Shown: positions 1-32,312 of the stretch, piece after piece | Numbering within the stretch: position 1 is the stretch's first letter | Layout: every line of letters starts with the position of its first letter | Assembly: GCA_020434415.1 (NCBI GenBank) | Contig: JAGRAW010000009.1 | Span: forward strand, 1-32,312 | Source of the DNA: Bdellovibrionales bacterium | Lineage (GTDB): Bacteria > Bdellovibrionota_C > UBA2361 > SZUA-149 | Direction: 5' to 3' | Length of the DNA: 32,312 bases | The notes under the pieces: model-generated | What the model was told of the DNA's origin: nothing | The model's database searches: none | What the model saw: only the letters and a program-made list of their open reading frames with translations | Program-made: the position numbers and the translations under genes

Positions 1-20
1 AAGCATCGAGCGACCAATCC

Positions 21-1097
21 TTGGATATCGATCAGCGCATGATGAAGCGGGCGCTCGCTGTAGCGCGTCGCGGAAGCGGGTATACGAATCCGAACCCCGC
101 AGTCGGTGCGCTGCTGGTGAAAGAGGGGGCGATCGTAGGCCGCGGCTGGCACCGACAGGCGGGAGCTCCGCATGCGGAAGTTGAAGCCATTCAGGACGCG
201 GGGCCCCAGGCTTCCGGCGCGACCCTTTACGTCACTCTCGAGCCCTGCAATCACCATGGACGAACCCCACCATGTGTCGATGCGATACTCCGCGCCGGAA
301 TTCGGCGGGTGGTGATCGCGCGAGGTGATCCTAATCCCGGCGTTCAAGGAGGCGGTGCCGAGCGTCTTCGCGCAGCGGGAGTGGAGGTGCGGTCGGGCGT
401 CTTGGCGCGAGAGGCACAGGAGCTAAACGTCGGATGGGAACACTGGATACAGAGCGGTCGGCCTTATCTGGTTGTGCATGCGGTCGTTTCGATCGACGGA
501 CGTGTCCGATGCGCCGCAGGTAAACCGCTAGAACTTGCTTCCAAGGTTGCTCGCTCGCACTACCGGCGCCTTCACCGCCTAGCACAGGCCGAACTGATTG
601 ACCTGAGGGCTGCATTCGGGCCGATGCCCGGTGCTGAAGCGGGAGCTGTAAAACGCCCCTACCGAATACTCGTAGCGCCGCTCCTTGACGGGCTCTTAGG
701 AAAGGCGGAACGGCCTTCCGTGGATCTTGTTGTTTGCTCCTCCGGGGCTTCGGCGGAGGCGCGACGTTCTCTGGAGCACGTCGGAATAGAAACGCTACCG
801 CTTGCCGAAGGGGCCGAAGGGGCCGCTTACGGTATCTTGCTGGCCGAGCTCGGCAGGCGAGGATTGCAGTCGGTGGTATGCGAAAATTCCGAACTAGGGG
901 CTGCCCTGTTGGCGGCGAAGCTGCCACAGCGGCTCTATCTTCACCGTGTTCCGACGCTTGTCGGCACAGCGGGGACTCCATTTTGGCCCCTCGAAACGGC
1001 GGCGCCTCGGCTGACCCCTCTTTGGACACGAAGGGTGGGTAGTGACGCCTTCACTGTGTACGAGGTCGGTGACGTGGAGCAGCTTGAGGCGGTGTGA
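21..1097 (+). CDS. ribD: RibD: riboflavin deaminase with a degenerate reductase domain
   Basis: RibD normally deaminates the GTP-derived diaminopyrimidine and then reduces the ribosyl side chain with NADPH, in the cytoplasm. The N-terminal cytidine-deaminase-like domain (about residues 1-145) is intact: NPNPAVGALLV, the zinc motif PHAEVEAI, and LEPCNHHGRTPPC with both zinc cysteines. The C-terminal domain (about 150-350) starts normally with RPYLVVHAVVSIDGR. The family motif DAILVGxGTVxxDDPxLTxR is not recognisable (the segment reads AELIDLRAAFGPMPGAEAG), and the later glycine pair reads CENSELGAALL. Reductase activity is therefore doubtful. Length (358 aa) is normal. The start chosen is TTG at 21; ATG codons at 39 and 42 are alternatives, and the frame is open to the left edge, so the true start could lie outside. 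It is first in a ribD-ribE-ribBA-nusB run. The deaminase assignment is secure; loss of reductase function is inferred. Confidence 0.93.
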   Translation: MDIDQRMMKRALAVARRGSGYTNPNPAVGALLVKEGAIVGRGWHRQAGAPHAEVEAIQDAGPQASGATLYVTLEPCNHHGRTPPCVDAILRAGIRRVVIARGDPNPGVQGGGAERLRAAGVEVRSGVLAREAQELNVGWEHWIQSGRPYLVVHAVVSIDGRVRCAAGKPLELASKVARSHYRRLHRLAQAELIDLRAAFGPMPGAEAGAVKRPYRILVAPLLDGLLGKAERPSVDLVVCSSGASAEARRSLEHVGIETLPLAEGAEGAAYGILLAELGRRGLQSVVCENSELGAALLAAKLPQRLYLHRVPTLVGTAGTPFWPLETAAPRLTPLWTRRVGSDAFTVYEVGDVEQLEAV

Positions 1098-1241
1098 TAT
1101 ACCTCTACCACCATACCAGCTCCAATCGCACCGATCCGCATCGCCTTAAGTTCGGGAATTCTCGATCGCGGTCGTTTCACCTCTGGATGGTGCCTCGGTC
1201 GCGGGGTGCAAAAGCGGTTGGGTAAGTTCTAAGGTGCAGAG

Positions 1242-1844
1242 ATGTTTTCCGGAATGGTGAGAGCGATAGGAATCGTCGAGCAGGCAGATCAAGCTGTCCT
1301 GGCAGTTCGCGCCCCCCTTCTTGCGGACGTCGTAATCGGCGCATCGATCTGTGTTTCCGGGGTGTGCTTGAGCGTCGTGACCCTGGAAGGTGACTGCGCC
1401 TATTTCGATTTGGGTTCGGAGACCCGCCGTTGCACGACGCTGGGGTCGCTCAAAGTCGGTGCGAGAGTCCACCTGGAGCCTAGCGTGCGCTTCTCCGATA
1501 CTATCGACGGCCACCTGGTACAGGGGCACGTTGATGCGACGGCACGGGTGCTGTCGTGCGCTGACGAAGGAAACACGGTGCGCTTCGAGTGCAGTCTACC
1601 GGAGCCGGTTCGACGCTACGTGGTGCCAAAAGGGGCGATTGCAATCGACGGCGTCAGCCTGACGGTCGGGGAGGTGGAGGCCGACCGATTCGCGGTCTAT
1701 ATCATCCCGCACACCCTCGAGCAGACCCTTTTTTCCGAATATCGCGAGGGCAGTGAGGTGAATATCGAGGCTGACATGATTGCTCGGTATCTTGATCGCC
1801 TGGCCGCTCCTTATCGTGCCACGGGAGAGGGAGGGGAAGCGTGA
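1242..1844 (+). CDS. ribE: Riboflavin synthase, alpha chain
   Basis: This enzyme dismutates two 6,7-dimethyl-8-ribityllumazine molecules to riboflavin plus the pyrimidine precursor. Two lumazine-binding barrels are visible. The N-barrel starts MFSGMVRAIG (family MFTGIV) and contains GASICVSGVCLSV and FDLGSETRRCTTLG, ending near GHLVQGHVD. The C-barrel has VPKGAIAIDGVSLTVGEVE and IIPHTLEQT. The conserved Ser, Cys, Lys and Ser positions of the active site are present. The threonines of MFTG and CLTV are serines here, which is conservative, so it looks functional. Length of 200 aa is typical. An AAGGTG ribosome-binding site lies 7 nt before the ATG. The 144-nt gap after ribD shows no FMN riboswitch. 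The stop overlaps the ribBA start by 4 nt, implying translational coupling. It is the least altered riboflavin enzyme in this cluster together with the GTP cyclohydrolase half of ribBA. Confidence 0.95.
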   Translation: MFSGMVRAIGIVEQADQAVLAVRAPLLADVVIGASICVSGVCLSVVTLEGDCAYFDLGSETRRCTTLGSLKVGARVHLEPSVRFSDTIDGHLVQGHVDATARVLSCADEGNTVRFECSLPEPVRRYVVPKGAIAIDGVSLTVGEVEADRFAVYIIPHTLEQTLFSEYREGSEVNIEADMIARYLDRLAAPYRATGEGGEA

Positions 1845-3100
1845 AGCTCGATCCGCTGGACGAAATATTGGCTGATATTCGAAACGGACGGCCAATCGTG
1901 CTCGTCGACGATGTCGATCGGGAGAACGAAGGTGACTTGATGGTCGCGGCAGAGAAAGTCACGGCCGAAGCGCTTGCGTTTATGCTGGAGCACGGAAAGG
2001 GTCTCATCTGCATCAGTCTTCCGCAGTCGCGCTTGGAGGAGCTGGAGATTCCGCTTCAGCCGTTGGAAAACACCTCAACGTTCGGGACCAACTTTGCGGT
2101 GAGCTTCGACTACCGTGAGGTGCTTCCGCACGGCATTACTGCTGCCGGTCGAGCAGCCAGCATCCGCCACGCGGCAGACCCGGCGGCTCGGCCGCAAGAC
2201 TTCGTGCTCCCTGGGTTTGTTTTCCCGGTTGGAGCGGTTCCCGGCGGCGTGTTGAAGCGCCGCGGCCAGACAGAGGGGTCAGTGGATCTTGCCGCACTTG
2301 CGGGCCTTCAGCCGGCAGGCGTGATTTGCGAAATTATGGGTGCGGATGGTCGCATGCTGCGCGGCGCAGAGCTCATGGACTACTGCCGAAAGCATCAGCT
2401 CAAATTGACCAGCGTCGAGGCTTTGGTGCAGCACCGCCTCCATCAGGAAGTCTCTATTCGCCGTGTGGCTGAAGTGGAAGTGCAGCCGGAGATGAAACTT
2501 GGCCACAGCCGCATCGTCGAGCCGTTGCTGCAACAAGCAGCAGCGATGGGGCAAGTGCCGACGATTGGGCTCCGGATTTTTCTTTACGTCGATGACGTCG
2601 ACGGAACCGAGCATTTGGCACTGGTCAAGGGAACGCCGGGGCCCGGGTGTCTGGTTCGAATTCACTCGGAGTGTCTTACCGGCGACGTTTTCCAGAGTGC
2701 GCGTTGCGACTGCGGGCAGCAACTATCGGACAGTCTTTCCGCGATTGTGCAGGCCGGAGCCGGCGTCGTGATTTATCTGCATCAGGAGGGGAGGGGGATC
2801 GGCCTGGGAAACAAGCTGCGAGCATACGAGTTGCAGGATCAGGGCCTTGATACCGTCGACGCGAACGTGCACCTCGGCTTTGAGGCTGATGAACGAGACT
2901 ACCGTGTGGGGGCGCAAATACTGCATGACCTCGGACTAACCTCGGTTCGGCTCATAACCAATAACCCGTTGAAGCTCGAAGCTCTGGCAGGTTTCGATAT
3001 CGAAGTAGTCGAACGGATTGCCTTGCCGGTGCACATCGACCAGCATAACGAAGCCTACATGCAGACGAAGCGTAAGCGCATGGGGCATCTCTTCTCTTAG
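1841..3100 (+). CDS. ribBA: RibBA: intact GTP cyclohydrolase II, degenerate DHBP synthase
   Basis: This is a two-domain riboflavin-entry protein. Residues about 1-200 have the 3,4-dihydroxy-2-butanone-4-phosphate synthase fold: DDVDRENEGDL (acidic metal and substrate loop kept), HGKGLICISL, and PAGVICEIMGADGRMLR. Three core motifs have changed. The family PGHVFPL reads PGFVFPV, GHTE reads GQTE, and TGISAADRA reads HGITAAGRA. Both histidines and the Asp are therefore lost, so this half is probably inactive. Residues about 205-419 are a textbook GTP cyclohydrolase II: CLTGDVFQSARCDCG (three zinc cysteines), YLHQEGRGIGLGNK, DQGLDTVDAN, and TNNPLKLEAL. The GTG start at 1841 overlaps the ribE stop (GTGA) behind a GGGAGGGGAAG purine tract. 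Normal length (419 aa) and an intact reading frame argue against a recent pseudogene. Confidence 0.93.
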   Translation: MKLDPLDEILADIRNGRPIVLVDDVDRENEGDLMVAAEKVTAEALAFMLEHGKGLICISLPQSRLEELEIPLQPLENTSTFGTNFAVSFDYREVLPHGITAAGRAASIRHAADPAARPQDFVLPGFVFPVGAVPGGVLKRRGQTEGSVDLAALAGLQPAGVICEIMGADGRMLRGAELMDYCRKHQLKLTSVEALVQHRLHQEVSIRRVAEVEVQPEMKLGHSRIVEPLLQQAAAMGQVPTIGLRIFLYVDDVDGTEHLALVKGTPGPGCLVRIHSECLTGDVFQSARCDCGQQLSDSLSAIVQAGAGVVIYLHQEGRGIGLGNKLRAYELQDQGLDTVDANVHLGFEADERDYRVGAQILHDLGLTSVRLITNNPLKLEALAGFDIEVVERIALPVHIDQHNEAYMQTKRKRMGHLFS

Positions 3101-3278
3101 GCTCCTCGGGCTTTCCTAGGCTCTTCCGAAGAATCTGCGCTGGAACCCGTCGGCCTGCATAGTTTTAAGTTGATTGAAATAGTAGCCTTTCCTTTTCGCC
3201 AGAACTTATCTATAGTCCTTATTTGTTAGTGGGTTAGTGCCCCAAAGCTGAGAATGCGCAATATCTGGCACGGGGTAG

Positions 3279-3309
3279 TTGATTAAGCATGCGACCAGCC
3301 GGCTATAAT
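3279..3309 (+). promoter_or_regulatory. Candidate sigma-70-type promoter upstream of nusB
   Basis: A perfect TATAAT at 3304-3309 is preceded by TTGATT at 3279-3284. The spacing is 19 nt, two longer than ideal. It lies in an AT-rich island in an otherwise GC-rich region, about 190 nt before nusB. It would allow nusB to be transcribed separately from the rib genes. The call rests on consensus matching only. Confidence 0.4.
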
Positions 3310-3438
3310 CGAACATAACCTTACTGATTACCAAGGAAGCCGCTAAGCGGGGCGGTCTAATGATGGCCGTGGCAGACGCTCGAAAAGGTGGCCGGTGCTC
3401 GTACCGGTTGCCGGGCAGGCGGAGCGAATTTCTGAAGT

Positions 3439-3468
3439 AGCCGTGTCGTTATGAACGGCTGATCTTTT
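3439..3468 (+). terminator. Weak terminator-like hairpin in the nusB leader
   Basis: AGCCGT (3439-3444) and ACGGCT (3455-3460) form a 6-bp stem with a 10-nt loop, followed by GATCTTTT. It lies 28 nt before the nusB ATG. Together with the promoter at 3279-3309 it would delimit a transcript of about 150 nt. The stem is short, so this could be chance. Confidence 0.22.
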
Positions 3469-3496
3469 GGCGCAAACGGGAAGCAGGAGTCGGTCG

Positions 3497-4006
3497 ATGG
3501 GTGTGAGACGACAGGCAAGAGAAGGCGCACTGCAGGCGTTGTTCATGTGCGACTTTCTACAGCAGTGGGACATCGACAGCGTGCGGTTCTGCTTTGATCA
3601 TTTTGCCATTCCCACGCCGGCCCAAACCTTCGCGCTTCGATTGTGCGAGGGAGTCATCGAGCATCTTGCCGCAATCGACTCTCGCCTTACCTGCGCCAGT
3701 GAGAACTGGAGCTTGAGCCGGATGGGACGGGTCGACCGGGGCATCCTGCGGCTTGCAACCTTCGAGATTGTTCACCTTGATGAGGTGCCAATCAACGTCG
3801 CTATCAATGAAGCAATCGAAATAGCGAAGCGCTTCGGCGCGGAAGAATCGCCCGTCTTCGTCAACGGCGTTCTCGACAAAGTCGCTTCCACCGTCCGTTC
3901 ACAGCTGCAAGTCGAAGTAGTCAAGCAGCAGCGAACCAAGAAGGTTGACGATACGACGGTCGAGCCAGCCGTCGCCGTTGACGAACTCGATCTCGTCGAA
4001 TCGTAA
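3497..4006 (+). CDS. nusB: Transcription antitermination factor NusB
   Basis: NusB is an all-helical RNA-binding protein that pairs with NusE (ribosomal protein S10) on boxA in rRNA operons. It starts MGVRRQAREGALQALFMCDF, the expected arginine-rich first helix. The second half carries the family signature RVDRGILRLATFEIVHLD followed by VPINVAINEAIEIAKRFG and VFVNGVLDKVA. The C-terminus extends about 30 residues past the usual end with a charged tail. ATG at 3497 is preferred over an upstream in-frame TTG (3467) because AGGAG lies 7 nt before it and the family starts there. Length is 169 aa. It follows the riboflavin genes, a common arrangement, but without ribH. Nothing suggests loss of function. 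Confidence 0.95.
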   Translation: MGVRRQAREGALQALFMCDFLQQWDIDSVRFCFDHFAIPTPAQTFALRLCEGVIEHLAAIDSRLTCASENWSLSRMGRVDRGILRLATFEIVHLDEVPINVAINEAIEIAKRFGAEESPVFVNGVLDKVASTVRSQLQVEVVKQQRTKKVDDTTVEPAVAVDELDLVES

Positions 4007-4118
4007 ACTGCGCGAGTTGCTCGGCTAAGCAGAAGCCACGCTTTCGTGCAGCAAGGCGAAAAGGCAATCCCAAACAAGCTACAGAGTACCTGAACCTCTT
4101 CGCGAAAGGTAGGGGAGA

Positions 4119-4157
4119 GCTGCGGAGAAAAACGGTCGAACCGGTAGTCCCCGCAGC
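4119..4157. other. Hairpin between convergent nusB and the acetyltransferase gene
   Basis: GCTGCGG (4119-4125) pairs with CCGCAGC (4151-4157). The 25-nt interior can form a second small hairpin, CGGT-CGA-ACCG. There is no T-run on either side, so it is not a standard intrinsic terminator. It sits between two convergent genes and may still stop transcription in both directions. Confidence 0.3.
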
Positions 4158-4188
4158 GTGTCTTGGATGGTGGTCATCCAGTCTGAAT

Positions 4189-4755
4189 TCACAAATCCAA
4201 CTGAATCCAGATCGTCACATCGGCAGGGTCATAACCTTCGTCGCAGGTAATCAGTGGCATCGCTTTTGCGAATCCCAGCTTGTCGTAGAGTCGGCGCGCT
4301 CCAAGGTTGCTCAACTGGGTGGTCAGCGTGACGCGCGCCATTTCATTGTTCGTCGCATAGCGAATCGCTGTCTGCACAAGCGCTTCACCAATCCCCTGCC
4401 GTCGATGCTCCGGATGTACCCAGAGGTCTTCCAGGTGAAGCGTGTAGGCAAGGCGGTAGGTGCTAAGGCGCTTATCGCTAATTAGCACTCCGACGGGCTG
4501 TTGCTGTTTTCGAGCAACAAAAACCCATATCATCGGGTTCCGCCGCAGCAACGTCGGAAGCATATTTCGCAGGCGCGCAACATGGTCTGGGGTCTGCGAC
4601 ATTTGATGTCGCTCCCAGCCTTCGGTCTGAAGCGCCACGTTCAACTCCACAACTTCGTCCATGATCGCAGGGTCGTTCAGGTTCGCGAGCTTGACGGTAA
4701 GCTCTTCGTCCACGGGATCGGAGTGGACGGGGTCCGGGTGTAAGGGGTCGGGCAT
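4189..4755 (-). CDS. GNAT-family N-acetyltransferase
   Basis: This is a cytoplasmic acetyl-CoA-dependent acyltransferase of unknown substrate. The GNAT core covers roughly residues 25-185: a beta strand IWVFVARKQQQPVGVLI, LEDLWVHPEHRRQGIGEALV containing the acetyl-CoA pyrophosphate-binding RRQGIG, and the C-terminal NLGARRLYDKLGFAKA. The N-terminus has a short Pro/Asp-rich repeat (PDPLHPDPVHSDPVDEE). An upstream ATG at 4779 is in frame, but ATG at 4755 is preferred because GAGGAG lies 6 nt before it. It is a single gene, convergent with nusB and divergent from the deacylase gene. An unusual hairpin array lies in its leader. The family call is secure; the substrate cannot be inferred. Confidence 0.88.
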   Translation of the reverse strand: MPDPLHPDPVHSDPVDEELTVKLANLNDPAIMDEVVELNVALQTEGWERHQMSQTPDHVARLRNMLPTLLRRNPMIWVFVARKQQQPVGVLISDKRLSTYRLAYTLHLEDLWVHPEHRRQGIGEALVQTAIRYATNNEMARVTLTTQLSNLGARRLYDKLGFAKAMPLITCDEGYDPADVTIWIQLDL

Positions 4756-5072
4756 CGGTAGCTCCTCTTTAGAGGCCATGGGGAAGCGGGATCCCCAATG
4801 AAAAAATGTGGGGTCCGTTCCCCTCCCGCAGTGCAGCCGCGCCGTACCGACGCGGGCTCCACTGCAGGAGGCCCAAAAGGTGCTACGCGATGAAAACCTT
4901 CATCGTTTCGACCGCAGCAGAAAAGGTGATGTCATTTCTGCCGCGATTCCAGGTGCTTAGGCTTGAGATGGGGATGAAAGAAAGAGCAGTCGGCCGAGTT
5001 TTATAGGATTCGGACGAATAATCAAGCGCCCACCGCTGGCCTTCGTTGCAGGCCTCCGCTATCACTCAACGA
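4756..5072. other. Divergent intergenic region, acetyltransferase/deacylase
   Basis: These 317 nt must hold promoters for genes on both strands. On the minus side is the ribosome-binding site GAGGAG (4762-4767 complement) and a strong hairpin region at 4780-4823. On the plus side, TTTTATAGGATT near 4999-5010 is a possible -10 region, but no good -35 is visible. No further gene is seen. Confidence 0.5.
4780..4823 (-). promoter_or_regulatory. Attenuator-like paired hairpins in the acetyltransferase leader
   Basis: Read on the minus strand, GGGG-AACGGA-CCCC is followed by ACATTTTTTC, which resembles a short intrinsic terminator. A downstream segment, GGGGATCCCGCTTCCCC, can fold on itself or pair with the first arm, since the two arms are near-complementary with small bulges. 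Mutually exclusive structures just before a start codon are typical of attenuators. No ligand or leader peptide is apparent. Confidence 0.3.
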
Positions 5073-6635
5073 ATGTTCGAATTGATTATTTCAGGAGGCG
5101 CTGTCGTCGACGGCAGCGGGGCGCCTGCGCGAAAGGCAGACGTCGGTATCGACGGTGATAGCATCGTTGCCATCGGTGACTTGTCGGCGGCAAACGGTAA
5201 AGAGCGCATCGACGCTGAAGGGCTGACAGTCGCGCCGGGTTTCATCGACGTGCACAATCATTCCGACTGGTGGCTCTACCGCTTCGGCAACTTTACGGAA
5301 AAGACGCTCCAAGGCTTCACGACGGAGATACTCTGCTCTGACGGGTTCTCCTATGCACCCCTCGACGAGTTTACCGCCCCCGAATGGATTGCTTACCAGA
5401 GCCCAATCAACGGATTGGCAGCGCACGAGTACAAAGGCTGGCGGACGCTCGCCGATTACGGGGCGATGCTGGATCGGCGGACGGCTCAGAACTTCGCCTT
5501 GCAAGTGCCTTACGGAAACGTCCGTTCGATGGCGATGGGTTTCGGGGCCCAGGCCCCGGATGACTTCCAGATGCACGATATACGAACGCTAATCCGCCGG
5601 GGTATGGCTGAGGGCGCGACAGGTCTTTCCACCGGGCTCGACTACGCCGGTGAATGCTTCGCGGAGACGGCTGAGCTTATCGCCGCGTGCGAAGCGATTC
5701 GGGAAGCAAGCGGTCTTTACGTCACCCATATTCGTTATAAGTTGGGCACGCTTGAAGGGGTGCAGGAAGCGGTAACGATCGCGGAGCGTGCCGGTGTGGC
5801 GCTTCATGTCTCTCACCTGAAGAGTCGAAATGCCGAAGAGGCGGATACTCTGCTCGGCTACATCGACACCGTTGCCGTCGAACGCGTCGATTTCAGTTTC
5901 GATGTGTACCCGTACTACCCGCCATCGACCATGCTGAGCTATCTGTTGCCCTACGAAGTCTGGGTTGACGGTCCCCTCGCGGCTGCCGAAAAACTACAAG
6001 ACAGAAGAATGCGCGCTCGCTTCGCTCGCTACCTGGACGGCTACGACCTGGAGGCGGTGCTCATCTCCTGGCTTCCGTCGGAGAAGAACCGAAGTTGGAT
6101 CGGGAAATCGCTCGCTGCCTATGTCCAGGCAACCGAAAAGCCGGTGGCCGACGCGCTCTGCGATTTGTTGTTCGACGAGCAGCTTTCGGTGCTCCTGGTG
6201 TTCCACCGGGGCGAAGACCGCTTGGTTCACCCATTTCTGACCCATTCAAAATTCATGCTGGGAACGGACGGCGTCTTCATGCCCGGCGCTGCGCATCATC
6301 CGCGGACATTCGGCTCCGCAGCCCGCATTCTTGGTCCCTGCGTCAGAGACCATAAGCTGTTTTCTCTGGAAGAAGCCGTGCGTCGGATGACCTCGATTCC
6401 GGCAGAGCGTTTCGGACTTACCAATCGCGGCCGCTTGCGAGAAGGAGCCTTTGCGGATCTGGCCATTTTCGATGCTGATCGCATCCAGGATCGCGCAACC
6501 TATACGGCGTGGGGCGAACCTTCGGTCGGAATGCAGCATGTGATTGTAAACGGTGAAGTAATCGTCCGAAACGGCCGGGAGGCAACGGGCGCTCGGGAGG
6601 AGCTACCCGGTCGATATTTGCGGTATCGGGAGTAG
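5073..6635 (+). CDS. N-acyl-D-amino-acid deacylase-type amidohydrolase
   Basis: This is a metal-dependent hydrolase of the D-aminoacylase family, expected to release D-amino acids from N-acyl-D-amino acids or related amides. It starts MFELIISGGAVVDGSGAPAR, the small beta-sandwich part. The metal motif GFIDVHNHSD follows, then GLSTGLDYAG, THIRYKLGTLEG (metal His) and LHVSHLKSR (metal His). Near the end are LGTDGVFMPG, HHPRTFGSAARILG and the closing ADLAIFDADRIQDRATY. The usual GNCGFS motif, whose Cys helps bind zinc in characterised D-aminoacylases, reads CSDGFSYAP, with Asp at that position. Length is 520 aa, normal. ATG at 5073 matches the family start; no clear ribosome-binding site precedes it, so the message could be leaderless. 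It is convergent with an ornithine-cyclodeaminase-family gene 44 nt downstream. Confidence 0.88.
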   Translation: MFELIISGGAVVDGSGAPARKADVGIDGDSIVAIGDLSAANGKERIDAEGLTVAPGFIDVHNHSDWWLYRFGNFTEKTLQGFTTEILCSDGFSYAPLDEFTAPEWIAYQSPINGLAAHEYKGWRTLADYGAMLDRRTAQNFALQVPYGNVRSMAMGFGAQAPDDFQMHDIRTLIRRGMAEGATGLSTGLDYAGECFAETAELIAACEAIREASGLYVTHIRYKLGTLEGVQEAVTIAERAGVALHVSHLKSRNAEEADTLLGYIDTVAVERVDFSFDVYPYYPPSTMLSYLLPYEVWVDGPLAAAEKLQDRRMRARFARYLDGYDLEAVLISWLPSEKNRSWIGKSLAAYVQATEKPVADALCDLLFDEQLSVLLVFHRGEDRLVHPFLTHSKFMLGTDGVFMPGAAHHPRTFGSAARILGPCVRDHKLFSLEEAVRRMTSIPAERFGLTNRGRLREGAFADLAIFDADRIQDRATYTAWGEPSVGMQHVIVNGEVIVRNGREATGAREELPGRYLRYRE

Positions 6636-6679
6636 ACAGAATCCGCGCGCTCTCGTCAGACTTTGCAGAAGGCATCCGC

Positions 6680-7627
6680 TCAAGCAGCCCGGCGATAGAC
6701 TTCCGCAGCAAGATACAGGTCCTGCACCGCAAGTCCGTGCGAGCAATAGAGGGTGTAGCCTGAGCTCGGCAAGGAGAAGCTGTCTTGTCTGAGCACGTCA
6801 CCAAGCTCCTCGACCTGGTTCCAGTTGACCCTTCCGTGCTCAATCGGACCGAGTAGGGTGCCGCCCTCTCGCTCGGCAGTTGCCCGTTCGTCAACCACGA
6901 TAAGCTTCGCTCCCGTCACCGTCCGAGGGCACAGTTCTCGTCGAGACAGGGCATTGGAGCCGATGGCCGAAATATGTCGAACAGTAGTAAGTGCCTCGAA
7001 GGGTACCACGGGTTGCGACGAGCTTGTCGCGGTAACGACGAGCTCTACTCCATCGACCGCGGCAGCAGCGGAGGCGTATGCTCGTACCGAAGTGCCGAAG
7101 CGGGATGTCGCGGCTTCGGCAAAATGTTCTCGTCGTGCTTGATCCCGGGAGTAGACGCGAATCTTCTGGAGTTGAAAGCCTGCACTGGCCGCAAGGTAGG
7201 CGGCGACCAAGCCTTCTGCCTGAAAGCCGGTGCCGATGATCGCCAACTCCTGGGGATTGGCTTGGACAAGCCTACGGGCTGCTACAGCGGATGCCGCAGT
7301 GGTGCGAAGGCGCCCCAGCTCGTTGGCTTCGATATGGGCGAGGAGGGTGCCGTTGTCCGCCGAGAATAGCTGAACGAAGCTGTGCATAGCGCCGCCTGCG
7401 ACGGCATACACCTTCGTCCCGAGTAGCCCCAGGGAGCTGCTTGCGGCACTCATGGAGTGCAGGGTGGCGCCGACAAGTCGGGCGCGTGCTCGAGGAACAT
7501 TGACAGCGGTGCCGAGCGCTAGGTCCAAATGTGCGGATCTCACCGCCTCGAGCGCGTCGTTCGGGCCGACGAGTCTTGCTACGTCAGCTTCCGTCAGTCG
7601 AAGTGTCTCTGCTAGTCGAAGTGCCAC
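6680..7627 (-). CDS. Ornithine cyclodeaminase / mu-crystallin family NAD(P) enzyme
   Basis: This is a cytoplasmic NAD(P)-dependent enzyme of the family that includes ornithine cyclodeaminase, alanine dehydrogenase and ketimine reductase. An N-terminal substrate domain has LHSMSAASSSLGLLGTKVYAVAGG, with the family lysine in GTKVY. The Rossmann domain has LAIIGTGFQAEGLVAAYLAA (GxGxQA), followed by VVTATSSSQPVV and HISAIGSNALSRREL. The catalytic Asp of ornithine cyclodeaminase is replaced in that last motif by a GSN-type sequence, so true ornithine cyclodeaminase activity is unlikely. The start is a GTG that overlaps the 3' end of the upstream lipoprotein gene by 16 nt, suggesting translational coupling. 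The nearby D-amino-acid deacylase hints at amino-acid turnover, but the substrate is unknown. Length of 315 aa is normal. Confidence 0.87.
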   Translation of the reverse strand: MALRLAETLRLTEADVARLVGPNDALEAVRSAHLDLALGTAVNVPRARARLVGATLHSMSAASSSLGLLGTKVYAVAGGAMHSFVQLFSADNGTLLAHIEANELGRLRTTAASAVAARRLVQANPQELAIIGTGFQAEGLVAAYLAASAGFQLQKIRVYSRDQARREHFAEAATSRFGTSVRAYASAAAAVDGVELVVTATSSSQPVVPFEALTTVRHISAIGSNALSRRELCPRTVTGAKLIVVDERATAEREGGTLLGPIEHGRVNWNQVEELGDVLRQDSFSLPSSGYTLYCSHGLAVQDLYLAAEVYRRAA

Positions 7628-8604
7628 TGCCGATTGGTGTAGAGATACTGTTTCGGGCCCGGCTGGTAGCCGTCCAGGATGCCGTCGCCGTTCGTATCGG
7701 GATTGCGCGGATCCTGATTCAGCAAAAGCTCGAGGGGGTCGGAAAGCGAGTCCTTGTCGGTGTCGGCTACCAGCGGGTTCGAGCCCGCAGCCTGTTCCGT
7801 AGTGTCGGCAAGGCCGTCTCCGTCTCGATCCGCTCGCAGTCCCTCAGCGGCATCCAGAGGATCGGTGCCGTTAAGTAATTCCGTGCCGTCCGGGACGCCG
7901 TCGCCGTCGGTGTCCGCAGACTGCGGATTTGCGCCCAGCTCACCTTCAAACAAGTCGGGAAGCCCGTCACCGTCTTCATCCTGAACAGCGGAGCCTGCAA
8001 AGCGGAAAAGGCCCAAATCCGGCCGGCTTGTGGCATCAAGCGGGTCGTAGCCTTCATTTACCTCGTAGGAATCGGAGAAACCGTCATTGTCGCTGTCGGG
8101 ATGTTCCGCGCTTGTGCCGAAGAAGCTTTCGTCTTCGTCAGAAAGTCCGTCCGCATCTCGATCCCCGGTGTCAGCGCTGTCGGTACCCGCCGCGCCTTCC
8201 CCCAAGGAAACAAAGTCTCCGAGGAACCCGGAGGATGAGGAAGAGCTACTGGTTGAGGTCGAGCTGGAGGTCGAGGACGATGTTGAGCTGGAGGTCGAGG
8301 ATGATGTCGACGTCGATGTCGAACTGGACGATGAGCTGCTGGAGGAAGAGCTACTGGACGAGGAGCTGCTGCCGCTGGAGCCCGAAGATGATGTCCCCGA
8401 AGATGAAGTTCCGGAAGATGTGCCGGAAGATGTGCCGGAAGATGTGGAGGTCGAGCTTGAGGATGATGAGCTCGAGGAAGAGGACGTCGTGCGGGCGGTC
8501 GGATCAAGAATCACATTCTCGTCGCAGCCCTGGAGGTTGCTTCCCGAAATAACGATAGCCGCAAAAACGAGCTGGAAGACGAGAGTTGATTTCCGTGACA
8601 GCAT
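7612..8604 (-). CDS. Thrombospondin type-3 repeat lipoprotein with a poly-Ser/Thr/Gly linker
   Basis: This is a predicted outer-membrane or surface lipoprotein. A signal peptide (residues 1-26) ends in the lipobox LQGC, with Cys27 as the lipidation site. Residues 39-124 consist only of Ser, Thr and Gly, a long flexible tether. Residues about 140-320 carry seven calcium-binding thrombospondin type-3-like repeats of the form DxDxDGxxD, for example DSDNDGFSD, DEDGDGLPD, DTDGDGVPD, DRDGDGLAD and DTNGDGILD. The repeats end near the C-terminus without a sorting domain. The last codons overlap the next gene. Such proteins bind calcium and are often adhesive or structural; no enzyme domain is visible. 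The ATG at 8604 is the only start that gives the signal peptide. Confidence 0.88.
   Translation of the reverse strand: MLSRKSTLVFQLVFAAIVISGSNLQGCDENVILDPTARTTSSSSSSSSSSSTSTSSGTSSGTSSGTSSSGTSSSGSSGSSSSSSSSSSSSSSSSSTSTSTSSSTSSSTSSSTSSSTSTSSSSSSSGFLGDFVSLGEGAAGTDSADTGDRDADGLSDEDESFFGTSAEHPDSDNDGFSDSYEVNEGYDPLDATSRPDLGLFRFAGSAVQDEDGDGLPDLFEGELGANPQSADTDGDGVPDGTELLNGTDPLDAAEGLRADRDGDGLADTTEQAAGSNPLVADTDKDSLSDPLELLLNQDPRNPDTNGDGILDGYQPGPKQYLYTNRQWHFD
8233..8490 (-). repeat. Low-complexity Ser/Thr/Gly-coding tract with 12-bp tandem repeats
   Basis: This tract encodes 86 consecutive Ser, Thr or Gly residues of the lipoprotein linker, using a mixture of Ser codons. Within it, the 12-mer CCGGAAGATGTG (plus strand) occurs three times in perfect tandem at 8411-8422, 8423-8434 and 8435-8446, encoding Gly-Thr-Ser-Ser units. 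Slippage could change the linker length without a frameshift. The opposite strand reads as a long acidic frame, which is an artefact. Confidence 0.85.
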
Positions 8605-8855
8605 GCCTGCTCAATCTTGATGGTGCTTGGGTGTGCGAACTCGTATCTGAACCTACAGACACGGCGTCGAACTATTCTGCCTGAGCCGGGGTAGGCAGGG
8701 CGGGGAATCTGGGGAAGAATTCTTCGCTCCCCACCACCTGATTCGGCTCGAGCGCTTTAGCCGAGGGTACAACGTTCGTGAGGGTGTGACCAGCCGGGGA
8801 TCATTGGCTGTCCCGTCTCCTTCCGTCTCCCTTTCTCCCAAGCGCGTAGTATTCA

Positions 8856-8883
8856 CCGTGAGCCGGCACGTGCACCTGATCGT
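8856..8883 (-). repeat. 28-bp inverted repeat, left arm
   Basis: The reverse complement matches 9049-9076 at 25 of 28 positions. The core GTGCACGTGCCGGC (14 bp) is identical in both arms and contains the 8-bp palindrome GCACGTGC. The arms face each other across 165 nt in the divergent region. A protein-binding site is plausible, as are ends of a small mobile element. No target-site duplication is visible next to the arms. Confidence 0.65.
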
Positions 8884-9048
8884 CCCCGGGTCGCCGAATT
8901 TGGATAGCCTGCCCCCGGGAATGGAGACGCTCACCGGCCGTGCTCAGGTTAGAGATTCCGGAGTATCTTGGTAGGCTTCTGCTTTTTTTTGTGCAGTACA
9001 ATAAAGTACCGGTAGCGGGGGAAGTATCGAAGTCGGGGATGTGCGTTT

Positions 9049-9076
9049 ACGTTCAAGTGCACGTGCCGGCGCACGG
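9049..9076 (+). repeat. 28-bp inverted repeat, right arm
   Basis: This is the partner of 8856-8883. The three mismatches to the left arm fall outside the identical 14-bp core. The arm lies about 230 nt before the preferred start of the M16 peptidase gene. Confidence 0.65.
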
Positions 9077-9305
9077 GAAGCCAGACTCGATTCTGAAGGC
9101 CACCCTCCCGACGACAGCATAAAGTTGAATCCTTGCGGGTTCTCCTCGTCTTTATCTATTGGTTGCCCTGTAACCATCGAGGGCTCGATGTCGAGCAGTG
9201 CTGCTCGCTTCGGGTTGCGGACCTCCAGATATCCGCTTAAGCTCGGCGGGGTTTTCGGTCCTGAATATGCTTAAGAACAACGTCCCTTCACCAAACGCGA
9301 GACTG

Positions 9306-10874
9306 ATGGTGCACCGGCCAATCAATGCTGCTCGACGGCTAATTTCCCTTGCACTGCTCCTGCTGGTTGCCGGCGGGCTGCTGGTTCTAGGCGGTCTGCC
9401 GGTGCCGGCGATGGCTGACACCGCAGTTGCAAGCGGCTCGCATCCTTCTGCCCGGGAGATATTGCATCGTCTTTCGGAAGGAGTAACTCGTATCACCCTC
9501 GATAACGGTCTGCGGGTGCTGCTCTTCAAGCGCGAACAGGCGCCGATTTTCACCGGTCACATTTGGGTCCGAGTCGGAGGAGTCGACGAGCGGCCCGGAA
9601 CGACGGGCGTCGCGCATCTCCTCGAGCATATGGCCTTCAAGGGCTCTACTACCATCGGGACCAAAGACTTCGATCGGGAGCAGGAGTTGCTGAAGCGCTT
9701 TGACGCATTGATGCATCGTGCCGACAGCGGCGAGGATGACGCGGATTTACGTGCCGAGCTCGATACGCTGGAGAAGCAGCTTGAAGAGCTTTGGGTAGAG
9801 AACGAGTTCTCGGAGCTTTATCAGAAACGCGGCGCGGTCGGGCTGAACGCCGCAACCGGTAAGGACTACACCTACTACATGGTGAGTTTACCCAACGTCG
9901 ATTTCCAACTGTGGGCTTGGCTGGAATCGGATCGCCTGCTTAACCCGGTATTCCGTCAGTTCTACAAGGAACGTGAGGTGGTCATGGAGGAACGTCGGAT
10001 GCGGACCGACGATAACCCCGCGGGCAAGATGTATGAAGCGCTGCTGGCCACGGCTTTCTGGAGTCATCCAAATCGTTTGCCGGTCATTGGCTGGCCATCA
10101 GATCTGCGGCGACTCCATGTGAGCGATATCGAGGAGCTCTATGCTTCGTATTATCGTCCGGACAACATGGTAATCGCCCTGGTCGGTGATTTGGACCCGG
10201 CTACCGTCCGACCAGTGCTCGAGAAGTATTTCGGGAGGTTGAAGGCGCCCCAAGATCCGGTGCCACAGATCATCACCCAGGAAGAGCGCCAGCAAGGTGA
10301 GCGCACAGCAATCGTGAGGTTCGATGCGGAGCCTATGGTCGCCCTGGCTTTTCATAAGCCCGTGTATCCCCAAAAGGATGATCTGTATTTTGCGGTCGTT
10401 CATTCCCTGCTGTCAGAAGGACGTTCCTCGTTGCTCTACCGTGAGCTGGTACAGAAGCAGCAGTTGGCAACTTCCATCTCCACCTCGGAGGCGCCCGGTG
10501 AACTGTATCCCTCGCTGTTTTACGTGTGGGCGAGCCCCCGGGCGGGGGTAACCAACGAAACTTTGATTGCGGCGATTCAAGCTCAGCTTGATCGACTGAA
10601 GACGGAACCGGTGTCTCAAGCAGATCTCGACGCGGCGAAGAAGCGAGTCCGCGTGGAAATGTTGAATAGTATGGATTCGAATGACGGACTCGCGCGCACC
10701 TTGGCACATGCCGAGGTGCTGTGGGGCAACTGGGAAGTACTTTTCGATATGTATGACAGCATTCTGGCGACCACCGCCGAGGACGTTCGCCGCCTCGCAA
10801 ACGAATATTTCCGGATTGATAACCGCACGGTGGTGAAACTGGAGAAGCCGGTCCCTCAGGAGGACGTCCAATGA
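9306..10874 (+). CDS. Exported M16 zinc peptidase, catalytic subunit
   Basis: This is a pitrilysin-family (M16) zinc metallopeptidase acting in the cell envelope. With ATG at 9306 there is a 37-residue signal peptide: MVHRPINAARR, then a Leu/Gly-rich core, then PVPAMA. The inverted zinc motif HLLEH is at about residues 104-108, and the third ligand is a Glu in EREVVMEE (about 228). An unusual charged insert of some 45 residues (about 120-170) sits between HLLEH and the conserved region AVGLNAATGKDYTYYMVSLP. The C-terminal non-catalytic M16 domain follows (about 290-520). ATG at 9267 and the 9198 start are in frame but would give an overlong leader. The stop overlaps the next start (ATGA), so it is an operon with the partner subunit. 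Length is 522 aa. Confidence 0.9.
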   Translation: MVHRPINAARRLISLALLLLVAGGLLVLGGLPVPAMADTAVASGSHPSAREILHRLSEGVTRITLDNGLRVLLFKREQAPIFTGHIWVRVGGVDERPGTTGVAHLLEHMAFKGSTTIGTKDFDREQELLKRFDALMHRADSGEDDADLRAELDTLEKQLEELWVENEFSELYQKRGAVGLNAATGKDYTYYMVSLPNVDFQLWAWLESDRLLNPVFRQFYKEREVVMEERRMRTDDNPAGKMYEALLATAFWSHPNRLPVIGWPSDLRRLHVSDIEELYASYYRPDNMVIALVGDLDPATVRPVLEKYFGRLKAPQDPVPQIITQEERQQGERTAIVRFDAEPMVALAFHKPVYPQKDDLYFAVVHSLLSEGRSSLLYRELVQKQQLATSISTSEAPGELYPSLFYVWASPRAGVTNETLIAAIQAQLDRLKTEPVSQADLDAAKKRVRVEMLNSMDSNDGLARTLAHAEVLWGNWEVLFDMYDSILATTAEDVRRLANEYFRIDNRTVVKLEKPVPQEDVQ

Positions 10875-12328
10875 AAACCCTCCACCTTCATGTCCTCAGC
10901 GTGTGTTGCGTAGTGCTACTAGCCGCATGTACCGCTCATCAACCGATTCCGAATCGTCCGGAATCAATCGAGACGGGGGAAGTCAACTTCGAGATTCCGG
11001 AGCCGGAGCGGTGGGAGCTTCCGAACGGTCTGACGGTGCTCTACTACTACAATGACGAGCTGCCGCAGATGCGCGGGACGATGTATTTCCCGGGTGGCAG
11101 TTTGACCGACTACTCCGGTGTCCCCGGCTTGCTCGAGGCTACAGGGAATCAAATGCGTGAGGGGTCGATTGAAGGCGTCTCCCCGCAGGCGCTTGACAAG
11201 CGCCTCGACGATCTGGCCGCGTCGATTGAATCGGGTTTTGGCGATGAGTACGGGTCAGTCGGATTCTATTCTCTCGAGGAAGATTTTCCTGAGGTGTTCA
11301 AGCTTTTCACGGCCGTAATTCGCAAGCCCGCGTTCGATGCGAGTCGGCTCAAATTATGGCAACAGCTGGCCAATGAGGCGATTCGTCGTCGCCGCGATGC
11401 ACCCGACACCATGGCGAACATGGCGTTTGCCGATCTTGTCTACGGGCCTGACAGTCAGTTCGCTAAAGTCGCGTCGCCCGAGTCGGTCGCAAAGGTGACG
11501 CGCAGAGAAATGCAAAAAATGCACCGTCTCTTTGTCCGCCCTGACGGCGCCTATCTGGCGATTTCCGGTTCTATCCCGCGGAAGCAAGTTGAGCCGATGA
11601 TTCAACAGGCTTTTGGGGATTGGCCGCGTGGGGTTGAGCAACGACCACCGCTGCCGGAGCTACGTCACTCGGTCGAGCCGGGGATTTACCTGCTCCAGCG
11701 AGATTTTGACCAGGCGACGATAATCATCGGCCATCGGGGTCCCCCGCGCCACATTCCGGATGTATATCCGCTGAAGATTTTCAATCAACTGTTCGGTCAT
11801 AGCGGCTTCGGAAGCGTGCTGTTCAATCGTATCCGCTCTCAGCTCGGACTCGCGTACTCGGTGTACGGCGGAGTATTTCCGGGCACTGTCGAAGGGCTGT
11901 TTCAAATTGCGATGGGGACACGGGTGAACCAGGCGCCAACCGCGATACGTACCGCACTGGAGATTACGAAGGAAGCCGAGCAGGCCAGTCCGCCGGAAGA
12001 CGATTTCGTGGACGCCAAAGCCGCGGTTACCAGAAGCTTCGTGTTTCGTTTTGCAGATCCCGCATTCGTGGTTAATCGGGTAGCAATATTAGAGCTGTTG
12101 GGATTTCCGCCCGGCTACGATCAGCAGTATCTCGACCGCATTGCAGAGGTCTCCCCGGAGGCCGTGCGTGAAGCTGCCGCAAAGTGGATCGCGCCTGAGG
12201 ACGTCGTTATCGTGGTCGTCGGTAACGTCACACCGGAGGAGTTGCGGTCGGTTTTCGGCGAGCAGTTTCCAATTCGGACTTTCACCTTTGACACCGAACC
12301 GCGCTTCAGTGGCAGCAGCGGGCGATGA
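10871..12328 (+). CDS. M16-family lipoprotein, non-catalytic partner subunit
   Basis: This is the second member of the M16 pair. The signal peptide ends in a classical lipobox (VVLLAAC, Cys20), so it is an inner- or outer-membrane lipoprotein. The M16 fold is clear: NGLTVLYYYNDELPQMRGTMYFPGG, LKIFNQLFGHSGFGSVLFNRIR, then SQLGLAYSVYGG, which carries the conserved Tyr of the C-terminal half. The position of HxxEH reads GLLEATGNQM, so zinc is not bound here. Two-gene M16 peptidases with one active and one inactive chain are known to form heterodimers, and the 4-nt overlap with the active gene supports that. Length is 485 aa. Lipidation would anchor the complex to a membrane. Confidence 0.9.
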   Translation: MKTLHLHVLSVCCVVLLAACTAHQPIPNRPESIETGEVNFEIPEPERWELPNGLTVLYYYNDELPQMRGTMYFPGGSLTDYSGVPGLLEATGNQMREGSIEGVSPQALDKRLDDLAASIESGFGDEYGSVGFYSLEEDFPEVFKLFTAVIRKPAFDASRLKLWQQLANEAIRRRRDAPDTMANMAFADLVYGPDSQFAKVASPESVAKVTRREMQKMHRLFVRPDGAYLAISGSIPRKQVEPMIQQAFGDWPRGVEQRPPLPELRHSVEPGIYLLQRDFDQATIIIGHRGPPRHIPDVYPLKIFNQLFGHSGFGSVLFNRIRSQLGLAYSVYGGVFPGTVEGLFQIAMGTRVNQAPTAIRTALEITKEAEQASPPEDDFVDAKAAVTRSFVFRFADPAFVVNRVAILELLGFPPGYDQQYLDRIAEVSPEAVREAAAKWIAPEDVVIVVVGNVTPEELRSVFGEQFPIRTFTFDTEPRFSGSSGR

Positions 12329-12600
12329 TTTTCGGGCGAATGTAGGGCTATACTTGCGGGAATTGTCGGTTGCGTGTGGTTTCGCCCGGTGTCGCGACAA
12401 GATCTCGGTGGGCCGGGCAGGCTTTCGATAGTCAATCGCGACTTGCCGCTCTATACTGTCCGGCAGATGGCTGGTGGCGCTTTTTCCTTACGTACTTTTG
12501 GAGCACATTCCGTAAAGTATACCGCGGGGGAGTAAGTCGGGGATTGAGCTCTGCCGTAACCGCGTGGAGCACCGCAGCGGCGTTCTAAACGTGAGGCGGG

Positions 12601-12906
12601 ATGGGTATAGGATCTGTCGAAGGGCTGGAAACCAAGAAGATCAAGAAACTCCTTGCTTGGGCTTTGGTTCTCTACATTTTGGGCAATCATACGATTCGAA
12701 TACTGGCTTCCGGTGTCTTTTCCTCCGCACCGGTGACGATCGAATCCTTAGGTGCGGAGGCTGATTCCCAGGTGCTTCTTTCGTTGGAACACTTTCGGAC
12801 GCGCACGGGGGAGGAACTGCAAGCTCTCGCGCAGCGTTGCCCCCAGCAGATCGAGCGAGTATGTAGTCATTCGATGCGCGCCGTACGTACTATCATGGGG
12901 CTCTAG
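12601..12906 (+). CDS. Small hypothetical membrane protein
   Basis: This 101-residue protein is unrecognised. It has a basic N-terminus (TKKIKKL) and one hydrophobic segment at about residues 17-40 (LAWALVLYILGNHTIRILAS), which suits an N-in single-pass anchor. A soluble tail follows, rich in Glu and Arg, with two cysteines (CPQQIERVC). A GAGG purine tract lies 4 nt before the ATG. The stop is 2 nt before an in-frame ATG of the next reading frame, so the two genes are probably cotranscribed. The 272-nt gap upstream has an 8-bp inverted repeat (12333-12340 with 12381-12388) but no clear promoter. That it is a gene is likely but not certain. Confidence 0.5.
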   Translation: MGIGSVEGLETKKIKKLLAWALVLYILGNHTIRILASGVFSSAPVTIESLGAEADSQVLLSLEHFRTRTGEELQALAQRCPQQIERVCSHSMRAVRTIMGL

Positions 12907-12980
12907 CAATGATCGGCCGTAGATTTTTTGGTTCAACCTATAGATTGCCGGCGCAGTTTCTTCACAGGCTTTCACGAGTC

Positions 12981-13712
12981 ATGCCGTCACCAACTTCCTT
13001 TTTACGTCCTTTGAACTACGCGCTCGGGCTGTCGCTTCTTACCTTCAGTGTGGGGTGTAGTCCTTTCAGTGGCGAACCATATCCTGGCCCAGACAAACAG
13101 GCGGTCGGCACATGGGGAGGTGCCGTTACCGGTGCGGGGACCGGAGCCGTGATTGGTACGCAGGTGTCAGCAGGTACCGGGCCGGGTGCCATTGTCGGCA
13201 TGGGATTCGGTGCTCTTTTCGGCATGTTTAGCGGTTTAGGCGTTGACTTGATTGAGGAGGATGAGCTGCGGCGGGTTGAGGAGCTTGAGTATCTTCGTCA
13301 GGTCGCCTGGGTTCAGGAAGTGCTGGCAGAACACTACGCGCGGCGGATGGAGCTGCATCCGAACCGTGAGATTTTTCCGGCGGACTGGTTTTTCGAGAGT
13401 GACGCAACCAAGCTGAAGCCGGAGGCGGAGGTGCTCGTGCGGGAGCTCGCCTACTTGATGCGCCGCCGTTTGCCGTGGTCGCGCATTGTGGTTGCGGCTT
13501 ACAACACTTCCGCAGATCCGAACTCGACGTACGCGCGCCATCTGACGAAACGTCGCGCAGAAGAAATCGCGATCGGCTTCGTGCGGGCGGGAATAGAGCC
13601 GCGTCGGGTCTTGACCAGACCGCAGGTTCTCGATGAGCCAATTCTTCTTGATCCCGACGACTGGCCGGGTCGCTACCGCCAGGCGATTGAATTTATCGCG
13701 GTCGATAACTAA
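12981..13712 (+). CDS. OmpA-like lipoprotein with glycine zipper
   Basis: This is a predicted envelope lipoprotein. Using ATG at 12981, the signal sequence runs MPSPTSFLRPLNYALGLSLL and ends SVGC, a lipobox-like site. A glycine-zipper segment follows (about residues 43-83, GGAVTGAGTGAVIGTQVSAG onward), of the sort that inserts in membranes. A helical linker and an OmpA-like C-terminal domain come next (about 130-243): ADWFFESDATKLKPEAEVLV, then ARHLTKRRAEEIAIGFVRAG. The usual GHTD motif is not kept (AYNTSADPNS), so peptidoglycan binding is uncertain. An in-frame ATG at 12909, just after the previous stop, would give an atypically long leader. It may form an envelope unit with the small membrane protein before it. 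Confidence 0.78.
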   Translation: MPSPTSFLRPLNYALGLSLLTFSVGCSPFSGEPYPGPDKQAVGTWGGAVTGAGTGAVIGTQVSAGTGPGAIVGMGFGALFGMFSGLGVDLIEEDELRRVEELEYLRQVAWVQEVLAEHYARRMELHPNREIFPADWFFESDATKLKPEAEVLVRELAYLMRRRLPWSRIVVAAYNTSADPNSTYARHLTKRRAEEIAIGFVRAGIEPRRVLTRPQVLDEPILLDPDDWPGRYRQAIEFIAVDN

Positions 13713-13743
13713 GAGCTTGCCCACGGATAAGCTGTAAGCCCCT

Positions 13744-14484
13744 ATGGCGGATTTCCTATTAGTTCTAGATGAAGACGGCCGGCTGCGTGAGGTGGTGGAA
13801 GCTGCGATCCACGGCGCCGATGTTCGGGTGATGGTCGTCGCAGATGCTCCGGCAGCAAAGCGTATGCTCCTGCAAGCAGCACCCGACTTGATTGTCAGCG
13901 AAGTAGCCGTCGGTGAAGACACCGACGCCGGGTATCGTTTCTGTGAACAGCTTCAGGGTCATCCGGAGCTGTCTCAGATCCCGGTTCTCTTGGTTGGAGA
14001 GGACTTGGATGAAACTACCATCCGCAGAGCCAGTGAGTCGGGTGCATCGGGAATCGTTCCCTGGCCGCTGACGCCTGCAGCCCTACGGACCCGGATGTCG
14101 ACGCTACTTCCGGCTCTTGCCTCAGCACCGGAGCTGGAGAAGGCTCCCGCAGAAGCGAAGTCGGCGCCGCAATCACAGCCCTCTACCACACCTCCGGCAG
14201 CGGGCGTAGTGGCGCCGTCTAGCCTCATATCCGGAGGGGCTCCTGCGCCTGAGACGCAGCAGAAACTATTGAAGGTCCAAAAACTCTTGGCTCAAATTCT
14301 GCACAACCTCAAGACGAGCGACCTGCTGGAGATCGTCGAGTTAGAGGATGTGCCGAGGGTCGTCTTGGAGATGGCTCGGTCCGTCTGTGGAGAGCCGGTG
14401 CAGCAGGCTCAGCCGGCACCGCAGGCGGAGCAGTCGAGCCGAACCGAGATTGACCTCGACAGCGTATTCGGACTTAAAAAGTAG
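13744..14484 (+). CDS. Pseudo-receiver domain protein
   Basis: Residues 1-125 have a CheY-like receiver fold: LLVLDEDGRLREVVEAA keeps the first acidic pair, followed by APDLIVSEVAVGED, IPVLLVGED and ASGIVPWPLTPAALRTRM. The phospho-acceptor Asp is replaced by Glu (VSEV where families read LLDI), and the conserved Lys before Pro is lost (VPWP). It is therefore unlikely to be phosphorylated and may be locked in one state. Residues about 130-180 are a Pro/Ala/Ser-rich linker. Residues about 185-225 form a helical segment (ETQQKLLKVQKLLAQILHNL). The C-terminus is DLDSVFGLKK. It follows the OmpA-like gene by 31 nt on the same strand, so an operon is likely. The function is unknown. Confidence 0.75.
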   Translation: MADFLLVLDEDGRLREVVEAAIHGADVRVMVVADAPAAKRMLLQAAPDLIVSEVAVGEDTDAGYRFCEQLQGHPELSQIPVLLVGEDLDETTIRRASESGASGIVPWPLTPAALRTRMSTLLPALASAPELEKAPAEAKSAPQSQPSTTPPAAGVVAPSSLISGGAPAPETQQKLLKVQKLLAQILHNLKTSDLLEIVELEDVPRVVLEMARSVCGEPVQQAQPAPQAEQSSRTEIDLDSVFGLKK

Positions 14485-14691
14485 GGCTTTTGTGGGGAAT
14501 CTTTTCCGAGAGTCGCCAGGGGGTAAGTCGCCGGACTTGCAAACAGGTAGTGGGCACAGTACGTTTCTGAGAAGAGTGGTGCACCCGTCGCATTGGACGA
14601 TTCCCGGGGTAGGAAGAACCAGGCGACTAGTCGGGCGCATCTAGATGTTGTCTGGGATTTTAGACGAGGTCTGTAGAACTTAGGGGGTGGC

Positions 14692-15108
14692 ATGGAGAAT
14701 CATAGCGCTTCGGAGCAGAAGCCGCTGACGCGTGACGAAGTGCAGGCGTATCTCGCGGATATTGAAGAGAAGGTCATCAATTCCGATGGCGCGTACATGC
14801 ACTCGGTTATCGCGCTCAATCAGCTGATGCGGCTGCCGCATGCCAACGAAGTGTTGGACGAGAAGCTCAAGGAGCAGATGCATGACCTCTGGATTAAACT
14901 CAAGAGCTTAGGCGTACAGCTTAGCGATCCCCCGTTGTTGTTCGGTCTTCCCGCGAACTTCGGTCATGAGTCCGAAGAGATACCCATCGATAACGACCCG
15001 GAAATCGAAATCAAGCGGCACGATCCCGAGGAAGAATCCGGCAAACGCAAGCCCACGCGGAAAGGGGGCAATGGCGGGTCTTCCTCTTCTGACGAGTATT
15101 CCGCCTAG
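14692..15108 (+). CDS. Small acidic hypothetical protein
   Basis: This 138-residue protein is unrecognised. Residues 10-75 are predicted helical (TRDEVQAYLADIEEKVINSD and LDEKLKEQMHDLWIKLKSLG). The tail from about 95 is highly charged and low-complexity, ending in a Lys/Arg/Gly patch and SSSSDEYSA. No signal peptide or membrane segment is present, so it should be cytoplasmic. An AGGGGGTGG ribosome-binding site directly precedes the ATG, which supports it as a real gene. The 207 nt before it hold nothing recognisable. It is convergent with thiE, 40 nt apart. Confidence 0.7.
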   Translation: MENHSASEQKPLTRDEVQAYLADIEEKVINSDGAYMHSVIALNQLMRLPHANEVLDEKLKEQMHDLWIKLKSLGVQLSDPPLLFGLPANFGHESEEIPIDNDPEIEIKRHDPEEESGKRKPTRKGGNGGSSSSDEYSA

Positions 15109-15148
15109 CAGATTTCTGACAGAGTTGATCCGCCCTTCGTCTGGTTCG

Positions 15149-15796
15149 TTAGCGCTTTGATGCCGCTTGGTGATACTGCGCTACGGTGAGCGCCAGGTTC
15201 TCAGTTCGCTCGAGGTCGGAAATGACAGCTACGGAAACGGCACCTGCGGCGTAAACGCGGCTGACATTAACGTGGTTGATGCCTCCAATGGCGACGATTG
15301 GTCGGGGGACAGCTCGTGCCACTTGCGAGAGAAGCTCTAGCCCGGTTTCCGGTGCATGGCCCTGTTTCGTTGGGGAGCGGAAGACTGGGCCCAGGGCGAC
15401 GTAGTCCAAAATAGCGGTCGGGGCTTGAAGCGCCTGTTCGATAGTGTGGGTCGACAGTCCCAGCAGTGCTCCCGGTCCAAGGAGCTGCCGTGCCTGCCGG
15501 GGCGACTCATCGGTTTGCCCAAGGTGCACTCCATCGGTGCCGGATTGTGCCGCAATCTCGGGAAAATCGTTCAGTACTAGATAAGCCGCGGTTCCTTCAG
15601 CTCGAAGTCGATCGCGGATACGGACGGCCTCCTCCGCAATGCGCTGGATTTCGGCATCTGTGGCGCCCTTGATACGGAGCTGAACCAAAGCGCAGCCGAC
15701 ACGGTAGAGACGTTCAAGGAAACCCAGGCTGTCCTTGTTCGTTTCGAAATTAACTATTGCGTAGAGGGGAGGGAATCTCCCGTCGGGGAAAATCAT
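15149..15796 (-). CDS. thiE: Thiamine-phosphate synthase
   Basis: This enzyme joins the hydroxymethylpyrimidine and thiazole precursors into thiamine phosphate in the cytoplasm. It is a TIM barrel with all signature segments: PPLYAIVNFE, LVQLRIKGATD, YLVLNDFPEIAAQSGTDGVH followed by LGQTDES, GLSTHTIEQALQA, DYVALGPVFRSPTKQG, and IVAIGGINHVN, with AGAVSVAVISDL at the phosphate site. The ATG at 15796 is preferred: the frame is open upstream to 15880, but that extension would run into the divergent gene and is not conserved-looking. Length of 215 aa is normal. No TPP riboswitch was seen upstream. It stands alone, with no other thiamine gene in the window. Confidence 0.93.
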   Translation of the reverse strand: MIFPDGRFPPLYAIVNFETNKDSLGFLERLYRVGCALVQLRIKGATDAEIQRIAEEAVRIRDRLRAEGTAAYLVLNDFPEIAAQSGTDGVHLGQTDESPRQARQLLGPGALLGLSTHTIEQALQAPTAILDYVALGPVFRSPTKQGHAPETGLELLSQVARAVPRPIVAIGGINHVNVSRVYAAGAVSVAVISDLERTENLALTVAQYHQAASKR

Positions 15797-15870
15797 ACGG
15801 TCGACATTTCTGCTACAGTACTTTCCCAGGTATGCCCTGATTTGCACGCGAACGCAGCAACCGGAGCCCC

Positions 15871-16641
15871 ATGTTCGCACTCCTGCTTCGACATATTCTC
15901 AAGCGCACGCTGACCATACCGCTTACCTGGGGGTTGATCTACCCCACTCTGACCGGGGACGTCATCGTATTGGACATCAGACTCGGGAAACCGCCGGCAT
16001 TGGCAACGCCGATTGCAAGTGTTGGCCGAGCAAGCATCGACCTTCGCTGGTCGACGGTGTTTGACGACTATATCCAGGCGGACGTCGCCACGTTCGAGGA
16101 AGTGCAGGTGCAGCTCGATGCCGAAGAGGCGAGCAAATTCGTTTGGTGCCTTCAAGATTCGACCTGTGCTTCTCCCGCAGAACGCCTCGGTCGCGACGCA
16201 CAGCCCGCCGCGCAGCCGGAATCCGCAGGCACGCGTAAGCAATCATCTCCTCGACCTCCTCTTCGGTTGGCGGTCGAACGCTTCGAGGTGCTCGACGGTG
16301 CACTACTTGTGCGCTCAGACAAAGGGGCTCTGCGACTCGACGTAGCGCACGGCGAAGGCGGCCCGCTCAAGCTGCCGTTAGAAGAGGGGGACGTTCAAGT
16401 GACACTTGACCTGTTCGCTTCGTCACTCGAAGGGCAGGAGCGAGTTCCGGTTCGCGCAAAGGTCACTTGGGAGGCGCAAACGCGAAAGATTCGAGTCTCG
16501 CTCCTTACCAGAGATTTCCCCGCCGCATTGCTGCAACCGCTTCTCGGCTCTAGCCCGCTCGACGGCACTCTGCAGGGGGAGATTCAACTGGAACACGATC
16601 CCCAAGCGCGGTCGGGTTCTCGCTGGCGAGTGGTCTCCTGA
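15871..16641 (+). CDS. AsmA-like envelope protein, short
   Basis: This 256-residue protein has an N-terminal hydrophobic anchor (about residues 3-30) and then beta-rich sequence resembling the start of AsmA-family proteins: LTGDVIVLDIRLGKPPALAT and GRASIDLRWSTVFDDYIQADVA. A central Gln/Ser/Pro-rich linker is followed by a second beta-rich part (LAVERFEVLDGALLVRSDKG onward). AsmA-type proteins bridge the periplasm and influence outer-membrane lipids. This one is much shorter than most. GGAG lies 4 nt before the ATG. It is divergent from thiE (74 nt), and 269 nt precede the next gene. The family assignment is tentative; it may be a lineage-specific envelope protein. Confidence 0.5.
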   Translation: MFALLLRHILKRTLTIPLTWGLIYPTLTGDVIVLDIRLGKPPALATPIASVGRASIDLRWSTVFDDYIQADVATFEEVQVQLDAEEASKFVWCLQDSTCASPAERLGRDAQPAAQPESAGTRKQSSPRPPLRLAVERFEVLDGALLVRSDKGALRLDVAHGEGGPLKLPLEEGDVQVTLDLFASSLEGQERVPVRAKVTWEAQTRKIRVSLLTRDFPAALLQPLLGSSPLDGTLQGEIQLEHDPQARSGSRWRVVS

Positions 16642-16910
16642 GCCATCGCTACGGCGCATGAAACGTGAGTAACTGCAGACTCTTAGCTGAATAGACGCCC
16701 AGTGCTCAGATTTGCGGCTACAGAAGCCGATATACGTTGCTGGATCCGAAAGTGGCGAGTCGGTTGTCGGTAAGCCGACCGTGAAACCCTCGAGAGTGCT
16801 CTGTCAGAAGGTGTGTCCGGACAGCGCAGCTCATGGCGTGGTGCGAAGCGCATGGGGCCGCAACTGCTTGCCGATTGGCGGTAGTCAGGTCTTCTGAGAG
16901 TTGATTGGGC

Positions 16911-19133
16911 ATGAAGCGTCTGCAAGAGCTGATCATCCGGCTGGGCATTCTCAGCGTCGACCAGATTAACCAAGCGATCTTCTCCTATCCGGAGGTAGGG
17001 CTGATCGAGTCGATTGCGCGTGAGTTCGGCGAGGAAATGGAGTCGCGGTTGCTTCGTGCGATTGCAACTCATCTCGGCGTGCCGTTGCTGCAAGTTGGCG
17101 AACTCGAGGTCGATGATGCCCTACTGTCGGAGCAACCGGTAGAGCTCGGTCTGCTCGTCGAGAAGCATAAATCCATTCCGGTTCGTCGCAGCGGTGAAGG
17201 AGCGGAAGCACGACTTCTTGTCGCTCTTATCGATCCATTCGACGAAGAAGGCCTGGAGGGCTTCCGCCGTTTGTACGCGCTGCCGGTAGTGCCGGCGCTC
17301 GCGCGCGAACGAGATATCCAGATCGCTTTTGCCGCAAAATCAGCCAAGCTCACGCTCGCTGCGCGCGAAGTGCTGCAACAGAAAAGTGAAACAGCTTTTG
17401 ACGCGCTGACGAAGTACAGCGAGGACCCTGAAACGCGCAAGGCTATCCAACAGCTCACGGCCACCGCGGTAAAGCATTCGGTAGCCTCGGTGGCAATACC
17501 GCTCGATGCGCCATTCACACGGGCGATATTTCAATTTCCGGATGGAAATATTTCGTCGGTCGAGATTAGTGTCTCCCCGCGAGCGATACTGGCCAGTTTG
17601 CTCCGTCGAGGACAGGTGAGGGAGCACAACGCGTCGGGATTTGACGCGATATCCCGTATCGATTTTAAGGCGTCGAGTGTCGACTGCGATCTCGAAGTTA
17701 CTGTCGATGCTTCCGGCGGTAGACTGCTCACGCTGACACAGTTCAGTATCGATCGCCTGGATAACCCGGTGTTCTGGCAAAGTCTGACCGAAGACAATGC
17801 CCGCAAGCTGAAGCGTCTCTTCAAAAGTAAACACGGCGTCTACCTGGTCGCCTCGACCAGCGAACATGCTCGATCTGTGGCGCTACGCGCGCTCAAACAA
17901 AGCTATTCGGATGTGCACAGCACCGAGGCGGCGCAAGACCTCCGCTCGAACCGCAGCATTTTCGAGCGAGGGCAACAGGCTCGAGTGCTGGTGGGGGTCG
18001 GGGGCACTACGGCGTTCGATGTGGTTGCAGAGCTCGAACAACTTTCCGTCGAGGAGCGTCGCTTGATACGGGGGCTGCTGGTCTATTACCTGGTGCCGAG
18101 CGTGTGTGCTTGCTGCGCGACGCGCGTGCCGCTCGCCGACGGCGATGTGGTAGGACTTCCCGACGGCCTGAGCATACAGCTTGCCGCCGAACAGCGCGGG
18201 AGCGGCTGCGAGGTATGCGGGGGAACGGGCTATCTCGGCACCACCGGCGTCAGCGTCGTTTTCGACATGGGGACCGGTGCAGGAAAGCGATTGCTCGAAG
18301 GAGCGTCGCTGCATCGCATTGCCGATGCCTTCGTCAGAGAGGGCGGGGAGTCGTTGATCGAAAACGGTATGCGACAAGCCGAGCTCGGTCGTTGCAGTGT
18401 TCGCGAAGTGCTCGAGAATGTGCCGGGTGTGCATGATGCCTATCTTAGTGCGCGTGTGGCAGAGATCCAGCGTTCGCAAGCCGTACTCGACAGCGACGAC
18501 GGCGTCGTGTTGAGAGATCCTGAACAAGTAGAGCTAGATCAACACGTGCGAGGAGACGACGCGGGCAATGGATTGAGCGACTTCTCCCGACCGGTCACCG
18601 GTGCTGCGGCATTCTATCGAGATCTTAGAAGTCGAAACGGCAAACATGATGGCGAGCGCAATAAGGAGCCGTCGTTGCTGCCGCCGCCGCCGGCCGCTGC
18701 GGAGAAGTCGGTGCCGACCGTTCGGCCGAGGGCTGAGGGGCCGGCGCTGTTGCTCGTCATTGATGATGATCCCGACCAGCGAGCGATTTTGCGGCGTGTA
18801 TTCGAGCTCGAGGGGTATCGGGTGGAAACGGCTGCAGATGGCGTTGACGGTATTGTCAGCGCGAATCGACTTCATCCGACACTGATTATCGTGGATTTCA
18901 TGATGCCGGATCTCGACGGCAGAGAGACGATTCAGCGTTTGAAGAACAGTCCTGCTACTGCCGAGATTCCAATCGTCGCGCTTACTGCTTATGCCAGTCC
19001 CGATGTCGAATATGGGTTGTTGAAAGCGGGTGCAGACGATTTTTGCGCCAAGTCGGTTTCGAAGAAGGTGCTCCTGCGAAGGATCGAGCGTCTTGTCGGT
19101 GCTCCTAATCGATCCTTATCCACCCACCAGTGA
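16911..19133 (+). CDS. GspE/PilB-like pseudo-ATPase fused to a response-regulator receiver
   Basis: Residues about 1-145 match the N-terminal domains of type II secretion/type IV pilus ATPases: RLQELIIRLGILSVDQINQA and LLVEKHKSIPVRR, then LLVALIDPFDEEGLEGF. Residues about 160-510 follow the ATPase fold, but the P-loop is lost: GVYLVASTSEHARSVAL (309-325) stands where LVTGPTGSGKTTTL is expected. The Walker-B segment reads VLVGVGGTTAFDVVAE in place of VGEIRD. The C-terminal zinc module is kept: CACC (399-402) and CEVCGGTGYLGTTG (433-446). After a linker, residues 613-730 form an intact receiver: DDD 618-620, acceptor Asp662 in IIVDFMMPDLDG, Thr692 and Lys714. It cannot act as a normal motor and is likely a phosphorylation-controlled regulator. 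ATG 16911 is preferred over an in-frame TTG 6 nt upstream. No pilus or secretion genes are adjacent. Confidence 0.82.
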   Translation: MKRLQELIIRLGILSVDQINQAIFSYPEVGLIESIAREFGEEMESRLLRAIATHLGVPLLQVGELEVDDALLSEQPVELGLLVEKHKSIPVRRSGEGAEARLLVALIDPFDEEGLEGFRRLYALPVVPALARERDIQIAFAAKSAKLTLAAREVLQQKSETAFDALTKYSEDPETRKAIQQLTATAVKHSVASVAIPLDAPFTRAIFQFPDGNISSVEISVSPRAILASLLRRGQVREHNASGFDAISRIDFKASSVDCDLEVTVDASGGRLLTLTQFSIDRLDNPVFWQSLTEDNARKLKRLFKSKHGVYLVASTSEHARSVALRALKQSYSDVHSTEAAQDLRSNRSIFERGQQARVLVGVGGTTAFDVVAELEQLSVEERRLIRGLLVYYLVPSVCACCATRVPLADGDVVGLPDGLSIQLAAEQRGSGCEVCGGTGYLGTTGVSVVFDMGTGAGKRLLEGASLHRIADAFVREGGESLIENGMRQAELGRCSVREVLENVPGVHDAYLSARVAEIQRSQAVLDSDDGVVLRDPEQVELDQHVRGDDAGNGLSDFSRPVTGAAAFYRDLRSRNGKHDGERNKEPSLLPPPPAAAEKSVPTVRPRAEGPALLLVIDDDPDQRAILRRVFELEGYRVETAADGVDGIVSANRLHPTLIIVDFMMPDLDGRETIQRLKNSPATAEIPIVALTAYASPDVEYGLLKAGADDFCAKSVSKKVLLRRIERLVGAPNRSLSTHQ

Positions 19134-19502
19134 GCGTGGCACATAGCGGAGCATCGTCTCCGACGGTCGCTTGCAAAAAAACGTCAGGCTTGGCTGTGGC
19201 TCTTCCTTGGTCGGCCGTGCGGCCTGCACGTGAAAACAGTCCCAACGATTTTTCCCTAGCTCATCCAAGGCGCCTTCGATCCTTTCCGGAGCGCTGTCGA
19301 GGGGGAGACGAAAGACCTGGTACTCGAGTTGATGGAGCTTCTTCAGCTCTTCGAGAGGAACATCCGATTGCTGGACAAGCTGATTGACCCATTGGTTGAC
19401 CTGCTGTTCCAAATCCTGCCGTTGCGCCGGGTTGTTGGTCGCATCGCATGCCGCGCAAAAAAGCAGCAGCCCCGCAGCTAGTGAAATGGTGTTTCGCGTC
19501 AT
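19116..19502 (-). CDS. Small lipoprotein of unknown function
   Basis: This 128-residue protein has a lipoprotein signal sequence, MTRNTISLAAGLLLFCAAC, with Cys19 as the probable lipidation site. The mature part has a helical segment (LEQQVNQWVNQLVQQ onward) and a compact C-terminal part with two cysteines (NRWDCFHV and LTFFCKRP) that could form a disulfide. Its 3' end overlaps the convergent pseudo-ATPase gene by 18 nt. An AAGGGGG purine run precedes the ATG, though very close to it. I do not recognise the family. Confidence 0.72.
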   Translation of the reverse strand: MTRNTISLAAGLLLFCAACDATNNPAQRQDLEQQVNQWVNQLVQQSDVPLEELKKLHQLEYQVFRLPLDSAPERIEGALDELGKNRWDCFHVQAARPTKEEPQPSLTFFCKRPSETMLRYVPRSLVGG

Positions 19503-19638
19503 GCCCCCTTATACCTCGTTTCCGTTTCCGTGTCGGCCCAGGAATGGTGGCGGCGCCCCTTGCGCTCGTCAGGACAGAAGTATAAGTTACTTAAACCAAC
19601 GGCACGAATCGGTGTCGAGAACTTAGAAAGGGGGGCGC

Positions 19639-19932
19639 GTGGACCAAGAATTGCGAGGCACACAATTGCAAGGCACTGGGCGAAACGAATCTACGCAAAA
19701 CGAGCTGGGGAGCGAGGACGAGCGTGAGGCGCAAGCTCGAGAGCATGTGCAGGCAGCGGCGCAAATCCTCAAATCGTTGGGGCCGGACCGAACCCGAATC
19801 GGCTGGATGTTGGAAGATACCTTGATGTATCTCGATGAGCTTCGTGCTCAGACGACGACTGTAGGAACCACCCAGTCTGCGCTCGACGAGCTCGACAAAA
19901 TTGCCAGAATGGCGAACGGCTCAGGCAGTTGA
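19639..19932 (+). CDS. Small hypothetical protein
   Basis: This 97-residue hydrophilic protein has no signal peptide or membrane segment. The first 30 residues are polar and probably disordered. Residues about 32-93 look helical, with heptad-like spacing (AREHVQAAAQILKSLG, IGWMLEDTLMYLDELRAQ, SALDELDKIARMANG). It starts at GTG, with an AAAGGGGGGC ribosome-binding tract 3-8 nt upstream. It stands between a divergent lipoprotein gene and a repeat region. The stop codon lies within the first TGAGCCT repeat. I do not recognise it. Confidence 0.6.
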   Translation: MDQELRGTQLQGTGRNESTQNELGSEDEREAQAREHVQAAAQILKSLGPDRTRIGWMLEDTLMYLDELRAQTTTVGTTQSALDELDKIARMANGSGS

Positions 19933-19990
19933 GCCTGACAGATTTCTTTTGAGTGAGCCTGGCAGATTCCTGCTGAGCCTGGGAGCGTGC
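19930..19990. repeat. Three imperfect tandem repeats starting TGAGCCT
   Basis: Units begin at 19930, 19954 and 19974 and share TGAGCCTGRCAGATT or a shortened form of it. The first unit supplies the stop codon of the preceding gene. The repeats lie directly before a strong hairpin at 19993-20025. Confidence 0.6.
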
Positions 19991-19992
19991 CG

Positions 19993-20025
19993 AAAAAGCC
20001 CCTCCTCAGTTTTTCAGAGGGGCTT
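19993..20025 (-). terminator. Rho-independent terminator, minus strand
   Basis: AAGCCCCTC (19996-20004) and GAGGGGCTT (20017-20025) form a perfect 9-bp stem with a 12-nt loop. Read on the minus strand, the stem is followed by a T-run (complement of AAAAA at 19993-19997). It suits the end of the phosphoribosyltransferase transcript, about 170 nt after its stop codon. The plus strand has only weak T-richness after the stem, so termination of the small upstream gene is less certain. Confidence 0.75.
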
Positions 20026-20095
20026 CTTCGAGGGATTTCTCTCGGTCCTTAGCCCAAGAATCGCTTTTTGCTCGCTCCTTGGCTGCTCTCGAAAG

Positions 20096-20171
20096 CCCTG
20101 GATGTTACCGAAAACCCGGGCTGTTACCGGAAACCCCGGATGTTACCGGAAACCCCGGATGTTACCGGAAA
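20096..20171. repeat. Four 19-bp tandem repeats
   Basis: Units start at 20096, 20115, 20134 and 20153. Units 3 and 4 are identical (CCCCGGATGTTACCGGAAA), unit 2 differs at a few bases, and unit 1 is more diverged. A fifth degenerate copy begins at 20172. Each unit contains CCGG-N6-CCGG, able to form a short hairpin. The array lies between the 3' end of the phosphoribosyltransferase gene and its terminator, so it is transcribed as a 3' untranslated region. Confidence 0.85.
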
Positions 20172-20192
20172 CTAGGCGGATGTTCTTGAAGA

Positions 20193-20717
20193 CTATGGAA
20201 TCTCTTCCAGAAGGTTAATCGGTGCCCCGGTAAATGCGGCTACCACCGGCACCGGCCCAGGGCCGAATGTTCGGTCAATCAGGCAAGACCAGCAAAGAAC
20301 CGAAGCGCCCATCAGGGTGATTTTTGTGTGGGCTTCTAAACACGACCGAGCGGTCGTGATTACGTCATTCACCAGTGCGACGTTTGCACCTTTGAGCCGG
20401 TTGGTAACGCCGTTGCCGCTTTCGATTTGTTCCAAGCTGACAACTTCAAGCGACTCGCCGGGAGGAGCTAGTTCTCGGGCCAACATCGTCGCTAGCCCCG
20501 TGAAGTTACCTCGTAGGCTCACTAGAAGCTCCGGAAGGGCCGGCTGGCAGACCTTGACCATCCGCTCCGAGATGTATTGGGAGCACTGTTCGATGTCTTC
20601 GCTGCTCAGGTCTTCAACCCGATAATACACCTTGGCCTCACAGCGACTCGAGAGCCGAAGCGGCACCGTATAGGTTTCCGTAATGCGACCGAAAATGGCT
20701 CTGAGTTCGTCTTCCAT
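20193..20717 (-). CDS. Divergent phosphoribosyltransferase, orotate-PRTase-like
   Basis: This 174-residue protein has the type-I PRTase layout. An N-terminal part resembles the orotate PRTase hood region (VPLRLSSRCEAKVYYRVEDL). LLVSLRGNFTGLATMLAREL follows, then the PRPP-binding motif VALVNDVITTARSCLEAH. In active enzymes this motif reads VxDDxxTTGxS. Here the first Asp is Asn and the loop glycine is Ala, so PRPP binding may be weakened. The end of the protein (TFGPGPVPVVAAFTGAPINL) is normal for a small PRTase. ATG at 20717 is preceded by AGGGGG 9 nt away. It is transcribed away from ispG and ends at the terminator near 19993. No other pyrimidine gene is close, so a role in orotate metabolism is not assured. 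Confidence 0.7.
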   Translation of the reverse strand: MEDELRAIFGRITETYTVPLRLSSRCEAKVYYRVEDLSSEDIEQCSQYISERMVKVCQPALPELLVSLRGNFTGLATMLARELAPPGESLEVVSLEQIESGNGVTNRLKGANVALVNDVITTARSCLEAHTKITLMGASVLCWSCLIDRTFGPGPVPVVAAFTGAPINLLEEIP

Positions 20718-21090
20718 GTCGGCGCGAGCCCCCTGCTTCAGCGGTAAAATCCGTTAATTCAAGCGCTTAGATGCGAAAATGAGAGATCGCTTTATCCGCA
20801 GCTCCGGATGCGACCGCATTCTAAATGCGCCTCCATTCTACAGAAATGTCGGCAGGGAGTATACTGAGCCCGGTACGAACGATAGGCATGTCGGTTTTAC
20901 GGAAGTGCAGTCAATGCCCCGGAGTAATGGTGACCACATTGGTGGGCTATATTTGCCAAGTTTGATGGTTTTTGAGAGATAGGCTCCAGGTATACCCCCA
21001 ACCATAAAGCGCAGAGCTTTAGCCGTTCCACGGGTTGGCGCATTGGCGGGGCAATACAGAGGGGCAGTTACACAGGGTCCGAAATCAGCG
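20718..21090. other. Divergent intergenic region upstream of ispG
   Basis: These 373 nt separate the divergent phosphoribosyltransferase and ispG genes. TATACT at 20870-20875 and TATATT at 20949-20954 are possible -10 elements for ispG, each without a convincing -35. The ispG frame stays open back to a TTG at 21043. No RNA gene or further protein is visible. Confidence 0.5.
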
Positions 21091-22269
21091 ATGGGAAATC
21101 TTACCTTAGTTCCGGAGAGCCGCCCCGAGCGAGCTTTGCCCCGACGACGAGTGCGGGCTGTTGCGGTTGGTAGCACCACTATCGGCGGCGATGCACCGAT
21201 AGCGATCCAAAGCATGTGCGCCACCAAGACCACCAATATCGAAGCCACATTGGCGCAGATCGGTCTGCTGGAGCGCGCGGGAGCGGATCTGATTCGTATC
21301 GCCGTCGATAGTCGTAAGGACATCGAGGCACTGGAGGAGATCCGCAAGGAAACTGCCGCCAACCTGGTGATCGATTTACAAGAGAACTACCGTCTCGCTG
21401 CGAGCGCTGCGCCGTTCGTGCAGAAGTTCCGCTACAATCCCGGTCACCTCCATCATCATCAACGTGAGACCCCGGTCGCGGACAAGGTGAAGTACCTCGT
21501 GGACCTCGCGGGTGCACATGACTGTGCCATACGGGTCGGCGTCAACTTTGGCTCGCTTGATCCGGCCGTGCGTGAGCAAAGCGAAGATCCCCGCGAGGCA
21601 GCGCTAGCCTCCGCCGGATTTCATGTGGAGCTGCTCGAGAAGCTGGGTTTTCAACGCTACGTGGTATCGCTCAAGAGCTCTGATCCCCGTGCCGTAGTCG
21701 CGATCAACAGAGAATTCGCGCTACGGTATCCTGATGTCCCCCTCCATCTTGGTGTCACTGAGGCCGGATTGTTGCCGGATGGAGCGATCAAGACGCGAAT
21801 TGCATTCGAGCAATTGCTGGCGCAGGGAATAGGCGAGACGGTGCGGGTGTCATTGACCTTGCCTGATTCGGAGAAGGATAAAGAGATTTTCACTGCTCGG
21901 GAAATAATTGAAGACGTTGCTGCCGGTCGGTTCCGTTCTGTCCCGGATTTTCTTTCGAGCGGTCTCAATGTCATTTCTTGTCCGTCGTGCTCTCGTGTCG
22001 AAAACGGCGCATTCGTCCGACTGGCGCAAGAAGTGAAGGCGGCCTTGCAGTATGCGCGGGAGCATTCGCTCACTGTTGCTGTCATGGGCTGTCGGGTGAA
22101 TGGCCCGGGTGAGACGGACGAAGCGGACCTTGGTCTCTGGTGTGCCCCTACCTTCGTCAATCTGAAGCGTGGCGAAACGTTGCTCGGTAAATTCGCTTAC
22201 GATGAGGTCATCCCTCGCCTACTGCAGGAAGTTGAAGCAATTATCGCGGAGCGGGGTGCTGCGCAGTAG
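21091..22269 (+). CDS. ispG: 4-hydroxy-3-methylbut-2-enyl diphosphate synthase
   Basis: IspG converts methylerythritol cyclodiphosphate to HMBPP in the MEP isoprenoid pathway, using a 4Fe-4S cluster and reduced flavodoxin or ferredoxin. The TIM-barrel part contains [31 protein letters not shown] and [12 protein letters not shown]. The cluster-binding C-terminal part has [10 protein letters not shown] and [19 protein letters not shown]. Some usual barrel motifs differ: the ADIHF region reads [11 protein letters not shown], and RINPGN reads [10 protein letters not shown]. These changes look like a recognised branch of the family and not decay. ATG at 21091 gives a 392-aa protein; a TTG at 21043 would add 16 non-conserved residues. 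It is the only MEP gene in the window. Confidence 0.93.
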
Positions 22270-22458
22270 CAGTAGTCGGGAGCTCCACAGCCGGATACCT
22301 CGGTCGGCAACGCAGGAGAGCCTGTTGTTTGCTTGGTTGGGGACAACGTCTAATGATCCAAGCAGCTTAGCACTTAGTTTGAAGCGAACGTGCCGAAACC
22401 ACTGACTATTGTCTGGATTGTGAGGCGCTGAGGGTGCGCCAGGGCGTTGTTGTGGTAC

Positions 22459-25056
22459 ATGGCGGGCAAGAAACCAAACCTGACATTGGTGAGCGATAGT
22501 TCGGAGCGCGCAAGCGGCGGGCTTGCGATCTCGGCCGGCTTCGATTTCGTTTCCATCGGTGAGCTGAGTCCCAAGGAGCGGGATCGCCTTGAACGGCTGA
22601 TCGAAGCGGCGTGCCCTAAATCGGGGGTGCTCGCCGTCGCGCGTCCGGGGAAGACCTGGGATCTCCGACCGGTAGTGGTCCGTGCGGGAGAGCCGGGCCC
22701 GACCATCATCCGTTGCGCGGGACCGGATGTCTCCCTGCAACCGGTGCTTCACGAGCGGCTTCGCGAGACTTTTGAGCGTCTGACCCATTTTCGTGACCTG
22801 CGGAGCGGTGTCTGCGATTTCGGTACTCTCGAGAATCAGCTTTGGTATCGGCGCGTGCTCGTACCGAGTACGCTCGCGCATATCCTGTCGGCACGAAGCG
22901 ACCTTCAGATTCCTTCAGTTGTGCGGCTCCTCGCTGTGCTCGCTCAGGAGCTTCAAGAATGGCAGTCGCACGGGGTATGGCACGGTCATCTGACAACATC
23001 GAATATCGCGCTGAATGCGGATGGCTCCGTACTGTTTCTCGACGCAGGAATTGGTGCGGCACTTGCCGAAGCGTCGCGCGAGTGTCCGCCGGAGTTGGTG
23101 CAGACGCTAGCACCGGAGATGCTGGGCAACCTTGCTCTAAATGCCAGAACCGACATCTACGGTCTCGGACAAGTCTTTCGACGCATCTTCCTCGTCCTGC
23201 GCAAGAAGCATCAGTTTACGAACGACCGGCATCTCGTAGCCGACCTCACGGATCGTCATCAGGCGCTGCTTGATGCGATGATTGCGGAGGTCCCTACCGA
23301 GCGACCTGATATTGGTGAAGTTGTCGAGGCACTCCAGGTCGCCAAAGATGGCAAAAGTGCCCGAGCTTCTGCGAGGAGCGCAACTCCACCGCCGAGAGAG
23401 GCGGCGGCCTCCGGCAGAATCGTTCAAAAGGCAAGGCCCACGGTTTCCATGATAATGGAACCGGTGACCGAGGACGAAGGAGATGCCTTTTTGTCCGAAC
23501 TGGAACGCGAGCCGGTGGCAGAAGGGTTTTTCGATATCGATGATATTGATGATGCGGCACTGTTGGAGGCCCCCGGGCAGCCGACACCTGCTCCGCTTAC
23601 CACCGACCGTCCTCCCCAGAGGCCGTTCCAACAGGAGCCGGCGGGCCAACGGGTAGCCGTCGCTACCGGAACGACGACGGCAACCGGATGGGTGCTGCTT
23701 CTGGGAGCGTTGGTCGTCGTGGCGGTTCTATTCGTGCGCCTGTTCTCCCCGGCGTATGAAACTGTGGAATACGATTTGAATCAGCTCCGCCTCGACTGGA
23801 TGAGCAAGATTCCCTCCCGCATGCTTACGGTGGCTGAAGTGGCGCTCGAGAAGGAATACGAGAACAAACAGGTGCAAGACCTGATTGTCGCTTCGGCGCA
23901 CAACGGCGATGAACTGCCGGGAGTCGACGTCGGGCTGTTACGGGTCGCCTTCGATAGCAGCTGGGAGATGCAGCTCGACCACGAGGACCGCCGAATGGCG
24001 ATCGCATTTGCGCTCGCGCGACTTTTAGGTGAGACAGCGCCGCAAGACTTGGGTCCGCTGGATCAGCGTCATCCGGGCGTCATTCTGGCGATTCTTTCAG
24101 CAGCAGGCGAGCAAACCGGCCGACTGCTCCAGCGAGTGCCGGCACATGTGCTGACCAAACTTCCGCCGCCCTATGGGCCCGCATTTCAGCGTCTCGTGGA
24201 GTCGAACATGGATCTCTCCTGCGCTGACGGCGCGGTCAGGAATCTGGCTCGGTTCAGCGCTCGTGGTGTTGAGGATGTAGAAGATATCGCGGTGTACTTG
24301 GCTGAAAACGGTTCTGTTCGGCTTCAGGCGCTGGCAATCATGTTTTCCCACGAAGCGTTCGCGGCAAAGTCGGCGCTCGAGCTGTTGCTCAACCATCCGA
24401 ACATCGTGCTGGACTTGCCGGAAATTACTTGGGGACGCACCTGGGAACTTCAGAAGTGGGCCGAACTGGATGAAAGCGATCAACTCTTCGTGCTTGCAGG
24501 AATAGCGCCCTCTCAAAAGGTGCAAGTCGAGAATATCGCCAAGCTGTTTCTCCATCCAAACCCTCAATTGCGCGCGTATGCGATTGCAGATGCGATAAAC
24601 CGAGTGGCCTTTGAGCACCCGGCTTCGGTCGCTGTGCTTACCAGTGTTCGTGCGAATCCTGAATCCGTTCCGCCGGAGCAGCTCGCGCGTCTTGCCGAGA
24701 TTCTTCAGCAGCCGTCTGCGGTGACCGAGCAGCGAATAACGGAGCTTTTGGATTCAGAGCCGCCGGTTGAGCTCATCGCGATGATTCTGCTCTCGTCCGC
24801 AAAGAAGGCGGAGGCTTCGACCCTCGACACTTGGCTGGCCGTCTATCTCAACAGCAAGCAGTGGGCGCCTTCCTCCACCGAGCTTGAGGCCTTGGTCGCT
24901 CATCCGGATCGATACACTCGCTTGTTCGCCTACAACAAAGCCCTGGTGTCGCAGGACCGGCAGGCAGCCAAGGCGCTACTGGAACAATCGCTGACGCGGG
25001 AAACCGATCCCGAGTTCCAGGAGCAGCTGCGATTGATGATTCAGCAGTTGCAATAG
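22459..25056 (+). CDS. Transmembrane pseudokinase with helical-repeat C-terminus
   Basis: Residues about 90-290 have a protein-kinase C-lobe. The catalytic loop reads HGHLTTSN (175-182) where kinases have HRDLKxxN, so the catalytic Asp is missing. The DFG position is DAG (195-197). APE (218-220) and DIYGLG (232-237) are kept. No glycine loop or VAIK lysine is obvious in the N-lobe. A disordered linker (about 300-405), rich in Pro and acidic residues, leads to one membrane helix (about 410-429, GWVLLLGALVVVAVLFVRLF). The remaining 430 residues are alpha-helical with HEAT-like spacing and would lie outside the cytoplasm if the kinase part is inside. ATG 22459 is preferred over the TTG at 22447. 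It is first in a same-strand cluster with an active kinase. It is probably a scaffold or sensor; the ligand is unknown. Confidence 0.8.
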   Translation: MAGKKPNLTLVSDSSERASGGLAISAGFDFVSIGELSPKERDRLERLIEAACPKSGVLAVARPGKTWDLRPVVVRAGEPGPTIIRCAGPDVSLQPVLHERLRETFERLTHFRDLRSGVCDFGTLENQLWYRRVLVPSTLAHILSARSDLQIPSVVRLLAVLAQELQEWQSHGVWHGHLTTSNIALNADGSVLFLDAGIGAALAEASRECPPELVQTLAPEMLGNLALNARTDIYGLGQVFRRIFLVLRKKHQFTNDRHLVADLTDRHQALLDAMIAEVPTERPDIGEVVEALQVAKDGKSARASARSATPPPREAAASGRIVQKARPTVSMIMEPVTEDEGDAFLSELEREPVAEGFFDIDDIDDAALLEAPGQPTPAPLTTDRPPQRPFQQEPAGQRVAVATGTTTATGWVLLLGALVVVAVLFVRLFSPAYETVEYDLNQLRLDWMSKIPSRMLTVAEVALEKEYENKQVQDLIVASAHNGDELPGVDVGLLRVAFDSSWEMQLDHEDRRMAIAFALARLLGETAPQDLGPLDQRHPGVILAILSAAGEQTGRLLQRVPAHVLTKLPPPYGPAFQRLVESNMDLSCADGAVRNLARFSARGVEDVEDIAVYLAENGSVRLQALAIMFSHEAFAAKSALELLLNHPNIVLDLPEITWGRTWELQKWAELDESDQLFVLAGIAPSQKVQVENIAKLFLHPNPQLRAYAIADAINRVAFEHPASVAVLTSVRANPESVPPEQLARLAEILQQPSAVTEQRITELLDSEPPVELIAMILLSSAKKAEASTLDTWLAVYLNSKQWAPSSTELEALVAHPDRYTRLFAYNKALVSQDRQAAKALLEQSLTRETDPEFQEQLRLMIQQLQ

Positions 25057-25303
25057 CGACCCTTCGACGCTCTGTTTGTCTCAAGCTATTTTACGCGGGA
25101 ATCTATGTAGTTGCGCCACTTTTCGGTCGCGGCACCCGCTACCGGGCGTCGGTTGCCTCATTGGTTTGGTCGGAATCTTTAGCGAGCCGGAGGCATCTGG
25201 AGTAGAGTGGAACTCCGGCACTCTGCTGGAGCGCATCCCCAGCTTGAATATTGGATTCGGGACTGGGACAATTTCTGGTAGCGGGCGCAGCAGACAAGGG
25301 CAG

Positions 25304-26362
25304 ATGCCTGACAAGACCAAACACGAGGCACGCGACGATCAATTCGGCTTCGACGACTTTGGCGAGGACGGGTTTGACGAGCAGGTCGGAGAGGAGCTGA
25401 AAGCGGCGAAGCAGCTCCTCGATCCCGCAGAGCCGGGTATCGCGGGGACGCCGAGCGGCGTCGGCTGGGCAGCTGCGGCCGAAATTGTCGAGCGGGTCCG
25501 GCCCGTTCCTTGGTTGCTATGGGTGGTGGTCCGCTCCGTCTATGGCCGCTCAGGCGAGCTTGGAGAACCCGATTCCCACGCGTTCTCCGTGGTGACGAAT
25601 CTCATGCTCCACGCAGCCAATGATCGCGCCCTCGCTCCTCATCGCTCAGAGGACGAGGAGTCGGACGGGAAGATATCGAACCTGACGACGGCAATCGACC
25701 TCATTGGATCTGATGTTGCCGGTTCCCTTTGCTTTATTCACGCCGTCTGTCGTCGAGTCAGCACCTCGCTCAACGAGCGGGTGTGGCGCCCTATCCTTGA
25801 CGACGCGCTACTGCGTGCGCACATCGGCTACCACGTCGGGCAAATCGCACCGAGCTTCGGTGCGGGTCGAGGAATGCTTGCCGGATTCGCCGGTAGGAGC
25901 GGTCTGGCCGTCCAGATTGCTTCGGGTAGTATCGAGCAGGCACAGAAGGCTTTGGCCGGTCTGGCATCGGGGGTAGAGATTGGTGAAGTTTGTAAAGATA
26001 TCTACGCCTGTGACCCTCTCCAAGTCTCAGCGCTGTCCTTGATCGCCGGGGGATGTAATCGTGACATTGCAATGGGCATTGCTGCGTTCAGCAAACGAGA
26101 AGGAAACTTGCTACCCGGTTCTGAGCAGCACCGATGGTTTTGTCTGTTCAGCGTGATTGAGCAGATGCGCATGGGGCAACTTGAGCAAGTTACGGACGAG
26201 CATTGGCGAACGTTGGGCTACGACCCGGCTGCCAAGAATGACCTGCTCACACGTGTCCAGCTGGTGCAGCGCCGTGGTCATGGCTGGCGCTGGATGACCC
26301 AGTCACTGGCAGCCGAAGGCGGTGCTCCTGCGCGAAAGCCTCGCAAGCGCAGCGAGGGGTAG
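25304..26362 (+). CDS. Divergent HDOD-like domain protein
   Basis: This 352-residue protein has no signal peptide. It has an acidic N-terminus (DDQFGFDDFGEDGFDEQ). The middle resembles HDOD signalling domains: an initial helix pair around AAEIVERVRPVPWLLWVVV, then ISNLTTAIDLIGSDVAGSLC (HDOD: IxSLxxAIxxLG), WRPILDDALLRAHIGYHVGQ, and a GLLHDIG-like position reading LAGFAGRSGLA. CDPLQVSALSLIAGGCNRDI matches the E-x-x-x-G-x-x-H region. Metal-binding His/Asp are absent, as is usual in HDOD. The C-terminus is basic. The frame extends upstream to 25076, but ATG 25304 with AAGGG just before it is preferred. It lies between the pseudokinase and the Ser/Thr kinase genes and may act in the same pathway. 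The family call is tentative. Confidence 0.55.
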   Translation: MPDKTKHEARDDQFGFDDFGEDGFDEQVGEELKAAKQLLDPAEPGIAGTPSGVGWAAAAEIVERVRPVPWLLWVVVRSVYGRSGELGEPDSHAFSVVTNLMLHAANDRALAPHRSEDEESDGKISNLTTAIDLIGSDVAGSLCFIHAVCRRVSTSLNERVWRPILDDALLRAHIGYHVGQIAPSFGAGRGMLAGFAGRSGLAVQIASGSIEQAQKALAGLASGVEIGEVCKDIYACDPLQVSALSLIAGGCNRDIAMGIAAFSKREGNLLPGSEQHRWFCLFSVIEQMRMGQLEQVTDEHWRTLGYDPAAKNDLLTRVQLVQRRGHGWRWMTQSLAAEGGAPARKPRKRSEG

Positions 26363-26494
26363 CAGCGGTACCGTGCGCGAGGCAAGTAACTGTCGCCGCG
26401 CCTTCGCTTGGTTCTTCGAGGGGACTGTCGAAAGCAATTTCCAGCATCCCAAGGGTACAGCTCTTTGCCGAGCGCTGTATTGCGCTTCCAACGT

Positions 26495-28306
26495 ATGACG
26501 ACGCCGTCTGACGCACCGTTGTTCCACGCCGGGACCCTGATTGCCGGCCGCTATGAGGTGCTCGGCACGCTCGGCAAAGGCGGTATGGGCGTCGTGCTGC
26601 AAGTAGTCGATCGAGCGCTGGATAATGAAATCGGAGCGCTGAAACTGCTTCATCCTCAGATGTCGCGGGATGCTACGCAGTTTGCCCGTTTCCGCAATGA
26701 GGTTCTAGTCGCGCGCAAGCTTGCACATCCCAACATCGTCCGGCTCTATGACTTCGGTGCGGCGGAGCATGGGTACTACTTTATCTCGATGGAGTATGTC
26801 GACGGCGGCAATCTTGCGCAGCGGATCTACGGCACGCGCGAGCCGATACCAATCCGCGAGATCACACGAATCCTGCGCGAAGTCTGTTACGGGCTTGCCT
26901 GTGCCCATCAACAGGGGGTGATTCATCGTGACCTGAAGCCGGATAACATCCTCTTGAGTCAGAAGCATGAGGTGAAGCTTAGCGATTTCGGTTTAGCTCG
27001 TTCCCTCATGCTGGACAAAGGGCTTACCGATGTCGGTGAAACTGTCGGCACCCCCTACTACATGGCACCGGAGCAGTTGAAGGGCGAGACGCCTGATCCC
27101 CGGGTCGATATCTACTCCCTGGGAATTGTCGCCTTCGAGATGGCTATGGGTCGCAGGCCGTTCACCGACGAGAATTATGTTCGTCTTGCGAAACAACATT
27201 TTTCGGCACCTCTCCCCACCTTGCTTGCGCCGGGGTCGGGCATTCCCGAATGGTTCGACGTCTTCGTCCGCCGTGCGGCCGCCAAATCTCGAGAGCAACG
27301 GTTCGCAACTGCCGAGGAAGCAGCAGAGGAGCTGGCGCGACATCTCGAGGGACCGGTTGTAGTAAATGTTCGATCAGATGGGAGAACCCCGCCGCCGCCA
27401 CAAAGATCGCTCCGCTCGAGCCCATTGGCGGCTGCAGTGCTACTCTTGATCGGCGGCCTTTGTTGGCTGGGCCTGGAACGGTATTTACTGCAGGGACGTG
27501 GTGCGGCGGGAAAGGATGGGGGTCGACTGTCGGCGGCTGTCGGTCAAGACGATGAGACCGCTCGGACATTGTTTTTCTCCGCGATTGAGCGCGGAGAACG
27601 AGCTGAGGTCGAGCGCTTTATTGCCAAGGGAACGGCGTTGGACCGGCGCGGCTTCCGCGGCTTCACCCCGGTCATTGCCGCCATCCGTTTCGGACGCATC
27701 GGGCTACTCGAGCTACTTCTTGCGAGCGGTGCTAATCCCAACGAGCCTGACTCTCAGGGAGCGACGCCACTGATTCATGCGGCGCAAGTCGGCGAGGAGC
27801 AGGCGGTTGAGCCGCTGATTCAGTATGGTGCGATTACCACGGCTCGAGATGCCAATTCCAGAACTGCCCTACTTTATGCTATAGCCGGTGGGCCAGTTTC
27901 GGTTGTCGAGACGCTGCTTGCGGCAGGTTCGCCTGTCGCGATGCAGGATGCCGCCGGGAATGGACCGCTGCATTATTCCCTCAATCCATCGCTGCATAGT
28001 GTCGCAGAGCGAAAGGTTCTAGAGCGTGGGGGCGTAGGACCGGTGGTGTCAGGAGCGGCAGGTCGAGAAGAGGCGGATGCGGAAAGGGGTGGTGGCGACG
28101 GGAGGCGGTTTGCCGAAGTCGCAACGCGGGCGCCGGGCGGCCGTCAAAAAGACACCACCGTGCGGATCGTTCGACTGTTGCTCGGTGCCGGTGCGGATGC
28201 CGGAATCGAGAATCGTGAGGGGGTGACGCCACTCGAACTGGCAACCGCAGCGGGGGCGGACGAGGTGCTGCGACTGTTTCGCCGCAAGGAGTTGAAAGGT
28301 AGGTAG
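26495..28306 (+). CDS. Membrane Ser/Thr protein kinase with ankyrin repeats
   Basis: This is a PknB-type kinase with every catalytic element. The glycine loop is GKGGMG (27-32), Lys50 is in ALKLL, and Glu69 is in the C-helix. HRDLKPDN is at 144-151, DFG at 164-166, GTPYYMAPE at 185-193 and DIYSLG at 205-210. After a Pro-rich linker, one membrane helix lies at about 310-331 (LAAAVLLLIGGLCWLGLERY). Residues about 355-600 contain four or five ankyrin repeats (GFTPVIAAIRFGRIGLLELL, GATPLIHAAQVGEEQAVEPL, RTALLYAIAGGPVSVVETLL, GVTPLELATAAGADEVLRLF), interrupted by a Gly/Arg-rich insert at about 505-550. The ankyrins would face the periplasm. ATG 26495 gives the usual spacing to the glycine loop. 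It is 6 nt from the next gene, so coupled with the metalloprotease. Confidence 0.92.
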   Translation: MTTPSDAPLFHAGTLIAGRYEVLGTLGKGGMGVVLQVVDRALDNEIGALKLLHPQMSRDATQFARFRNEVLVARKLAHPNIVRLYDFGAAEHGYYFISMEYVDGGNLAQRIYGTREPIPIREITRILREVCYGLACAHQQGVIHRDLKPDNILLSQKHEVKLSDFGLARSLMLDKGLTDVGETVGTPYYMAPEQLKGETPDPRVDIYSLGIVAFEMAMGRRPFTDENYVRLAKQHFSAPLPTLLAPGSGIPEWFDVFVRRAAAKSREQRFATAEEAAEELARHLEGPVVVNVRSDGRTPPPPQRSLRSSPLAAAVLLLIGGLCWLGLERYLLQGRGAAGKDGGRLSAAVGQDDETARTLFFSAIERGERAEVERFIAKGTALDRRGFRGFTPVIAAIRFGRIGLLELLLASGANPNEPDSQGATPLIHAAQVGEEQAVEPLIQYGAITTARDANSRTALLYAIAGGPVSVVETLLAAGSPVAMQDAAGNGPLHYSLNPSLHSVAERKVLERGGVGPVVSGAAGREEADAERGGGDGRRFAEVATRAPGGRQKDTTVRIVRLLLGAGADAGIENREGVTPLELATAAGADEVLRLFRRKELKGR

Positions 28307-28312
28307 AGTGCA

Positions 28313-31300
28313 TTGTGCGCAGGAACGTTTATTCGCAGTAGCCTGTCGATTCTAGTCTCGCTGATTGGTATCGGCTGTTTGTGGACAGCACGGGCAGCGG
28401 CGGAGGAGGTCGGTGTAACGGCACCGATCGCGAGCCTGCCGTTGGACGAACTCTTTCGCGCCGCTTCCGCAGAAGCTGCAGGTCGAAGCGCAACCCCTGT
28501 TGCGGTAGCCATTCGGACGCCTGCCGGAGATCGGACGTTCAATGTCGTTTATCATCCGATCCAAGCCGTCGATTACACGGCGACTACCTCGCTAGGGGAA
28601 TCTGTAGATCCCGGTGTGCTGCTCTTCCGTTCGGTGTCGGAGAGCGCAAGCGAGTTTGCTCGGCTGAGCATTTCCGTTCGCTCGGACCAATCTCTTCGTT
28701 TCGGTGGAATGGTCCGTATCGACGGTCGCACCTTTCAGATTTTCTCGATTGATTCCGCTAGGTATCGGATTGGAGAGCTTACTCCTCAGGCACTGCAAGG
28801 ACTGCTTCAGTCCTGCGGATTGCATACGGAGGGAGTGCTGCGACCGCTCGGCCGCACTGCCCCTACAACCGAACTACTTGAAATCGAGCTCGCGACCGAT
28901 GCCGACTTTTCGTACGTCGAAGCGCAGGGAGGCGCGGTGGATGCGAATGCCGCGATTTTGGAAATTGTAAACGCTGCGGACGCTATCTACCGGACCCAGC
29001 ACAATCTTACCTTCACTGTCACGTTTCAGCACGCTTGGACCACCCCCGATCCGTTTCTCGACACCGCCGCCGAGACCTTGCTCGACAGCTTCTCCGAGTA
29101 TTGGAGCAGTCACTTTTCAACGCGTCACCAATACGATGTCGCTCACCTTTTCACTGACCGCCCCCTCGCGGGCGGTGTGATCGGACTCGCCTACCTCGGC
29201 ACTGCCTGCGATCGCTATCGCTACTCATTTTCGGTGCTGGTCGGTTCGACTGCTGCTGCAGCGGAGCTTGTGGCGCACGAGATTGCACATACGTTCAACG
29301 CGGTCCACGATCAGGGGTGTGGCTTCCCACCTCCATGGATTATGTGCCCGACGCAGGATACGACTCGGCCGAACACACTTTTCTCGCCGGAGAGCAGAGC
29401 AGACATCGCACTATTCGCAAGCGCCGTTTCCTGCCTCATGCCGGTAGACTCCGGGGGGAATGGTGCTCCATCATTTACCACGGGTCGCTCCCGCACGGTC
29501 GAAGAGGGTGAACTGATCGATTTCCGGCTGACGGCGAGCGACCCGAACGATGATCCACTTCGATTTACGGCACCGGACGGTCTTCCTCCCGGCGCCAGCC
29601 TGCAGTCCACTACCGGTCGATTCGCCTGGCGGCCCGCCGGGGATCAGAGCGGTTCGTATGATGTGTTGTTCCGCGTCGCGGATGCATTTGGTGCGTCGGA
29701 CAGTGTCGTAGTGACGTTTACCGTTCGTGATGCTTCGGGCGTCGCAGCATTGCCCCGTCGGCATGTGCGGGGGGATTTTGATGGCGACGGTGCGGTTGAT
29801 TTGACTGTTTTTCGGGCGGCCGTCGGCTCCTGGTTCAGCACACCGCTCCAGTCGGCGCTCGAAGGGCAGGGAACAGCGAACGAACTGCAGTTCGGCTTGG
29901 CGGGTGATGTGCCGGTGCCGGCTGACTACAATGGGGACCGGATAACAGATCGGGCGGTGTTTCGGCCATCGCTTGGAAGTTGGTTGATCAGAAGCTCCGG
30001 ATCCGACCTGCTGCAGTCGGTGCAGTTCGGCTTGTTCGGCGACCTGCCTGCCCCGGCGGACTACGATGGCGACGGGCGCAGCGATGCGGGAGTCTTCCGA
30101 CCGGCGACACAGCAGTTTCTCTACCGTTCTTCGTCGGGCGGAAACGATGTCGTCATCAGCATTGGCCGTTTTGGTGATATACCGGTGCCGTGTGATTACA
30201 CCGGTGACGGTATTGCCGACGTTGCGCTCTTTCGTCCGGAAACGGGAGAATGGTTGGTGCGCACTCGCAATCGCATCGAGACTACGCAGTTTGGACTGCC
30301 GGATGATATTCCGGTCCCTGCCGCCTACTCGGGTGGTGCTTGTGAGCGGGCGGTTTGGCGTCCGACAAGTGGTCTGTGGCTACTCGAAGGAGCCCCGGCG
30401 ATACAGTTCGGGTTGGGGGGAGATGTGCCGATTCCACTGGACGTCGAGGGCAGCGGGACCACAGTGCCTGCGGTATGGCGTCCCGCGCAAGGGATGTGGT
30501 TCGTGCGTTCGGGTGGTGAGGCTCGTTTCGCTCAATTGGGCTTGCCCGGCGACCTGATTCCTCAGCGAGAATCGTTCTACTACGCGGCCCGTCGTCGCCG
30601 AGGTGATTCTCGAACGGTTCGAAACAATGAATTTTCCTCGGCACTATTATTCGATCCCGCCTCGAATCAACTGCAATCGCTGACTATTTCGGAGCAGACG
30701 GTGCAGGCTCGTGTCGCTCCCTCCGGTAGTGTCGTTGTCCGAGGCGATTACGACGGCGATGGGCGAGTCGATGACGCCGTGTTTCTTGCCGGTGCCTGGA
30801 ATATCACCTTCGCCACCGGAGCGACGAGCGCTTCGGCTTGGGGCCTTGCCGGCGATCGACCGGTGAGCGGGGATTTCGACGGTGACGCCGTGACCGACCT
30901 CGCCGTGTATCGTCCCGACGTGGGCGGTGGGTTCAGCGGATGGTTCGTGCTGCAATCATCAAATGGAGTCGGCACATTCTTTCCGTGGGGACTACTCGGC
31001 GATGTGCCTCTAGTGGCCGACTTCAACGCCGACGGCTTTTCAGACGCCGCAGTCTGGCGGCAAACGCTGGGTAGTTGGTTTGTTCGAGACGGCCGCTCCG
31101 GTGCGCTGCTCGAAGCCGTGCAGTGGGGACTACCCGGTGACCTCATTCGAACCGCTGATTTCGATGGAGACGGCAGAACGGACAAGGCCGTATGGCGACC
31201 CTCCGACGGTACCTGGTACATCCTACGAGCCGACGGACGCATCAGCGTCACGCAGTGGGGTATCGCCGGAGACATCCCGATACCGGGCAGATTTCTCGAT

Positions 31301-31459
31301 GCGCAGCTTCCTACGTCCCTACCAGACCTCGCCGTATACCGTCCGCAACTGCGCATTCTGTTCGTGCTCTCACAAGCCGGCAGCCCCTTACTCCGCCCCG
31401 TGACCGGAGGTCTCTCCACCCAACTTGTCGGCATCCAACCATACACCCCGCTTCCGTAA
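28313..31459 (+). CDS. Secreted metzincin-like metalloprotease with FG-GAP repeats
   Basis: This is a 1048-residue exported protein. The signal peptide is at about 1-30 (SLSILVSLIGIGCLWTARAAA). A propeptide-like region is followed by a reprolysin-type zinc site HEIAHTFNAVHD (322-333) with three His ligands. The usual Gly of HExxHxxGxxH is Asn here. A downstream IMCP (343-346) can serve as the Met-turn, followed by LFSPESRADI. Residues about 385-475 form an Ig-like domain (GAPSFTTGRS to VVTFTVRDAS). From about 485 there are some ten FG-GAP/VCBS-like repeats (DYDGDGRSDAGVFRP, QFGLxGDxPVP type) in two groups separated by a 55-residue break. These form beta-propeller blades that bind calcium. The start is TTG at 28313 behind AAGGTAGG, 6 nt after the kinase stop. 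No sorting tag is obvious at the C-terminus. Confidence 0.85.
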   Translation: MCAGTFIRSSLSILVSLIGIGCLWTARAAAEEVGVTAPIASLPLDELFRAASAEAAGRSATPVAVAIRTPAGDRTFNVVYHPIQAVDYTATTSLGESVDPGVLLFRSVSESASEFARLSISVRSDQSLRFGGMVRIDGRTFQIFSIDSARYRIGELTPQALQGLLQSCGLHTEGVLRPLGRTAPTTELLEIELATDADFSYVEAQGGAVDANAAILEIVNAADAIYRTQHNLTFTVTFQHAWTTPDPFLDTAAETLLDSFSEYWSSHFSTRHQYDVAHLFTDRPLAGGVIGLAYLGTACDRYRYSFSVLVGSTAAAAELVAHEIAHTFNAVHDQGCGFPPPWIMCPTQDTTRPNTLFSPESRADIALFASAVSCLMPVDSGGNGAPSFTTGRSRTVEEGELIDFRLTASDPNDDPLRFTAPDGLPPGASLQSTTGRFAWRPAGDQSGSYDVLFRVADAFGASDSVVVTFTVRDASGVAALPRRHVRGDFDGDGAVDLTVFRAAVGSWFSTPLQSALEGQGTANELQFGLAGDVPVPADYNGDRITDRAVFRPSLGSWLIRSSGSDLLQSVQFGLFGDLPAPADYDGDGRSDAGVFRPATQQFLYRSSSGGNDVVISIGRFGDIPVPCDYTGDGIADVALFRPETGEWLVRTRNRIETTQFGLPDDIPVPAAYSGGACERAVWRPTSGLWLLEGAPAIQFGLGGDVPIPLDVEGSGTTVPAVWRPAQGMWFVRSGGEARFAQLGLPGDLIPQRESFYYAARRRRGDSRTVRNNEFSSALLFDPASNQLQSLTISEQTVQARVAPSGSVVVRGDYDGDGRVDDAVFLAGAWNITFATGATSASAWGLAGDRPVSGDFDGDAVTDLAVYRPDVGGGFSGWFVLQSSNGVGTFFPWGLLGDVPLVADFNADGFSDAAVWRQTLGSWFVRDGRSGALLEAVQWGLPGDLIRTADFDGDGRTDKAVWRPSDGTWYILRADGRISVTQWGIAGDIPIPGRFLDAQLPTSLPDLAVYRPQLRILFVLSQAGSPLLRPVTGGLSTQLVGIQPYTPLP

Positions 31460-31546
31460 CTCCCTCCTCCTACCGCTCCAATCCCCGCCGCCCCCTCGCC
31501 AGCGAAGAATCGCGAAGAATAACTCCCCCCTCCTCCCTCGCCGGGA

Positions 31547-31668
31547 GGAAGAATGGAGGAAGAATGGGAAGGAAGAATGGGAAAAGGAAGAATGAAGGAA
31601 GAATGGGACACCCAATGTTCCCGAGAAGGAAAGAATGGCGAGAAGGCAGGAATGGGACATCCAATATT
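31547..31668. repeat. GGAAGAATGG repeats and an 18-bp direct repeat
   Basis: The decamer GGAAGAATGG, or a one-base variant, occurs at 31547, 31558, 31571, 31586 and 31597, with a longer variant at 31628. The plus strand here is almost all purine. AATGGGACAYCCAATRTT occurs at 31602-31619 and 31651-31668 (16 of 18 identical). The first copy contains TGGG-ACA-CCCA and a GGGACA/TGTTCCC pairing, giving REP-like small hairpins. REP-type palindromes often accompany Y1 transposases such as the neighbouring one. Confidence 0.7.
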
Positions 31669-31776
31669 GACCGCGGTAGACAATGCCAGCTTGCAGCGCA
31701 ACTTGGCGCAGCTTGATGGCGATTTTTGTACAGATGGGTCGCTAACTACTCACAGTTTGATGCAGGCTTGAGGTTC

Positions 31777-31817
31777 GAATGGAGTGCTCAAACGTGCGAG
31801 TGGAGTGTTCAAATGTG
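31777..31817. repeat. 20-bp direct repeat, two copies
   Basis: GAATGGAGTGCTCAAACGTG (31777-31796) and GAGTGGAGTGTTCAAATGTG (31798-31817) match at 17 of 20 positions and lie 1 nt apart. They sit about 35 nt past the stop of the transposase fragment. Confidence 0.65.
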
Positions 31818-31849
31818 GCTGAGACGGTGTCCTAAGGTGCCTCTCGCAG

Positions 31850-32312
31850 TTAGAAGCACCTGGCCGCGGCAGTCACTCCCTTGAACCACTGACGACCACA
31901 GCACTCGGCCGCCTGACGCATCGCTTCAACCTTCCCCGCCACTCGGGGAAACATCCTCCGAAAGCGACCTGAGCTCTGTAGCCAGTTGTCCGGTTGAATC
32001 GATACTCGCTCGAGGATCGGACGAAGCTCTTTGGGAATAGCTCCCTTCTTACCTCGGGCGAGCTGCCTTCCCGTTCGGTCGAGCACGAGTAGATACTCGG
32101 AGAGGGTCAGAGTCGCTTTGCCATTGCGCTGAAAAATCTCCTCAATCGGAGGAAGCCATATGGACGGTCTTCCAGAAGCCTTTTGACGGGTAGTCACCTT
32201 CGCAGCTTTTATCCGCTGGTATGCGCCGGTGAATTCACTCTCTTCCGGCGTCCGGGCTTTGCCCGCACGTATCGGGTTAAGGTCGATATATGCCATACAG
32301 CTCAGTATTGCC
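31850..32312 (-). CDS. REP-associated tyrosine (Y1) transposase, 3' part
   Basis: Only the C-terminal portion is in the window. The frame is open through the right edge, so its first visible ATG (32296) is internal; the codons before it read AILSC. The segment AILSCMAYIDLNPIRAGKA, then TPEESEFTGAYQRI, is the signature end of the IS200-like Y1 transposase domain found in REP-associated transposases. About 100 further residues form a family-typical C-terminal extension (ERVSIQPDNWLQSSGRFRRM onward). The HUH and catalytic Tyr regions would lie partly outside. Such proteins act at REP-type hairpins, and small repeats lie just downstream. Whether the gene is complete cannot be judged here. Confidence 0.85.
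   Translation of the reverse strand, partial: AILSCMAYIDLNPIRAGKARTPEESEFTGAYQRIKAAKVTTRQKASGRPSIWLPPIEEIFQRNGKATLTLSEYLLVLDRTGRQLARGKKGAIPKELRPILERVSIQPDNWLQSSGRFRRMFPRVAGKVEAMRQAAECCGRQWFKGVTAAARCF

Follow-up and report, generated by a model that had tools for sequence, protein, structure and literature searches.

Normal DHBP synthase is a homodimer whose two identical active sites each combine loops 1-3 from one subunit with loops 4-5 from its partner (PMC5228156). The site of the Vibrio cholerae enzyme comprises loops 34-41, 82-98 and 175-185 of one monomer and loops 103'-111' and 132'-138' of its neighbour (PMC5228156), in a numbering that equals that of E. coli plus one. According to PMC5228156, mutation of Glu39 (V. 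cholerae numbering) leads to loss of activity and mutation of the residue matching Asp114 to a reduction, both cited there from earlier work, and the M. jannaschii enzyme is less active when the Asp at the D113 position is replaced by Ser. In normal enzymes T107 is strictly conserved; it and D113 are both said to make no direct contact with the substrate (PMC5228156). Throughout, we took the assignment of loops to subunits from these published structures, numbered residues after E. coli RibB (PDB 1g57) unless stated otherwise, and refer to the residues that a protein contributes to its own site as cis and to those that it lends to its neighbour as trans.

The window analysed here, a stretch of 32,312 nucleotides at positions 1 to 32,312 of contig JAGRAW010000009.1 from a Bdellovibrionales bacterium, carries the cluster ribD-ribE-ribBA, followed by nusB; no RNA element was found between ribBA and nusB at the gathering score. 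The ribE gene, encoding riboflavin synthase (1242..1844, + strand; NF006767, 203 bits), overlaps the start of ribBA (1841..3100, + strand), which opens with GTG and encodes a protein of 419 aa. This protein, hereafter type A, joins a DHBP synthase half to a GTP cyclohydrolase II (GCHII) half, scores 226 bits against PF00926 (cut-off 26.4) and 218 bits against PF00925, and lies above the cut-off of TIGR00506 (192 bits; cut-off 177). The initial annotation had described the GCHII half and the reading frame as intact, and both are: the frame is open over its full length, and the GCHII half (2570..3100, + strand; TIGR00505, 226 bits, cut-off 206) keeps its three Zn cysteines (C278, C289 and C291) and the catalytic motifs HQEGRGIGL, DERDY and TNNP. 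At the head of the cluster, ribD (21..1097, + strand) encodes a normal deaminase half and a degenerate reductase half, the latter scoring 28 bits against RibD_C compared to 118-127 bits for intact ones. A stand-alone RibD_C reductase is encoded in the same genome (G000:C299:12796-13449), and because a relative, G001, still has the stand-alone RibD_C gene alongside a RibD with an intact reductase half, the arrangement resembles an ordinary within-family displacement. Elsewhere in the window lie a predicted lipoprotein (7612-8604, - strand) in which a long low-complexity stretch rich in Ser and Thr precedes bacterial TSP3 (calcium-binding) repeats, and an 869-aa protein (22447-25056) whose N-terminal domain is protein-kinase-like but very divergent (19 bits), and which also has a predicted membrane segment and, in its long C-terminal half, no Pfam match.

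Alignment of the DHBP synthase half to E. coli RibB confirmed the three substitutions from which the loss of both catalytic histidines had initially been deduced, namely PGF for PGH, GQTE for GHTE and GRA for DRA. They place F126 at H136 (nt 2216-2218, TTT), Q143 at H153 (nt 2267-2269, CAG) and G103 at D113 (nt 2147-2149, GGT). Furthermore, the alignment revealed features that had gone unmentioned, comprising the substitutions of T106 by P96, T107 by H97 and S110 by T100, as well as the retention of R27, E28, E30, D32, R140, T144, E145 and E164 (own numbering). Viewed by loop, all on the + strand, the cis elements are intact: loop 1 (1907..1936) with D23, R27, E28, E30 and D32 for E. coli D33, R37, E38, E40 and D42; loop 2 (2069..2095) with N77, T83 and F85 for N87, T93 and F95; the phosphate/metal segment R140-RGQTE145 (2258..2275), covering R150, H153Q, T154 and E155 and carrying the ordinary Q variant; and loop 3 (2327..2362) with C163, E164, M172 and R174 for C173, E174, M182 and R184. 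The trans elements are degenerate, with V94, P96, H97, T100 and G103 standing for G104, T106, T107, S110 and D113 in loop 4 and the adjoining D113 position (2120..2149), and PGF for PGH in loop 5 (2210..2218). The window protein thus has all of the cis residues D33, R37, E38, E40, D42, R150, H/Q153, T154 and E174, and reads H, T, G and F at the trans positions T107, S110, D113 and H136.

The claim about the two histidines stood only in part. Phenylalanine at H136 is indeed unusual; glutamine at 153, on the other hand, occurs in 45 of 80 canonical RibBA proteins from named genomes in which the other catalytic residues are all intact, a set of loci fetched by patterns selecting T107 and H136, not position 153, and used for the count at 153 only. 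The same glutamine is found in 3 of 12 canonical comparison proteins. We therefore rejected the loss of H153 as meaningful, and the claim shrinks to one truly unusual histidine together with the T107/D113 loop.

Our sample of the window's phylum, which consists of uncultured bacteria, represents one class and 46 genomes, 38 of which bear a type-A orthologue. D113 is lost in 37 of the 38 orthologues, the A of G016 retaining it, and T107 in 35, so the substitutions are neither random nor assembly errors. Conversely, R37, E38, E40, D42, R150, T154 and E174 are intact in all 38, where the sequence covers them; two copies (G032 and G043) are cut by contig ends that leave part or most of A off the contig. 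Taken as a family, type A keeps D33, R37, E38, E40, D42, N87, T93, F95, R150, T154, C173, E174, M182 and R184, and has lost G104, T106, T107, I109, S110 and D113. H136 is gone in about half of the copies: in the window's order the residue at 136 is always F, Y or W, and many other families of the phylum have H there. One column, M83, runs contrary to the pattern, since this loop 2 residue, counted as cis, is missing from every A and retained by 94% of the copies of the partner paralogue described below. The window's genome is a draft in 677 contigs, 80% complete, which might favour a sequencing or assembly artefact or a pseudogene; with an open 419-aa frame, like substitutions in 37 orthologues from independent assemblies and a high-confidence predicted fold, the probability of such an explanation is practically nil, and we regard it as refuted by the orthologues.

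The PF00926 proteins of 58 genomes were gathered, aligned and read at the catalytic columns. A second RibBA paralogue, type B, is present in 36 of the 46 genomes of the window's phylum, on another contig than A. Its DHBP synthase half keeps G104, T107, G108, I109, S110, D113, R114, P134, G135 and H136, including the trans residues T107, S110, D113 and H136 that the window protein has not kept. Within the trans loops, S110, D113 and H136 are invariant (36/36), and T107 is present in 34 copies and replaced by Ser in two, giving TSDH in 34 and SSDH in 2. The same half has lost R37, E38, N39, E40, D42, N87, T93, G152, T154, C173, M182 and R184; R37, E38, E40 and D42 are gone from essentially every copy, and H153 and T154 from nearly all. 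Given the loss of E38 and, in nearly all copies, of H153 and T154, B has no metal site. Its GCHII half contains neither Zn cysteines nor catalytic motifs, and B scores 107-144 bits against TIGR00506, below the cut-off of 177. The candidate explanation that B is a retained canonical RibB was rejected by these residues. At seven cis positions, A reads REEDRTE in all 36 genomes with both genes, where the sequence covers them, and over 25 canonical-invariant loop columns the difference in retention (A minus B) separates cis from trans columns (Mann-Whitney p = 2.5e-4). A partner with reciprocal residue losses is accordingly found in the same genome for 36 of the 38 A-bearing genomes. One could suppose that B alone acts as a DHBP synthase with altered chemistry and that A gives only GTP cyclohydrolase II, given that B is conserved and carries the TGISAADR and PGH motifs. 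We find this scarcely credible, as it would require catalysis by a protein devoid of a metal site and would leave the invariance of loops 1-3 in A unexplained.

Among the 46 genomes, 36 have A and B, none has B only, two have A only, three have canonical RibB without A or B, and five have no RibB; the B gene is thus absent from every phylum genome that has canonical RibB or no RibB. Two of the three canonical genomes (G011 and G042) encode a single canonical RibBA each. The third, G029 (loci L014 and L073), encodes a stand-alone canonical RibB beside ribH and, in addition, a RibBA whose RibB half is without R37, E38, E40 and D42 and whose GCHII half is intact. Riboflavin synthase was not found in any of the five genomes without RibB. 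Each of the 18 genomes outside the phylum that gave a match has a single one, which its score marks as canonical. The two A-only genomes are the window's own draft and G039, which is 84% complete. Riboflavin synthase and lumazine synthase are both present in most genomes with A and B, so most of these need DHBP, and no RibB other than A and B was found in them. As a separate observation, ribH (lumazine synthase) was not found in the window's own, 80% complete draft. RibH proteins of relatives fall into two grades, one of about 150-198 bits, often encoded near ribBA, and one of about 105-126 bits, mostly on other contigs; the idea that the missing lumazine synthase signals a new pathway was rejected because ribH is present in most relatives, and its absence is probably a draft gap.

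These data bear on the initial proposal that the RibB half survives as a structural or regulatory domain and that another ribB must exist. The lineage does contain a further RibB-like gene, although it is a paralogue with reciprocal losses and not a complete ribB; a search for a separate complete ribB returned none in any of the 38 A-bearing genomes. A retired RibB half, with DHBP supplied from elsewhere, is the situation of Arabidopsis RIBA3 (PMC3509567) and perhaps of G029, where a stand-alone canonical RibB accompanies a RibBA without R37, E38, E40 and D42. For type A we consider it highly improbable: besides the lack of a complete RibB in these genomes, the residues of its own site show 100% conservation, which a retired domain would not maintain. 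Moreover, the mean pairwise identity among A copies is 53% in the RibB half and 55% in the GCHII half, so that the RibB half, being about as conserved as its catalytically intact neighbour, is not decaying. The corresponding values for the two halves of B are 40% and 41%.

The surroundings of B explain its absence from the draft of the window's genome. All 36 genomes with B have, directly 3' of it on the same strand and mostly overlapping it, a gene that encodes a SAMHD1/EF1143-like HD-domain hydrolase (loci L065-L102), and the two genes are apparently cotranscribed. In the window's genome, only the C-terminal half of the HD gene is present, starting from base 3 of contig C105 (G000:C105:3-668, L225), and this contig is collinear with the equivalent regions of G003 and G001. 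The expected place of B is beyond the contig end, and B is missing from the draft because the contig starts inside the HD gene. The assembly of G003 also breaks inside this gene, with B on the other contig. From this arrangement, we infer that the window's organism has B beyond the contig break. In G039, the other A-only genome, the B locus is unassembled, as only an HD paralogue was found there. Among genomes with an assembled HD gene, B accompanies A in 36 of 36 cases and occurs in none of the four that are without A (G005, G011, G029 and G042, belonging to four families; Fisher p = 1.1e-5, a value that ignores shared ancestry). Around this locus G029 is collinear with G030, except that G029 has no B upstream of its HD gene. 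B therefore follows A and not its operon neighbour. Likewise, the HD hydrolase is not tied to the A-B pair alone, because it is kept in genomes without A and B; the HD gene following B could belong to the same metabolism.

In a tree built without the catalytic loops, which leaves few columns and in which B branches are long, A forms one clade (SH-aLRT 98) and B forms one clade (SH-aLRT 91). An AlphaFold2 model of the window protein has a mean pLDDT of 85, with the RibB half mostly above 90. Foldseek matched the model to DHBP synthase chains with a probability of 1.00 and a TM-score by target length of up to 0.94, the best solved chains superposing at 1.4-1.6 Å rmsd, so the predicted fold of the RibB half is intact. 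The solved structures closest to the window protein are M. tuberculosis RibA2 (4i14) and A. baumannii RibBX (6mnz). The residue patterns, their conservation, the co-occurrence and linkage of the genes, their single origins and the contig break are established by computation.

To account for these patterns, we propose that ribBA was duplicated in the ancestor of the phylum. Copy A, in the ribD-ribE-ribBA cluster, would have kept GCHII activity and loops 1-3 and lost the residues of loops 4-5; copy B, located elsewhere with the HD hydrolase gene, would have kept loops 4-5 and lost loops 1-3 along with the whole GCHII catalytic machinery. In an A-B dimer, A would supply loops 1-3 and B would supply loops 4-5 of one complete site, and the second site would be dead from both sides. 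Given the reciprocal retention of residues, only the A-B dimer could build a complete site, and A-A and B-B dimers could not. The window protein is thus very probably subunit A of an obligate heterodimeric DHBP synthase with one composite site, a reading for which we infer, from sequence, both the binding of A to B and the activity of the composite site. It is unlikely that the window protein acts alone as a normal DHBP synthase; its RibB half is probably not dead and would work only together with a partner. A block-wise loss could mimic part of the pattern, since the kept and lost residues lie largely in one block (about 102-148).

We also considered whether A could be the catalyst as a homodimer that tolerates altered trans loops, with B serving as a dead, prozyme-like activator or regulator. 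In its favour, A has lost none of the residues that bind metal or substrate in its own site, roughly half of the A copies retain H136, and activation by a dead paralogue is a known pattern, as in the deoxyhypusine synthase of trypanosomatids (PMC3663545). In addition, an A homodimer might keep some activity, because T107 and D113 are said not to contact the substrate (PMC5228156). Nevertheless, this alternative appears unlikely to us: a mere regulator would have no reason to hold S110, D113, R114, P134, G135 and H136 in every one of the 36 copies, whose overall identity is about 40%, with loops 1-3 always lost. The strict conservation of T107 in normal enzymes, and the lowered activity of the M. 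jannaschii enzyme with Ser at the D113 position (PMC5228156), likewise speak against altered trans loops being tolerated.

Returning to the heterodimer, we think it likely that the division of the DHBP synthase site is phylum-wide, with a single origin and two reciprocally half-dead paralogues as its outcome; because A also carries GCHII, both entry steps of riboflavin synthesis would then reside in one obligate A-B complex. No earlier report of a heterodimeric DHBP synthase was found in the open-licence literature searched. If true, the A-B pair would be a clean natural case of a shared-site homodimer turned into an obligate heterodimer by reciprocal loss and fixed since the base of the phylum, for which the three genomes with a canonical enzyme and no B offer natural contrasts. 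The model predicts that neither A nor B alone complements an E. coli ribB deletion and that both together do. It would also correct the annotation, as pipelines name both genes bifunctional RibBA, and one gene read alone is called dead.

Compared with described systems, type A resembles bifunctional RibBA in its domain order, its place beside ribD and ribE, its intact GCHII half and the fold of both halves, and differs in that the trans half of its DHBP synthase site is destroyed and a second, complementary gene is present. Copy B shares with RibBX of Proteobacteria (Shewanella, Aeromonas, Bradyrhizobium and Acinetobacter, 6mnz) a GCHII-like domain without catalytic residues; however, RibBX has a functional RibB half (PMC10012899), whereas that of copy B is without any metal ligand. 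Neither paralogue is therefore a RibBX, A having an intact GCHII half and B lacking a functional RibB site. Arabidopsis RIBA2 and RIBA3 are likewise duplicated RIBA proteins with one activity lost in each, but RIBA2 is a working DHBP synthase and RIBA3 has only GCHII (PMC3509567), so that activities, not halves of one site, are divided between them. In trypanosomatid deoxyhypusine synthase, a duplicated homo-oligomer has similarly given rise to an impaired paralogue (DHSc) and a dead one (DHSp) that form an active complex (PMC3663545); that enzyme is unrelated, eukaryotic and restricted to one clade, whereas the loss in A and B is reciprocal and extends across a bacterial phylum. Collectively, none of RibBX, RIBA2/RIBA3 and deoxyhypusine synthase is a DHBP synthase with one site divided reciprocally between paralogues.
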